DNA of 55,672 nucleotides, from NCBI GenBank assembly GCA_030653035.1, contig JAUSAB010000027.1:1-55672 (forward strand), in the 5' to 3' direction. Position numbers and translations under genes: made by a program. Of the stretch, positions 1 to 55,672 are shown piece by piece. The notes beneath the pieces are model-generated. The model was not told the origin of the DNA. It saw nothing but the letters and a program-made list of their open reading frames with translations, and did not search any database. Numbering within the stretch: the first letter of the stretch is position 1; each line of letters begins with the position of its first letter. This DNA is from Desulfocapsaceae bacterium. GTDB taxonomy: Bacteria; Desulfobacterota; Desulfobulbia; Desulfobulbales; Desulfocapsaceae.

Positions 1-2
1 AA

Positions 3-707
3 GACCTTGACCGGCTCAAGTCCATGTTCATTGCCTCGATGTCCCATGAACTGCGCACCCCGCTGAACTCCATCATTGGTTTTACGGGCATGACCTTGCA
101 GGGCCTGTCCGGCGATTTGAACGAGGAACAGAAAGACAACCTCTCCCGGGCCTACCAGTCGGCCAAGCACCTTTTGTCGCTGATTACCGATGTCATCGAC
201 ATCTCCAAGATCGAGGCCGGAAGAATTGATACCTACCCGGAGAAAATTTCGTTGCAGACGGTTATCGATGAAGCAAGATCCGCCATCGAGCCACAGTTGC
301 AGGAAAAGGGCTTGACGCTGGATATCGACATACCTGACGGTTTACTGCTGACCACAGACAAAAAACGGCTCCTTCAGTGCCTTATCAACCTGCTGAGTAA
401 TGGAGTCAAGTTTACGGAAAAGGGTGGACTGCGATTGGCCGCCTGCGAGCAGGAGGAATCGGTTACCATTGCCGTCACCGACACGGGTATCGGCATCGCT
501 GAAAGTGACCTTCCTAAGCTCTTCGAGGCCTTTGAACGTTTGGAGACCCATTTGCGCGTTAAGGTCGGCGGCACAGGGCTGGGACTCTACCTGACCCGGA
601 AAATTGCCACCGATCTTCTCCATGGCAAGGTTGCGGTCCAGAGCACGATTGGCCAGGGCAGCACCTTCACCCTCACCGTGGCCAAAAGCTTTGCCGATAG
701 TGGCTGA
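3..707 (+). CDS. Sensor histidine kinase, C-terminal part (5' end outside window)
   Basis: The reading frame is open from the window edge, so the N-terminal sensor region is missing. What remains is a complete transmitter. The dimerisation box reads SHELRTPLN with the phosphorylated His. The ATPase domain shows the N box (LINLLSNGVKFTEKG), G1 box (DTGIGI), F-like segment (LFEAF) and G2 box (GGTGLGL). The protein stops shortly after the ATPase domain and carries no receiver. It probably phosphorylates one of the receivers encoded directly downstream, since the next gene is a stand-alone receiver 81 nt away; that pairing is inference. The kinase assignment is secure; the signal sensed cannot be seen. 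Confidence 0.95.
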   Translation, partial: DLDRLKSMFIASMSHELRTPLNSIIGFTGMTLQGLSGDLNEEQKDNLSRAYQSAKHLLSLITDVIDISKIEAGRIDTYPEKISLQTVIDEARSAIEPQLQEKGLTLDIDIPDGLLLTTDKKRLLQCLINLLSNGVKFTEKGGLRLAACEQEESVTIAVTDTGIGIAESDLPKLFEAFERLETHLRVKVGGTGLGLYLTRKIATDLLHGKVAVQSTIGQGSTFTLTVAKSFADSG

Positions 708-788
708 GGCTTGAACAATACGTCCTGCTCAAACTCGCCTTTTTCACTATCGAAGAGCGCCTAACAGTTACACCACAGAGGACAGACG

Positions 789-1166
789 ATGAAAACAGCA
801 CTCATTATCGAAGATAATCCAGACAACATGGTCTTGATCATGCGGCTTCTTGAGAAGGCGGGATACAAAACCATTCAGGCGATTACCGGCATGGAGGGGG
901 TAGAAATGGCCGTCCATAATGCGCCGGACTTCATTATCCTCGACATCCAACTCCCGGATATCGATGGACGCGAGGTCTTAGTCAGAATCCGTAGTTTTGA
1001 GGTCGCCGCCTCCATCCCGATAATCGCCATGACCTCCTATGCCATGTCGGGTGATCGCGAAAAACTTCTGGCGGCCGGATGTGACGGTTATATCGAAAAG
1101 CCCATCGATCCGATGCGGGTTATTTCCCAGATTCAACAAGTGACAGGGGGGGCGGAACAAGCATGA
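789..1166 (+). CDS. Single-domain response regulator (CheY-like receiver)
   Basis: A 125-residue protein consisting only of a receiver domain. The acidic pair is in IIEDNPDN near residue 8, the phospho-acceptor Asp52 is in FIILDIQLPDIDG, the switch Thr82 is in AMTSYAM and the conserved Lys104 is in YIEKPID. There is no output domain, so it most likely acts by protein-protein contact or as a phosphorelay shuttle between the upstream kinase and the downstream hybrid kinase. An AGGA lies 7 nt before the ATG. The stop overlaps the next start as ATGA, which implies translational coupling. Confidence 0.95.
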   Translation: MKTALIIEDNPDNMVLIMRLLEKAGYKTIQAITGMEGVEMAVHNAPDFIILDIQLPDIDGREVLVRIRSFEVAASIPIIAMTSYAMSGDREKLLAAGCDGYIEKPIDPMRVISQIQQVTGGAEQA

Positions 1167-3556
1167 AAATATTAATCGTCGAGGATGACGACAACTCACG
1201 GATACTACTGGAACGAGTCCTTCTCAGCCAGGGATATGCTGTTGACAGCGCAGCCAATGGCGTCGAAGCCTTGGGAAAAGCCAATCTTTCGCCACCCGAT
1301 CTCATTGTCTCGGACATCATGATGCCGGAAATGGACGGCTTCGAACTGTGCCGCAAAGTAAAAACCGACGAACGGTTGCGAACAATCCCCTTTGTCTTCT
1401 ACACCGCCACCTTCATTGAACCAAAGGATGAAAAACTGGCAATGTCCCTGGGGGCGTCTCACTTTCTGATCAAACCCATGGCACCGGAAGATCTGTTCCT
1501 TGCTATCAAGGAAATCATCAATGAACACCAGCAAAAACGTCTCCATGTGCCGGAGCAACCTTTAGCAACAGCCGAGGAGCTCACCGCGATGCAACTCGAG
1601 GCCCTGGCCCGAAAATTGGATAAAAAGGTACACGAACTGGAGAAGGAACGCGAAAATCTCCGGCAAACCGAGGCTCACCTGAAAACCCTGATTCACACCA
1701 TCCCCGATCTGGTTTGGCTGAAGAGTCCTGACGGGGTGTATATGGCCTGCAATCGGAGGATGGAACATTTTTTGGGAGCCAAAGAGGCAGACATTATTGG
1801 GAAAACGGACTACGTTTTTGTTGACAAGAAACTGGCGGACTTCTTCCGTCAAAAAGATCGGGAAGCCATCGCTAGCGGCAAACCATCCCACAATGAGGAA
1901 GAGGTTATCTTTGCCGAAGACGGTCACCGGGAGATTCTGGAAACTATCAAAACTCCCATGCTCGATGAGCAAGGGCGGCTCATCGGGGTACTCGGCATTG
2001 CCCATGACATCACCGCCATACGGCAGGCTGAGGAAAAACTGCGCGAATCGGAGGAGCGGTTCCGTCAGGCCATCGAATTTTCGCCTGTCCCTATGGCCAT
2101 CACCGATACAAACGGCCGTGTTCTTTATCGTAACCGGGAATTTCCCTACCGGTACGGCTACACCCTGGAAGACACCCCTTCCATCGAGGACTGGGCGCTG
2201 TTGGCATTCCCTGACCCAGCCTATCGGGAATCATGTCTGGCTCAATGGTATGAAGACGTCGCGCAGGCGTTGCGTACAGAAGGGGCCACTCCGACTCGTG
2301 AGTACAAAATAACCTGCAAGGACGGCACACAGCGGCAAGTAGAAATCGTAACCCGCCCCCTTAATGATATGTCTGTAACCGTATTGAATGATGTTACGGA
2401 GCGCAGGGCCCTTGAAAACCAGCTCCGCCAGGCGCAGAAGATGGAAGCCATCGGCCAGCTCGCCGGCGGGATAGCCCATGACTTCAACAATATACTCTCC
2501 GCCGTCGTCGGCTTTACCGATCTTTCCCTGATGCAGACCACCAATAATCCGGTTTTACACAACGACCTCACCCAGGTCCGCAAGGCCGCCGACAGGGCCA
2601 CTGATCTTGTTCGGCATATACTAACCTTCAGTCGAAGGCAGCAGCAGGAAAAATTGCCCCTCCAGGCCTTTCTGGTTATCAAGGAGGCCCTGAAGCTTTT
2701 GCGCGCCTCCATTCCCACCACCATCGAGATCCGTCAGGACATTGCCTCCCAGTCCGCGATTCTGGCCGACCCCACTCAAATCCACCAGATGGTCATGAAC
2801 CTCTGCACTAACGCCTATCACGCCATGAAAGAGAGGGGAGGGATACTGGCCGTGTCCCTGCATGAGACCGACATCGATCAGGCCAGCATTGACAGCGGTA
2901 TTGAAGTACCACCTGGCCGTTACCTAAAACTTTCGGTAAGCGATACCGGTTGTGGCATGAACAAAGATACCCTGTCCAGAATTTTTGAGCCGTATTTCAC
3001 TACCAAGGAAAAGGGTGTAGGCACCGGTCTTGGCTTAGCCGTGGTCCACGGTATCGTCAAGGAGCACCAAGGGCGGGTCTCCGTTTACAGCGAGCCTGGA
3101 CAGGGAACTACGTTCAATGTCTATCTGCCTATAATCCACGAGGCGGTAACGGAAGCTGCACCCGCGCCGATTCCTCCCATGGCGCGGGCCAATGAACGGA
3201 TTATGGTGGTGGACGACGAGGCCTTAATCCGTGACATGATCAGCCGTTTCCTGACCGATGCTGGTTACCGAGTCGATCTCTTTGCCAACGGTAGAGAGGC
3301 CTGGGCCGCCTTGCAGCAGAACCCGGAGGCCTGGGACCTGCTGCTGACCGATCAGACTATGCCGGAAATGACCGGCGAGGTATTGGCCGTCAAGGCACTT
3401 CAACTCAAACCCGGGATGCCGGTGATCATTTGTTCCGGCTTCAGCGAAAGTCTCACTGGTGAACACGTACGTGCCCTGGGGGTAAAGGCCTTCCTGCAGA
3501 AACCGGTCGATCCTTCAACCTTGCTCACAGCAATTGCTAAAGCCTTATGTGAGTAG
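1163..3556 (+). CDS. Hybrid histidine kinase REC-PAS-PAS-HisKA-HATPase-REC
   Basis: The 797 residues read in order as follows. A receiver (about 1-120) has Asp51 in VSDIMMPEMDG and Lys104 in FLIKPM. A short coiled linker with many Lys/Glu follows. Two PAS domains come next (about 165-285 and 300-415, the first ending in GIAHDITA). The DHp helix carries the phospho-His in GGIAHDFNN. The ATPase domain has MNLCTNAYHAM, SDTGCGM and GTGLGLAVV. A C-terminal receiver has its Asp in LLTDQTMPEM. No membrane segment is seen, so it is cytoplasmic. It starts by a 4-nt overlap with the receiver gene upstream. A receiver at both ends suggests phosphorelay gating of the kinase; this is inferred from the architecture. 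Confidence 0.95.
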   Translation: MKILIVEDDDNSRILLERVLLSQGYAVDSAANGVEALGKANLSPPDLIVSDIMMPEMDGFELCRKVKTDERLRTIPFVFYTATFIEPKDEKLAMSLGASHFLIKPMAPEDLFLAIKEIINEHQQKRLHVPEQPLATAEELTAMQLEALARKLDKKVHELEKERENLRQTEAHLKTLIHTIPDLVWLKSPDGVYMACNRRMEHFLGAKEADIIGKTDYVFVDKKLADFFRQKDREAIASGKPSHNEEEVIFAEDGHREILETIKTPMLDEQGRLIGVLGIAHDITAIRQAEEKLRESEERFRQAIEFSPVPMAITDTNGRVLYRNREFPYRYGYTLEDTPSIEDWALLAFPDPAYRESCLAQWYEDVAQALRTEGATPTREYKITCKDGTQRQVEIVTRPLNDMSVTVLNDVTERRALENQLRQAQKMEAIGQLAGGIAHDFNNILSAVVGFTDLSLMQTTNNPVLHNDLTQVRKAADRATDLVRHILTFSRRQQQEKLPLQAFLVIKEALKLLRASIPTTIEIRQDIASQSAILADPTQIHQMVMNLCTNAYHAMKERGGILAVSLHETDIDQASIDSGIEVPPGRYLKLSVSDTGCGMNKDTLSRIFEPYFTTKEKGVGTGLGLAVVHGIVKEHQGRVSVYSEPGQGTTFNVYLPIIHEAVTEAAPAPIPPMARANERIMVVDDEALIRDMISRFLTDAGYRVDLFANGREAWAALQQNPEAWDLLLTDQTMPEMTGEVLAVKALQLKPGMPVIICSGFSESLTGEHVRALGVKAFLQKPVDPSTLLTAIAKALCE

Positions 3557-3671
3557 AGTAATAGAAATCTGCCTTTTTGACGGGCATATAGTCAAGTACC
3601 ACCACCTGCCCGACCGCACCATGAACAGCCGATAATATGAAGACTCTGTCAATCAAAGGGGAACTGCCGAG

Positions 3672-4742
3672 ATGAGACTACACTCAAAGTTGTTTTTCAT
3701 AATCGGCATGCTGATCGTCGCTGCCGGCATTGCCTTTTGGTTTTGGCAATACCTCCAGCCAAAAGGGCTGGGTGATAGTTTTAGCAGCGGCAACGGTCGC
3801 ATTGAGGCGGTTGAGATTGATATCGCCGCCAAGACGGCAGGCCGGGTTAAGGCTATTCTGGTGATGGAAGGGGATTTTGTCACCGCCGGGCAGGTTGTCG
3901 CGACCATGGATACCGAGGTACTCGACGCCCAACGCCGTGAGGCCGAAGCCCATCTGCGGAAGGCACAAAGTGGGGTTGAGACCGTCCAAAGCCAAGTGAA
4001 GCAGCGCCAGAGCGAAAAGGCCGCCGACCTGGCGCTGATGGCACAACGCCAGGCAGAGTCTGATGCCATCCAAAAACGGTTGTTGCGATCCAAATCCTTG
4101 GCTCGCTCCGGCATCATCTCTATTCAGGAGCTGGACGATGCCCAGGCCCAGGCCCTGAGCGCCCAAGCGGCAGTCCAAGCGGCGCAAGCCCAGATCGCAG
4201 CGGCGGAAGCCGCAATCACCACCGCCAAATCTCAGGAGACAGAGGCTCTCTCAGATATTGAGGCGTCACAGGCCACGATTGAGCGCATCCAGGCAGACAT
4301 CGACGACAGCGCCTTGAAGGCAAGCCGCGACGGTCGCGTACAGTATCGCATCGCCCAGCCCGGTGAGGTGGTCGCCGGCGGCGGCAAGATCCTCAACCTG
4401 CTCGATCTGAGCGATGTCTACATGACCTTCTTCCTCCCCACTGCCGCTGCCGGCCGGGTTGCGATCGGCTCCGAGGTGCACCTGGTGCTTGATGCCGCAC
4501 CGGAGTATGTCATCCCGGCGACGGTTTCCTTTGTCGCCGACGTCGCCCAGTTTACTCCCAAGACCGTGGAGACCGCCAGCGAACGGCAGAAGCTGATGTT
4601 CCGGGTCAAGGCGCAAATCGCCCCAGAGCTTCTCAAGCAACATATTCATACTGTCAAGACCGGCCTGCCGGGCATGGCCTATGTCCGGCTTGATCCCCAG
4701 ATTGAGTGGCCAGCCGCCCTGCGGGCGAGGCTGCCGCAATGA
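3672..4742 (+). CDS. HlyD-family periplasmic adaptor of an ABC exporter
   Basis: The 356 residues begin with one N-terminal transmembrane anchor ([18 protein letters not shown]). The lipoyl/barrel half-motif follows ([18 protein letters not shown]), then a long Ala/Gln-rich coiled-coil hairpin (about residues 85-215), and the returning half ([24 protein letters not shown]). This is the usual layout of the YhiI/YbhG type of membrane fusion protein, which bridges an inner-membrane ABC-2 permease to an outer-membrane channel. It opens a three-gene operon with the ATPase-permease fusion and a second permease. No TolC-type outer-membrane gene is in the window. The stop overlaps the next ATG by 4 nt. 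The substrate is not known. Confidence 0.93.
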
Positions 4743-7534
4743 CCGGTGACCAGGCGTCTCCTTCCTCTGTTGCGGCAGGAATCGCGCCGGTCGCGAGTTT
4801 AACCAACGTCAGCTTGCGTTACGGCAAGACGCTTGCCCTTGACGCCATCACCCTCGATCTGCCGGCCGGACAAATGGTCGGTCTGATCGGGCCGGATGGG
4901 GTCGGCAAATCCAGTCTCTTCTCGCTGATCGCCGGGGCCCGGGTCATTCAGAGCGGTCAGATCGAGGTGCTGGCCGGTGACATGGCCGACGCGCGCCACA
5001 GGAAAGTTGTTTGTCCGCGCATTGCCTACATGCCTCAGGGCCTGGGCAAGAACCTCTACGCCACGCTGTCGGTATTCGAAAATATCGACTTCTTCGGCCG
5101 CCTGTTTGCCCAGGACAGGGGCGAGCGACACCGGCGCATTGACGACCTGCTCGCGAGTACCGGCCTGTCTCCTTTTCGGGACCGCCCGGCGGGCAAGCTT
5201 TCCGGCGGCATGAAGCAAAAGCTCGGACTCTGCTGTGCGCTCATTCACGATCCCGATCTGTTGATTCTCGATGAACCCACCACCGGAGTCGATCCGCTCT
5301 CGCGCCGCCAGTTTTGGGAGTTGATCGGACGTATCCGCACCGGGCAACCCGGCATGAGCGTGCTGGTGGCCACCGCCTATATGGAAGAGGCCGCCCGCTT
5401 CGACTGGCTGGTGGCCATGGATGCCGGACGGGTGCTGATCACCGGAACCCCTCGGCAACTGCTGGAGCGCACCGCCAGCGACACCCTGGAAGCCGCCTTC
5501 ATTGCGCTGCTGCCGGAAGAAAAGCGCGCCGGCCACCAAGCGGTACGCATCCCACCACGCGCATCCGATGACGACGAGATCGCGATCGAGGCGAAGGACC
5601 TGACCATGCGTTTCGGCAACTTCACCGCGGTGGACCAGGTGAGTTTCCGTATCGCCCGCGGCGAGATCTTCGGCTTTCTCGGCTCCAACGGCTGCGGCAA
5701 GACCACGACCATGAAGATGCTGACCGGTCTGCTGACGGCAAGCGAAGGAGAGGCCTGGCTCTTCGGTCAGGCGGTGAACCCCAAGGATATTGAAACCCGG
5801 CGGCGGGTCGGCTACATGACCCAGTCCTTCTCGCTCTATTCCGAACTGACCGTGGCGCAGAACCTGACCTTGCATGCCCGGCTTTTCAGCGTGCCCGCAG
5901 GCGAGATCTCCGGCCGTGTCGATGAGATGTCCACCCGTTTCGGCTTGACCGGGGTCATGACTGCGCTGCCAGGCAGCCTCCCCCTTGGGCAACGTCAACG
6001 TCTGTCTCTTGCGGTGGCGTTAATCCATCGCCCGGAGATGTTAATCCTTGACGAGCCCACCTCAGGGGTTGACCCGATTGCCCGCGATGCCTTCTGGCAA
6101 ATTTTGATTGACCTCGCCCGCCGCGACAGAGTCACCATCTTCATCTCCACCCATTTCATGAACGAGGCCGAACGCTGCGACCGCATCTCACTGATGCATG
6201 CCGGACAACTGCTGGTCAGCGATACGCCCGCCGCACTGATGCAAAAAAGCGGGACAACAACACTGGAAGAGGCCTTTATCGGCTACCTGGAAGACGCAGT
6301 GCCCGAGGGTAAGACCCCGGAGCTGTCAGCAACCGTGGCAATGGCCCCTCCCTCACCGCCACTCCCACCACCATCACCCGACGCAATCATCCCTGACAAA
6401 AAAATCGGCTTCAACCTTCGCCGTCTGCTCAGCTACAGCCATCGCGAAGCGCTGGAGCTGCGCCGGGATCCGATCCGGGCGACACTGGCATTGCTCGGCA
6501 GCGTCATTTTGATGCTGATCATGGGGTATGGGATCACCCTGGATGTGGATAACCTCTCCTTTGCCGTGCTCGATCGCGACCAGACCGCGGCCAGCCGCGA
6601 CTATGTACTCAATCTTGCCGGCTCGCGTTATTTCAGCGAACATGCGCCGATTACCGATTACGCCGAGCTGGACCGGCGCATGCGGGGTGGCGAGATCAGC
6701 CTGGCCCTGGAAATACCCCCGGGCTTTGCCCGCGATCTGGAGCGTTCCACCCCGGTGGCGATCGGGGCCTGGATCGACGGCGCCATGCCGCAGCGGGCCG
6801 AAACCATTCAGGGCTATGTGCGCGGGATGCATGCCCACTGGCTGGCCGACATGGCCGCGCGCAAACTTGGTCAGTCCCGCTCCGCCGGTCTGATCAACAT
6901 CGAAACACGGTTTCGCTACAACCCCGATGTCAAAAGTCTGGTGGCGATGGTGCCGGCGGTGATTCCGATGCTGCTGTTGATGATTCCGGCGATGCTCACC
7001 GCGCTCAGTGTGGTGCGGGAAAAAGAGCTTGGCTCCATCGTCAACCTCTATGTAACGCCGGTGACAAGACTTGAGTTTCTGCTCGGCAAGCAGCTGCCCT
7101 ATATCGGGCTGGCAATGGTAAATTTCTTGCTTTTATCATTGCTGGCAGTGACCGTTTTCGGCGTACCGATGAAGGGGAGCTTTCTCACCTTATCCGCCGC
7201 AGCCCTGCTCTACGTGACCTCGGCCACCGCCATGGGCCTGTTATTCTCCACCTTTGTGCGCAGCCAGATTGCGGCCATCTTCGGCACGGCCGTGCTCACC
7301 ATCCTGCCTGCCGTCCAGTTCTGCGGCATGACCTCCCCGGTCTCTTCACTTGAGGGGATAGGCAGGATGATCGGGAACGTCTACCCCACCACCTATCTCC
7401 TTATCATCGTCCGCGGAACATTTTCCAAGGCCCTTGGTTTCGCGGATCTGCAGGCGTCCTTCATTCCGCTGATCCTGGCCGTTCCGCTGTTGATAGGGTT
7501 CTGCGTGCTGTTGTTGCGGAAACAGGAGACCTGA
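4739..7534 (+). CDS. ABC exporter fusion: two ATPase domains plus ABC-2 permease (RbbA/YhiH-like)
   Basis: I place the start at ATG 4739, where it forms ATGA with the upstream stop; a longer frame from 4706 would overlap by 37 nt. This gives 931 residues. The first ATPase has Walker [10 protein letters not shown], signature LSGGMKQ and Walker [14 protein letters not shown]. The second has GSNGCGKTT, a degenerate signature LPLGQRQ and [14 protein letters not shown] Pro-rich linker ([12 protein letters not shown]) leads into an ABC-2 permease with one N-terminal transmembrane helix, a large periplasmic loop and a group of C-terminal helices. The same layout is seen in YhiH/RbbA, annotated in E. 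coli as a ribosome-associated ATPase. Its place between an HlyD adaptor and an ABC-2 permease argues for export here. Confidence 0.93.
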
Positions 7535-7536
7535 AT

Positions 7537-8667
7537 ATGAGGATCGACAACATCCGACAACTGGGCATCAAGGAACTGCGCAGTCTGGCCCGTGACCCGA
7601 TCATGCTGGTGCTGATCGTCTTTGCCTTCACGGTTGCGATCTACTCGGGGGCCACGGCAATGCCGGAAACCCTCAACAAGGCGCCGATCGCCATCGTTGA
7701 CGAAGACCGGTCGCCGCTGTCGGCGCGTATCGTTGACGCCTTTTATCCTCCCCATTTCATCCCGCCGGTGATGATTACCCAAGCCGAGATGGATGTCCGG
7801 ATGGATGCCGGCCTTGACACCTTCGCGCTGAACATCCCGCCGGACTTTCAGCGCGATCTGCTGGCAGGGAGACAACCAACGATTCAACTGAATGTCGACG
7901 CGACCCGCATGACCCAAGCCTTTACCGGCAGCGGCTATATCCAAACCATGATCGCCAGCGAAGTCGCTGAGTTCAGCCAGCACTATCGCCGGATTGCTGC
8001 GCCACCGGTCGATCTCGAACTGAGGGCGCGCTTCAACCCCTCCCTGAGACAGGCATGGTTCGGGGCGGTGATGGAAGTCATCAACAATGTCACCATGCTG
8101 TCCATTGTCCTCACCGGCGCCGCTCTGATCCGTGAGCGGGAGCATGGAACCATCGAACATCTGCTGGTCATGCCGGTGACACCCTTTGAGATCATGACGA
8201 GCAAGATCTGGTCCATGGGGCTGGTGGTGCTTGCCGCCTGTGCTTTTTCTCTGATTTTTGTGGTCCAGGGACTGCTGGCGGTGCCCATTGAAGGTTCGCT
8301 TGTCCTCTTTTTGTTCGGCGCCGCGCTGCACCTGTTCGCCACGACTTCCATGGGCATTTTCATGGGCACCATCGCCCGCTCAATGCCGCAGTTCGGGCTG
8401 CTGTTGATGCTTTTTCTGATGCCGCTGGAGATGCTCTCCGGCGGGGTCACGCCGCGCGAGAGCATGCCGGACTTTATTCAAGTTGTAATGCAGATAGCGC
8501 CGACCACCCACTTTGTCTCACTCGCCCAGGCGATTCTCTATCGGGGGGCAGGCCTGGATGTAGTATGGCCGCAATTCATTGCCCTTCTTCTCATCGGTAC
8601 GCTCTTTTTCGGCATCACGCTGCTCCGCTTCCGCAAAACCATCGGGATGATGGGAGAAGGTCAATAG
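7537..8667 (+). CDS. ABC-2 type permease (YhhJ-like), exporter subunit
   Basis: A 376-residue membrane protein that begins 2 nt after the stop of the ATPase-permease fusion. It has one N-terminal helix after a basic stretch (ARDPIMLVLIVFAFTVAIYS), a periplasmic region of about 140 residues, and five to six C-terminal helices containing the ABC-2 signature region (REREHGTIEHLLVMPVTP). It is paralogous to the permease half of the preceding protein, which carries the comparable [16 protein letters not shown]. The two permeases probably pair as a heterodimer fed by the two fused ATPases. No obvious terminator follows; the next 300 nt hold only a tRNA remnant. Confidence 0.93.
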   Translation: MRIDNIRQLGIKELRSLARDPIMLVLIVFAFTVAIYSGATAMPETLNKAPIAIVDEDRSPLSARIVDAFYPPHFIPPVMITQAEMDVRMDAGLDTFALNIPPDFQRDLLAGRQPTIQLNVDATRMTQAFTGSGYIQTMIASEVAEFSQHYRRIAAPPVDLELRARFNPSLRQAWFGAVMEVINNVTMLSIVLTGAALIREREHGTIEHLLVMPVTPFEIMTSKIWSMGLVVLAACAFSLIFVVQGLLAVPIEGSLVLFLFGAALHLFATTSMGIFMGTIARSMPQFGLLLMLFLMPLEMLSGGVTPRESMPDFIQVVMQIAPTTHFVSLAQAILYRGAGLDVVWPQFIALLLIGTLFFGITLLRFRKTIGMMGEGQ

Positions 8668-8900
8668 ATCGCTGTTTTTGGCACAAAAAAGGGACTTTCA
8701 AGGAAATAAAAGACCATATTTCAATAATATTTTCCCGAATAACCAAAAAACTCGTTTGGTTCGACCCGTGTTGGTTATCAACCAAATGCTCAGATATCAC
8801 CTCTATCAATCGAATTTCACCTTTGCTTTCCCGCCACAACACTGCCACACAGGTGAGATCCTCTTTTACCGGCAGTAATGAGTTTTCTCCAAAGTAAGCA

Positions 8901-8957
8901 TACCGGGCTGTAAATCTCATAATCAGTAGGTCTGCGGTTCGACACCGTATATCCGGA
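8901..8957 (+). other. Decayed tRNA 3' half (pseudo-tRNA)
   Basis: The T arm is intact: stem TGCGG (8933-8937), seven-base loop TTCGACA (8938-8944) and stem CCGTA (8945-8949), pairing with one G.T. It is followed by a seven-base acceptor 3' strand (TATCCGG, 8950-8956) and a discriminator A. The variable-loop-like stretch CAGTAGGTC precedes the T arm, and CTGTAAA or CTCATAA upstream resembles an anticodon loop. No matching 5' acceptor strand (CCGGATA) or D arm was found, so this is not a working tRNA. It is probably the relic of a tRNA broken by an insertion or deletion, since tRNA 3' ends are common integration targets. Confidence 0.5.
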
Positions 8958-8970
8958 ACTTACGGAGGTT

Positions 8971-10107
8971 CTACGCTTCTTGCCCAGTCCAGGCCCGCAA
9001 CTGACAGGCCACCCCCAAGAATTCCCCGTTATTTCCAAAGAGTGGGGTCAGTTCCTGCCACAGGACTTTTCCGTCAGGGTGAAGACACTTTCCTGCAATA
9101 TGGACCTTCTGGTCAAAAACCTTGTACATCCTGGTAAGGACCTCACCGGCATTGTCCATGCGGGAGGCGACTGTTTGCAGGTCGTCGAATGTTTTGATTT
9201 CCTGGCCGTTCAGGTTGAGCATGTTACAGAAGGTCCTGTTCTTTCTGACCAGATTCCGATCCTGATCAAAGATAATCAGGCTGAAATCGAGGGCGTTAAA
9301 GGCGGCCTGGGTTCTGGCGTGTACAGTCAGGTCCTGATGATTTCTGTTTGCTGGCCTGGCAACAATAACGGCACGATCAACGCGCCCCATATCGCCCATA
9401 ACCGGGAGCATATTGACCGTGTATGTTCCGTTGTTGGTGTTGATGTCCTTGGTGTGAGGGGTGTTCAGGTCAAATGTCTTTTTGAGTAATAGCTCATAAG
9501 GGGAGTAGTCGGGTACAATCTCGGCCAGAACCGTATCAAAGTCCTCGCCATGGTGTTTTCCCAAAAACTCCATGGCAGCATGGTTCTGATACATGATTTT
9601 CCGGTCCGGGGAGACAATGGTCACGCTGTCATGCAGGGCCTCAAAGACCTCATAACAACGGATCATATGGGCCTTGGCCTCTTTCGCCTCTGCTGCGGTA
9701 TCCTGAAATTTGTCGCGGATAACCTGGATGATTTCCTCGATGGGCAGTGCACGCCCCTGTTCTGTGGTCTCGCTTACATTCTCGGGCAAAACGCCTGCGA
9801 CAAGTTTCTCTGACACGGGCGCTTCGCCCTGCATGGTGGGATGAGTGGCCGCGGTTATCACGGCCCCTTTTTTCACCAATTCTTCTTCTGTCATATTGAG
9901 GGGCTTGCTGACCTTGTTTCGCCACTCCTGTGAGCATCCCTGCTTCCCATTCAAAACCTTGCTGAGAGTGACCGCTGAAATCTGCGCCTTCACTGCCAGA
10001 TCCTTCTGGGCTATTTTCTGAGCCCGAATCGTCTCCGCCAGTCCGGCAATAAAAAACGCCTGTCGCTGTTTGTTCTCAATGGCGATGGCGGTTTCGCTGT
10101 TTTCCAT
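8971..10107 (-). CDS. HTH (XRE/Cro-like) regulator with two PAS domains
   Basis: A 378-residue cytoplasmic protein. Residues about 20-75 form a Cro/CI-type helix-turn-helix (AQKDLAVKAQISAVTLSKVL is the two-helix core), followed by a linker. A PAS domain lies at about 155-260 (DSVTIVSPDRKIMYQN) and a second at about 270-372 (DFSLIIFDQDRNLVRKN). The second contains Cys296 and Cys345, which might matter for redox or ligand sensing, though that is only a guess. The ribosome site GAGAGG lies just before the ATG. The gene is divergent from the twin secreted-protein genes across a 441-nt AT-rich spacer and is the obvious candidate to control them. XRE-PAS proteins act as transcription factors that respond to small ligands or redox state. 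Confidence 0.85.
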   Translation of the reverse strand: MENSETAIAIENKQRQAFFIAGLAETIRAQKIAQKDLAVKAQISAVTLSKVLNGKQGCSQEWRNKVSKPLNMTEEELVKKGAVITAATHPTMQGEAPVSEKLVAGVLPENVSETTEQGRALPIEEIIQVIRDKFQDTAAEAKEAKAHMIRCYEVFEALHDSVTIVSPDRKIMYQNHAAMEFLGKHHGEDFDTVLAEIVPDYSPYELLLKKTFDLNTPHTKDINTNNGTYTVNMLPVMGDMGRVDRAVIVARPANRNHQDLTVHARTQAAFNALDFSLIIFDQDRNLVRKNRTFCNMLNLNGQEIKTFDDLQTVASRMDNAGEVLTRMYKVFDQKVHIAGKCLHPDGKVLWQELTPLFGNNGEFLGVACQLRAWTGQEA

Positions 10108-10303
10108 ATTTCCTCTCCCTGTTCCTTCTTCCTGATTGAGGCCTCATGCCCTCGCATCGAATCAAATGCCAGCTCATGAAAGCTATATTTCTCATTATTG
10201 TTATTATCAAATTAATGTCAAGAGAAAAAACATCCCAAGCTATATCGAAATAATAGCCTTATAAGCACAAACAAATTAGCATAAATATTAATTTACACAC
10301 ATT

Positions 10304-10354
10304 TTACCAATAAATTTCTATTGCGCTAGCTAACAAATAGCATTATATTGGTAA
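10304..10354 (+). promoter_or_regulatory. Candidate promoter and palindromic operator in the divergent spacer
   Basis: The spacer 10108-10548 is AT-rich and holds no gene. A perfect nine-base inverted repeat, TTACCAATA (10304-10312) and TATTGGTAA (10346-10354), flanks and overlaps a sigma70-like promoter: TTGCGC at 10321-10326, 17-nt spacer, TATATT at 10344-10349. A repressor on the repeat would cover the -10 box. The promoter points to the secreted-protein genes and would give a leader of about 190 nt. The neighbouring HTH-PAS protein is the likely ligand. Prediction by eye only. Confidence 0.35.
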
Positions 10355-10548
10355 TCATTCCTACTACAGTATTAATAAGTAAGCAAGAAGCAGAAAATCT
10401 ACCCCAAATTGCCTTACCGGAGCCGGAGTGCATTCAGTCGACAAGCTCTGGATTCATCAAAGCACAAAGGGGGTTAATAAATATTTTAGCGGCAAATATT
10501 TTTATCTGTCACTGACACAGTGAAATCCTTAACCAATTGGAGATTACA

Positions 10549-11706
10549 ATGATGCAAAAAATCATGGGCGGCTTGATCCTGGCTCTCACCCTTATTTTTT
10601 CAGCTTCCCCCGGTAACGCCACCCTAACCACTGACCTGCAAAACCTGGTGATCCAGGGTACAGCCTTGCACGACCAGCTGGCAAACATCAGTGTTAACCA
10701 GGGCGGAACCTGCACCCAGCTTGGCACCCTCAACACCTCCATGGAGAGTTATCTGGCCTCGGTGGCCGTGGTTACCAGCAAGCTTACAGTGCCTGTTACT
10801 CTGACCAGTACCGACACTACCTCACTTGACACCCTTTCCACCCTCACTACAGAGATAGCAGCCGATTCCGTTCGTCTGTCCTTGGAACTGCGCAGCATCG
10901 AAAACGTGGCCGAGCTGTTCGAATACCGGGCCGCCCTGAGCGCCATGCTCCGGCTGTCAGACGATATCGGCAAGATGGCCGACAGGATCCTGGAGATGGC
11001 GGACCGCATCCTCGTCATGGCGAGTAATATCGGCGCCATGGCTGATCGTATCCTCATCACCCAGCAGTTACAGAACAGCAATGTGGCCCTGACCCAGCAA
11101 TCCATCCTCACCACCCAGGCGAATATGGTGGCCATGAGCGACAGCCTTTCCTCCATTGCCTACAATATGACTTTGGGACTTTTGAAGACCGATGCGGTTG
11201 TCCTGGAAAACGACATGGGGGCAACAACGCTCACCAGCGCCAACATGGCAACGGAATTGGATAGTCTGGCTGCAAAGACCGCACTCCTGCTTGCCGGCAC
11301 TGAGAGTCTTTACACCCTGATCAACCAGAACAGCAAGACTGCCAGTCACTTTATCAATAGTGACACCCTGACCTTGCTGGGCGATCTTTCCACCATCAAC
11401 AAGACCTTATCCCTCGCGCTGGAGACCTACGCCAATACCATCAGCCAGATTGCGCCGTTGACCGAGACTCCGGTTCTTGCCGATGCCACCGCCAGCATGC
11501 TGCACCTTACCGCCGACATCGGCAAGATGTCCGGCCGGATCATGGAAATGACCGACAAGATCATCGTCATGGCCGACAACATCGGTTTGATGAGCGACCG
11601 GATTGTCACGACCCAGGATTTGCAGAAGACCAATATGGACCTGACCGGGAACTCGTTGCTCACCGCCCAGAGTGTCACCCTCACAGTGATAAAAAACTTC
11701 CTTTAA
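10549..11706 (+). CDS. Secreted helical protein with two IxxMADR heptad modules (paralogue A)
   Basis: Not a family I recognise. The start is placed at ATG 10549 (or 10552) because GGAG at 10539-10542 sits 6 (or 9) nt upstream; an in-frame TTG at 10537 overlaps this ribosome site. The N-terminal signal peptide is clear (MMQKIMGGLILALTLIFSAS...GNA). The mature protein is about 360 residues, Ser/Thr/Leu/Met rich, with a single Cys and no further membrane helix. A 58-residue module occurs twice, at nt 10945-11118 and 11497-11670. Each is a run of seven-residue units of the type I-x-x-M-A-D-R ending in TQQLQN or TQDLQK. The pattern predicts long amphipathic helices or a coiled coil, periplasmic or surface located. 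The paralogue follows after 32 nt. Confidence 0.85.
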   Translation: MMQKIMGGLILALTLIFSASPGNATLTTDLQNLVIQGTALHDQLANISVNQGGTCTQLGTLNTSMESYLASVAVVTSKLTVPVTLTSTDTTSLDTLSTLTTEIAADSVRLSLELRSIENVAELFEYRAALSAMLRLSDDIGKMADRILEMADRILVMASNIGAMADRILITQQLQNSNVALTQQSILTTQANMVAMSDSLSSIAYNMTLGLLKTDAVVLENDMGATTLTSANMATELDSLAAKTALLLAGTESLYTLINQNSKTASHFINSDTLTLLGDLSTINKTLSLALETYANTISQIAPLTETPVLADATASMLHLTADIGKMSGRIMEMTDKIIVMADNIGLMSDRIVTTQDLQKTNMDLTGNSLLTAQSVTLTVIKNFL

Positions 11707-12860
11707 AATAAACATAGACATCCAACGGAGACACAAATATGAAAAAGAACATTATCATTGCCCTGTTTATGGCGGTCAGCCTCTGGCTTCATCCGACCGA
11801 CTCCCAGGCGGCCCTGCTTGACGATCTGAATGGACTGGTGTCCCAAACCCAGGCCCTTGATACCCAGCTCCAGAATATCACCCTGACCGGCACTTCGGTC
11901 TGCGGCCCGCTGGTTGCCGCCAATCAGGCAGCCCGCGACCTTGTCAACAATATCACCCAGATTGACCAGGGGCTCGCCGCCCCCTTGCAGGTGGATGTGG
12001 ATATCCTCACCGCCCTCAATCAACTGGCGGCTCTAACTCCGAGCCTTGCCGGCGAAAACCTTCGCCTCTCAGTTGATCTGCAGACCCTGTCGCAGACCGG
12101 CCAGGCCATTACCATCAAGGACGGCATTGTGGCCATGCTCCAGCTCTCCGATGATATCGGCACCATGGCCGACCGCATTGGTGAAATGGCGGACAAGATC
12201 CTGGTCATGTCCGATAATATCGGCCTCATGGCCGATCGTATCATTGCCACCCAGGAGATCCAGAACGAGAACATCCAGCTTACCCAGCAGTCTATCCTGC
12301 AGACCCAGACCAATATGCTGACCGTGACTTCTCTGGTGGAGACCAGTACCAATGACCTGACCTTGAATCAACTGGTAATTGAAGGCAATCTGCTGGCGGC
12401 CAAGATGGCGGCAGTGATCTTAAACCCTTTTACCATGAAGACACAGCTTGCTACGGTGGCCACCGATATCCATACCTTTCTTGCCAAGGTGACCACCGCT
12501 TACGGAACCATCGCCCAGCAGTCGGCAACCAGCACCATGTACATCAACACCACCTCCCTGACCAGTCTGGTGAATGTCTCCATCATGCTCACCTCGCTGA
12601 CCACGGCCGTTGACGGTTATGTAATCGCCATTGACGCCCTGAAAAATATAACATCCAGCACCAGCCTTTCCGCCTCGCTCAAGAGCATGCTGCAGCTCTC
12701 GGCCGATATCGGAGTCATGGCCAACCGCATCCTGGAGATGGCGGATCTGATCCTGGCCATGGCCGACAATATCGGCATGGAAGCAGACCAGATCCTCGTT
12801 ACTCAGCAGTTGCAGAATGCTAACGTGGCCACGGTGCATGCCTCGATTCTGGCAGCCCAG
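10945..12860 (+). repeat. Four copies of a 58-residue heptad module in two paralogous genes
   Basis: Coding repeats at 10945-11118, 11497-11670, 12135-12308 and 12687-12860. Within both proteins the two copies start 184 residues apart. A shared pattern is ML-x-L-S-x-DIG-x-MA-x-RI-x-EM, then AD-x-I-L-VM-x-DNIG-x-M, then DRI...TQ-x-LQ-x-x-N. The exact conservation of spacing suggests that one duplicated protein was itself duplicated as a whole gene. Confidence 0.8.
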
Positions 12861-12899
12861 GACCTGGCAATCACTATTATTGTTGCCCGGAATTTATGA
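11739..12899 (+). CDS. Secreted helical protein with two IxxMADR heptad modules (paralogue B)
   Basis: A 386-residue paralogue of the gene just upstream, probably co-transcribed with it (32-nt gap). A classic signal peptide (MKKNIIIALFMAVSLWLHPTDSQA) precedes a mature start LLDDLNGLVSQ that parallels LTTDLQNLVIQ of paralogue A. The two heptad modules lie at residues 133-190 and 317-374, with cores DDIGTMADRIGEMADKIL and ADIGVMANRILEMADLIL. Between them are Thr-rich, mostly helical segments. The single Cys of the mature protein (CGPL, residue 55) aligns with that of paralogue A (CTQL). No enzyme motif, lipobox or C-terminal anchor is visible. A structural, envelope or chaperone-like role is possible but unproven. 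Confidence 0.85.
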   Translation: MKKNIIIALFMAVSLWLHPTDSQAALLDDLNGLVSQTQALDTQLQNITLTGTSVCGPLVAANQAARDLVNNITQIDQGLAAPLQVDVDILTALNQLAALTPSLAGENLRLSVDLQTLSQTGQAITIKDGIVAMLQLSDDIGTMADRIGEMADKILVMSDNIGLMADRIIATQEIQNENIQLTQQSILQTQTNMLTVTSLVETSTNDLTLNQLVIEGNLLAAKMAAVILNPFTMKTQLATVATDIHTFLAKVTTAYGTIAQQSATSTMYINTTSLTSLVNVSIMLTSLTTAVDGYVIAIDALKNITSSTSLSASLKSMLQLSADIGVMANRILEMADLILAMADNIGMEADQILVTQQLQNANVATVHASILAAQDLAITIIVARNL

Positions 12900-12967
12900 T
12901 TCTATCTGTAGCAGGAGAGACTGGCTGAAAGGCAAGGACTTTACTGTTAGAGTAGTTGGGATGACAT

Positions 12968-13006
12968 AAAAAAGCCCTTCAGGATATGCTCCTGAAGGGC
13001 TTTTTT
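12968..13006. terminator. Strong bidirectional intrinsic terminator
   Basis: A 17-bp perfect stem: AAAAAAGCCCTTCAGGA (12968-12984), loop TATGC, TCCTGAAGGGCTTTTTT (12990-13006). It sits between the convergent secreted-protein operon and the primase-like gene and can serve both. Confidence 0.92.
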
Positions 13007-13028
13007 ATATTGGTTAATCATATGCCTG

Positions 13029-14345
13029 TTACAGCACCCGGAGTTTGCCGGTTTTCCAGAGGGCAACAGCGCTGTACGTCCTGGCCCAAAAATTTGCTTT
13101 TTCTTCGGCGGGGTACTTGAAAAAATCCTGGGTCCAATTGAATGACGGATTTTGATACATATCGCGGAGAATGTTGCCAATATGTTTCGGTTTCCAGTGA
13201 GCATAGACAAGAAAATCGTAGACAAACCCAATAAGCATTTTGGGTTGGAGCGCCGAAGGATTGGGGAAATGAAGAATATTTCTGGTCCAATCCGGGATGT
13301 GTTCCTCTTTTTTGGCATATTCCAACGCCAGTCCGCGGGGAATGTCTTCCTGGCCGTCAAAATCACGGTGAAACAGAAAAAGATCGGAGGCCTTGTATTC
13401 AGCGATAAAATCAATCAGGGTCTCATTCGAACACGGGATGAATCCGGAAAATCTCTGGGCATAATCCACCGCCTTTTCCAGGTCCCACATGCAATCCAAT
13501 ACAAAATCGATATCGGGTGCTTCGATGATTGTTTGTCCGTCAAAGTAGGTGCCGATGACATCCACCAGAGGAGGTTGATGATAATTTCCGTACTTTTCCT
13601 GGTTTTTTTTGTGCAAGCTGAAAGGACTGCGGATGGCCCGCATAAAAGGAGAACCTTCACTCCAGGTATTGTCAAAGTTGATACAGTGATCAGCGCTATC
13701 GGAAATGGTGACCGGCAAAAGTCCGGCGGCTTCATTGCCTTGAAATGTCTTCATGGCCAGCAGGCCGATATATTCCGCAAGTTTGCCAAGCCCATTGAAC
13801 ACATGGGCTGCATCCAGGGAAATACCATACCAGCGCCTGATGTCATGGGGATCAATGTAATTGCAGGCCTTGATGAGATCGCCTTCCACAAAGCCTATTT
13901 TCCGCAGCTCTTCAGTAGCTCTCGTTCCCATGAGATTTTGGAACAACAGGTGACAGCCGGAGGGGGTATAATCGAGCAGATAAGGAATGCCTTTTGACCG
14001 GAAGAGCTCCTCGACAAAGCGCATCGAAGGGACCATCTGCTTGAAAAGTTGTTTTTGCGCTTCCTTGTCCGTATAGAGCTTGTAGTTCTCGGCTGCAAGA
14101 AAGATTTCAATATCAAGCGGCATGAGCACTGAGCGGGACCGCTCTCCGACAACAGGAAGATGAACCTGAAGCCCCCTTTCCAGGGTAAATTTTTCAAGTT
14201 GATCGACAGTGGCAGCTATTGCCGGGAAAATGGTCTCATGCGTCTCTGCCGCCAGCTCATTGCCCGCGGCAATAACGTAATGCCCGAACTGATAACAATT
14301 TCTCAGCCGGTCGATTACCCGGCCATAGTATTCTTGCGCATTCAT
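13029..14345 (-). CDS. Orphan archaeo-eukaryotic primase (AEP)-like polymerase
   Basis: The 438-residue protein carries, in order, the hallmarks of the AEP superfamily. Motif I is LMPLDIEIF (Asp78, Glu80), motif II is PSGCHLLF (Ser129-Gly-Cys-His132), and motif III is CINFDNTW (Asp225). They are followed at residues 239-246 by R-S-P-F-S-L-H-K, which matches the R-x-P-x-SLH-x-K nucleotide-binding signature of AEP primases. This assignment rests on motif order, not on a search. Metal-binding Asp/Glu residues and the His are all present, so the core may be active. No helicase, zinc or ligase domain is attached and no replication gene is adjacent. It could be a PrimPol-like repair or damage-tolerance enzyme, or part of a mobile or defence module. 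The ribosome site AAGGAAAGGGG precedes the ATG. It is monocistronic between terminator and spacer. Confidence 0.65.
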   Translation of the reverse strand: MNAQEYYGRVIDRLRNCYQFGHYVIAAGNELAAETHETIFPAIAATVDQLEKFTLERGLQVHLPVVGERSRSVLMPLDIEIFLAAENYKLYTDKEAQKQLFKQMVPSMRFVEELFRSKGIPYLLDYTPSGCHLLFQNLMGTRATEELRKIGFVEGDLIKACNYIDPHDIRRWYGISLDAAHVFNGLGKLAEYIGLLAMKTFQGNEAAGLLPVTISDSADHCINFDNTWSEGSPFMRAIRSPFSLHKKNQEKYGNYHQPPLVDVIGTYFDGQTIIEAPDIDFVLDCMWDLEKAVDYAQRFSGFIPCSNETLIDFIAEYKASDLFLFHRDFDGQEDIPRGLALEYAKKEEHIPDWTRNILHFPNPSALQPKMLIGFVYDFLVYAHWKPKHIGNILRDMYQNPSFNWTQDFFKYPAEEKANFWARTYSAVALWKTGKLRVL

Positions 14346-14551
14346 ATGTTTCTGCGGCCCCTTTCCTTGTCAGCATGAAACAGCATAAAGGTTTTTAAAT
14401 AAGCCAATCTCAAAAACCAGCAACAGTCCTGCCCTGTTGTGCACTTCAATGGCAGCGGACAAGAGTCTACCAGCCATACCAAAAGTCTACGCCTGCAGAT
14501 ACCCAACTGTCAAGCCCTAGCCCCCTGTTTCTCCCTGGCAAATTTACTTGA

Positions 14552-15088
14552 TTATGCAGCCTGCAATGACACCCAAGACACCTCACATTCCGCATGTTCA
14601 GCGGCGACATAGGCAGTATCGCCTGTAATGGTGACGGAAAGATTCATGCTACGCTTCACCAGAGCCGCCAATGCCTGGATACTTCCCCACGGAAGCTGCA
14701 GAACCGACACCGGCAGCTCATTGAACTTTGCTCGTCCCTGGGCCCACCAGGTATCCGATTTTGAATTAAAGCTATAAATCTTAACTGCCGGCGAAATCCG
14801 GGTTGCCTTTCTTATCCTGTCAACAGTTGGCTCACCCACATCGATCCATAATGATAGGCGATCATCCAGGGTGCGGGCCCATATATCGGGTTCTTCCACT
14901 GCGCACAGTCCTTTCGTAAACACCAGATACTCCTGAGCATTCAAACAAAAGGCCAGAACACGAGCCATCATGCGCTCAAGTGTTTCAGAAGGGTGCTGAG
15001 CAACCGTTAAATTGAGCGTGTCGTAATAATCCCGGTCGGTATCTGCCAAGGTAATTTTTAATTTATAAATTGTCGGTTTCAATGCCAT
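14552..15088 (-). CDS. yaeQ: YaeQ family protein
   Basis: The 178 residues from ATG 15088 read MALKPTIYKLKITLADTDRD and continue with HPSETLERMMARVLAF, FTKGLCAVEEPDIW and SLWIDVGEP, all typical of YaeQ. The frame could begin 30 nt further up, but the MALK start is family-conserved and GGAG lies about 12 nt before it. YaeQ proteins have a PD-(D/E)XK nuclease-like fold; their cellular role is not settled (an early claim of RfaH-suppressor activity was not upheld). The length matches the family. It is separated from its neighbours by about 200-300 nt on each side, so it is probably transcribed alone. Confidence 0.9.
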   Translation of the reverse strand: MALKPTIYKLKITLADTDRDYYDTLNLTVAQHPSETLERMMARVLAFCLNAQEYLVFTKGLCAVEEPDIWARTLDDRLSLWIDVGEPTVDRIRKATRISPAVKIYSFNSKSDTWWAQGRAKFNELPVSVLQLPWGSIQALAALVKRSMNLSVTITGDTAYVAAEHAECEVSWVSLQAA

Positions 15089-15390
15089 AAGTCGTTGATC
15101 TCCGGAAGATGTGCCCACGCTATGTTGTTACGGGCCTGCGCTGCAAATTCGTTTCTGGTTAAAAGAATGTTCCGACAACAACATGTAAAACGTGGCCTGT
15201 CCCTGGTCTATCCCGATTACGCCCCTTCAAGACCAAACGAAAGATATTGTCCTAATTGCGGTTGGTTTAATTGGCCCCTATCCTGATTCTTGTCACTAAC
15301 GCCAAAATTCAGCCGACCGCAAAAATAATCGACGCTCAAAGAAAGCAGCTCAACGCGGTCGTCTGGAATTTTAGTGTCAGACAACAAATT
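15089..15390. other. Spacer with a degenerate GGGGACAG-family repeat
   Basis: There is no convincing gene in these 302 nt. At 15188-15216 the stretch AAACGTGGCCTGTCCC followed by TCCCGAT is a worn version of the palindromic arm at 16748-16767 (AAACGTGGTCTGTCCCCGAT). The HEPN-like gene may therefore be bracketed by related repeats. A plus-strand frame of 63 codons here ending in CPNCGWFNW has no supporting ribosome site and is not called. Confidence 0.4.
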
Positions 15391-16692
15391 TCATTCATTA
15401 GGTGGTAATGATCGTGTGAAATTTCTATATTCAGTTAAATCTATTCCACCAATACCTACAACTCGTTCGACAATTTTAGGATGGTCTGTCCACGAACAAC
15501 CCCTGCGATAAGTTTGACTGTTTTCTTCTATGCCGTTAAGGAGTAATATCAGCCGTTCACGATCAAATTCTGCAACATACGGAGCGATGAATTTTACAAA
15601 ATTCGAGTCTGCTAAACCAAAACTGCCGCTGTCGCAATACATGCTGATTCCAATTTCGAATACCTCTTGAAGTTGTTTGGATTCCTTGGCTTGAATAATG
15701 AGATTGTTCCAATTCGCATCGCTAAGCTTCAATAGCAGCTTATATTCAAATGTTCTAAGCTTGGCAATGTGTTCTGCGAAGCTGCCGCTCAAGAATATTG
15801 CAGCCGCAAAAAGATTTGCGTCACTCTCTGCATATGAAGACAGCGGAACCTTGGCGGCATCGGTGAGAGCGTTATACAGGGCGGGACACTCCGACAAAAA
15901 AGAAATTAATTCCGAGAGGGGTGCACCATTCGGTGAGATCTCGCTGAAATAGGCGCTGTTCTGCACTACGAAATTTCTAAACTCAACAGGGTTGCGCTGA
16001 TACAGGAGCTGAAGACTTCTGGCATTAATTTCGCGGCCAGCTTCTGTATCTTGGTTGGATAGGCGAAAGCAAAATTTCCATAACGCCTTTATCAACTCGT
16101 GCTCAACAGATGGGTGCAATATCTTGAAGTATTTTGCTTCAAGATATTGCTTTAATCCCTTTTGGTCAGGAAATAGGTCTTTTTTTGATGCAACGTCAAC
16201 CACAAACTCGTCAACTATTTTTTTGGAAAAGATTGGTGGTTTCAAGAGCACAGCTTCCAGCGCATTACGGATTAGCGAACGTACTGTTTCTTTGTTCGGC
16301 GAAAAAAGCAAGTTAGCGCTACTTAGCACAGGGTGAGCAGAAAGATGCCTAATTTTTTGAAGATTTAAAAGGTGCTGGTAGTCTGCAATCTCCAATAGAC
16401 ATGTTCGCTTGTTAATTTCGTCGAGGAGGAATAGTTCCCAGTCTGGGCTTGATGGATTGGCCTGCTGCTTATTTTCAATTAATTTAAGAATTGAGGACGC
16501 TGTGTTGTCATGATAAAGGTCGCGCAGTGACTGTAGTTTATAGACTAGATCTGCAATTACTACAGACCAAAGCATTACAACGGCAGATCGATAGTTTTCA
16601 TTGATAAATGAACGTAACACCTCTACAAAATAATCCTTTGTTTTATGATCGACGATGTTCTCTGCTGCAATCTCTATTGAAAATTCATTCAT
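15391..16692 (-). CDS. HEPN-like protein of unknown function
   Basis: I start at ATG 16692 (MNEFSIEIAAENIV), which has AAAGG about 10 nt upstream. A longer frame from 16749 runs through a repeat palindrome and is unlikely. The result is 433 residues. The first 125 are helical, with HEPN-like traits: an early helix pair (YRSAVVMLWSVVIADLV) and the R-x4-H motif RHLSAH (Arg115, His120), which in active HEPN proteins is the RNase site. The rest is helical and without recognisable motifs. It is more AT-rich than the glutamate synthase genes. HEPN proteins often act in toxin-antitoxin, abortive-infection or Apea-type defence; that role is inference. There is no adjacent MNT partner; an MNT gene lies far away at 43745. 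Confidence 0.6.
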   Translation of the reverse strand: MNEFSIEIAAENIVDHKTKDYFVEVLRSFINENYRSAVVMLWSVVIADLVYKLQSLRDLYHDNTASSILKLIENKQQANPSSPDWELFLLDEINKRTCLLEIADYQHLLNLQKIRHLSAHPVLSSANLLFSPNKETVRSLIRNALEAVLLKPPIFSKKIVDEFVVDVASKKDLFPDQKGLKQYLEAKYFKILHPSVEHELIKALWKFCFRLSNQDTEAGREINARSLQLLYQRNPVEFRNFVVQNSAYFSEISPNGAPLSELISFLSECPALYNALTDAAKVPLSSYAESDANLFAAAIFLSGSFAEHIAKLRTFEYKLLLKLSDANWNNLIIQAKESKQLQEVFEIGISMYCDSGSFGLADSNFVKFIAPYVAEFDRERLILLLNGIEENSQTYRRGCSWTDHPKIVERVVGIGGIDLTEYRNFTRSLPPNE

Positions 16693-16716
16693 GAAGTAAG
16701 ACCTTTGTGGGTGACA

Positions 16717-16767
16717 ATCGGGGACAGACCACGTTTGCCAGCACGTCAAACGTGGTCTGTCCCCGAT
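16717..16767. repeat. Perfect palindrome of the GGGGACAG repeat family
   Basis: Arms ATCGGGGACAGACCACGTTT (16717-16736) and its exact complement (16748-16767), with an 11-nt loop. Such GGGGACAG-containing palindromes are dispersed in Desulfobacterota genomes and resemble REP-type elements moved by Y1/RAYT transposases; no such transposase is in this window. It lies just upstream of the HEPN-like gene. Confidence 0.8.
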
Positions 16768-16813
16768 AATTCTTAATTTTTAAAACCTGTTGCGAAAATT
16801 GGTGGATAATTAC

Positions 16814-17473
16814 TTATTGTAGTGCAGCCATTATTTCTTTATTATTAAGAAGTTTTGATAGTGCACTACGGCTTGCCTCTATTGGGGATACTACAGTTTG
16901 TTTTTCTCTATTTTCATTAATATTTTTTTCAGTGCCTTCTGCCACCATTGCCCCTTCTTCATTATAAACTTCTGCTGTTAAATCATACAAGAATACAGTG
17001 TTTTGATATGTGTCACTTTGCCATTCGTTAATTTTGATAAGAACTTTTTTGTATGATTTTTTTAAAACCAAATTATTATTTATCGTCTGTTGATCCATAT
17101 CAAACGTTAGCTTGACATGTTCTGCATTAATTCCTGCATTTTTAAACCCTGAAGCAGCGGCTTCAACCAAATCATCTGCTAACGGCTTTCCACTCTCAGT
17201 ATTCATATACCAAGGATTATTAAATCCTCCTCTCATTAGGCCAATATAAGACGGTTTGTTGTTACCATTAACAATATACGGTCGCTTATCAATAACCCCA
17301 ATTACGATATTCTTATTTGACGTATAGGTTATATTGGGCCACGCATTAATATAATTTTCAGTTCTGTTAATAGCACTGTGTGCGCCACAACCACTTAAGA
17401 ATACTGGGATGAATAGTAACATTATTGAGAAATTGTTACATAATGCCTTGTGCTTACCTTGAATGTTACTCAT
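16814..17473 (-). CDS. Putative lipoprotein
   Basis: A 219-residue protein with a short basic start, a hydrophobic segment (FSIMLLFIPVFLSGC) and the lipobox LSGC, so probably lipidated and envelope-anchored. The body includes a beta-rich stretch (NIVIGVIDKRPYIVNG) and a C-terminal helical tail, and is AT-rich. I do not recognise the family; the layout recalls the YajG-type lipoproteins, but that is weak. Its start overlaps the stop of the preceding lipoprotein gene by 4 nt (ATGA), so the two are made together and may form a complex. Confidence 0.8.
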   Translation of the reverse strand: MSNIQGKHKALCNNFSIMLLFIPVFLSGCGAHSAINRTENYINAWPNITYTSNKNIVIGVIDKRPYIVNGNNKPSYIGLMRGGFNNPWYMNTESGKPLADDLVEAAASGFKNAGINAEHVKLTFDMDQQTINNNLVLKKSYKKVLIKINEWQSDTYQNTVFLYDLTAEVYNEEGAMVAEGTEKNINENREKQTVVSPIEASRSALSKLLNNKEIMAALQ

Positions 17474-18054
17474 TTGCTTCCCTTTTGTAGATGGTTGTTA
17501 ACGTCGACAATCCAAGATTGAATTTTTGGAGCCCCGTTCTCCGCCATTTTATCAATATTAAGTTGTTTTGGAATATTTTCAGGGGATACCATAATATACC
17601 AACTTATTTGACTTGGTGATTTCATGTCTAAGTAAATCGTGGCAGAATAATCACTTTTAACTTTATTCGCATACTGAAGAGGAAAGTCATCCACAATGGG
17701 AGTGACAGACTTGAAAATATTACTTTTTATTAGAAATTTAGAGAAGAATCCGAAATCTTGTTCAAGATTTTTTCCAAGATAATCAATCATATCCTCTGTT
17801 GGCTGGCCTGTTCTTTTTATGCCTAATGCTTCACAAGTTTTTTTGGAAGGTGTAATAATGACTGCATTTCCTTTAGGGGTAGAACTCACTGAGTTTATGT
17901 TTTTTTCTATTTCTTGTAAAAATTCTTTATGAGCACTGAGAGCACTTTCTGGTGATGTATATGAATTATTGTTGAAGGTATAATTATTCGCACAACCATT
18001 TAATAAAACAATAAAAACAACAGTCATAAATCTTTTTAAATTTATCATTATCAT
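17470..18054 (-). CDS. Putative lipoprotein, first gene of a lipoprotein pair
   Basis: Start at ATG 18054 or 18048 (MIMINLKRF); AAGGAGA lies 4-10 nt before them, whereas the longer frame from 18105 has no ribosome site. The signal peptide (RFMTVVFIVLLNGC) ends in a lipobox LNGC. About 180 mature residues follow with no known motif (a central helix QEIEKNINSV and a beta-rich end, YSATIYLDMKSPSQISWYIM). It is co-translated with the next lipoprotein through an ATGA overlap. AT-rich like its partner, which may point to lateral acquisition of the pair. Confidence 0.8.
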   Translation of the reverse strand: MIMINLKRFMTVVFIVLLNGCANNYTFNNNSYTSPESALSAHKEFLQEIEKNINSVSSTPKGNAVIITPSKKTCEALGIKRTGQPTEDMIDYLGKNLEQDFGFFSKFLIKSNIFKSVTPIVDDFPLQYANKVKSDYSATIYLDMKSPSQISWYIMVSPENIPKQLNIDKMAENGAPKIQSWIVDVNNHLQKGSK

Positions 18055-18448
18055 TCTTCTCCTTGAAAAAAATATGTTAAATAATTTGCTTGGTTGTTTC
18101 TGCAACGAAGTTCACTTTTCTTGGTGCCAACAGTGTATTAGACAGAATGGGTCAATATTGTGTTAGGCAGATTCTTTCTATCATTTTTTGGGAATATCAC
18201 GCGGATCATACCTATTCAATATATCACCTAACCTTTTGACGTTACCTGATGCAGCAGAAAAACACAAATCTCTTCAGGACATCTTTTCTAATCAGCAATC
18301 CCTATCACGTTATAGCGCCTCCCTGCCATATTTATCATTGATTACTTTCCCCTCCTTTGTTCCCTTGTTTGGCCTTGACAGAGCTCTTTTTTCGTTGTAA
18401 AAATTTTTCCCTTACCATTAATAAAGCAGTCTCATTCGTTCCTGTCTC

Positions 18449-18477
18449 TTGACAGTTCGGGGAGCCAACAATACTGT
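18449..18477 (+). promoter_or_regulatory. Sigma70-like promoter of the glutamate synthase operon
   Basis: TTGACA (18449-18454), 17-nt spacer, TACTGT (18472-18477), then about 60 nt of leader to the ATG at 18537, with GGAG as ribosome site. The spacer 18055-18536 is otherwise AT-rich and gene-free; no sigma54 (TGGCAC-N5-TTGC) element was found in it, although nitrogen control would have made one plausible. Confidence 0.55.
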
Positions 18478-18536
18478 ATTCTTTCAACCTCTGCCCATAC
18501 AGGCAGTTTTTATTTCATTCATCAGGAGAACAATAC

Positions 18537-19679
18537 ATGTGTCGTTTAGCCCTGAAAACCGCCATTGAGCCTTTTTCACCTTATGAGGTTCTCACGGCCA
18601 TGGAAGCCATGCAGGAAGGCTATGATGGCTCCGGGCTTGGCCTGTTATTGCGCGGGCTGCACTTTGAGCATTACAAATACGACTCAAAGCACCCTGTTCT
18701 TTCCGGGATTGCCCACAGTGAAGCCGCCTGGCAGCGCCTGAACAGCATCATGGCGCAACGTGGCTATGAGCTGAAATATGACCACGAGTTTGAAACCCAT
18801 CCCGAGATGGTCGAGGCCAAGGATCGCTATCGCTATTTTGTCCGGGTCTATAAGATGCCTGCGGCCTTTGAAGGCAAGAGCACGGAGGAGATCGAAAACG
18901 AACTGATGCTCACCCGCCTGTTCCTGAGGGCCAACGGGGAAGAGCACGGCAGCGACCTCACCGCCTTTTCCTTCTGGCCGGATGTGGCCATGATCAAGGA
19001 AGTGGGCTGGCCCATGGAGATCGGCAACGCCCTGACCCTCCATGACAACCGGATCACCTCCCGAGTCTGCATGGCCCAAGGACGGCAGAACACCAATTAC
19101 GGCATCAACCTCTACGCCTGCCACCCGTTCTTCATCCAGGGCATTGCCACCATGACCAACGGCGAGAATACCGCCTTTGTCCCCATCCGTGACTGGCTGC
19201 TCGGCAAGCACTTCCCCGGTTACATGGGATATCAGAGTGACTCCGAGGTCTTTGCCCATATCCTCCATTACACCCTGAAACAGCTCAAACTGCCCCTGCA
19301 GGCCTATAAGCATATCATCACCCCGCTCAAAAACGCGGAACTGGACAAACATCCCCAGGGCGTTTTCCTCAAAGGGTTGCGTGATGCCTGTCGCCGGCTG
19401 ATCATTGACGGCCCCAATGCCGTTATCGGCACCCTGCCTGATGAGAGCTGCCTGCTGGTCATGGATCACAAAAAGATGCGGCCTGCCACCGTCGGCGGCA
19501 GAGACGGGGCCTGGGCCTTTGCCTCTGAGATGTGCGGCGTTGCCGCCATGATTCCCGACCGTGATCCATCCCTTGATTTTCAACCTATGCGTGAACATAC
19601 AATTATTGTACCACCCGAGAGAAAGGAACTGACAATATGGTCTCAGCTCGATCCGTATCCGTTGGCCCAAGTAGCTTAG
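18537..19679 (+). CDS. Glutamate synthase, glutamine amidotransferase subunit (class II)
   Basis: 380 residues beginning Met-Cys: Cys2 becomes the N-terminal nucleophile that releases ammonia from glutamine, as in the amidotransferase domain of GltB. The fold-typical DGSGLGLLLRG follows early, with later segments such as NTNYGINLYACHPF. Length and motifs fit the stand-alone amidotransferase polypeptide of the 'archaeal-type' split glutamate synthase common in anaerobes. It has its own promoter. Its 3' end overlaps the start of the FMN subunit gene by 43 nt, so the two are translationally coupled. Together with the next two genes it makes glutamate from glutamine and 2-oxoglutarate in the cytoplasm. 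Confidence 0.9.
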   Translation: MCRLALKTAIEPFSPYEVLTAMEAMQEGYDGSGLGLLLRGLHFEHYKYDSKHPVLSGIAHSEAAWQRLNSIMAQRGYELKYDHEFETHPEMVEAKDRYRYFVRVYKMPAAFEGKSTEEIENELMLTRLFLRANGEEHGSDLTAFSFWPDVAMIKEVGWPMEIGNALTLHDNRITSRVCMAQGRQNTNYGINLYACHPFFIQGIATMTNGENTAFVPIRDWLLGKHFPGYMGYQSDSEVFAHILHYTLKQLKLPLQAYKHIITPLKNAELDKHPQGVFLKGLRDACRRLIIDGPNAVIGTLPDESCLLVMDHKKMRPATVGGRDGAWAFASEMCGVAAMIPDRDPSLDFQPMREHTIIVPPERKELTIWSQLDPYPLAQVA

Positions 19680-21277
19680 GCTACACGGACCTCCCCTGGA
19701 TAATCCAGCACCGGGAAGACAGGTGCACCCTCTGCGGACGATGCACCGCTGTCTGCCCGAAAGAAGCTATTTATCTGGCCTACCGGCGGCAGAGGATGCC
19801 GAAGCTTGACGTCCTCAAGAAGGCACGCGGCAATGAGTACCGCACCTTTGTCGGCATCCGCCAGAAGACCAACATGGCCAATACCTGTATCGGCTGTTCC
19901 ATGTGCACCATGGTCTGTCCCAATGAGGCGATCATGCCGGTGCCCAATACCAATGAGCACCGCACCCTCTTCTTCCACAACCAGAAGGGGCAGCCCCAGA
20001 CCCGTGGTGGCCGGAGAAATGTCAGCGGTCCGAATCTGCTTGACCGGATCATGTTTGACCGTATCTCCATGCTCACCGATCCGGCGCTTGACGCCGGACG
20101 CCATGAGTTCAACCTGACCACCACCCTCGGCCGGACCCTTGCTCCGGAAGAATTCCTGAAACGCCAGAGAGAAGGCGGCTGGATCCCCCCGACCCGTGAA
20201 ATCTTCCCCTTTGTCATCGGCTCCATGTCCTTTGGCGCCCTGTCTCCCAATGCCTGGCTGGGCCTGCTCCAGGGCGTGGCCTACTGCAACGAGGTGCTGG
20301 GGATTCCGGTGGTCATGTGTACCGGTGAAGGCGGCTGTCCGCCATGGGTGCTGAGAAGCCCCTACCTTAAATACATCGTCCTCCAGATCGCCTCCGGCTA
20401 TTTCGGCTGGGATGAGATCATCCGCGCCATCCCCGAAATGCAGTGCGACCCGGCAGCCATTGAGATCAAATATGGCCAGGGCGCCAAACCCGGTGACGGC
20501 GGCCTGCTCATGTGGTTCAAGGTATCCAAACTGATCGCCCGTCTGCGCGGCGTACCTGAGGGCGTTGATCTGCCTTCGCCACCCGTGCACCAGACCCTCT
20601 ACTCCATCGAGGAGAGCGTCATGAAGATGATCCAGACCATGTCCACCGCCTTTGGTCATAAGGTCCCGGTCTATCCCAAGATCTCGGCCTCCACTTCGGC
20701 CAAATCGGTGCTTAACAACCTGGTGCGTAATCCCTACGCAGGCGGTCTGCTCATTGACGGCATTGACGGCGGCACCGGAGCGGCCTACAATATCTCCATG
20801 GACGCCACCGGCCATCCCATCGCCTCCAACGTCCGCGAATGTTATCTCGATCTGGTGGCCCAGGGCAAGCAGAACGAGATCCCTATCTTTGCTGCCGGCG
20901 GTATCGGCAAAAACGGCAATGTGACCCAGAACGGCATGGCTCTGATCATGCTTGGCGCCTCTGGAGTCCATATCGGTAAATACGTCATGCAGGCGGCTAC
21001 CGGATGTCTGGGCAACGAGAAGAGCCGCTGCAACGTCTGTAATGTCGGCATCTGCCCCAAAGGCATTACCAGTCAGAACCCGAAACTGTATCGCCGTCTC
21101 GATCCTGATCTGGTGGCTGAACGGGTGAGCGAGGTGTTCATGTCGATTTCCACCGAGGCCAAAAAGATTATGGCGCCGCTGGGCCGCTCCCAGAGTCTGC
21201 CCGTCGGCATGTCCGATGCCCTCGGTATCAGCGACAAGGATGCCGCTGATCGGTTGGGGATCAGATACGTCTGTTAA
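19637..21277 (+). CDS. Glutamate synthase, FMN/iron-sulphur synthase subunit
   Basis: A 546-residue core subunit. Two N-terminal 4Fe-4S motifs are present: CTLCGRCTAVCP (Cys30, 33, 36, 40) and CIGCSMCTMVCP (Cys84, 87, 90, 94). They are followed by the FMN-binding TIM barrel with GQGAKPGDGGLL, IDGGTGAA and FAAGGIGKNGNV, and the 3Fe-4S loop C-x2-C-x3-G-x-CPKGI near residue 455. The start at 19637 lies inside the preceding gene; AAAGGA sits 10 nt upstream and no later Met precedes the ferredoxin motifs, so the 43-nt overlap seems real. Ammonia from the amidotransferase is condensed with 2-oxoglutarate here. The added ferredoxin domain suggests electron entry from ferredoxin or from the third subunit. 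Confidence 0.95.
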   Translation: MVSARSVSVGPSSLGYTDLPWIIQHREDRCTLCGRCTAVCPKEAIYLAYRRQRMPKLDVLKKARGNEYRTFVGIRQKTNMANTCIGCSMCTMVCPNEAIMPVPNTNEHRTLFFHNQKGQPQTRGGRRNVSGPNLLDRIMFDRISMLTDPALDAGRHEFNLTTTLGRTLAPEEFLKRQREGGWIPPTREIFPFVIGSMSFGALSPNAWLGLLQGVAYCNEVLGIPVVMCTGEGGCPPWVLRSPYLKYIVLQIASGYFGWDEIIRAIPEMQCDPAAIEIKYGQGAKPGDGGLLMWFKVSKLIARLRGVPEGVDLPSPPVHQTLYSIEESVMKMIQTMSTAFGHKVPVYPKISASTSAKSVLNNLVRNPYAGGLLIDGIDGGTGAAYNISMDATGHPIASNVRECYLDLVAQGKQNEIPIFAAGGIGKNGNVTQNGMALIMLGASGVHIGKYVMQAATGCLGNEKSRCNVCNVGICPKGITSQNPKLYRRLDPDLVAERVSEVFMSISTEAKKIMAPLGRSQSLPVGMSDALGISDKDAADRLGIRYVC

Positions 21278-21361
21278 GGAACGAAGAGTTGCAAGTGTTA
21301 CGTTGTAAAGAACAGCTTTCGCAATAATTTAAATCTTAAATCTGATTTTGAGGAGTTCTCT

Positions 21362-23728
21362 GTGAGTACGATTGTTGTAAAAGGTCTTGACGAAAATGGC
21401 CATCGTATCAGTTCCATGGTTTTTGAAAATCTGGTACGGGATGCTGCGGACAAGACAAATCATCTCAGTCTGGAGACCTTTGGCCAGCACAATATCGGCA
21501 TACGACTCCACCGCGCAGACGGCCTGACCATCGAGACCTCAGGTCCTGCCGGTCAGCGTCTGGGTTGCATGGGCATGCCCGGCACCTCCATCATCTGCCA
21601 CGGATCAGCATCGGACGACGTCGGCTACCTTAATATCGGGGCTGAAATCACTGTCCTGGGGGATGCCACCAACGGGGTGTGCAGTGCCATGGCCAACGGC
21701 AAGGTTTATATTCGGGGCTCTATCGGCGCCCGTGGTCTGACCATGACCAAGTGGAACCCTGACTACCAAAGGCCGGAGCTGTGGGTACTCGGATCCACCG
21801 GCGACTCCTTTGCCGAGTTCAACTGCGGCGGCATTGCTGTGGTCTGCGGCATTGATGCCAAGAATCCAGCCAATATCCTGGGTTATCGCCCCTGTGTCGG
21901 GATGGTTGGCGGCACCATCTATTTCCGCGGCCAGATCGATGGCTCCCATCCTAAAACCAATGCCCGCCTTGACCGGCCGACAGATGAACAATGGCAGTGG
22001 CTCATGGAGGGAATGGGCAAATATCTGGAGAAAATCGGTCGCACCGACCTGATGGCAACCCTTTCAGTTCGCGACGAATGGCAGATGCTCCTGACCATTA
22101 CTCCGCAGGAGCGGGCCCTGATGTTTTCCGGCCCCATGCCCATGGCCGAATTCCGCAACAAACACTGGAACAAGGCCTTCGGCGGTGGAGATCCCCTGCG
22201 CGATATAGCCCCTGGTCTTGACCGCAGCCCCATTGAAGCAGTGCCTACCGGCGATCTGCGTCGCAAAAAACCCTTCTGGGCTAACCGGGAATCGGCAGCC
22301 CCTTGCACCTATTACTGCCCGGTTCACATCCCGACCGTCGATCGTCTGCGCCTCATCCGTGAAGGCAAGATCGACGAGGCCTACGAGATGCTCCTGCGCT
22401 ACACGCCGCTGCCGGCATCAGTCTGTGGGGCAGTCTGTCCAAACCTGTGTATGGAAAACTGTTCCCGCTCAGGTGTTGATGAATCCATTGACGTTCAGCT
22501 GCTTGGTCGTGCCGTTGCCAATGTGCCGGCACCAACTATGGCCGCACCCATCGGTAAAAAAGTGGCCATCATCGGCGGTGGCCCAGCCGGTATGAATGCC
22601 GCCTGGCAACTGGCGCAGGCCGGAGTCGAGGCCCATATCTTTGAACAGGACAAGCAGATTGGCGGCAAGCTGGCCCAGGTTATTCCCTGGGAGCGTCTGT
22701 CTAAGGCCGTGTGGGATCAGGAAATCAAACGTTTTCTCGACACCTCCAACATTCATGTCCACCTGAGTGTAGACATGAATAAAGAAAAATTTAAGGAACT
22801 GCAGAGCAACTTTGACTATGTTGTGGTGGCGGTCGGTACCCATGAGCCGCGCCGCATCCCCTTCCCCGGCAATGAGCGTGTAATTCCAGCCCTCCACTTC
22901 CTGAAAAATGCTAAAAGCTCCATTCCTGACAAGATAGGGAAGGAAGTTGTCATCATCGGGGCCGGTAATGTCGGCTGCGATGTCGCCTGTGAGGCCTACC
23001 GACTTGGCGCCGAAAAGGTCACTCTTGTTGATATCCAGAAACCACTGGCATTCGGCAAGGAAAAAGAGGCGGCCGAGGCCCTCGGCGCGACCTTCCGCTG
23101 GCCGGTTATGACCCGTGAGGTCACCGATCAGGGTCTGGTCATGGATACCGGTGAGCTGATTCCGGCCCAGACAGTGATCATCTCTATCGGTGACGTGCCA
23201 TCCCTTAAATTTCTACCGGAGACCGTTGAGACTGTCACCGTTGGCGGTGCGGCCTGGATCAAGACCCAGGATTCGCACCTGACCACCAACGCCAAGGTCC
23301 TGGCCGTCGGCGATGTTGAAAAACCTGGCTTGGCTACCAACGCCTTGGGAGCCGGCAAGACCGCGGCTGAATTCATCATTGCCGACTTTAATGGTGTGCA
23401 GTGGAAGCCTTTCACCCAGCATCCCATCACCCAGCAGGCTCTGACCATCACCCATTATGTGCCGGATGAGCATATACGCATCCACACCGAGCAGGCCCAG
23501 GCCGAGAGCTGTCTTTCCTGCGCCTCCTGCCGTGACTGTCATCTTTGCGAGACCATCTGTCCCACCGGCGCCATCACCCGTCGTGAACTGGAATATGGGC
23601 ATACCAATGGCTACGAATCAGGACTGGACGGCAGTTGGGAGTATACCTCTGATAACAAGAAGTGTATTGCCTGCGGCTTCTGCGCCGACACCTGTCCCTG
23701 CGGTATCTGGATGATGCGGACCTTTTAG
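21362..23728 (+). CDS. Glutamate synthase GXGXG domain fused to GltD-type oxidoreductase and ferredoxin
   Basis: The 788 residues begin at GTG 21362, with GAGGAG 6 nt upstream. The N-terminal 240 form the right-handed beta-helix GXGXG domain (GPAGQRLGCMGMPG, GDATNGVCSAMANG), normally the C-terminus of GltB. A GltD-like part follows: an iron-sulphur entry region (CTYYCPVHIP ... CGAVCPNLCMENC), FAD site IIGGGPAGMNAAW and NAD(P)H site IIGAGNVGCDVAC. At the end are two further cysteine clusters (CASCRDCHLCETICP and CIACGFCADTCPCG). The subunit would pass electrons from NAD(P)H to the FMN subunit and also complete its structure. The fusion of the GltB tail to GltD is unusual compared with the classical two-gene enzyme. 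Confidence 0.92.
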   Translation: MSTIVVKGLDENGHRISSMVFENLVRDAADKTNHLSLETFGQHNIGIRLHRADGLTIETSGPAGQRLGCMGMPGTSIICHGSASDDVGYLNIGAEITVLGDATNGVCSAMANGKVYIRGSIGARGLTMTKWNPDYQRPELWVLGSTGDSFAEFNCGGIAVVCGIDAKNPANILGYRPCVGMVGGTIYFRGQIDGSHPKTNARLDRPTDEQWQWLMEGMGKYLEKIGRTDLMATLSVRDEWQMLLTITPQERALMFSGPMPMAEFRNKHWNKAFGGGDPLRDIAPGLDRSPIEAVPTGDLRRKKPFWANRESAAPCTYYCPVHIPTVDRLRLIREGKIDEAYEMLLRYTPLPASVCGAVCPNLCMENCSRSGVDESIDVQLLGRAVANVPAPTMAAPIGKKVAIIGGGPAGMNAAWQLAQAGVEAHIFEQDKQIGGKLAQVIPWERLSKAVWDQEIKRFLDTSNIHVHLSVDMNKEKFKELQSNFDYVVVAVGTHEPRRIPFPGNERVIPALHFLKNAKSSIPDKIGKEVVIIGAGNVGCDVACEAYRLGAEKVTLVDIQKPLAFGKEKEAAEALGATFRWPVMTREVTDQGLVMDTGELIPAQTVIISIGDVPSLKFLPETVETVTVGGAAWIKTQDSHLTTNAKVLAVGDVEKPGLATNALGAGKTAAEFIIADFNGVQWKPFTQHPITQQALTITHYVPDEHIRIHTEQAQAESCLSCASCRDCHLCETICPTGAITRRELEYGHTNGYESGLDGSWEYTSDNKKCIACGFCADTCPCGIWMMRTF

Positions 23729-23777
23729 TACCTTAGAAATTCGTTTCCTCTTTTTTGAAACGAATTTCGTGAAGGTA
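23728..23777. other. Long inverted repeat directly after the glutamate synthase operon
   Basis: Perfect 12-bp arms GAAATTCGTTTC (23736-23747) and GAAACGAATTTC (23757-23768) with a nine-base loop, extended by GTACCTT and AAGGTAC outside. It lacks a trailing T-run, so it is not a classical terminator. It may protect the mRNA 3' end or bind a protein. Confidence 0.7.
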
Positions 23778-23816
23778 CTTATCCCGTTTATCGAGGTTAG
23801 TTCTTTATAACCGAGC

Positions 23817-23865
23817 ATAACGAAAAAGCCCTGCAGGTGAATATCCTGCAGGGCTTTTTCGTTAT
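23817..23865. terminator. Strong bidirectional intrinsic terminator
   Basis: A 21-bp perfect stem. The left arm 23817-23837 contains GAAAAAGCCCTGCAGG, the loop is TGAATAT, and the right arm 23845-23865 contains CCTGCAGGGCTTTTTC. It ends the glutamate synthase operon. Confidence 0.93.
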
Positions 23866-23904
23866 TGACGCATCTCTGTGACTTCCCGGATCAGGTCAAT
23901 TTAA

Positions 23905-24082
23905 CCTAAAAACGGCAGTTGGGTATAATGATTTTGCAATAACTTCTTACATGGCCAAATTTTTCCCCTCACCCCGGCCCTCTCCCAAAAGGAGAGGGAG
24001 CTTTCACCCTTCTCCCTGAGGGAGAAGGGCTGGGGATGAGGGGGAACGGCATTTACATTATGAAGTAACTGCCGTTTTTAGG
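23905..24082 (+). mobile_element. MITE-like element, copy 1 (178 bp)
   Basis: Terminal inverted repeats CCTAAAAACGGCAGTT (from 23905) and AACTGCCGTTTTTAGG (to 24082), 16 bp and perfect. They are flanked by the direct repeat TTTAA (23900-23904 and 24083-24087), which looks like a target duplication. Inside are two nested hairpins built on CCCTCTCCC..GGAGAGGG and CCCTTCTCCC..GGGAGAAGGG. There is no coding capacity. A second copy in opposite orientation lies at 47080-47256. Confidence 0.85.
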
Positions 24083-24315
24083 TTTAAAAGACGGTTTTCA
24101 CCTGTAAAAAATGAAAACCAGTCCTGCAATCCCGCCCACCTCTTTATCAATATCTATCCACCATGTCCTGAGACTTGCCTCCGGGGCATCATATTTCCCT
24201 CGCATTCACCCCACAAATAAATATATAACTATAAATGAAGCAACGTATGTCTTCTTCCGTTTTTTCAGTTAAGATGGAAATACAAAAACGAGCAATATGA
24301 CAGTCCTACATTCAT

Positions 24316-25296
24316 ATGGAAATCCCCATCATGATGAATTCATTAGCTACAAAAGAGATTTTCAAGATAGTTGCTCCATCGCTGCTTGCCATATTGCTTT
24401 TTATCTTTACCATATTTGGTATCGCCCTGCCGGCTTACCAGAAAAACCTGCTGCACCAGAAGCAATTGATGCTGATCGAGTTGGTACACATCGCATTCAG
24501 TACTCTGGAGAATTATGATGACCAGGTCAAGAAAGGAAAGATTTCTCTTGCCAAGGCCCAGGACCTGGCAAAAGAGCAAATCAGGAAACTGCATTACGGG
24601 CCGGATCACAAAGACTATTACTGGATCAATGATCTCCAGCCCAGGATGATCATGCATCCCTACCGTCCGGATCTGGAACAGCAGGATTTATCTTCATTTT
24701 CCGATGCATCCGGCAAGCATCTCTTTACCGAGTTTGTTCAGGTTGTTCAAAGGGATGGCGGCGGATTTGTCCCCTATATGTGGCAATTAAATGACGACCA
24801 GCAGCATATTGTTTCCAAACTTTCCTATGTAAAACTGTTTCAGCCTTGGGGATGGGTTATCGGCACCGGGGTATATCTGGATGATGTTCATTCCGAAATT
24901 GCCAAAATCACGAAAAAATTATTGTATATTTCCCTGGCAATTTTGTTGTCTATTGCCGGCCTATCATTTTTTATTATTTCTCAACAAGTTAAAAATCTCA
25001 GACGACGGCAGATTGCCGAGGCCGAGGTGGAGCGATATCGTCAAAATCTGGAAAAACTTGTCGTAGAGAGGACAGAGGAACTGCAACTGGCCCAGTCAAA
25101 GATCAATATCATAAATAGCTTTCTTCCCATCTGCTCCCATTGCAAGAAAATACGAGACGACAGAGGGTACTGGAATCAGATTGAATCGTATATCAGAGAC
25201 CACTTTGAGGCTGAATTCTCTCATGGGATTTGCCCTGCCTGCGCGAAAGAATTTTACCCGGACTTAGATCTCTCAAAAAAGGGGGTAGTTAGTTAG
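24316..25296 (+). CDS. Membrane sensor: single Cache domain, coiled coil and four-cysteine tail
   Basis: 326 residues. A transmembrane helix lies at about 18-40, followed by a periplasmic small Cache domain at about 45-195 with its typical motifs (DYYWINDLQPRMIMHP, GWVIGTGVYLDD). A second transmembrane helix is at about 202-222, then a coiled coil (about 230-262), then a C-terminal motif with Cys273/Cys276 (PICSHCKKIRDDRGYW) and Cys306/Cys309 (GICPACAKE). The same tail is common at the ends of histidine kinases and cyclase-type sensors in this phylum and probably binds a metal. No kinase, HAMP, methyl-accepting or GGDEF output is present, so its partner must be another protein. The start could be ATG 24316, 24331 or 24334; none has a strong ribosome site. 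Confidence 0.8.
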   Translation: MEIPIMMNSLATKEIFKIVAPSLLAILLFIFTIFGIALPAYQKNLLHQKQLMLIELVHIAFSTLENYDDQVKKGKISLAKAQDLAKEQIRKLHYGPDHKDYYWINDLQPRMIMHPYRPDLEQQDLSSFSDASGKHLFTEFVQVVQRDGGGFVPYMWQLNDDQQHIVSKLSYVKLFQPWGWVIGTGVYLDDVHSEIAKITKKLLYISLAILLSIAGLSFFIISQQVKNLRRRQIAEAEVERYRQNLEKLVVERTEELQLAQSKINIINSFLPICSHCKKIRDDRGYWNQIESYIRDHFEAEFSHGICPACAKEFYPDLDLSKKGVVS

Positions 25297-25537
25297 CTCC
25301 TCCTTCAGTATAATGCACGACGCAAAGCCTCTTGGACAAAGTGTGAAACGATATAATTACCATTAAAATCAAGCTGTTATGCTGACATTGCAAATGTCGG
25401 TTTTTGGGAATGTTTTACATCAGGGCGTCTTTTACGAGTAAGAGGAGCTAATCGACTCCCCACTTCTCAAAATCATTTCCAGCGGAATCAACAGGAACAG
25501 AAGGGCCAAAAAGTCCATAAAACCGTAGCCCTTCAGG

Positions 25538-27142
25538 CTATCCTGGCGATAGATGCATTTCAACAGCCTTGATCGCATCAGCTGCAGAACTCGTAATACC
25601 GCCGGTATAACCTGATCCTTCGCCTATCGGATACAAATTTTCGGTATTTACTGATTCATATTTTTCATTGCGTTGAATCCGGACAGGAGAGGAAGTCCGT
25701 GTTTCCGCACCCAGCAATATCGCCTGCCTGGAAACAAATATGGGAACCTCTTCTTTCCATTTATTAAAGGCAGCCATCAACTCCGAAACCACAAATCCGG
25801 GAAAGATATCTCTCATATCAGCAGCAACGGCCCCCATCTTATAGGAGGTTTGCTGCAGGCCGGCAGAGCTGCTCGTACCTAAAAAATGCAGCAGGTTCTG
25901 GGCCGGAACCTGCCAGCTGCCCCCGCCGGCCATAAAAGCCTTGCGCTCGATATCCTTCTGGAACTCCAACCCAGCCAGAGGACTTGCTGATTGATAATCT
26001 TCCGCATGACAACTCACCACCAGCGCCGCATTTGAATAGGGTGATGACCGGCGCGCATAGCTCATGCCGTTGAGAACCAGCAATCCTTGTTCAGAGGAGG
26101 CATTCACAACCTCACCACCTGGGCACATGCAAAAGGTATAAACTCCCCGCCGAATCCGCCGGTTGGTGTAATTCAAAGAATAGGCGGCCGCCCCCAGGCC
26201 AGGAAAGTTCGTATATTTGTCACCATAGCGCATCAGGTTGATAGTTTCGACAGGATGCTCTATCCTTACTCCCACTGAAATCGGTCGCTGCTCCATGGCA
26301 ACACCTTTTGCATGCATCATCGCCAAGGTATCGCGAGCCGAATGGCCCAGGGCAATATAGATAGCAGAAGCAAGATATTCCCTCTCCCCGTTGATGATGA
26401 TACCGATGGCCTTCCCTTTCGAGACCAAGAGGTCTGTCATCTTTGAGCCATACAAGATCTCCCCGCCCCGCTCCAGAATATAGGTTCTGATATTGCGGAC
26501 GATTTTGCATAATACATCGGTACCCAGATGGGGTTTACTGATATACCCTATTTCGGCAGGCGCTCCGAATTTGATAAAGGTCTGCAACACCCGGTTGATA
26601 AAGCTCGTATTATTGACTCTTCGGGAAAAGAGCTTGCCGTCTGAATAGGAACCGGCGCCCCCTTCACCAAATTGGATATTGGATTCAGGGTTGAGAACTC
26701 TCTCTTTTATAAACCGTTGCACATCAAGAGAGCGCTCTTCTATCTTTTTTCCTCGTTCAAAGATCAGAGGCTTAATCCCATACTCAAGAAATTCAAGGGC
26801 CGCAAACATGCCGGCAGGACCGAAACCAACAATAATCGGCCTCTCCTGAATGGTTGCTCTCTTTTTCTCTATCTTGATTGGCTCTGTGTATACAGGAAAG
26901 TTTTTCTTGGTGGAAAGGCTGTCAGCAATCGCTACAACGAGTGAAATTTTGTAAAATATCTGGTCAATGTTTTTCAGTTCAAGGGATTTACTCAAAATTT
27001 TGACGACAGAAATATTTTCCACTCCTATTTCCATCTGTTGCGAAACGGCATTGAGATAGGCATCAACCCCGTCTTTTTCAATGGGAATTTGCAGATTGTT
27101 CACTATCAGATTCAAGGGAATGCTCCCATCTCTCTTTTTCAT
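25538..27142 (-). CDS. FAD-dependent dehydrogenase of the COG2509 type
   Basis: 534 residues. An N-terminal ferredoxin-like domain of about 95 residues is followed by the FAD Rossmann motif VGFGPAGMFAA (Gly106, 108, 111) with FERGKKIEERSLDV, FGEGGAGSYSDGKL and a C-terminal GEGSGYTGGITSSAADAI, all characteristic of this family of large uncharacterised flavoproteins. It is expected to be cytoplasmic; the substrate is unknown, although related proteins are often described as NAD(FAD)-utilising dehydrogenases. The gene is transcribed alone, convergent with the Cache sensor. The length is normal for the family. Confidence 0.92.
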   Translation of the reverse strand: MKKRDGSIPLNLIVNNLQIPIEKDGVDAYLNAVSQQMEIGVENISVVKILSKSLELKNIDQIFYKISLVVAIADSLSTKKNFPVYTEPIKIEKKRATIQERPIIVGFGPAGMFAALEFLEYGIKPLIFERGKKIEERSLDVQRFIKERVLNPESNIQFGEGGAGSYSDGKLFSRRVNNTSFINRVLQTFIKFGAPAEIGYISKPHLGTDVLCKIVRNIRTYILERGGEILYGSKMTDLLVSKGKAIGIIINGEREYLASAIYIALGHSARDTLAMMHAKGVAMEQRPISVGVRIEHPVETINLMRYGDKYTNFPGLGAAAYSLNYTNRRIRRGVYTFCMCPGGEVVNASSEQGLLVLNGMSYARRSSPYSNAALVVSCHAEDYQSASPLAGLEFQKDIERKAFMAGGGSWQVPAQNLLHFLGTSSSAGLQQTSYKMGAVAADMRDIFPGFVVSELMAAFNKWKEEVPIFVSRQAILLGAETRTSSPVRIQRNEKYESVNTENLYPIGEGSGYTGGITSSAADAIKAVEMHLSPG

Positions 27143-27309
27143 CAGAAACTCAGAAAATAGTAATATACACTACACGGATCGCGCGGGATTAGGCTCAAAT
27201 TTGACCGGGACAAGTAAAGCGCGGCCAAAGATAGCCTCATGACGGGACACGTGATGGCACATTAGTCCTTTTTGAAAAATTTATAAATTGCTGAAATTTA
27301 GAGATGACC

Positions 27310-27828
27310 TCAAAATCCATGCCCGCCGCTTTTGGGTGTCGTCATGAGTAACTGTTTCGCCTCAAAGACCTTCTGGTTGTAAAGTTTTTTGAGTAATTCA
27401 CTTCGCTTCCTGTTAACACCCGCATCTCCATAACCGACCCTTGACGCTGAGCGAATATGAACCATGTTTTGTGTCAAATCGATCCTCACCTCTAAATCAT
27501 CTATAAAACCAAAAATGGCCGATGAAAAAGTAGCCGCAAGGTACCCGTCACTTTCTGCCCGAATAATACCTCCCATCTCTCGCACTACATTTTTGAGAAT
27601 GGGCAAAGGATCAAAAGTGATGTCTTGCGAAAGAAGAATGGGTTCAAGGAAATGTAGGGCATCCTCATTTTGCTCACTGCAGACGCAATTAGGGGTAGCA
27701 GGGCATCTCACCAGCATTCCTGCGACCAGACCGGGAGCTTTTCCCGACCTGGAGATGAGCCCAAGAATAAAGAACAAGAGAATGAAAACGACAAGGAGGA
27801 GAGTCAGGACAAGGAAAGCAGTCTTCAT
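27310..27828 (-). CDS. DUF1499 family protein, membrane-anchored
   Basis: From ATG 27828 (MKTAFLVLTLLLVVFILLFF) the protein has 172 residues. One N-terminal membrane segment or uncleaved signal is followed by the DUF1499 domain, recognised by CPATPNCVCSEQ, the central GYLAATFSSAIFGFIDDLE and the strongly conserved IRSASRVGYGDAGVNRKR. An in-frame ATG nine codons earlier is possible but leads with a polar stretch. The family is widespread and of unknown function. It is followed in the same orientation upstream by a small membrane protein gene, 80 nt away. Confidence 0.9.
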   Translation of the reverse strand: MKTAFLVLTLLLVVFILLFFILGLISRSGKAPGLVAGMLVRCPATPNCVCSEQNEDALHFLEPILLSQDITFDPLPILKNVVREMGGIIRAESDGYLAATFSSAIFGFIDDLEVRIDLTQNMVHIRSASRVGYGDAGVNRKRSELLKKLYNQKVFEAKQLLMTTPKSGGHGF

Positions 27829-27908
27829 AGGGAAGCTTCGTTCAGAGGTCGACATTAGAGATAAGGGACAGGGCGCGTTTTAACGCATAGTACCGCTCAC
27901 AGGTTTTG

Positions 27909-28139
27909 TTATTTTTCTTTGATAAGGGATGCCATTATTTTTAAAATCAGGAGAATCCATGGAATCCCATGCAAGAGCAGGTCAAACCAATCCAAGGGCT
28001 TGATCAAGTTTCCCCGTATGAGCATTGATAATTTTTCGACAATATGAGGCGGAGAAAATGGAGCCAGCCCAAGCGTTGCACACAATACGACAACCACCCC
28101 CCAGTTTAATTGATCCACTACGGATAATATACTTTTCAT
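27909..28139 (-). CDS. Small two-helix membrane protein often annotated 'RND transporter'
   Basis: 76 residues with two hydrophobic helices (WGVVVVLCATLGLAPF and LLLHGIPWILLILKIMASL), joined by a loop HIVEKLSMLIRGNLIKPLDWFDL. This loop pattern (LAPF-x-P-x-x-VEK-L-x-M-L, then P-x-D-x-x-DLLLHG) recurs in a family of tiny proteins that databases label RND transporter, although it is far too small to be one. Function unknown. It probably forms a transcription unit with the DUF1499 gene. Confidence 0.8.
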   Translation of the reverse strand: MKSILSVVDQLNWGVVVVLCATLGLAPFSPPHIVEKLSMLIRGNLIKPLDWFDLLLHGIPWILLILKIMASLIKEK

Positions 28140-28504
28140 CGCTCTTCATCCTCAAGGCCGCGGCAAACCCGCATGTTCAGGTTGTTGTTGGCTGTTCTTT
28201 ACCCTATCCTCTCAATCTCTCCGGCCAATTACCCCATCTATATCAGACAGGACCGCAATCAATCACGCAAGATATCAATCGAAACGAATTTCCCTTTATC
28301 CTGAAGACAGCATTCTTACCGGAAGTACCACAGCGCGCCAAGAGAAATCTCCATCTCCCCGTTAACAAAACGTATCATGAAACCTCAATATTGGTACACA
28401 ACTGAGAAATAGAGCGACAACTGACCAGCCAGAAAGGATACTTCCCCACAGGAGACACTTAATCCTGCAGGGAAGTGGTGAGCCGAGAGGTCTCAAGGTA
28501 TTTA
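28140..28504. other. Spacer without recognised genes
   Basis: 365 nt between two minus-strand genes. A plus-strand frame runs through part of it but mirrors the small membrane protein gene and has no ribosome site. No strong terminator or repeat is seen. Confidence 0.4.
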
Positions 28505-30016
28505 TCACTTGAGGGGGTGGTGGGTAATACTGGGTAAAAACAATAGCCAGTTAAACTCATGCAGCAATTCTCCATACCGGAACAGGGCGTCACCTGTTCC
28601 TTCCGGCGCGCTGCTATTATAAGTGGCCCCGAAGAACAGGGTGTCATTCATAACCAGAAAATCGCCAGGCCAACTGGAATCACTGCCGGGGACAATATCC
28701 TTGACCAGCGTAGCATTACCGACAGTACCGTCTGTTTTCCATAATTCTGTCCCATTGGTCACATTTTCAGCATTGAAATAGACTTCTCCATGAAAAGCAA
28801 TAAAATCTCTCGGCCAACTGCTCGGACCGGGGTTAATATTTTTCACCATAACCGTGCCGCTATCTGTGCCGTCACTTTTCCACAGTTCTCTATTAAAGGA
28901 GTCGTTCGTATGAGAACCATCGTCAAGGGAGCCATCATCTCCGGCAAAATAGAGGGTCCCGTTGACATCCGTGAGGTCAGAAGGCTCAAAATAAGGATCT
29001 GTATTGCCGGGATAGATGTCTTTCACCAGTGTCGCGTTGCCAAGTGTGCCGTCGCTCTTCCATAATTCCCGGCCATGAATGCCATCATCGGCACGGAAAA
29101 ACAGGGTACCGTTGACCAGCGTGAAATAACAGGGGCTACCTGACTCCGAACCTATATTAATATCCTTCACCAGGGTTGTACCGGCATCTGTCCCGTCACT
29201 TCGCCATAATTCGTAGCCGTTAATTCCATCATTGCCCTGGAAGTAAAAATAGCCATTCAAGATCACGGGAATTCTAGAGCTGTCAACTGCGACCCCGCCG
29301 GTCCCAATATCCTTAACCATGGTGACGCTGTTATAAGCCGGTCCTTCACACTTCCACCATTCATCGCCAGTATTGCTGTCATTACCGACAAAGAAGAGTG
29401 TATTATTCATAACAAAAAGGTACTCTGGCGGCCCCGCACCAACTAATGGATTGATATCCGCCACCATGACCGTATTCACAGCTGTACCGTCCGTTTTCCA
29501 GAGGGCTGCACCGTTAGCGGCATCAATACCGGCAAAAAATACGGTGCTGCCGATAGACGCCAGATGGCATGAATCACTCACCCCATCATTAGAGCCAGGA
29601 TAAATATCCTTGACCATAGTGGTCCCTGCCAACGTACCGTTACTCTTCCACAGCTCCCAACCACTGGTTATTTCATAGGCACAAAAATAAAGGGTACCGC
29701 CAACGTTAAGCAACTCTCGGGGTGTCGGAGGAGTTCCCCCCCCTTTTTCAGACACCACCTCAAGTTTTTTTTCAAAAGACGGCGTCCCAACAGCCTCGGC
29801 CACGAATTTTTTAACAACCTTCGTGCCGCTTCGGGTACCATCGCTCTTCCACAGGGCGCTGCCATTTACACTGTCATAGGCGGAGAAAAAGAAAACACCA
29901 TTCACCTCGGTCAGATAACGAGGTGAAACCTCCTTTATCCGACTTACCCCCCACTCTGCCTGTACGAAAGATGGCCACCAGGTCAACAATAAAATCAAAG
30001 GAATAAGTTTTTTCAT
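28505..30016 (-). CDS. Secreted ELWxSDGT-repeat protein
   Basis: 503 residues with a signal peptide (MKKLIPLILLLTWWPSFVQA). The mature part is a chain of about eight repeats of 45-50 residues, each with ELWKSDGT-x-x-GT-x-x-VKDI followed by a -GTLYF- strand pair, which should fold as a beta-propeller-like domain. Such repeats occur in large secreted or surface proteins of environmental bacteria; no enzyme function is established. The last 15 residues contain NWLLFLPSIT, almost the same as a motif in two other exported proteins of this window. It is transcribed alone. Confidence 0.88.
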   Translation of the reverse strand: MKKLIPLILLLTWWPSFVQAEWGVSRIKEVSPRYLTEVNGVFFFSAYDSVNGSALWKSDGTRSGTKVVKKFVAEAVGTPSFEKKLEVVSEKGGGTPPTPRELLNVGGTLYFCAYEITSGWELWKSNGTLAGTTMVKDIYPGSNDGVSDSCHLASIGSTVFFAGIDAANGAALWKTDGTAVNTVMVADINPLVGAGPPEYLFVMNNTLFFVGNDSNTGDEWWKCEGPAYNSVTMVKDIGTGGVAVDSSRIPVILNGYFYFQGNDGINGYELWRSDGTDAGTTLVKDINIGSESGSPCYFTLVNGTLFFRADDGIHGRELWKSDGTLGNATLVKDIYPGNTDPYFEPSDLTDVNGTLYFAGDDGSLDDGSHTNDSFNRELWKSDGTDSGTVMVKNINPGPSSWPRDFIAFHGEVYFNAENVTNGTELWKTDGTVGNATLVKDIVPGSDSSWPGDFLVMNDTLFFGATYNSSAPEGTGDALFRYGELLHEFNWLLFLPSITHHPLK

Positions 30017-30363
30017 GGCATGCTCCTTGGTAAAAAGAAAAAAAATGAAATTAGACCTTCCTGCATGAGAACCACAACCTTCCTTCCGTTGCCCCCCAAG
30101 CAGATTTGATTTTTTATGTCAAGGGTTTTCTTTTAAATCACGATAGCAAACTAACTAGCTGAAAGTCAATGCGCTGAATGTTTGAATTGCAAAAAAGTAT
30201 TTCAAGGAGATATGATGAATGTATCCAATTGTGTTTGATTGGCAAAGTTGTTTTTAGATTCAAACCACAAAGAGCAGATTCATGAGGCTCACCCCAATGT
30301 GTGATGGGTCGGGAAATATTGATCAGCAACTCTGACTTATCAAGTGAAGGACGAGGGAAAACG
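30017..30363. other. Divergent spacer upstream of the repeat protein and a small anchored protein
   Basis: AT-rich, 347 nt. It should hold the promoters of both flanking genes, but I could not fix a convincing -35/-10 pair. A minus-strand frame of 91 codons in it lacks a ribosome site and typical composition and is not called. Confidence 0.3.
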
Positions 30364-30867
30364 ATGAAGAGAAAAATGATTATCGCCGTTGTCGTACTGC
30401 TGGCCGGGATCACCGGCTGGTGCCTTCACCACTACAGCGACAGGGAGGTGATTAAACGCACGCTGAGCTCCATTGCGGTCGCGCTTGGCAAGGAGGGAGA
30501 AGAGAGCCCGATCCAGCTCGCCCTGAAGATGAGACCGGTAAAAGATTTTATTGCCCCGGCCTGTAAGGTTAACGTGCCGGAAAGCAACTATCACGAGCTT
30601 CTGGATCCTGAACTGGTCATCCGCTACCTCATCATCTACCGCTCCCGTCAGGCCAAACTGCAGGTGGCCATTGACGGAATCCAGGTCGATATTCCGGGCA
30701 AGGGGTCAGCCGAGGTCAGCGCCCTGGTCCATGTGACCGCCAACCAGAACCAGCATGATTTCTTTGACGAAGTCCATCAGGTAAATTTTTCCCTGCAAAA
30801 GCAGAAAAAAAAGTGGCAGCTGCACCAAGCCACCCTGCCCGCCGACGCCCTGGTGCACGGACACTAA
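30364..30867 (+). CDS. Membrane-anchored hypothetical protein
   Basis: From ATG 30364 (MKRKMIIAVVVLLAGITGW) there are 167 residues: one N-terminal membrane segment, then a compact alpha/beta domain of about 130 residues starting at DREVIKRTL. The domain layout (a helical start with a leading Glu-rich loop GKEGEESP, then four beta strands, ending KWQLHQATL) recalls NTF2-like domains, but no diagnostic motif is present. A longer frame from 30301 has no ribosome site. It is convergent with tex, whose stop is 49 nt away. Periplasmic or cytoplasmic location depends on whether the anchor is cleaved. Confidence 0.7.
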   Translation: MKRKMIIAVVVLLAGITGWCLHHYSDREVIKRTLSSIAVALGKEGEESPIQLALKMRPVKDFIAPACKVNVPESNYHELLDPELVIRYLIIYRSRQAKLQVAIDGIQVDIPGKGSAEVSALVHVTANQNQHDFFDEVHQVNFSLQKQKKKWQLHQATLPADALVHGH

Positions 30868-30915
30868 CTGATGAAGGTGCCGGCTTGCAGGCAAGCTGGA
30901 ATCAGACGTTTATCC

Positions 30916-33045
30916 TCAAGCCGCAGTTCGCAGGGAGAGACCAATCCGTTTCCTCTGCTTATCCACCTCAAGGACCCGGGCCATGACCTGCTGCCCTACC
31001 TTGACCACCTCGGCCGGGTCTTTCACAAATCTTTCGGCCAGCTGGCTGATATGCACCAGTCCGTCCTGATGCACCCCGATATCGACAAAGGCGCCAAAAC
31101 GGGTGACATTGGTGACGATACCGGGCAATCGCATCTCCACGATCAGGTCGTCTATGCTGTTCACACCTTCAGCAAAGGCAAAGACGGTGAACTCCTGACG
31201 CGGATCACGACCGGGCTTGGCGAGTTCGGCCAGGATATCGTGGAGAGTCGGCAGACCGAGTGTTTCCGCAACATACCTTTTGAGCTCGATCCTGTCCCGC
31301 AGTTCCTGACTGCTGATCAGTTCACGCACCGTGCAGCCAAGATCGGCGGCCATCTTCGTCACCGTGGCATACCGTTCCGGATGGACAGCCGAATCGTCCA
31401 GCGGATTTGCAGCGCCATGGATGCGCAAGAATCCGGCACACTGTTCAAAGGCCTTGGCCCCCAGCCGCGGCACCTTCAGCAGTTCTTTTCTGGAGGCAAA
31501 GGGGCCATGCTCGTCACGGTAGGCGACGATATTGGCGCCCAGCACCGGACCCAGACCCGAGACATAGGCCAACAGTTCGGGCGAGGCGCTATTGACCTCG
31601 ACCCCGACACTGTTGACACAGCTCACCACCACATCCTCCAATCCCTTTTTCAGCTCCGCCTGATTGACGTCATGCTGGTACTGACCGACCCCGATGGATT
31701 TGGGATCGAGCTTGACCAGTTCCGCCAGGGGGTCCTGGAGACGGCGACCAATGGAGACGGCGCCGCGCACCGTGAGATCATGGTCGGGGAACTCCCGGCG
31801 GGCGACCTCGGAGGCGGAATAGATCGAGGCCCCGCTTTCGTTGACCAGGGTGATCAGGATCGTGGGCCCCAGATCAAGGTTGCGCACAAATTCCTCTGTC
31901 TCCCGGCTGGCCGTCCCGTTGCCGATGGCAATGGCCTCAATCTGGTGCAAGCGGCAGAGCTCTTTGACCTTTCTTGCCGCCTCCTGTTGCTGGTTGGCGC
32001 CATGGGTGGGATAGATGGTGGCGTAATCAAGCAGCTTCCCCTGACTGTCCAGACAGACCAGCTTGGCGCCGGTACGGAATCCGGGATCAAGGGCCATGAC
32101 CCGCTTTTGGCCCAAGGCCGGGGCCAGAAGCAACTGGCGCAGGTTGTCGCCGAAGACCTGGATCGCCTCGCGGTCGGCCCGCTCCTTGAGACTGGCACGC
32201 AGCTCATTTTCAAGAGACGGACCCAGTAAGCGTTTGTAGCTGTCGGCCACGGCCAGGGCCACCTGCTCCCGGAATTTCCCTTGAGTCAGGTACTGCTTCT
32301 TGAGAATGGCGAGACACAGCTCCTCATCGGGCCGGACCGACAACCGCAGGACCTTCTCGTCCTCGCCGCGAAACATGGCCAGCAAGCGATGGCCGGGGGC
32401 CTTGCGCGCCTCTTCCTGCCACTCAAAATAATCGCGGAATTTGACGCCTGTCTCCTCATTCTTTTTCACGACCAGCGAATGGAGCTGCGCCTTGTCGGCA
32501 AAGAGACGGCGCAGACGCGCCCGCATCGGCGCATCCTCACTGATCCACTCGGCCATAATGTCTCTGGCCCCGGCCAGGGCCTCGTCCTCAGAGGCAACCC
32601 CCTGTTCAGGATCAAGAAAGGCTGCGACAGCGACACCCTGGTCACAGCCACCAAAGATTGCCTTGGCCAGCGGCTCCAGTCCCTTTTCGATGGCCATCAT
32701 GGCGCGGGTCTTTCGTTTCAGCCGGTGCGGCAGGTAGAGATCTTCGAGGGTTGCCAGATCGGCAGCGCCCTGCAAACCGGCCTGCAACTCAGGCGTTAAC
32801 AGGTCCCTTGCCGCCAGCGACTCCATGATCGCCTGCCGCCGCTTATCGAGCTCCGCAAGGCTAGCCAGCTGATCGCGGATGGCAGCGACCTGGACTTCGT
32901 CAAGGGAACCGGTCACCTCCTTGCGGTAGCGGGAGATAAAGGGGACGGTCGCCCCTTCCGCCAGCAGCTGGGCCGTGGCCGCCACCTGAGCGGCGGCTAT
33001 CTGCAGGTCGCCGGAGATGCGCTTATAATAAAGTTGATTCTGATC
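30916..33045 (-). CDS. tex: Tex family transcription accessory / RNA-binding protein
   Basis: 709 residues from ATG 33045 (MDQNQLYYKRISGDLQ); a longer frame to 33123 would overlap the upstream gene. The N-terminal Tex domain (VAATAQLLAEGATVPFISRY) is followed by the YqgF-like RNase H fold (VMALDPGFRTGAKLV, YPTHGANQQ), helix-hairpin-helix repeats (LPRLGAK-like VPRLGAKAFEQCAG) and a C-terminal S1 RNA-binding domain (GIVTNVTRFGAFVDIGVHQDG..ISQLA). Tex is a highly conserved nucleic-acid-binding protein that influences transcription. Length and order are standard. It is downstream of the yciH and rhomboid genes in the same direction. Confidence 0.96.
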   Translation of the reverse strand, partial: DQNQLYYKRISGDLQIAAAQVAATAQLLAEGATVPFISRYRKEVTGSLDEVQVAAIRDQLASLAELDKRRQAIMESLAARDLLTPELQAGLQGAADLATLEDLYLPHRLKRKTRAMMAIEKGLEPLAKAIFGGCDQGVAVAAFLDPEQGVASEDEALAGARDIMAEWISEDAPMRARLRRLFADKAQLHSLVVKKNEETGVKFRDYFEWQEEARKAPGHRLLAMFRGEDEKVLRLSVRPDEELCLAILKKQYLTQGKFREQVALAVADSYKRLLGPSLENELRASLKERADREAIQVFGDNLRQLLLAPALGQKRVMALDPGFRTGAKLVCLDSQGKLLDYATIYPTHGANQQQEAARKVKELCRLHQIEAIAIGNGTASRETEEFVRNLDLGPTILITLVNESGASIYSASEVARREFPDHDLTVRGAVSIGRRLQDPLAELVKLDPKSIGVGQYQHDVNQAELKKGLEDVVVSCVNSVGVEVNSASPELLAYVSGLGPVLGANIVAYRDEHGPFASRKELLKVPRLGAKAFEQCAGFLRIHGAANPLDDSAVHPERYATVTKMAADLGCTVRELISSQELRDRIELKRYVAETLGLPTLHDILAELAKPGRDPRQEFTVFAFAEGVNSIDDLIVEMRLPGIVTNVTRFGAFVDIGVHQDGLVHISQLAERFVKDPAEVVKVGQQVMARVLEVDKQRKRIGLSLRTAA

Positions 33046-33109
33046 CATAGGGGAAAACGAAGAAATTCTGAATTGATCGGTTTGGAATCTTAAAGAGCCA
33101 AGAGAGAAA

Positions 33110-33472
33110 TCAGCCGCCGGCACGTTTCACTTTATAGCCCATGCCGACCAGTTCCTGTTCCAGCATGTCCCGGTGGTCGCCCTGAATTTCAATAACTCCC
33201 TCCTTGATACTGCCGCCGCTCCCGCACTTTTGTTTCAGGGTTGTCGCCAGTTTTTTTAGACCCTCAATATCCAGAGGAACACCGGTTATCAGGGTGACAC
33301 CCTTTCCTTTCCGCCCCTTGGTCTCCCGTATCAGGCGGACAATGCCGTCGCTTTGGACAGGCATCTGTTTTTTCCGGCAACTGCACTTTACGGCCGGTTC
33401 ATGACAGTCGGAACAGAGCTTACCTGACTCTGTCGAATAGACTACACTTGAATTTTTATTCTGTATTTTCAT
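33110..33472 (-). CDS. yciH: SUI1/eIF1-like translation factor (YciH)
   Basis: 120 residues. An N-terminal tail with four cysteines (CSDCHEPAVKCSC) may bind zinc. The SUI1 domain follows: IRLIRETKGRKGKGVTLI, GVPLDIEGLKKLATTLKQ and CGSGGSIKEGVIEIQGDH. These are the core signatures of YciH, the bacterial eIF1 homologue that tunes start-codon selection. It sits between the rhomboid protease and tex genes, all on the same strand (gaps of 40 and 64 nt), probably one operon. Confidence 0.93.
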   Translation of the reverse strand: MKIQNKNSSVVYSTESGKLCSDCHEPAVKCSCRKKQMPVQSDGIVRLIRETKGRKGKGVTLITGVPLDIEGLKKLATTLKQKCGSGGSIKEGVIEIQGDHRDMLEQELVGMGYKVKRAGG

Positions 33473-33512
33473 GGCAAGAGAGAAAAATCAGCAACGATTC
33501 AATGTCCGCAGT

Positions 33513-34355
33513 TCAGGAAATACGGTAGAGAACCGCGGTTAACACGGCCCAGAACAGGATCAGGATAGTCCCGAGCGCGCAGGCGACGCCGAGCAGCCGG
33601 TGATTGAGCATTTCCCGGCGGTTTTCCTGGTACCCCAGGAGCAGTCCGCAGAGGATGCCTGTTGCCATGCCGCCGCCATGGGCCCAGTTGTTGATACCCG
33701 GCACCAGCAGACCAAAGACGAAGATACTCAAGGCCCAGCCGCCGACCTGCTGAAACACCTGCCGGCCATAGCTGCCGCCCCGGCTTTTGCCGTAATAGAT
33801 AGCCGCACCGACCAGGGCGCAGACCGCAGCCGAGGCGCCAATGGTAAAAGGAACCCTGGCCAGATAGGAGAGCAGAAAACCGCCGATGCCGCCCAGGGTA
33901 TAGATGGTGAACATCCGGGAAAGACCATATTCCTGGATAATCAAAGGGCCGATCTGCCGGAGGGCGATGATGTTGAAGACGAGATGGAGCAGGCTGCCGT
34001 GCAAGTAGCTGGCTGAAACCAGCGACCACCAGCGGTGCAGGGACTCAATGGGCATGGTGCCGGTCGCTCCCAGCAGTAGAAGACCCCGGTTATCCGGCGA
34101 AAGAAAGCTAAAGGGGCTCATGGCCATGCCCATGCCACTGGGGCTGAGGATCAGCGAGAGGACAAAAAAGGCGATGTTGACGCCGACCAACCCCTTGAGA
34201 AAAAGATCAGGATCACGGAACAGGCGGAAGAACCCACTGTTTTTCCACCAAGAACCTGGAGACTTGAGGCCGCAATAGGGGCAGACGGTTTCGCCACGGC
34301 TGATAAGGCCGCGGCAGTTGGGGCAGAGCTGGGAATTCTTATGTGAGGTAGTCAT
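33513..34355 (-). CDS. Rhomboid family intramembrane serine protease with zinc-ribbon start
   Basis: 280 residues. It opens with a zinc ribbon of the form CPNC..CPYC (Cys11, 14, 25, 28). A first hydrophobic helix (about 55-72) and a six-helix rhomboid core follow. The catalytic Ser175 is in TIGASAAVCAL and His226 in NNWAHGGG; the HGSLLHLVFN motif (His119, His124, Asn128) is complete. The protein cleaves membrane proteins within the inner membrane; its substrates are unknown. The active-site residues are all in place, so it should be active. Confidence 0.93.
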   Translation of the reverse strand: MTTSHKNSQLCPNCRGLISRGETVCPYCGLKSPGSWWKNSGFFRLFRDPDLFLKGLVGVNIAFFVLSLILSPSGMGMAMSPFSFLSPDNRGLLLLGATGTMPIESLHRWWSLVSASYLHGSLLHLVFNIIALRQIGPLIIQEYGLSRMFTIYTLGGIGGFLLSYLARVPFTIGASAAVCALVGAAIYYGKSRGGSYGRQVFQQVGGWALSIFVFGLLVPGINNWAHGGGMATGILCGLLLGYQENRREMLNHRLLGVACALGTILILFWAVLTAVLYRIS

Positions 34356-34372
34356 ATGGCGGCTTGATTGGT

Positions 34373-34777
34373 TTACAGACGGGCGTCAATTTTTTGGTGG
34401 AATTGGCTCCACGAGAGAATTTTTTCATCAGCGGTCATGAGGGTGGCGCCATTTTCGATGGCAGATGCGACAATCATGCGGTCGGCTGGATCACCCTGAA
34501 ACAGATGGAGTTGACCGGCACGGATGGCCGTTGTCCCCCGCAAAGGAATTTCGAGCAGACCGGCTTGTAACAGCTCGGATCGCCACACATCAAGCTCTGT
34601 TTTCATGATCAATCGTTGTTTTTCAACCAGCAGGGCAATCTCCCAAAAACAGATGGTCGCCACGCCAAGCTGACCGGCGGCCAAAGATTCGTTGATTATC
34701 TGGAGCGCGGTTTTGCCCAGGCGCGTACTCCCTTCATCCAGCCAGACAAGAACATGGGTATCAAGAAGCAGCATCAT
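34373..34777 (-). CDS. PIN-domain toxin (VapC-like RNase)
   Basis: 134 residues with the PIN acidic residues Asp6 (LLLDTHVLVW), Glu46 (FWEIALL), Asp96/Asp99 (GDPADRMI) and Asp117 (TADEKI). The start overlaps the antitoxin stop by 4 nt (ATGA). The length is typical of type II VapC toxins, which cut tRNA or rRNA. Confidence 0.92.
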   Translation of the reverse strand: MMLLLDTHVLVWLDEGSTRLGKTALQIINESLAAGQLGVATICFWEIALLVEKQRLIMKTELDVWRSELLQAGLLEIPLRGTTAIRAGQLHLFQGDPADRMIVASAIENGATLMTADEKILSWSQFHQKIDARL

Positions 34778-34998
34778 TCCGCATCCCAGGAAAGGTCCAG
34801 CGGGGCAATCAGATCGTCTTTGCTCTCCACTGTCCCTTTATGTAAGCCAAAAAGAGTTGAAGGAACTGTTCGATAGGGCTTCAGGATGGAAACAGGTTTT
34901 CCATTCTTGGTGATCACGATGCCTTCACCTGTCTCATTGACCTCATCCATGAAATGTAAGCATTTTGCCTTGAATTCCGACGCCTTGACCGTTTGCAT
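34774..34998 (-). CDS. Phd/YefM-type antitoxin paired with a PIN toxin
   Basis: 74 residues from ATG 34998 (MQTVKASEFKAKCLHFMDEV), preceded by GGGAGG 5 nt upstream; a longer frame from 35073 is not needed. The motif KASEFKAKC..EVNETGEGIVITKNGKPVS is typical of the Phd/YefM DNA-binding fold. It likely neutralises the downstream PIN toxin and represses its own promoter. The C-terminal region (STLFGLHKG onward) is the probable toxin-binding tail. Confidence 0.9.
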   Translation of the reverse strand: MQTVKASEFKAKCLHFMDEVNETGEGIVITKNGKPVSILKPYRTVPSTLFGLHKGTVESKDDLIAPLDLSWDAE

Positions 34999-35264
34999 GG
35001 TTCCTCCCTTGAATTGGTGCTGCTTTATCCAGACTATAGTCATTGCCATGGTCATATGGCAAGCCTTTTTCATGAGCCCTGGTGACGTTCCCCCAAATCA
35101 CTCTTATCAACCGCCCGGTCATTGTATGGTGGAGTTGCCAATCTGGGGCAGTCCATCTCCAAGGTAAAAAATTCCCGGATATCCGTGATAGCGTGGAGAA
35201 AAGAGGCAGTAGTGGGCCGCTACCGGCAGCATGGGATGCTGGTAGCGGTAGAAAAGAACCAGCT

Positions 35265-35930
35265 TCATATCTTCGGAATGCGGATTCGGCTGATCATGAG
35301 CGAGCCTGAAAGGGCAAAGGTCAGAACAAGGGGATGGAGCCTGAAGCCGGCAAGTTTGATTTGCCCAAACCAGAGATCCTGGTGCACCGCGCCGAACGCA
35401 GCTGCGACCGCCAGCAGTAAAACGAGGAGGAGGGAGGTCGGAATCGGGGTTCCTTCAAAGTACTTCACCTTGTCACCGCCCTCGGACAGTGTCTCGGCGG
35501 TGATGTTGTAACGGGCCAGGCGCGAGACCCCGCACGCGACGAAGTAGGCCAGAATGATGCGGTCATAAAGGCCCTGCATGCCGCAACCGTAGGCGATAAT
35601 CGCCGGGGCGACACCAAAGGAAATGACATCTGCGAGGGAATCCAGCTCTCGCCCCATCAGCGACGTCTTCTGCCGCCATCTGGCGATGCGGCCATCCAGG
35701 ACATCAAATACCAAGGCCGCCAACACCAGGGCGCAGGCAAAATAGACATGCCAGATTTCACCGGATTGCAGATAGGTCATGGTGGAGAATATCGCCCCGA
35801 CGCCGCAGACGGCATTGGCAAGGGTAACCCAGTCGGCCAGATGGAAGTCGCGAATCATTGATAAGGGCTTGGGGGGCTGAGGTGTCGTCATCGTAACCGG
35901 GTCTCCATGTGAATTTGCTTTCTCTGCCAT
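35265..35930 (-). CDS. pssA: CDP-diacylglycerol-serine O-phosphatidyltransferase-like enzyme
   Basis: 221 residues with several membrane helices. The CDP-alcohol phosphatidyltransferase signature D-x2-DG-x2-AR-x8-G-x3-D-x3-D is complete: Asp76, Asp79-Gly80, Ala83-Arg84, Gly93, Asp97, Asp101 in DVLDGRIARW..GRELDSLADVISFG. The LADVISFGVAP stretch favours phosphatidylserine synthase over PgsA. The enzyme would make phosphatidylserine, the precursor of phosphatidylethanolamine, at the inner membrane. No decarboxylase gene is adjacent. The Pro-rich start (MTTPQPPKP) may mean initiation a few codons further in. Confidence 0.85.
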   Translation of the reverse strand: MAEKANSHGDPVTMTTPQPPKPLSMIRDFHLADWVTLANAVCGVGAIFSTMTYLQSGEIWHVYFACALVLAALVFDVLDGRIARWRQKTSLMGRELDSLADVISFGVAPAIIAYGCGMQGLYDRIILAYFVACGVSRLARYNITAETLSEGGDKVKYFEGTPIPTSLLLVLLLAVAAAFGAVHQDLWFGQIKLAGFRLHPLVLTFALSGSLMISRIRIPKI

Positions 35931-36101
35931 ACCGTCCTGCCATGAATGTCGTGGGCAGCACGGCTATATGGCGCGTAGGCCATGGGATAGGGTTAATGGA
36001 AAACCAAGGAGAAGTCAAGGGTTCCCAAGATCGTCCGGCTGGAGTAACAATATGGGAAGTATCCTGGATTTCCTTTTTTTCAGGGAGGAGGAAGCACAAA
36101 G

Positions 36102-36130
36102 TCCCCCCTTTAAGAAAGGGAGTGGGGGGA
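36102..36130. repeat. Short GC hairpin, TCCCCCCTTT type
   Basis: TCCCCCCTTT, a short spacer, AAGGG, AGT, then GGGGGGA form an imperfect hairpin of a type that recurs widely in bacterial intergenic DNA. It lies in the 499-nt spacer 35931-36429, which otherwise holds only the MITE-like element at 36170-36311. Confidence 0.55.
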
Positions 36131-36169
36131 TTTGGCCTTTATGGGGGATATTGCAATTTTCAAACCGGA

Positions 36170-36311
36170 GAGCCTCTTGCAAACTGAAGATTTTCGTCCA
36201 AAATCGAGGCATGCGAAAAATTTTACCGCAGGCATATAGCTGATATTTCGAGGATAAAATTTTTATGCATAACGAAGAGGTTGGGCGAAAAGATCATTTT
36301 GCAAGAGGCTC
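36170..36311. mobile_element. Second MITE-like element (142 bp)
   Basis: Terminal inverted repeats GAGCCTCTTGCAAA (36170-36183) and TTTGCAAGAGGCTC (36298-36311), perfect over 14 bp, flanked by the direct repeat CGGA (36166-36169 and 36312-36315). The interior is AT-rich and noncoding. The ends resemble those of a DDE insertion sequence; no matching transposase gene is in the window. It lies upstream of the acyl-CoA synthetase/acetyltransferase gene and may supply or disturb its promoter. Confidence 0.7.
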
Positions 36312-36429
36312 CGGATAATGCTGTATCGAACCATGCGAATACTCCTTCAACATCCTCTGAAATTTTGCTATGAATAGAGAGAGGGCGTGCGTTGCGCACT
36401 CTCAATTCATCCTTTTCTGCGGGCAAACC

Positions 36430-39108
36430 ATGGGCAAACATTATCTCAGCTCGCTTTTCGAGCCTCAGTCCGTTGCCGTCTTTGGCGCCAGCGACCGCAT
36501 CGATTCGGTCGGCCAGGTCGTTTTCGACAACCTGCTGCACAGCGCCTTTCACGGCCAGATCTATCCCATCAACCCCAGCCACGAGACCGTTCAGGGCCAA
36601 AAGGCCTACCCTTCCATTGCCGCTGTCGGCCAGCCGGTTGATCTGGCGATTATCGCCACCCCGCCCCAGTCGGTCCCCACGCTTATTGATGAATGCGGCC
36701 GACATGGGGTCAAGGCTGCTGTGATCCTCACCGCCGGATTTGGCGAGTCAGGGGCCGCCGGGCTGGCATTGGAGCAGGAAATAATCAAAAAGGCCCAGCA
36801 GTACGGAATCCGGATGATCGGCCCCAACTGTCTGGGCCTGATGCGGCCTTCCGTTGGCCTCAATGCCACCTTCAACAAAGGCGGCGCCAAGGGCGGCAAC
36901 CTGGCCTTTATCTCCCAATCGGGCGCCCTCTGCACCGCGATCCTCGATTGGGCGCAGAGCAACGACGTCGGATTCTCGACCCTTGTCTCCCTGGGCTCCT
37001 CCGCCGACGTGGACTTCGGCGAGATCCTCGACTACCTGCTGACCGACAGCGCCACCAAAAGCATCCTGCTCTACATTGAAGGCATCCGCAAACCCCGCAG
37101 CTTCATGAGCGCCATCCGCGCCGCCGCCCGCATCAAGCCGGTGATCCTGGTCAAAGTCGGCCGCCACAGCTCGGGATCGAAGGCCGCACGCACCCATACT
37201 GCGTCGCTGGTGGGCGCCGACGATGTCTTTGATGCGGCCATCCGCCGGGCAGGCGTGGTGCGGGTGCAGACCATCACCCAGATGTTTGTCGCCGCCAAGG
37301 CCATGTCCGCCGGTTTCCGTCCGGTGGGCAACCGCTTAGGCATAGTTACCAACGGCGGCGGCCCCGGCGTCATGGCCACCGACCGGGCCTCCGACCTGGG
37401 CGTCGTCATTGCCACGCTCTCGGATGCAACCATCGACCTGCTCAACCAGTCGCTACCGCCAAGCTGGTCGCACGGAAATCCGGTGGACATCATCGGCGAT
37501 GCCCAGGCGGACCGCTATCATCTGGCGGTCAAGGCCTGCCTGGATGACGCAGGTGTCGATGGCGTCCTGGTGATTTTGACGCCGCAGGCCATGACCAAGC
37601 CGCTGGAATCGGCTATGGCGGTGATCGAGCTGTCCGGCAAGAGCAGCAAGCCCCTTCTCGTCTGCTGGATGGGAGAGAACCAGGTCGCCGAGGCCCGCGC
37701 CGCCTTTGCCCAGGCCAGGAAGCCGCACTTCCGCACCCCGGAGCCGGCAGTAGAGGTTTTCTCCTATCTCTCCGCCTACACCCAGAACCAAAAGCTCCTG
37801 CAGCAGATGCCCGGCCCCTTGTCCCATCACCTGGAGCCCGATGTCGAGGGGGCGCGCATGATCATCGACGCCGCCCTGCTCGACCGGCGCATGGTGCTGG
37901 GCGAAATGGAATCGAAGGCGCTGCTTTCGGCCTTCCATATCCCGGTGGCGAGTACCATGATTGCTCACAGCCCCAACGAGGCCCTGCTGATCGCCGAGCA
38001 GTCAGGTTTTCCGGTGGCGATGAAGGTCAACTCCCCGGATATTTCCCATAAAACGGATACCGGCGGCGTCCGGCTCAACCTCGGCAACGCCCAGGCCGTG
38101 CGGGCGGCGTATCAGGAGATTCTTGACGAGGTTCGCCTCCACCGGCCCAACGCGGCCCTGGACGGGATTGCCATCGAGCCGATGATCGTCAAGCCGAACG
38201 GCCGTGAATTGATGGTGGGCGTCAGCAATGACCAGGTCTTTGGCCCGGTCATCACCTTCGGGGCCGGGGGGACCATGGTTGAGGTCATGGGCGATCACGC
38301 CGTGGCCCTTCCTCCGCTCAACGCCTTTCTGGCCAGGGACCTGATCGAGCGGACCCATGTCGCCAAGACCTTGGGCCAATTCCGCCACATGGCACCGGTC
38401 AATATCGAGGCCCTCGAAAGTATCCTGCTTCGCGTCTCCGAGATGGTCTGCGAACTCCCCCTGCTCAAGGAGATGGACATTAACCCCTTGATCGTCGACG
38501 AAAACGGCGTTCTCGCCGCAGACGCGCGGGTGGTCCTTGAGTATCGGCCGCCCAGCACCGACCGCTACGCCCATATGGCGATCTATCCCTATCCATCGCA
38601 CCTGGTCAGCCACCATCAACTGGCGGACGGCAAGGATATCACCATCCGGCCGATCAGACCGGAAGATGCCGAGATCGAACAGGCCTTCGTCCACAATCTT
38701 TCTGCTGAATCACGATATTTCCGGTTCATGCACACCGTCCAGGATCTCTCCACCGAGATGCTGATCCGGTTCACGCAAATCGATTACAGCCGGGAGATAG
38801 CGCTGATTGCGGTAACTACGGAACAGGGGGCAGAGGTCGAGATTGGGGTGACGCGCTTTGCGATCAACCCGGATGGAGAAAGCTGCGAATTCGCCTTGGT
38901 GATTGCCGACAACATGAGCGGCAAGGGACTTGGCCAGAAATTGATGACCGCCCTGATGGATGCAGCCCGCTCCAAGGGCCTCAAGGTCATGATGGGAGAG
39001 ATCCTCAACGACAACGACCGGATGCTCAAGCTGGCAGGCCGCCTCGGGTTCAGCGTCACCAACAGCCCGGAAGACAGAGGCATCAAGCTGGTGAGCAAGA
39101 ACCTGTAA
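36430..39108 (+). CDS. ADP-forming acyl-CoA synthetase fused to GNAT acetyltransferase (Pat/YfiQ-like)
   Basis: 892 residues from ATG 36430 (MGKHYLSSLFEPQSVAVFGASDR, family-like); an earlier in-frame ATG at 36370 adds a doubtful 20 residues. Order: CoA-binding domain (about 1-140), flavodoxin-like ligase domains (to about 450, with PNCLGLMRP and SQSGALCTA), ATP-grasp (about 490-695), and a C-terminal GNAT domain (NMSGKGLGQKLMTALMDAARSKG). The motif THTASLVGADD keeps the His used for phosphoryl transfer in active ADP-forming synthetases. The protein could acetylate lysines of enzymes such as acetyl-CoA synthetase, may bind acyl-CoA as sensor, and might retain ligase activity. Confidence 0.93.
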   Translation: MGKHYLSSLFEPQSVAVFGASDRIDSVGQVVFDNLLHSAFHGQIYPINPSHETVQGQKAYPSIAAVGQPVDLAIIATPPQSVPTLIDECGRHGVKAAVILTAGFGESGAAGLALEQEIIKKAQQYGIRMIGPNCLGLMRPSVGLNATFNKGGAKGGNLAFISQSGALCTAILDWAQSNDVGFSTLVSLGSSADVDFGEILDYLLTDSATKSILLYIEGIRKPRSFMSAIRAAARIKPVILVKVGRHSSGSKAARTHTASLVGADDVFDAAIRRAGVVRVQTITQMFVAAKAMSAGFRPVGNRLGIVTNGGGPGVMATDRASDLGVVIATLSDATIDLLNQSLPPSWSHGNPVDIIGDAQADRYHLAVKACLDDAGVDGVLVILTPQAMTKPLESAMAVIELSGKSSKPLLVCWMGENQVAEARAAFAQARKPHFRTPEPAVEVFSYLSAYTQNQKLLQQMPGPLSHHLEPDVEGARMIIDAALLDRRMVLGEMESKALLSAFHIPVASTMIAHSPNEALLIAEQSGFPVAMKVNSPDISHKTDTGGVRLNLGNAQAVRAAYQEILDEVRLHRPNAALDGIAIEPMIVKPNGRELMVGVSNDQVFGPVITFGAGGTMVEVMGDHAVALPPLNAFLARDLIERTHVAKTLGQFRHMAPVNIEALESILLRVSEMVCELPLLKEMDINPLIVDENGVLAADARVVLEYRPPSTDRYAHMAIYPYPSHLVSHHQLADGKDITIRPIRPEDAEIEQAFVHNLSAESRYFRFMHTVQDLSTEMLIRFTQIDYSREIALIAVTTEQGAEVEIGVTRFAINPDGESCEFALVIADNMSGKGLGQKLMTALMDAARSKGLKVMMGEILNDNDRMLKLAGRLGFSVTNSPEDRGIKLVSKNL

Positions 39109-39194
39109 CGGCCCCCCCTCTTCTTATTTTTTTTTCTGGAAAACTGAAATTGTCGAGTACGCCCCCGATATCATCCAGTATCAATATTGGGACG

Positions 39195-39458
39195 CTATTC
39201 GTAGTGTGACCACATCCTCAACACCTTCACCACGTTCTGATCTTTGAGAACCTGATACACCAGGCGGTGCTGGATGTTGATGCGCCGTGAATAGGCGCCG
39301 GATAAGTCACCAACCAATTTTTCATAGGGTGGTGGATTTTGGAAGGGATTGTCGCGTAGAACCGCTAGGAGCGCTTGTGTTTTTTCTTTCAGACCTGCCG
39401 CTGAGAGCTTTAGTGCATCCTGCTGGGCGTGTTTGGTGTAGATGAGCTCCCAACTCAC
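39195..39458 (-). CDS. yoeB: YoeB-type mRNA interferase toxin
   Basis: I start at GTG 39458 (MSWELIYTKHAQQDALKL) because it overlaps the antitoxin stop by 4 nt (GTGA) and matches the YoeB start; the ATG at 39479 lies within the antitoxin gene. 87 residues. Typical features: PPYEKLVGDLSGAYSRRINIQHRLVYQV and a C-terminal MWSHYE, with Glu/Arg/His of the ribosome-dependent RNase. The antitoxin is encoded just upstream in the same operon. Confidence 0.93.
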   Translation of the reverse strand: MSWELIYTKHAQQDALKLSAAGLKEKTQALLAVLRDNPFQNPPPYEKLVGDLSGAYSRRINIQHRLVYQVLKDQNVVKVLRMWSHYE

Positions 39459-39697
39459 CAAGGCAGATCCTTGGCGCATTTGCTGACCGGAGTCTGCAAT
39501 CCCTCCACAATAGACTCGCGCATACCGGGAACGGACAGCAGGTACATGGTTTCCTGAATAGCAGCCCAGTCCTCGGCCGAAACAAGCACGGCATTATTGC
39601 GTTTGCCGGTGATGGTTATCGGCTCATGGTTTATGGCCGTTTCATCAATGAGGTTGTAAAAGTTCGAGCGCGCCTGGCTGGCAGTGAGTGTTTGCAT
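39455..39697 (-). CDS. yefM: YefM/Phd-type antitoxin
   Basis: 80 residues: MQTLTASQARSNFYNLIDE, then HEPITITGKRNNAVLVSAEDW and the C-terminal toxin-binding part (LLSVPGMRESIVEGLQ). This is a textbook YefM. The ribosome site AAGGAGGA precedes the ATG. It binds YoeB and represses the operon. Confidence 0.94.
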   Translation of the reverse strand: MQTLTASQARSNFYNLIDETAINHEPITITGKRNNAVLVSAEDWAAIQETMYLLSVPGMRESIVEGLQTPVSKCAKDLPW

Positions 39698-39722
39698 GAC
39701 ATCCTCCTTGAGTAGGAATTTT

Positions 39723-39751
39723 AGCGTACGACAAAGCGTACTCTACGTCAA
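39723..39751 (-). promoter_or_regulatory. Promoter of the yefM-yoeB operon
   Basis: On the minus strand TTGACG (39751-39746), 17-nt spacer, TACGCT (39728-39723), about 25 nt before the yefM ATG. The spacer holds GTAC-core half-sites, like known YefM operators. A second copy faces the other toxin pair at 40677-40649. Confidence 0.55.
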
Positions 39752-39842
39752 GGGTTACTTTGTGAATTCCAGGAAGAAAAAATAGATATTTTTCAAGACC
39801 CTTGAATCGACAACACTCTCTCCGCGAAAAGGAATAATCGGC

Positions 39843-39871
39843 TTGCCGTGTGTATATAAATATTATATAAT
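39843..39871 (+). promoter_or_regulatory. Promoter of RHH/RelE unit 1
   Basis: TTGCCG (39843-39848), 17-nt spacer, TATAAT (39866-39871), in an AT-rich run; ribosome site GGAGG at 39892-39896 precedes the ATG at 39902. The same promoter recurs at 40778-40806. Confidence 0.7.
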
Positions 39872-39901
39872 AATGTAAAACAAAACACATGGAGGTGGGC
39901 A

Positions 39902-40180
39902 ATGCATAATTTGTCGCAATTGGAAAAACAGCAGGTTGGCCTCAGGCTCCCCAAATATATCGTCGAGGAGCTTGATGAGTTGACGAAGCAGTTTTCACTG
40001 AACAGAACGGATATTGTCACCGAGGCAATAAAGTCCTATATCGCTGATCAAAAATCAAAATTATTCTATGAAAGTTTTGATACCTCCTGCCAAGAATTAA
40101 AAACTATGCTGGACGGAAACCTTCCGCAAACAACTCTCAGGGAACTTATCGATGAACTTGACACTGATAATAACCCCTGA
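39902..40180 (+). CDS. Ribbon-helix-helix antitoxin, copy 1
   Basis: 92 residues with a ribbon-helix-helix fold: QVGLRLPKYIVEELDELTKQ, then LNRTDIVTEAIKSYI. The C-terminal tail (LPQTTLRELIDELD) likely wraps the toxin. It is nearly identical to copy 2 at 40837. It should dimerise, bind DNA at its own promoter, and neutralise the RelE-like toxin encoded in the 29-nt overlapping gene. Confidence 0.92.
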   Translation: MHNLSQLEKQQVGLRLPKYIVEELDELTKQFSLNRTDIVTEAIKSYIADQKSKLFYESFDTSCQELKTMLDGNLPQTTLRELIDELDTDNNP

Positions 40181-40481
40181 GTTTGCCAGGGCAGTCAAAA
40201 ATCTCCTGAAAAAATACCGCTTGATTCTGGACGACCTGAAAACGCTTGAACAGGAGCTATCAACTGGAGAGGCCAAGGCTGTTGAGCTTGGCAGAAACTG
40301 CTATAAAACAAGATTACAAAATTCGTCCATTCCCGTTGGTAAAAGTGGTGGATTCAGGATCATCTATTTTTACAAAAAAGATGACAAGATATATCTCCTT
40401 GATATTTATTCAAAAACAGATACGGAAAATATCAGGGATACGAGGTTGATTGAAATTCTCAAGAATAATCACCTGGAATAA
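40152..40481 (+). CDS. RelE/ParE-type toxin, copy 1 (intact)
   Basis: 109 residues of RelE-superfamily type: early helices (EFARAVKNLLKKYRLILDDL), the strand-turn AVELGRNCYKTRLQNSS, and the GGFRIIYFYKKDDKIYLLDIYSKTD core in which Arg and Tyr/Lys residues are the usual catalytic positions. It overlaps the antitoxin by 29 nt. It is probably the only active toxin of the duplicated unit; RelE enzymes cut mRNA on the ribosome. Confidence 0.92.
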   Translation: MNLTLIITPEFARAVKNLLKKYRLILDDLKTLEQELSTGEAKAVELGRNCYKTRLQNSSIPVGKSGGFRIIYFYKKDDKIYLLDIYSKTDTENIRDTRLIEILKNNHLE

Positions 40482-40648
40482 ACGACGATAGGAGGCCTTG
40501 TCTTCAGGTTAAATTTCCTGATTTTGCACCCCAACTGCTTTACGCCGGCATCTCCAACAGAATACCCAAAAGTTAATTTTCAAAACCTGGCTTTCAACTT
40601 TGCTGGAACTGGTTGAAAAAAGTTACATAAACTGTCCCCGGAACTCGT

Positions 40649-40677
40649 AGCGTACGACAAAGCGTACTCTACGTCAA
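40649..40677 (-). promoter_or_regulatory. Duplicated yefM-type promoter inside the tandem repeat
   Basis: TTGACG (40677-40672), 17-nt spacer, TACGCT (40654-40649), identical to the functional copy upstream of yefM. It points towards the 3' end of toxin copy 1, so it could make antisense RNA across that pair. Confidence 0.45.
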
Positions 40678-40777
40678 GGGTTACTTTGTGAATTCCAGGA
40701 AGAAAAAATAGTAATTTTTCACGACCCTTGAATCGACAACAGCCTCTTCACTCTCTCCGCGAAAAGGAATAATCGGC

Positions 40778-40806
40778 TTGCCGTGTGTATATAAATATTA
40801 TATAAT
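40778..40806 (+). promoter_or_regulatory. Promoter of RHH/RelE unit 2
   Basis: TTGCCG (40778-40783), 17-nt spacer, TATAAT (40801-40806), identical to unit 1. Confidence 0.65.
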
Positions 40807-40836
40807 AATGTAAAACAAAACACATGGAGGTGGGCA

Positions 40837-41115
40837 ATGCATACTTTGTCGCAATTGGAAAAACAGCAGGTCGGTCTCAGGCTACCTAAATATATCATCG
40901 ATGAGCTTGATGAATTGACGAAGCAGTTTTCACTGAACAGAACGGATATTGTCACCGAGGCGATAAAGTCCTATATCGCTGATCAAAAATCAAAATTATT
41001 CTATGAAAGTTTTGATACATCCTGCAAAGAATTAAAAACCATGCTGGACGGAAACCTTCCGCAAACAACTCTCAGGGAACTTATCGATGAACTTGACACT
41101 GATAATAACCCCTGA
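40837..41115 (+). CDS. Ribbon-helix-helix antitoxin, copy 2
   Basis: 92 residues that differ from copy 1 at only four positions (T3 for N3, I21 for V21, D22 for E22, K69 for Q69). The RHH motif and tail are intact. Because its toxin is broken, it may now act as a free antidote to toxin copy 1. Confidence 0.92.
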   Translation: MHTLSQLEKQQVGLRLPKYIIDELDELTKQFSLNRTDIVTEAIKSYIADQKSKLFYESFDTSCKELKTMLDGNLPQTTLRELIDELDTDNNP

Positions 41116-41416
41116 GTTTGCCAGAGCAGTCAAAAATCTCCTAAAAAAATACAGATTGATTCTGAATGACCTGTAAACGCTTGAGAAGGAGTTATCAACT
41201 GGAGAGGCCAAGGCTGTTGAGCTTGGCAGAAACTGCTATAAAACAAGATTACAAAATTCCTCTATTCCCGTTGGCAAAAGTGGCGGATTCAGGATCATCT
41301 ATTTTTACAAAAAAGATGACAAGATATATCTCCTTGATATTTATTCAAAAACAGATATGGAGAATATCAGGGATGCAAGATTGTTGGAAATTCTCAAGAA
41401 TAATCACCTGGAATAA
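41087..41416 (+). pseudogene. RelE/ParE-type toxin, copy 2, nonsense at codon 30
   Basis: Aligned to copy 1, the lysine codon at position 30 (AAA) is now TAA at 41174-41176. Otherwise the frame is open for the remaining 80 codons and ends at the same place. The toxin is therefore truncated before its core. No frameshift is needed to explain it. Confidence 0.93.
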
Positions 41417-41540
41417 ATGACGCTGGAGGCCTTGTCTTCAAGCTCAGTTGCCTGATTTTACGCCAACATCTCCAGTAAAAAAAGCTACAAGTTATTTTTC
41501 AAAACCTGGCTTTCAACTTTGCTGGAACTGGCTGAAAAAA

Positions 41541-41586
41541 GTTACATAAACTGTCCCCAGAACTCCTAAACTGTCCCCAGAACTCC
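41541..41586 (-). repeat. Double GGGGACAG-type repeat at the end of the duplicated unit
   Basis: On the minus strand GGAGTTCTGGGGACAGTTTA occurs, followed at once by a second AGTTCTGGGGACAGTTTATG. Unit 1 has one such repeat at 40620-40646 (GAGTTCCGGGGACAG). Confidence 0.8.
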
Positions 41587-41636
41587 ACCCGTCCCTGATA
41601 TCATCCCAACGATCAGGAGAACTGTTCACAAAGATA

Positions 41637-43568
41637 TCAGTGAATCTCTCTTAGGAGACGGAAGCCGAAGTAGGTGAGACCATGCTTGCTACTGATGGGG
41701 CTACCTACCGCTCGATACCCAGATCGGCAGTAAATGGCGGGGGTCTTAAACGAGCCACCGTGGCCATCGTAGTAAGTGTCTTGACAGAATTCCCATACAT
41801 TGCCGTGCATATCGTGTAGCCCCCAGGCATTCGGTTTTTTCAGCCCAACTTTATGAAATTGGTCTCCAGAATTAGATTCATACCATGCGTACTCACTTAA
41901 ACGTCCAGCGTAACTCCCATAACAAAAGGCCACATTTGAACCAGCACGACAAGCATACTCCCACTCAGCCTCAGTTGGCATCCGGTAACACTCTCCACCG
42001 GCTAATATGTTCAACCTTTTTATGAACTCATTGCATTTTTCCAAAGAGATATCTTCAACAGGCAGATGATCCTCGCTATACCCCATATTCGTGGTGTCCA
42101 TCACAGCATGCCATAGAACCCTGGTCACCGAATACTTGCCTAGTAGAAAGTCGTGGTCGATACTCACTTTACGTTTTTTGTCATCGCCCATCATAAACGT
42201 GCCGGCAGGAATGGGACAAAACTCAAGACTGGCAATCCTTGTACCAAGGCCATTATGCACATCAAGCTGAACTCCTTCAAGAGTGCGCATCTCGGTAACA
42301 GCCTTTCGAAAAAAACCACCAGGTTTGACAACTACTTCGCGGACAATTTTGGGTGTCCTGCTTGTAAGACATATTTTGGCATCTTTTGCCTCAACTTCAA
42401 TCTTAGTGATTATCTCATCTAGACTTTGTATTGCAGCCAGTATGTCAAGCAGCGGCCAGGCACCACCTTTATCCACCAATTCCTCCAAACGACCAACCTC
42501 CGCATGCTTCTTCACCTCTGGAGAATGCTTCCGCCAGAACTGAATTTTGTCGAGCGCCACTTTGACATGAGGTACGGTCTGATGATATTTCTCCAAGCGT
42601 AGGGCATCAATAAACTCACGTAGTCGTTCGTCATGTTGCTGAAAATCGCCATCGCCAGCGGCCTTTAGAGCATAAAATCGATCAAGATCAATAGCCTTGC
42701 CCAAGACCGGCAGGGCAGAATCCACTTGGCCAAGGGCCATTCGTACCTTGGCGGCCTGAAAGAAGGCCTCTCCCAGTCGGGGATGAAGCGCCATGGCCTG
42801 TTCGGTGTGGGCCAGGGCTTCCGGCATCTTACCTTGGCAGTAGGCAGCCCAACCGGCTGAAAGAAACGCCCGGCCAGCATCCTCTGGATAATCTGCCTTG
42901 CCGTAACGGGCTGCCAACAGAAACGACTCTTCGGCCTTTGCCAAATTGACGAGCATCATATCACCGTTGGTAAACCCAAGCCTCACGGTTCCCATCATCT
43001 GATGGAAACGCCATTCGAGTTTGTACCCGGCTGAGGTGTGATCACCTGCAATCGCCTTGCCAAGCTCCTCAACACATTCCTGATACAATCCCTGCCGAAA
43101 GGCGTCACGGGCAATCTCAAAGTGGTTGAAGGCCACGGTCTGCACCGGAGTTTTGGCAATCTTGACCAATTCGTCAAGGGTATCATTCATGTGGCCCAGA
43201 CTGGCGATAACCTCGCCGAAACCCCAATGGAAAGTAGCGTTCAGCTCGGAAATGCCGGCGGAAATATTGTCCAGGCCGTATGAGAGCTGCTCGAATCCCT
43301 CGTTAAGCACACCAGTAATACGATCAGTTGAAGCATCGAGCGCACCGGTAATTCGATCAGTGGAGGCATCAAGGGCCTGGATATGCTCGTTGGCCAGGGC
43401 CTCGTTCGAGGCGATGACCTCCCTTGTCTGGCGCGATACCTCCATCGAAATCCGGTTGGCCGTTTCCCGCCCGGCTTGCCGCGTCACATTCTCAATATCA
43501 TCGCTAAAAGATTTTTCTTGAAGATAATCTGGATATGACAAATGAGAGCCAAAGACGTAATAACTCAT
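41637..43568 (-). CDS. Coiled-coil / TPR / SUMF1 (FGE-sulfatase) protein
   Basis: 643 residues. The first 130 form a long coiled-coil-like region with a near-repeat (LDASTDRITGALDASTDRIT). A TPR-like array follows at about 145-335 (HFEIARDAFRQGLYQECVEEL, AFLSAGWAAYCQGKMPEAL). The C-terminal 200 residues are a complete SUMF1 domain: PIPAGTFMMGDD, DHLPVEDISLEKCNEFIKRL, RMPTEAEWEYACRAGS, GLHDMHGNVWEFCQDTYY and YFGFRLLREIH. The cysteines of the active formylglycine-generating enzymes are not clearly present as a pair near the end, so it may act as a binding or effector module. No sulfatase is adjacent. It sits alone among toxin-antitoxin genes. Confidence 0.88.
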   Translation of the reverse strand: MSYYVFGSHLSYPDYLQEKSFSDDIENVTRQAGRETANRISMEVSRQTREVIASNEALANEHIQALDASTDRITGALDASTDRITGVLNEGFEQLSYGLDNISAGISELNATFHWGFGEVIASLGHMNDTLDELVKIAKTPVQTVAFNHFEIARDAFRQGLYQECVEELGKAIAGDHTSAGYKLEWRFHQMMGTVRLGFTNGDMMLVNLAKAEESFLLAARYGKADYPEDAGRAFLSAGWAAYCQGKMPEALAHTEQAMALHPRLGEAFFQAAKVRMALGQVDSALPVLGKAIDLDRFYALKAAGDGDFQQHDERLREFIDALRLEKYHQTVPHVKVALDKIQFWRKHSPEVKKHAEVGRLEELVDKGGAWPLLDILAAIQSLDEIITKIEVEAKDAKICLTSRTPKIVREVVVKPGGFFRKAVTEMRTLEGVQLDVHNGLGTRIASLEFCPIPAGTFMMGDDKKRKVSIDHDFLLGKYSVTRVLWHAVMDTTNMGYSEDHLPVEDISLEKCNEFIKRLNILAGGECYRMPTEAEWEYACRAGSNVAFCYGSYAGRLSEYAWYESNSGDQFHKVGLKKPNAWGLHDMHGNVWEFCQDTYYDGHGGSFKTPAIYCRSGYRAVGSPISSKHGLTYFGFRLLREIH

Positions 43569-43613
43569 TAAGAATACCTCTTAACCTTAAGTTTTAAAGA
43601 AGAAACCCAGGGG

Positions 43614-43684
43614 GAAATTCCGGGGACAGGAAATTCCGGGGACGAAATTCCGGGGACAGAAATTCCGGGGACAGTATACGCAAC
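43614..43684 (+). repeat. Tandem GAAATTCCGGGGACAG repeats (about four units)
   Basis: Units of 14-16 nt start at 43614, 43630, 43644 and 43660, followed by TATACGCAACC. A related block lies on the other side of the nucleotidyltransferase gene at 44037-44080, also in the same orientation. Confidence 0.9.
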
Positions 43685-43744
43685 CTTTTCTCAGATAGGG
43701 GCCCCCTATTTTCGAAAATCCGGGCCCCTTCCCACATTCTTCTT

Positions 43745-44026
43745 TCATAATGGCCTGGCTTCATGAAGAATTTTTTCCCGAAGATGTTTGCTCAAGCTGC
43801 GCTCGGTAACAATATCAACCCTCAAGCCGGTAAGAGCCTCAATTTCCTGTTTCATGCCGATAAGATCAAACAAATCCCTGCCCGGCGCCAGATCAACAAG
43901 CAGATCAAGGTCACTGGAGGGAGTAGCTGTCCCTTTGGCCATGGAGCCGAACAAGCGGACATTCAACGCCCCATTTTTACTCGTGATTTCTTGAAGCTGT
44001 CGAGAAAACTTATCTATTGTCTTCAT
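43745..44026 (-). CDS. MNT-type minimal nucleotidyltransferase (antitoxin-like), orphan
   Basis: 93 residues with the nucleotidyltransferase signature GSMAKGTATPSSDLDLLVD (Gly27-Ser28, Asp39, Asp41) and a third Asp71 in RVDIVTE. This is the MntA type, which in HEPN-MNT pairs AMPylates the HEPN toxin. Downstream on the same strand, where a HEPN gene would be, there are only GGGGACAG repeats. All three catalytic acidic residues are present. Confidence 0.9.
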   Translation of the reverse strand: MKTIDKFSRQLQEITSKNGALNVRLFGSMAKGTATPSSDLDLLVDLAPGRDLFDLIGMKQEIEALTGLRVDIVTERSLSKHLREKILHEARPL

Positions 44027-44036
44027 ATTATCCCTT

Positions 44037-44080
44037 GGACAGTAATTCGGGGGAGTAATTCGGGGGACAGGATACGCAAC
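44037..44080 (+). repeat. GTAATTCGGGGGACAG repeats flanking the MNT gene
   Basis: Two units (AGTAATTCGGGGGAG and AGTAATTCGGGGGACAG) are followed by GATACGCAACT. They match the block at 43614-43684 in the same orientation. Confidence 0.8.
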
Positions 44081-44116
44081 TCTTCTTTCGCGTTATAACT
44101 ATCTTTTATTACAGGA

Positions 44117-44146
44117 CAAGAACACGCTTACACAAGCGTGTTCTTG
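44117..44146. terminator. Hairpin between MNT and HigBA units, possible terminator
   Basis: A 13-bp perfect stem, CAAGAACACGCTT (44117-44129) and AAGCGTGTTCTTG (44134-44146), with loop ACAC and only a short T-run. It lies 3' of higA and upstream of the MNT gene, so it may separate these minus-strand units. Confidence 0.5.
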
Positions 44147-44301
44147 TTTGCGTGGCTGAAGGACTCCCAGCACAAGGATTTTTTTGATTACCATGGAAAG
44201 GTTCACCGCAAGCCACCTCGCGGCGACCTATTCCAGAGGCACCAAACCTCTCTTGTTTTTTCAGTAACGATTGCACAGGGTCGCTATCACCCCGCGCCCT
44301 C

Positions 44302-44628
44302 TCAGATTGGGAATCGGTGAGAACCACTTGCCGGGGGCTGGCAGCTTTTGACTTCCCTTTCGATCTGTTGGCCTGTTTTTTCCCTGGCAATTTTCACATT
44401 GAGGCGGAGCTGAAGATTGAGCCAGAATTCCGGCTCGATACCAAAGTATTTGCCAAGGCGCAGGGCGGTGTCGGCTGTGATTTCGCGTTTTCCCCTGACG
44501 ATCTGGTTGATGCGATTGGCCGACACATGGATATCTTTGGCCAGTTGGCTCTGCGATATACCCATCGGCTGCAGAAACTCCTCGAAGAGAATCTCGCCCG
44601 GAGTGATTGGTGGTACTTTTTTTGCCAT
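44302..44628 (-). CDS. higA: HigA-type HTH antitoxin
   Basis: 108 residues from ATG 44628 (MAKKVPPITPGEILFEEFL), preceded by TAAGGAG at 6 nt; a longer frame from 44715 overlaps higB and is not needed. The XRE HTH follows: ISQSQLAKDIHVSANRINQI, and the family motif GKREITADTALRLGKYFG..PEFWLNLQ is complete. It represses the higBA operon and neutralises HigB, encoded 10 nt upstream (toxin-first order, as usual for HigBA). The tail after about residue 85 (EREVKSCQPP) may be variable. Confidence 0.93.
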   Translation of the reverse strand: MAKKVPPITPGEILFEEFLQPMGISQSQLAKDIHVSANRINQIVRGKREITADTALRLGKYFGIEPEFWLNLQLRLNVKIAREKTGQQIEREVKSCQPPASGSHRFPI

Positions 44629-44638
44629 GATTAGCTCC

Positions 44639-44917
44639 TTAATGATAATCCACGATCTCAACATCATGCGCGTTCCCGTCCAGCCACTGGAAACAAATGC
44701 GCCATTGGGAATCAATGCGGATGCTGTGTTGCCCCTTTCGATCCCCTTTGAGCGGTTCCAGCCGGTTCCCCGGCGGCACTTTCAACCCCTCCAGGGAAAC
44801 GGTTGCATTGAGCATCTCCAGTTTCATCCGCGCCTTCCGCGAAATGGCCTTAAACCGCTTTGGCTCGACATCATGAAAAAGTTTTTCCGTATCCTTGCAC
44901 TTGAACGATTTAATCAT
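44639..44917 (-). CDS. higB: HigB-type toxin (RelE superfamily)
   Basis: 92 residues from ATG 44917 (MIKSFKCKDTEKLFHD). It has the HigB features EPKRFKAISRKARMKLEMLNA, GNRLEPLKGDRKGQHSIRID and QWRICFQWLDGNAHDVEIVDYH. This is a ribosome-dependent mRNA interferase and the first gene of the higBA unit. Confidence 0.94.
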   Translation of the reverse strand: MIKSFKCKDTEKLFHDVEPKRFKAISRKARMKLEMLNATVSLEGLKVPPGNRLEPLKGDRKGQHSIRIDSQWRICFQWLDGNAHDVEIVDYH

Positions 44918-45126
44918 AGGCACATTGTATGACGCGCGCCATCATGGGTCAAGGAGCAGTTCATGGCAGTACATAAAAAATAGGATCAGAGCAAAATGAG
45001 ATTTTCAGCGCAACAGACACGGGGTCAGGCTTCCAAGATGTTAAGATCCTTCTTCAGTCTTAGCTTTCAGCGACACAAGTCGGCAAGTTAAATCCAGTTA
45101 ACTAAACGAAATTTATCCACAACTGC

Positions 45127-45435
45127 TCACGCCAACATTTCCAGTAAAATCGGGTGCCACAAGGCCAGCTCAATCTCCCCGAGTTTACCGGCCAGACGCT
45201 TTTTGTCCACGCAGCGCACCTGGTCCAGTAAAATCCGGGCAGGCTTGCCGTCAAGGACGACCTCAGGTCGGCATCCTAACGGTTGTCCCTTGCTGGTAAT
45301 GGGGGCGACAATCACTCGGGGCAACGCCGCGTTCATATCGTCAGGGGAAACCACCAGGGCCGGACGTGTTTTTTTTATCTCCGACCCCACCGTCGGGTCA
45401 AGATTCACCCAATACACCTCGCCCCGCCTTACCAC
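45127..45435 (-). CDS. mazF: PemK/MazF-type toxin (endoribonuclease)
   Basis: 102 residues: RRGEVYWVNLDPTVGSEIKKTRPALVVS, then RVIVAPITSKGQPLG and IRCVDKKRLAGKLG-like DQVRCVDKKRLAGKLG. This is complete MazF/PemK type with the conserved Arg and Thr/Ser region. It overlaps mazE by 7 nt. Confidence 0.94.
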   Translation of the reverse strand: MVRRGEVYWVNLDPTVGSEIKKTRPALVVSPDDMNAALPRVIVAPITSKGQPLGCRPEVVLDGKPARILLDQVRCVDKKRLAGKLGEIELALWHPILLEMLA

Positions 45436-45671
45436 TGCCAGTCCTCACTTTCAACGGGTGTGAGTGCCATCTCCTCTTCCCACGCATCCGTCTCATTTTC
45501 AGCCTGATAGCCGTCAAACCACCCGAGCCGCACGGTCTTGACCGGCTCAATAACAAGCCCACGGCCTTCCTGCCGCATCTCGATTTCCGTGCCGACGCCA
45601 CACTCCGCCAAAAAGGCGGCAGGGATCAACACCCCACGTGAATTTCCCACCTTGCGCAATACGTTTCTCAT
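45429..45671 (-). CDS. mazE: AbrB/MazE-type antitoxin
   Basis: 80 residues with a swapped-hairpin AbrB domain (VLRKVGNSRGVLIPAAFLAECGVGTEIEMRQEGRGLVIEP) and an acidic, Trp-rich tail (AWEEEMALTPVESEDWQW) that likely fits the toxin groove. It is co-transcribed with mazF. Confidence 0.93.
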   Translation of the reverse strand: MRNVLRKVGNSRGVLIPAAFLAECGVGTEIEMRQEGRGLVIEPVKTVRLGWFDGYQAENETDAWEEEMALTPVESEDWQW

Positions 45672-45871
45672 CTTTACACCTCCAAGCTTATTATAACAAT
45701 GTTACAACGATGAGCACTGAAACACAAGGATTTACTTTGCGAAAATAGAGTCATTCGAAACAGGTGCAACACCCGAGAGTCTGCGCTCAAAATATTTTCA
45801 CTAACCGGCAGCCTTGTCGCTGTCTTGAGCCAATCCTCAGCGCCAGTTAACAAAAAATCATATCTGCGCAT

Positions 45872-46315
45872 TTACTTGTTATATTTTTTTAACATCTCAG
45901 CTTCCATCTTATCGAGGTCTTCGTCCGACATGTTTTGCATATCCTGCATCGATTTTCCGGTCACATTCTTGGTCGCCGCCTCGCCTTGGGCACGAATAGC
46001 GTCTTCACTTGGCGGGGTTTTCTTGTCGTCCTGTGCCACCTTCGCCTCATACATGCGGATGACTTCTTCATCGGATTTGCCCTCGGCGGCCTTGCCTAAC
46101 AGAGGCCGCACGGCGCTTGCTGTCTGAGCATTTTGTTTGGCAATGAAAGCCGCTTCCTGCTTTTTCCGGTTTTCTTCCTGAACTTTATCACTGGCGTTTT
46201 TTTCTTTCATCGCCTTTTCGTGGGCCTTAATCTCGGCAAGGTCCGCATCGGTTCCCGAGGCGTAGGCGGGAATAGACAAACTCATCAACATCAAAAAAGT
46301 AGCAATCAACTTCAT
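45872..46315 (-). CDS. Exported Lys/Glu-rich hypothetical protein
   Basis: 147 residues from ATG 46315, preceded by AGGAG at 6 nt. Signal peptide MKLIATFLMLMSLSIPAYAS, then a highly charged helical body (Ala/Lys/Glu/Gln rich). The C-terminal end (NMSDEDLDKMEAEMLKKYNK) is acidic and helical. No motif I recognise. The frame from 46387 extends upstream of the signal peptide and is unlikely. Probably periplasmic. Confidence 0.82.
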   Translation of the reverse strand: MKLIATFLMLMSLSIPAYASGTDADLAEIKAHEKAMKEKNASDKVQEENRKKQEAAFIAKQNAQTASAVRPLLGKAAEGKSDEEVIRMYEAKVAQDDKKTPPSEDAIRAQGEAATKNVTGKSMQDMQNMSDEDLDKMEAEMLKKYNK

Positions 46316-46442
46316 GTCGTTCTCCTGGAGGAATAAAGGTAAGCCCATAAGGGTCAAGTCTTGAAATACAAACTTTCCCAGTTTCACAAGTTACAACCGC
46401 CCCATTTCTTACTCTGTACAATAACTGAAGCAGACTTTTATT

Positions 46443-46895
46443 TTAGTTACAGGCTACAGATGATGCATTAGGGATGACACCTGTTTTCCCATTGGTATAC
46501 GTATAATTGCATGCAATGGATGACTTCGTACCAGTGCATGTAAGCAAGAAAGCTCCACAACCAGTGGAATCTGTTGTCCCTGATCCGGTATATGTTGAGC
46601 CATTACAACCTGTAATTGCACCGCTGGTTTGGACTCCATAGTTTGAAAAAGAACTAAAAGAACAGTCCGTATTCAAAATAAAATTCATCCTGCCGGCAAC
46701 AACAAAGCCGGGACAGTTATCAGTAAATGCTCCTTCATAGCATCCTGCAATATTCTCGCAAGTCACATTAGTATTAGTGCAGAGAGAATGGCCGGTAATA
46801 GCGGGCAAAAACATAAACCAAGAAAAATCCTTACCACTTACGGAAATGGGCCCCAGAAACAAAAGTAATACAACGATGCTGATTATTTTTTTCAT
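46443..46895 (-). CDS. Small secreted Cys-rich protein with a WFxFLPAIT motif
   Basis: 150 residues from ATG 46895. Signal peptide MKKIISIVVLLLFLGPISVSG, followed at once by KDFSWFMFLPAITGHS and a beta-rich body with ten Cys (CTNTNVTCENIAGC, CNGSTYTGSG, GCGAFLLTC), likely disulphide-stabilised. The family is unknown. The FLPAIT stretch recurs at the C-termini of the proteins at 28505 and 50350. Confidence 0.78.
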   Translation of the reverse strand: MKKIISIVVLLLFLGPISVSGKDFSWFMFLPAITGHSLCTNTNVTCENIAGCYEGAFTDNCPGFVVAGRMNFILNTDCSFSSFSNYGVQTSGAITGCNGSTYTGSGTTDSTGCGAFLLTCTGTKSSIACNYTYTNGKTGVIPNASSVACN

Positions 46896-47079
46896 GATCC
46901 CCCCGCCCTTAAATTGTTTGACCTCTAAAAAATGGTGAAAAAACCGCCCCATTTTTATTGATGAATCATGTTACGTAATCCAACAATAATAAACAAACAA
47001 AAACCGGGGGCTATACCAGCTTAACTTTCACCTGAATTTTGTGATCTTTTTCAACAACGGACGATGCGGGAAGATTTAT

Positions 47080-47256
47080 CCTAAAAAAGGCGGTTACTTC
47101 ATAATGTAAATCCTGCCCCCCTCATCCCCAGCCCTTCTCCCTCAGGGAGAAGGGGGAAAGCTCCCTCTCCTTTTGGGAGAGGGTCGGGGTGAGGGGAAAA
47201 ATCTGGCCATGCAAGAAGTTATTGCAAAATCACTCTATCCAACTGCCGTTTTCAGG
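47080..47256 (-). mobile_element. MITE-like element, copy 2 (177 bp)
   Basis: The same element as at 23905-24082, in the opposite orientation, with somewhat worn ends (CCTAAAAAAGGCGGTT and AACTGCCGTTTTCAGG). The target duplication TTTAT is at 47075-47079 and 47257-47261. It inserted directly after the flavoprotein gene: the right TTTAT contains that gene's stop codon. Confidence 0.85.
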
Positions 47257-47257
47257 T

Positions 47258-48484
47258 TTATTTACCGGAGAAATCAGCCTTGATCTGCCGGGCCAGGCCC
47301 CTGGCCTGTGCTTCCGCCCGGGCCAGGACCTCATCATCAGGGCGCCCCTGCCATTCCACCGGTTCAATAAAGTCCCATTTCATCTTTTCAGTGAGGACTT
47401 CCAGTTCCCGCTGGGCGCCGCCCGACCAGCCGAACGAGCCGAATCGCAGCACTTTTTTATTCCAGACCTTTTTGCGGCCAAGCATGTCCAGGGCCCAGGC
47501 CATGGGGGGAAACATCCGGTACTCGTAGGTGGGCATGCCGAGGATAAGACCGGCTGATTTCCAGGCGGAGGCCAGGATAAAGCTCACATGCTCATGGGGC
47601 ACCCGGTGGATATGGACGGGCAAACCTTCGGCCCGCACGCCCTGGACCATAGCGCTGACCACCTTCTGCGTGTTCCCGTACATGCTCGACCAAATCACCG
47701 TCACCTCGGGTTCGGCCGGCCCGTTCATATAGCGGGCAAAACGGGAATAGGTTTCCATGATAGCGGACGGTTTTTCACGCCAGACGATACCGTGGGACGG
47801 GGCGACCATTTTGATATCAAGGCCTTGCACCTGCTCGATGGCCTTGGAGACAAACATGGAAAGACCGCCGATGATATTGGCATAATAGCGCAGGGTCTCC
47901 CGCATGAAAAATTCGTGCTGTTCCGATGACAGTTGATCATCAAAGACGGTATCGGTAATAGCGCCGTAGGAGCCGAAGGCATCACAGGTAAAAAGAATCC
48001 CGGCTGACTGCTCAAAGGTGAACATGGTCTCCGGCCAGTGCAGGTTGGGCGCCTCGTAAAAGGTCAGGACCTTCCCCTTCCCCAGATCCAGGGTGTCGCC
48101 GGTTTTGACGATATGGACATTGCGGTCAATACCGCAGAACGCCTTGAGCACCGCCGCGCCTTTTTCCGTGAGATAAAAATGCAGATCCGGATTCTTCCGG
48201 TAAAAGGCCGGGATCCAACTGGTGTGATCCGGCTCCATATGATTGATGATCAGGTAGTCGATATCTGTGGCCCGCAGAGGAATGGAGGCCAGTTCCCGTT
48301 CGAACTCCACCGGTTTTTCATCAACATCCTCGGTCAGGTCGATAATGGCGGTTTTTTCACCGCGGATAACATAAGAGTTGAGGGAAATGCCGTCCGGCAT
48401 CGGCCACATCCCCTCAAACAACTTGTCACTTCCCAGGTTCACGCCCAGTCGGTAAATCCCCTCTGTGATCTCGGTTGCCTTCAT
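47258..48484 (-). CDS. FprA family A-type flavoprotein (diiron, FMN; O2 or NO reductase)
   Basis: 408 residues from ATG 48484 (MKATEITEGIYRLGVN), with an upstream-frame start at 48514 as alternative. The metallo-beta-lactamase-like half carries the diiron motif H-x-E-x-D-H in NHMEPDHTSW, further histidines in APNLHWPETM and the Asp in LFTCDAFGSYG. The flavodoxin half has WSSMYGNTQKV for the FMN phosphate. Family members (rubredoxin:oxygen oxidoreductase, flavorubredoxin) reduce O2 to water or NO to N2O in anaerobes and so protect them. No rubredoxin domain is fused and no rubredoxin gene is adjacent. Confidence 0.94.
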   Translation of the reverse strand: MKATEITEGIYRLGVNLGSDKLFEGMWPMPDGISLNSYVIRGEKTAIIDLTEDVDEKPVEFERELASIPLRATDIDYLIINHMEPDHTSWIPAFYRKNPDLHFYLTEKGAAVLKAFCGIDRNVHIVKTGDTLDLGKGKVLTFYEAPNLHWPETMFTFEQSAGILFTCDAFGSYGAITDTVFDDQLSSEQHEFFMRETLRYYANIIGGLSMFVSKAIEQVQGLDIKMVAPSHGIVWREKPSAIMETYSRFARYMNGPAEPEVTVIWSSMYGNTQKVVSAMVQGVRAEGLPVHIHRVPHEHVSFILASAWKSAGLILGMPTYEYRMFPPMAWALDMLGRKKVWNKKVLRFGSFGWSGGAQRELEVLTEKMKWDFIEPVEWQGRPDDEVLARAEAQARGLARQIKADFSGK

Positions 48485-48568
48485 GATCTTCTCCTCACTG
48501 CAAGTATGGGTCAACAGGCAGGATCGGCAGAATGCAAACGACCCTGTTCACTCAAAGGACCCGTCAGA

Positions 48569-48810
48569 TTAATGGCCAAGTCCCCTGGATGCGGGCGAAT
48601 GGCTGGTAATGGTAAAGAGGGCCGCATCGCCGCCCGGTTCAAAGCGCAGATGATGTTGAAACACGTCGAGGTGTTCATCCTGCCGGTGGCTGACAAAGAT
48701 CATCGTCGAGATGACCAGTCCGGCGATCCGCTCCAGACAGGCAAGGACCATAAAACGATTCTTATCATCGAGGGCCAGCGTCGGCTCATCGGGAAGAGAG
48801 GCCCCTTGGA
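48569..48810 (-). pseudogene. Remnant of an ABC transporter ATPase C-terminus
   Basis: A frame without a proper start encodes LIQGASLPDEPTLALDDKN followed, about 25 residues on, by TMIFVSHRQDEH. These resemble a Walker B plus D loop and an H-loop (switch His) of an ABC ATPase such as ModF. The rest of the gene is missing and the Walker B hydrophobics are worn. It ends in GLGH-stop at 48569. Confidence 0.45.
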
Positions 48811-48916
48811 TAAGAGTTAAAAATTAGAGATGATCCGTGAACAAATCAAGGACTTTTTTAATTGAAGGTATTGTTCTTATGGTGAAGAGTTCCCTTTCTA
48901 TGCTAGCATACCTTTT

Positions 48917-50131
48917 ATGAATCGCGCACTTTCCCTCACCCTCTCCGTGCTCGGCACCACCGCTTTGCTGGTAGGGTCGGCCCACGCCATCATCCCATAT
49001 GAACCCGCCCCACCGGCGGTCACTTGCGGCGAGGATGGAGAGCAGCCTCGCGATGAGCTCTCTGCTGCCGAAGAGCAAGCGATGTTGGATAAGATTCGGC
49101 GCAACATCGCCACCCTGCGGGAACAGGCCATATTGGGCGCACCGGATCTCACCCAAGCCGTAGCGTATGCCTTTCCACTGCGCATGGCACCAGGCCTTGC
49201 CGATTATGCCGGGTTCAGGGTCTCCGCTTTTGGCGATCACAATTCCACTGTTGGACAAGTGCTGGATTACAACGGCGGCGCCCGGACCTACGACGGTCAT
49301 CACGGCACCGATTATGCCCTTTGGCCCTTCAGTTGGAACAAGGTGAATGCGGGCGAAGTGCAGGTGGTTGCCGCCGCCGCGGGCACGATTGTCAACAAGG
49401 AAAATGTTGACTCCACAGACCACAATCCCTGTGACGGTGGCAGCAACAACGATCCGTGGAATTACGTGGCGATAACCCAAGCCGATGGCCGACTGACTAT
49501 CTACGGCCACATGCGCTACAACTCGCTCACCACCAAGGCCATTGGTGAAACGGTGGCCCAGGGCGAGTATCTGGGCACGGCGGCCAGTTCCGGCAATTCC
49601 AGCGGACCGCATTTACATTTTGAAATGCGATTCGGTACTTACTCCAATGCGGAGTGGATTGACCCCTATGCCGGGCCAGCCAGCCAACCCGGGTCTTTAT
49701 GGGCCAGCCAACGCCCCTACCGCGACTCGGCGATCAACAAGCTATCGACCCACTCGGCCCAGCCCGTTGACACTCCCTGCCAGCTGACCGTTACCAATCT
49801 TCAGGAGAGCTTCACCACACCGGCCCGGATTCTTTTTTACAGCTATTACCGCGATTATCAGGGGGCGCTCCCCACACAAGGAAAAATCTACCGCCCAGAC
49901 GGGACTGTATTTAAGTCCTGGTCTTACACGGACGGCAGCACGTTCTCTTCCGGCGCAAATCGTTCCTGGGTGTTTGATTTTGCCGACAGCGACCCGGCCG
50001 GGAGGTGGCGTTTTGAAGCCACATACAACGGTCAAACCTACGAGACCTTCTTCAATGTAGACTCACCAACAACCTCTTCCCTGAAGCCGGGCACTCCATT
50101 ACAGGCGATCCTCTTTCTGCTGCGCAACTGA
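48917..50131 (+). CDS. Secreted M23 (LytM) family metallopeptidase
   Basis: 404 residues with a signal peptide (MNRALSLTLSVLGTTALLVGSAHA). The M23 zinc ligands are His128-x3-Asp132 in GHHGTDYAL and His234 in GPHLHFEM, with His232 and His198 (YGHM) as the partner residues. The domain spans about 95-255. An extra C-terminal beta domain (about 285-385) resembles a sandwich fold. It should cut peptidoglycan cross-bridges in the periplasm or outside the cell. The C-terminus (PLQAILFLLRN) is short and hydrophobic. Confidence 0.93.
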   Translation: MNRALSLTLSVLGTTALLVGSAHAIIPYEPAPPAVTCGEDGEQPRDELSAAEEQAMLDKIRRNIATLREQAILGAPDLTQAVAYAFPLRMAPGLADYAGFRVSAFGDHNSTVGQVLDYNGGARTYDGHHGTDYALWPFSWNKVNAGEVQVVAAAAGTIVNKENVDSTDHNPCDGGSNNDPWNYVAITQADGRLTIYGHMRYNSLTTKAIGETVAQGEYLGTAASSGNSSGPHLHFEMRFGTYSNAEWIDPYAGPASQPGSLWASQRPYRDSAINKLSTHSAQPVDTPCQLTVTNLQESFTTPARILFYSYYRDYQGALPTQGKIYRPDGTVFKSWSYTDGSTFSSGANRSWVFDFADSDPAGRWRFEATYNGQTYETFFNVDSPTTSSLKPGTPLQAILFLLRN

Positions 50132-50349
50132 TCAAAACAGGTGGAGTCGAAAGCAGCCACCGGCGGTGACGTTATTGAATAAATCGAAATTTCAATAAGA
50201 AAAAAGAAAAATTTGAAGTGCAAAACCGTGATCTATCCCCTATTTCCCTCCTTTGTTCAGAAATAATCCGCTGGAACTACTCAAGTAATTTTGGCCGCTT
50301 TCAACAAAAGTTTCATCCTTCGTTCTCCCTACCTACAGGGATGTGGGTT

Positions 50350-52641
50350 CTAATGTTTGCCCTTGGTAATAGCCGGTAAAAACAGAAACCATGGGAATTT
50401 CCCGGCAGGTGGGACTAACGGGTCAATCCAGTAAAGCCCTGATCCATAACTACCAGCGATAAGTCGCGGGGAATCACTGGGGGTGATAGCCAACGTGTAA
50501 ATATTTGGACAGAATATGCCAATACTGTAGTCGTGCCATGTATTTCCACCATCTATCGACCGCAGGACCCCTCCCCCTTCGGTCGATGCATAAACCAGGC
50601 GGGAGGTTCTCGGATCAAACACGATGCTCGTGACAAAAGCAATACCGGAGAGTTTTACCTGCCAGCTGCTACCGCCATCAATGGACTTATATATATTCCC
50701 ATCGAAGAATCCTGCCCCCGCCAGAATCACGTTACTATTGTCAGGTCTTACCGCTATGGTCCAAACAAAATTCTCATGGGTAAGTCCTTTGACACTCCAA
50801 TGTTCTCCACCATCGATTGATTTCAGGATGCCACCGCCATACTGTGTTCCCGCCCAAACGGTGTCTGGATGATTCGGATCGACGGCCAAAGAGAGGATAG
50901 GATTTAACTCGTCACCAAAAAGCGGGAGTCCCTGATTTTTTTTCACCCAGGTTAATCCGTCGTCGGAACTTTTGTAAACACCATCCCCAAAGAGCGTTCC
51001 CACGTAGATGGGACTTGAAGCGTTGGGTGTTATGGCAATACTCAGAGGTCCTCCATCAACCTCGTCAATTGGATTGAACGTTTTTCCTTGATCGGCAGAT
51101 CTGAAAAGCCCGCCATCGCTTGCCACATAGATATTCTGTGAATCCAGTGGATCTACCGCAATAGCGTTCGGACCCGAGCAAAAGGCATAATCTTTCTTAT
51201 AGGTTTGATGGTAACCCATGCTCCAGGTCAGACCACCATCCTGGCTGCCATAAAAGAAAGAATCACCGCTTGCGGCATAGATATTATCGGAGTTACGGGG
51301 ATCGATAGTCACACTTTGAATGGGTGTGGCGGTAATACCCTGTGGGGCCAACGCCCAGGTTTGCCCCTGATCGACTGATTTGTATACTCCTCCCGCATAC
51401 CCTTCAACGTCATAAGCGAACAACGCAGCAGACGCAGCGTAAATCGTATCAGGGGACGCTGAATGAAACGCGATATCGGGAACTTCTCCCAAAGGTACTG
51501 ACACCCCCCTCGGGTAGGTGAGCCAGTTTTTACCTCCATCCGTGGTTTTGGCAAATCTGTCGCCAACGCCGTAGATGATGGAAGGATCGGTTGGGTGGAA
51601 ATAGAGATGATCCGAAAAAATCGTGTCAGTACCTGTGTAATCACTGACCATCTGCCAGCCGGTATTGTCATAAATGAAATATTTTCCTTGGATGATGGCG
51701 CTCAACCGGTTTGAATGATGCGGGTCTATGGCAAGGGCATTGACTGTTTCCCGATAATCCGGCATGGAAATGCTGAACGGCAGTCCATCATTGATGGCGC
51801 CCCATGTCTCTCCCCCGTTCGATGATTTGAAGGCTCCGTAGATACTGGTACCGGCGTAAACCAGTAGGGGATTATCCGGATCAATGGCCAATGAGAAGAT
51901 TGCATTCGTATAAGCTCCACTGTAACGTGTGATGCCGTTATCTTTCTTTTCCCAGGTGGCACCACCATCTGTTGACTTATAGATATTTCCAATACAAAAG
52001 GCAGTACCGCCTGCTATTGCGGCATAGAGGGTGTTCGTGTTTTGCGGATCAATGACAATGTTAAAGACAATGAGATGCTCATCAAAGCCACTGCTCGATT
52101 TAAACCAGGAATTCCCACTGTCGGTTGATTTCCATATACCATCGAAATCCGTACCAGCGTAAAGCGTATTCGCGTGTTGCGGGTCAATTCTCAAGCTTCG
52201 AATCGGATAGAATGTCAGCCCTGTCCGGGCAGGCTGCCAGGATTGGCCGCCGTCAATAGTCTTGAAAATTCCCGAATCGCGGGTGCCGACATAAACCGTC
52301 TGGGCGTTAGATGGATCCATGGCGATGGACGTCATCTCACCTCCGTAAATCGGATAGGAATGCCAGGTTTCGTCGCCGACAGGAGTCTGATCAAGAGCTC
52401 TACCGGGAAACAATGAAAAACTCTGCTTTTCCAACGCAAGAGCGGTTTTTCCCAGGGGAGAAAGAAAACCGGCAGACTGTAAAGGACCGAAGGTACGCCG
52501 GTGTCCATCTCCTGCTTCCGGCATGTCCGCAGCCCGAACAATAGGAGACGATATGGTGAACAGAAGGATAAGCAAAGTGATCAAAACCCAATTGGATCTC
52601 AAGAAGTACCGGGAACTGAAAACCGATTCTGGGTCATACAT
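50350..52641 (-). CDS. Secreted beta-propeller protein with sortilin/BNR-type repeats
   Basis: 763 residues from ATG 52641 (MYDPESVFSSRYF); its long N-terminal signal contains WVLITLLILLFTISSPIVRA. The body consists of about a dozen repeats with the pattern I-x-x-DP-x-x-x-x-x-x-YVGT-x-GIFKSTDGGxSW (Asp-box type), as in sortilin/VPS10, BNR or xyloglucanase-like propellers. No catalytic residues are recognised; the protein probably binds glycans or another surface target. The C-terminus ends FPWFLFLPAITKGKH, nearly the same motif as in two other exported proteins here. The frame could extend to 52791 but lacks a ribosome site there. Confidence 0.85.
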   Translation of the reverse strand: MYDPESVFSSRYFLRSNWVLITLLILLFTISSPIVRAADMPEAGDGHRRTFGPLQSAGFLSPLGKTALALEKQSFSLFPGRALDQTPVGDETWHSYPIYGGEMTSIAMDPSNAQTVYVGTRDSGIFKTIDGGQSWQPARTGLTFYPIRSLRIDPQHANTLYAGTDFDGIWKSTDSGNSWFKSSSGFDEHLIVFNIVIDPQNTNTLYAAIAGGTAFCIGNIYKSTDGGATWEKKDNGITRYSGAYTNAIFSLAIDPDNPLLVYAGTSIYGAFKSSNGGETWGAINDGLPFSISMPDYRETVNALAIDPHHSNRLSAIIQGKYFIYDNTGWQMVSDYTGTDTIFSDHLYFHPTDPSIIYGVGDRFAKTTDGGKNWLTYPRGVSVPLGEVPDIAFHSASPDTIYAASAALFAYDVEGYAGGVYKSVDQGQTWALAPQGITATPIQSVTIDPRNSDNIYAASGDSFFYGSQDGGLTWSMGYHQTYKKDYAFCSGPNAIAVDPLDSQNIYVASDGGLFRSADQGKTFNPIDEVDGGPLSIAITPNASSPIYVGTLFGDGVYKSSDDGLTWVKKNQGLPLFGDELNPILSLAVDPNHPDTVWAGTQYGGGILKSIDGGEHWSVKGLTHENFVWTIAVRPDNSNVILAGAGFFDGNIYKSIDGGSSWQVKLSGIAFVTSIVFDPRTSRLVYASTEGGGVLRSIDGGNTWHDYSIGIFCPNIYTLAITPSDSPRLIAGSYGSGLYWIDPLVPPAGKFPWFLFLPAITKGKH

Positions 52642-52929
52642 GGCGTGCCTCCTTAATTTCATTAGAGATGAGTGGATGTTAAGAAATTTCTCGGTCTCAA
52701 TGAGGCCACAAAAATAACCCAAAGCCCTCTGGAAATCCGTTACGTCGAGCGAGGAAACCACTTCGCCGACAGCATAATCCGCGCAAGCCAATCAATTTAC
52801 CGGTCAAAGGAAAGCAGCTCAACAACCCGACGAACCTACGGACATTCCCCGCATGGCTTTTTCTATTCTTGCTGATGACGTGATTACGGGTAAGAAGTTT
52901 TGAAGTTGGGCAAATTATTGTACGCGATA

Positions 52930-54471
52930 TCATTGTATGATATTTACAGCATCTATTGTTACTCCCCAAGTACCAGAATCTTCGCACACAATCTGCATAG
53001 AATGATCACCCACAGAGAGGCTCCCAATCGCTGTTGAGGTAGTGGTTGTATAATCTTCCCATGTTCCTGTATCTACAGAAGTAAATGTATATTTGAGTTG
53101 TGAGTCAATATACACCTGACAAATTTCACCACCAACATCATCAGCATACCTTACAGAGATGCTAGCATTTGGTATTGATTCAAGGGAATAAAATGCATAT
53201 TCAGCAATATTCGGGCAAGAAACAAGGGAACAGCTGATATTATCGTCCCCACCTATATGCACAGCCCCCCCCTCCAGGGGGCAACCGGAATCGTCATGTC
53301 GCACATCGCCAATGGAACTAACATAATTTTCACCTTGCACTTGAATAATAGGATTTTGCTTCACCGTGACACCTATCTCTTGTCCATCAAACGGATTGAA
53401 GCGTTTAAGGGAAAAGAAATACCAACAAACACTAGCAACATGCCCTTTATATGGGTCAGCCCAAGTATCCACAGTATCGCTTTTTCCTAAAAACGGGAGA
53501 GTTTTTGCTTTAGGATTTTTTGAACAAAATGTACATTTTTTTATCTCATCCAGGTAATAGTCTCCAGGTGTGTTATACCCTGCTTTATAAAAAGCGAGAA
53601 TCATACCGGCAGTACCCTCTATCCACACGTTCCCCTCACGTTCAGATGCAGCGACAAAGCCGGTTGATTCCTTGCCACTACCGACACAAGTTGAAGTTCG
53701 CTTATGAGGTTGAGTATTGTTCAAGCAAAAACCATATTCACCTCCAAGTGAAAGAACGCGCCAGGAATGTATGTCGAGAGGTCCATTTCCCCAATCACGA
53801 TTAGAGGCACATTCAAGCCAATCTTTGATACTGTGACTTTGAGTTATATTGCCATGTCCTTTCAAGGCAGAATAAACATCCAAATTCCCTTCGGTATGAC
53901 CACTTCCTATTGATCCATCTGCATTTTGGAGAGAGATAAGCCAATCGGCTATTTGATTAGCCATGTTGTCATAGGTGGTTTTTCCTGTCTTATTTTTATA
54001 ATAATTAATAGCCATCAATACAAAAGCATTATCGCCAAACCATCTATCGGACGTGTACGGTATTCCTGTTGTGCTATCTCGGTATTGGTAAAATCCTTCT
54101 GCTTTTCCATTAACGAAAAATTCCGTTTCATTCATTCTATTGTTAAAAAAATCCAGAATTTTTTCAGCTCTATCTGAATCTCCTTGTAATAAATACACCA
54201 TTGCAGCAATCGCATTGTTATACGTTGACGCCCAATTGTCTTCATGGCTAGCCATTAATCCTGTGTTTTCATCCTGCCAATTACATAACCAGTCATAAAT
54301 TTCCTTGCAACGGAGAAGGAGTAAAAGATTTGTTGCGGGGAGTGACCCTATGTCGTTGGCCCAACTAATTGAGCCAGTTAGTCGCGGGATTGATTTTTCA
54401 GAAAGGGCCGTAAAGCAAAATATTGAATATAAAAAAAACATACATGTGATTACAGCTATTTTCCTCAACAT
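52930..54471 (-). CDS. Secreted (alpha/alpha)-barrel protein with carbohydrate-binding domain
   Basis: From ATG 54471 (MLRKIAVITCMFFLYSIFCF) 513 residues. A signal peptide precedes a helical-repeat region of about 330 residues rich in aromatic and Asp/Asn residues (YDWLCNWQDENTGL, DRWFGDNAFVLMAINYYK, WIEGTAGMILAFYKAGYNT), as in glycoside hydrolase or lyase (alpha/alpha)6 barrels. A C-terminal beta-sandwich of CBM6 type follows (YAFYSLESIPNASISVRYADD to VTIDAVNIIQ). The gene is much more AT-rich than the neighbouring M23 gene, which suggests transfer. The specific substrate is not known. Confidence 0.8.
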   Translation of the reverse strand: MLRKIAVITCMFFLYSIFCFTALSEKSIPRLTGSISWANDIGSLPATNLLLLLRCKEIYDWLCNWQDENTGLMASHEDNWASTYNNAIAAMVYLLQGDSDRAEKILDFFNNRMNETEFFVNGKAEGFYQYRDSTTGIPYTSDRWFGDNAFVLMAINYYKNKTGKTTYDNMANQIADWLISLQNADGSIGSGHTEGNLDVYSALKGHGNITQSHSIKDWLECASNRDWGNGPLDIHSWRVLSLGGEYGFCLNNTQPHKRTSTCVGSGKESTGFVAASEREGNVWIEGTAGMILAFYKAGYNTPGDYYLDEIKKCTFCSKNPKAKTLPFLGKSDTVDTWADPYKGHVASVCWYFFSLKRFNPFDGQEIGVTVKQNPIIQVQGENYVSSIGDVRHDDSGCPLEGGAVHIGGDDNISCSLVSCPNIAEYAFYSLESIPNASISVRYADDVGGEICQVYIDSQLKYTFTSVDTGTWEDYTTTTSTAIGSLSVGDHSMQIVCEDSGTWGVTIDAVNIIQ

Positions 54472-54771
54472 AAGTTTCGCCCTTATTGTGAGATAAAATT
54501 GAGAAAAACTCACATTGCAGACCTCGTAAATTGGACACTATTTAAAAGTCGAAATTGGACATTTTTCATACTTTACAACCGCATATCAGGATGTTGCGGA
54601 AAACTGTTACGCCAGCCTATTAATTAGACAAAAGCAAGATTCGTGCCATACAGTTCAATATGCTGACAATGCAGACAATGTTTTCTGTATTGTTGCTGTA
54701 ATATACAGTTTTTTGTCCAAAGCTCATTCGTTGGGTTTGCCGAGGTCTGCATTGGCTACTTCATAGTGAGT
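54472..54771. other. AT-rich spacer without a recognised gene
   Basis: 300 nt. AATTGGACA occurs twice close together (about 54530-54562). No coding frame or terminator could be supported. Confidence 0.35.
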
Positions 54772-54903
54772 TTATAAGGTGTCAGTTTGAATCTTGATAA
54801 TAGCATCCCTAGCCGAGGCATCTTTTACTACTCCAAGTGCGCATTTTATCAATTCTTTGGCGACGTTTAGCGAAGTCGCGGCAGCAGCAATTTCTGGAAG
54901 CAT
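54772..54903 (-). CDS. Small helical protein (43 residues), phage-like
   Basis: ATG 54903 to TAA 54772 reads MLPEIAAAATSLNVAKELIK, then CALGVVKDASARDAIIKIQTDTL. GGAGA lies 6 nt before the start. A single amphipathic helix pair rich in Ala, similar in style to small prophage proteins of the type MLPELAAA. It is probably a truncated remnant or a small functional peptide. Confidence 0.45.
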   Translation of the reverse strand: MLPEIAAAATSLNVAKELIKCALGVVKDASARDAIIKIQTDTL

Positions 54904-55087
54904 CACATTCTCCTTTTTGAATTTGGTGAATTTTAGAAATATTTCATATTCAAAACATAAACGTGCTGGTCAGCCGTACCGTGCAGCTGACGACCGCAAA
55001 CAATAACGCAGCCTTCCCGGCACCGGCTGGAGTGGATGTTGGGCTGACGTTGCTCATGATTATTGAACATACACACTTGTGCATCAC

Positions 55088-55483
55088 CTATAGGCGATTG
55101 CCATACGCTCCCCAGATTGGGGCGAAAAGGAACATTATGCCAAAAAGAAAGGCAATGCAGCTAGACCAAAACAAGAACCATGTTATGCGACCATAGGCAT
55201 TTGGGCCGAGCCCAAATATCTCCAATGGGCGTTTGTAGTCGGGCTTCTGGTCTTTTCTTACCTTTCGTGCTGTAAGCCGAAAATCAAGGAGCCTGGAGAT
55301 GACTGAGCTTGCACTTGTGACTGCGGCGAGTAGTAGAAGTGGAAATGCCATTGCGAACAGTGATTTGAACGCGCCACATGGAACAAACTTGTCGTTTTGC
55401 AATAACGATAAACCCACTGCAAGAGCAGATACGGAGAGTCCCGAAATAAGAGCAACAGCAACCGAGAGTTGCGTAATTGCCAA
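55088..55483 (-). CDS. Membrane protein of unknown function, start uncertain
   Basis: 131 residues with three to four membrane helices (VAVALISGLSVSALAVGLSLL, LFAMAFPLLLLAAVTSASSVI, ITWFLFWSSCIAFLFGIMFLF) and a basic loop (LTARKVRKDQKPDYK). The frame begins only at a TTG (55483); an ATG at 55493 lies in another frame and reads MTGLGNYA, a plausible natural start, so the gene may carry a frameshift. It lies about 50 nt from the group II intron 3' end. Function unknown. Confidence 0.65.
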   Translation of the reverse strand: MAITQLSVAVALISGLSVSALAVGLSLLQNDKFVPCGAFKSLFAMAFPLLLLAAVTSASSVISRLLDFRLTARKVRKDQKPDYKRPLEIFGLGPNAYGRITWFLFWSSCIAFLFGIMFLFAPIWGAYGNRL

Positions 55484-55531
55484 GCCCTGTCATCTATTGT
55501 AGCGATTGTTTTCCATGGGTCTCCTCAAAGC

Positions 55532-55672
55532 GACCGGGTAGGTCAGGGGCCTCTCAGCCCCTTTCCCCCCTAAGAACCGTACTTGAAAGTTTCCCTTCAT
55601 ACGGCTCAAGCATTTCTGAAGGACACCCTTATTGGGTGCCCCGGCCTTACAGCTCAAACTCAGGCGGTCATG
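55532..55672 (-). mobile_element. Group II intron, 3' end (domains V and VI), continues past window
   Basis: On the minus strand positions 55607-55574 are a 34-nt hairpin that matches domain V: AGC triad in GAGCCGTATG, GAAA tetraloop, then a closing strand with the two-base bulge ending TACGGTTC. It is followed by a domain VI-like hairpin (GGGGCTGAGAGGCCCC) and a 3' end near 55532 (CTACCCGGT). The 5' part, including any reverse transcriptase gene, lies beyond the right edge. Confidence 0.85.

Follow-up and report, generated by a model that had tools for sequence, protein, structure and literature searches.

Primase-polymerases of the AEP type (archaeo-eukaryotic primases) are defined by three motifs, hhhDhD/E (I), sxH (II) and hD/E (III), according to PMC10345425. 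In archaeal PriS the motif II histidine, a motif IV arginine and a histidine six residues later form the nucleotide-binding HRH set, as described in PMC5862659. The same source presents PriL as nearly exclusive to chromosomal replicative primases and PriCT-bearing AEPs as exclusive to mobile elements, and it assigns the α-helical subdomain of the pRN1 primase to PriCT-1, related to PriL. According to PMC5663958, Prim-PolC/LigC act in base excision repair alongside endonuclease IV, the repair partner of Prim-PolC, and Prim-PolC uses ribonucleotides to fill short gaps there.

The gene studied here lies in a stretch of 55,672 nucleotides from a Desulfocapsaceae bacterium (contig JAUSAB010000027.1), which was analysed as a whole and is referred to as the window. 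An earlier note on this DNA had read four motif strings as the signature of an AEP-type primase-polymerase with intact catalytic residues. The strings, their order and the numbering of Asp78, Glu80, His132 and Asp225 are all correct, and the identification holds because the fold matches Prim-PolC and LigD-Pol and the catalytic positions, including the HRH set, are conserved across three clades. For the coordinates of all features see Table 1.

Table 1. Features of the primase-polymerase gene and its borders (window coordinates).
Feature	Position	Strand	Basis
AEP-type primase-polymerase gene	13029..14345	-	438 aa, ATG start; fold match, conserved catalytic positions, dN/dS
Catalytic AEP domain, residues ~1-304	13434..14345	-	aligned structural rows; boundary is our choice
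Motif I, LMPLDIEIF, residues 74-82 (D78, E80)	14100..14126	-	D78 and E80 in 32/32; strand 77-82
Motif II, PSGCHLLF, residues 128-135 (sxH, H132)	13941..13964	-	G130 in 32/32, H132 in 31/32; strand 130-134
Motif III, CINFDNTW, residues 221-228 (hD, D225)	13662..13685	-	D225 in 32/32; end of strand 221-225
Motif IV region, RAIRSPFSLHKK, residues 236-247 (R236, R239, H245, K247)	13605..13640	-	R236, R239, K247 in 32/32
C-terminal ancillary helical domain, residues ~305-438	13032..13433	-	separate model; the four sister-clade cysteines are missing
Promoter-like TTGACA-18-TAGACT	14484..14513	-	consensus match only; in the 206-bp gap between AEP gene and yaeQ
Bidirectional terminator-like hairpin (12 bp, A- and T-runs)	12970..13006		by eye; not reported by the scan that gave the promoter-like matches

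With 23 aligned window-type sequences as input, the model of the window protein reached a pLDDT of 87.8 and a pTM of 0.90. Re-alignment of 269 Foldseek candidate chains with VIA-align placed M. smegmatis Prim-PolC first, with a Z-score of 16.0 and an rmsd of 3.6 for 249 aligned residues (13% identity). The first ten rows are all Prim-PolC, LigD-Pol or a Methanocella NHEJ polymerase (Z 16.0–14.0), and rows 1–48, from Z 16.0 downwards, are all AEPs, which points to a Prim-Pol fold for the model. CRISPR-associated Prim-Pol follows further down at Z 11.9 and PriS at about 11. A Foldseek search of the PDB resulted in weak matches, none at or below E 0.001 and the best, at E 0.025 and a probability of 0.97, being M. 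tuberculosis LigD-Pol; its first 21 rows are AEPs and include human primase, CRISPR-associated Prim-Pol and human PrimPol. In a viral structure library the best match had an E of 0.06; several phage primase and helicase proteins were matched, none at or below 0.001. Model residues 1–317 are spanned by at least a fifth of the aligned structural rows; within this range we set the domain boundary given in Table 1.

By sequence the protein matches no family of Pfam, NCBIfam, PHROGs or PADLOC (0 families at E up to 1). A sequence search of the PDB gave 0 matches up to E 10, and profile searches of the PDB gave none. Four relatives likewise have no Pfam match, and for 19 sister-clade proteins (alignment A3, see below) Pfam and NCBIfam returned no AEP or PriL family, the few weak rows being taken as chance. 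We recognised no paper in the open-licence literature as describing the family; an earlier mention in Iyer et al. 2005 is possible. This is an unnamed AEP family, unlabelled in every library searched, within a superfamily that is itself known.

The catalytic positions are conserved across three clades, from which 32 selected proteins were aligned together. Residues D78, E80, G130, D225, R236, R239 and K247 are identical in all 32, and position 132 is His in 31 and Asn in one. In the model D78/E80, H132 and D225 are located on three separate strands (residues 77–82, 130–134 and 221–225). LMPLD78IE80 agrees with the definition of motif I, but P76 sits at a position defined as hydrophobic; G130-C131-H132 agrees with motif II and F224-D225 with motif III. 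H132, R239 and H245 correspond to the HRH set of archaeal PriS, with the same spacing from the arginine to the +6 histidine as given in PMC5862659. Residues 239–247 of the window protein read RSPFSLHKK. Here H245 is His in all window-type (10/10) and tandem-type (5/5) proteins and mostly Tyr (13/17) in the four-cysteine type, and P241-F242 is not retained in tandem-type proteins.

The gene is under strong purifying selection in the relatives of the window, with dN/dS values of 0.048–0.107 in five orthologue comparisons (dS saturated, >2.3, in two). Since the positions are conserved in 32 proteins and dN/dS is this low, the catalytic motifs are not due to chance.

Promoter-like consensus matches number 5 in the region against 3.4 expected. 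The upstream regions of 21 loci contain none of three known SOS-type boxes and no shared dyad beyond those of shuffled sequences, and we rejected a conserved operator for these loci. Downstream, the terminator-like hairpin separates the gene from a convergent gene of 386 aa (11739–12899). The product of the latter has no Pfam family over the cut-off; together with its neighbour (10537–11706) it forms a tandem of paralogous, exported-looking repeat proteins of one cluster. The 386-aa gene adjoins yaeQ or a yaeQ remnant in two genomes of the genus, G006 and G016. At the place of the AEP gene these two carry an inverted repeat, seen by eye, with arms GGGACAGCGACC and GGTCGCTGTTCC (L113 1290–1381 in G006, L114 1285–1375 in G016); the copy in G006 has one mismatch more.

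The earlier note had overlooked a C-terminal helical domain. Residues ~305–438 are all-helical, and a separate model of residues 300–438 has a pLDDT of 87.4. When 255 chains were re-aligned with it, the pRN1 primase helix bundle came first at Z 5.0, a weak value below the safe level, and the next row had Z 4.1; in our reading, the matched bundle is the PriCT-1 subdomain mentioned above. Plain Foldseek with this domain put unrelated helical proteins first (complex II, globins; best E 1.5), and neither the pRN1 domain nor any other primase is among its best 50 rows. Pfam reported no PriCT match in the window protein.

In a profile-profile alignment the C-terminal domain of the window type aligns with a four-cysteine domain of the sister clade. 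Three cysteines of this domain (C371, C456 and C465 of L033) are present in 19/19 rows of alignment A3; the first interval is 83–86 residues and the second 9, or 16 in two rows, and a fourth cysteine follows 4–9 residues further on. A3 comprises 19 of the 28 sister-clade loci, the cysteine-free L070 being among those left out. The layout resembles that of the Fe-S domain of PriL, a likeness that is suggestive and weakly supported. The PriL family PF04104, searched in 8 whole genomes, gave one match (E 0.52), which lies inside a sister-clade AEP (G470:C8), and none to the second AEP copy of that genome or to the AEPs of four other sister-clade genomes. An hhalign comparison of the sister clade with one yeast Pri2 CTD was not significant (probability 0.6%); in it, PPC is aligned with PLC.

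The window genome has a single AEP copy. Matches were found in 6 of 97 genomes of the relatives set, the window genome included. Within the genus only 4/17 genomes carry the gene, which is therefore dispensable; two more genomes, in the same order, have distant copies (25 and 23% identity). A scan of genome contigs yielded 24 related loci. Titles of 21 of these name Desulfobacterales, Desulfobulbaceae, Deltaproteobacteria or similar (69–97% identity), and the remaining ones are two from Elusimicrobia (61–62%) and one from Lentisphaerae (about 47–48%). A 15-row profile matched 8 of 297 genomes of the window's phylum, 8 of 240 of the phylum of the Lentisphaerae copy and 15 of 198 of that of the Elusimicrobia copy; the scores of G063 and G090 are inflated, because both of these distant copies were in the search profile. 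Judged by their labels, assemblies of at least three bacterial phyla contain the family. In one window-type locus (L029 183–1495) the AEP frame is split into two overlapping ORFs by a frameshift or an assembly error. The Lentisphaerae genome has two diverged window-type AEPs arranged tail to tail (L101 6148–7512, plus strand, and 7843–9156, minus strand; also L028).

Three clades emerge from a maximum-likelihood tree of 41 chosen proteins, each set off by a branch with 100% bootstrap. The window type accounts for 15 rows, the four-cysteine type for 21, including the cysteine-free L070, and a tandem type from Elusimicrobia for 5. According to a warning of the program, the two long branches without cysteines may have been joined falsely. 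Window type and four-cysteine type are clearly related, because hhalign aligns them with probability 100 and E 1.2e-41 over 400 columns (24% identity). Within a wider bacterial family, the window type is a branch that has neither the cysteines nor the partner gene. The earlier note's picture of a lone AEP was right about the enzyme and missed the sister clade with its four cysteines and its endonuclease-IV-like partner gene.

Both types can co-occur: G398 (Desulfobacteraceae) has a window-type AEP (L024) and a sister-type fragment (L063) on different contigs. In seven loci of the Elusimicrobia phylum (L080–L086) a four-cysteine and a cysteine-free AEP stand in tandem, perhaps as a two-subunit enzyme; thiamine genes (thiM/thiE-like by eye) adjoin the tandem in L080, L082 and L084. 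A CRP/FNR-like regulator gene (by eye) is located directly upstream of the four-cysteine AEP in L074, L075, L078 and L079.

The partner of the sister clade is a TIM-barrel gene, detected by profile in flanks of ~1.5 kb beside the AEP gene in 13 of 28 sister-clade loci and in 0 of 25 window-type loci (window and L007–L030). These counts refer to flanks of unequal length, some contigs ending early, and exclude the AEP fragments L063 and L064 as well as repeat fetches. PF01261 was present in 7/7 partner genes scanned. At the f31 loci L035–L038 the neighbour is divergent; the one scanned matches PF01261 at 1.6e-7, and the other three were judged by eye. We compared the partners with the nfo copy of G063 at nine residues which we take to be the metal ligands of endonuclease IV. 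Eight of the nine are in aligned columns in 10/10 ordinary partners; the remaining ligand, which is the first His, does not vary among these partners and lies two columns off in the alignment. In the divergent f31 partner (L035) six of the nine are kept. A comparison of the L068 partner with PDB sequences ranked MJ1311, TTHB071 and endonuclease 4 above sugar epimerases. When three sister-clade genomes were searched for the partner, the copies next to the AEP gene scored best (E 1e-112 to 1e-129). Among 15 window-type genomes searched 13 have some match, the best with 3.6e-26, so that the window type yielded no close partner copy. The endonuclease-IV-like partner and the AEP gene of G063 are adjoined by a genuine-looking endonuclease IV gene (L095 740–1609, plus strand). 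The sister-clade AEP of L070 (1390–2817, minus strand), which has no four cysteines, keeps its endonuclease-IV-like neighbour and would represent an independent loss.

Prim-PolC, the best structural match, differs from the window protein in several respects. The identity is as low as 13%, the window protein has some 130 C-terminal residues in a separate helical domain, hhalign with a six-sequence profile of the related LigD-Pol gave no match, and there is no DNA ligase gene among the 24 window ORFs scanned with Pfam. LigD polymerase has the AEP fold in common (Z 14.7–14.0), but the window protein contains no ligase or nuclease family and has no profile match to it, and Ku (PF02735) gave no match in the window genome G000 (99.99% complete), the control being positive in B. 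subtilis.

With archaeal PriS the window protein shares the HRH set, and the sister clade has a four-cysteine motif resembling that of PriL in the same chain as the AEP core. In contrast to the archaeal pair, however, the bacterial protein is a single chain with no separate PriL (PF04104 gave no match in G000 and was positive in 4 archaeal controls), and the window branch is without the four cysteines. With PolpTN2 and PrimPol-PV1, the plasmid and prophage AEPs of PMC5862659, the window protein has in common that a helical domain, which may be PriL- or PriCT-like, comes after the AEP core in one chain. According to the same paper, PolpTN2 has Gln at the motif II position occupied by His132 in the window protein; moreover, the window family was not found in plasmid, phage and viral collections, and it has no PriCT match in Pfam. 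CRISPR-associated Prim-Pol (CAPP) shares the AEP fold at a Z-score below that of Prim-PolC, but no CRISPR gene is among the window ORFs scanned.

Based on the model and the conservation pattern we propose, with moderate confidence, that the window gene encodes a single-chain chromosomal AEP primase-polymerase, most likely used for repriming or short-gap filling at DNA damage. The N-terminal palm domain (residues ~1–304) would bind two metal ions through D78, E80 and D225, and the incoming nucleotide would be held by H132, R239, H245 and K247. Nucleotides could then be added to a primer, or a primer be started, on a DNA template. The C-terminal helical domain (~305–438) would be ancillary, comparable to the domains by which primase-competent AEPs hold the template and the first nucleotide. 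In this way DNA synthesis would be re-started or filled in at damage, and the enzyme would serve neither as replicon initiator nor in Ku-dependent end joining nor in defence. The endonuclease-IV-like neighbour of the sister clade fits the pairing of Prim-PolC with endonuclease IV in PMC5663958. The window branch has no repair gene next to the AEP gene, so for this branch a repair role is extrapolated from the sister clade and Prim-PolC. Further points against the proposal are the weak Foldseek matches, also those of the C-terminal domain, the negative profile comparisons with LigD-Pol and the PDB, the dispensability of the gene within the genus and the absence of SOS-type boxes upstream in the 21 loci.

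Alternatively, the protein could be a replication protein, or its remnant, from a plasmid, prophage or integrated element captured by the chromosome. Most bacterial AEPs described in PMC5862659 are mobile-element proteins, the distribution is patchy (4/17 genus genomes), and copies with 48–62% identity across Desulfobacterota, Elusimicrobia and Lentisphaerae suggest lateral transfer. Within the genus the gene behaves as a unit that is present or absent by itself: the counterpart of 1595 bp of the window measures 285 bp in G006, and that of 1627 bp measures 325 bp in G016. Both of these genomes keep the 386-aa gene and a flank with yaeQ or its remnant and have no AEP gene, and because both flanks are kept the AEP gene was gained or lost alone. 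We nevertheless regard a mobile origin as unlikely. There are 0 relatives in 72,556 plasmid records, 0 in 50,697 phage records (window protein as query) and 0 in IMG/VR (exact peptide patterns), no helicase is fused, selection is strongly purifying, and no neighbour is widely common in the 24 loci and the window (integrases: part of the flanks scanned). The mobile-module remnant suggested by the earlier note has therefore gained no support. Its statement that no helicase is fused or adjacent agrees with the Pfam scan, in which none of 24 window ORFs, a subset of those in the window, is a helicase, replication or plasmid gene.

The protein might also act on RNA or make a nucleotide signal in stress or ribosome hibernation, instead of repairing DNA. 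An HPF-like gene (by eye) is found near the AEP gene in 3 of 24 orthologue loci (L010, L013, L016) and beside it in the sister-clade locus L033, and Prim-PolC prefers ribonucleotides according to PMC5663958. This proximity is, however, restricted to a minority of loci and occurs on different sides, and the frequent partner of the sister clade is nuclease-like and not RNA-related. Such a role appears quite unlikely to us.

From the neighbours the earlier note had also proposed a repair/defence setting, and one could think of an anti-phage or plasmid-control module formed with YaeQ and PD-T7-3. The next upstream genes in the window are indeed yaeQ (PF07152, 5.6e-69), a neighbour correctly named in the note, and a gene described there as HEPN-like, which matches PD-T7-3 of PADLOC (5.2e-152). 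In the available flanks YaeQ recurs in 2 of 24 related loci and PD-T7-3 in none, and we rejected a defence island on these counts. None of the neighbour families is widespread when the window is taken together with the 24 related loci: an ABC-transporter-like cluster occurs in 5/25, YaeQ in 3 and a hibernation-factor-like gene in 3. In the flanks examined, YaeQ lies near the AEP gene only within the genus, namely in the window, L007 and L008 and, as a remnant, in G013, and the PD-T7-3 block at 15.2–18.17 kb has no counterpart in L007. The window protein itself, as stated above, has no PADLOC family. Since the neighbours are not widely conserved, the defence part of the proposed setting is unsupported, and we judge a defence module to be very unlikely. 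A joint function with YaeQ was considered separately and rejected: YaeQ matches occur in 8/17 genus genomes, 4 of which are without AEP. The intact AEP gene of G013, whose neighbouring yaeQ is reduced to a remnant of 65 residues containing a stop, counts in favour of the enzyme proposed above.

The PD-T7-3 gene (15391–16749) has a GC content of 41.7%, compared with 51.2% for the window. It belongs to a block (15199–18170) with two lipoprotein-like genes (by eye) that is missing from the closest relative, L007, which has a different ORF of 239 aa at this position; the site is a variable spot. The palindromes GGGGACAG, which the earlier note had counted among the surroundings of the AEP gene, are enriched in the window (9 copies against 2.1 expected), but not at this gene: the copies are clustered and partly inverted at 16720–16764, around the start of the PD-T7-3 gene, and at 40632–44070. 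They are likely a small repeat element.

A catalytically dead AEP acting as accessory subunit, of which the tandem copies of L080–L086 with their resemblance to a two-subunit arrangement are reminiscent, is extremely improbable, as the catalytic residues are invariant in the aligned window-type and tandem-type proteins and the window genome has no second copy.

The single-chain repriming or gap-filling enzyme proposed here belongs to a family that is unnamed in the searched libraries, although it is present in at least three phyla, is strongly selected among the relatives of the window and has an AEP active-site signature that is complete. More tentatively, the family as a whole may be a bacterial, chromosomal, single-chain primase family of the archaeal type, with a PriS-like core and a PriL-like Fe-S domain, coupled to an endonuclease-IV-like enzyme as a module for lesion cutting and re-synthesis; the window branch would then be a derivative that has lost the cluster and the partner and has kept the enzyme. 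If a bacterial AEP encoded on the chromosome did have a domain like PriL or PriCT, it would break the rule given in PMC5862659. The two branches would further constitute a natural pair with and without Fe-S cluster and allow a comparative test of the role of the cluster in primases. The recurring endonuclease-IV-like partner would in turn provide a direct functional hypothesis, namely that of a nick-and-resynthesise repair pair.
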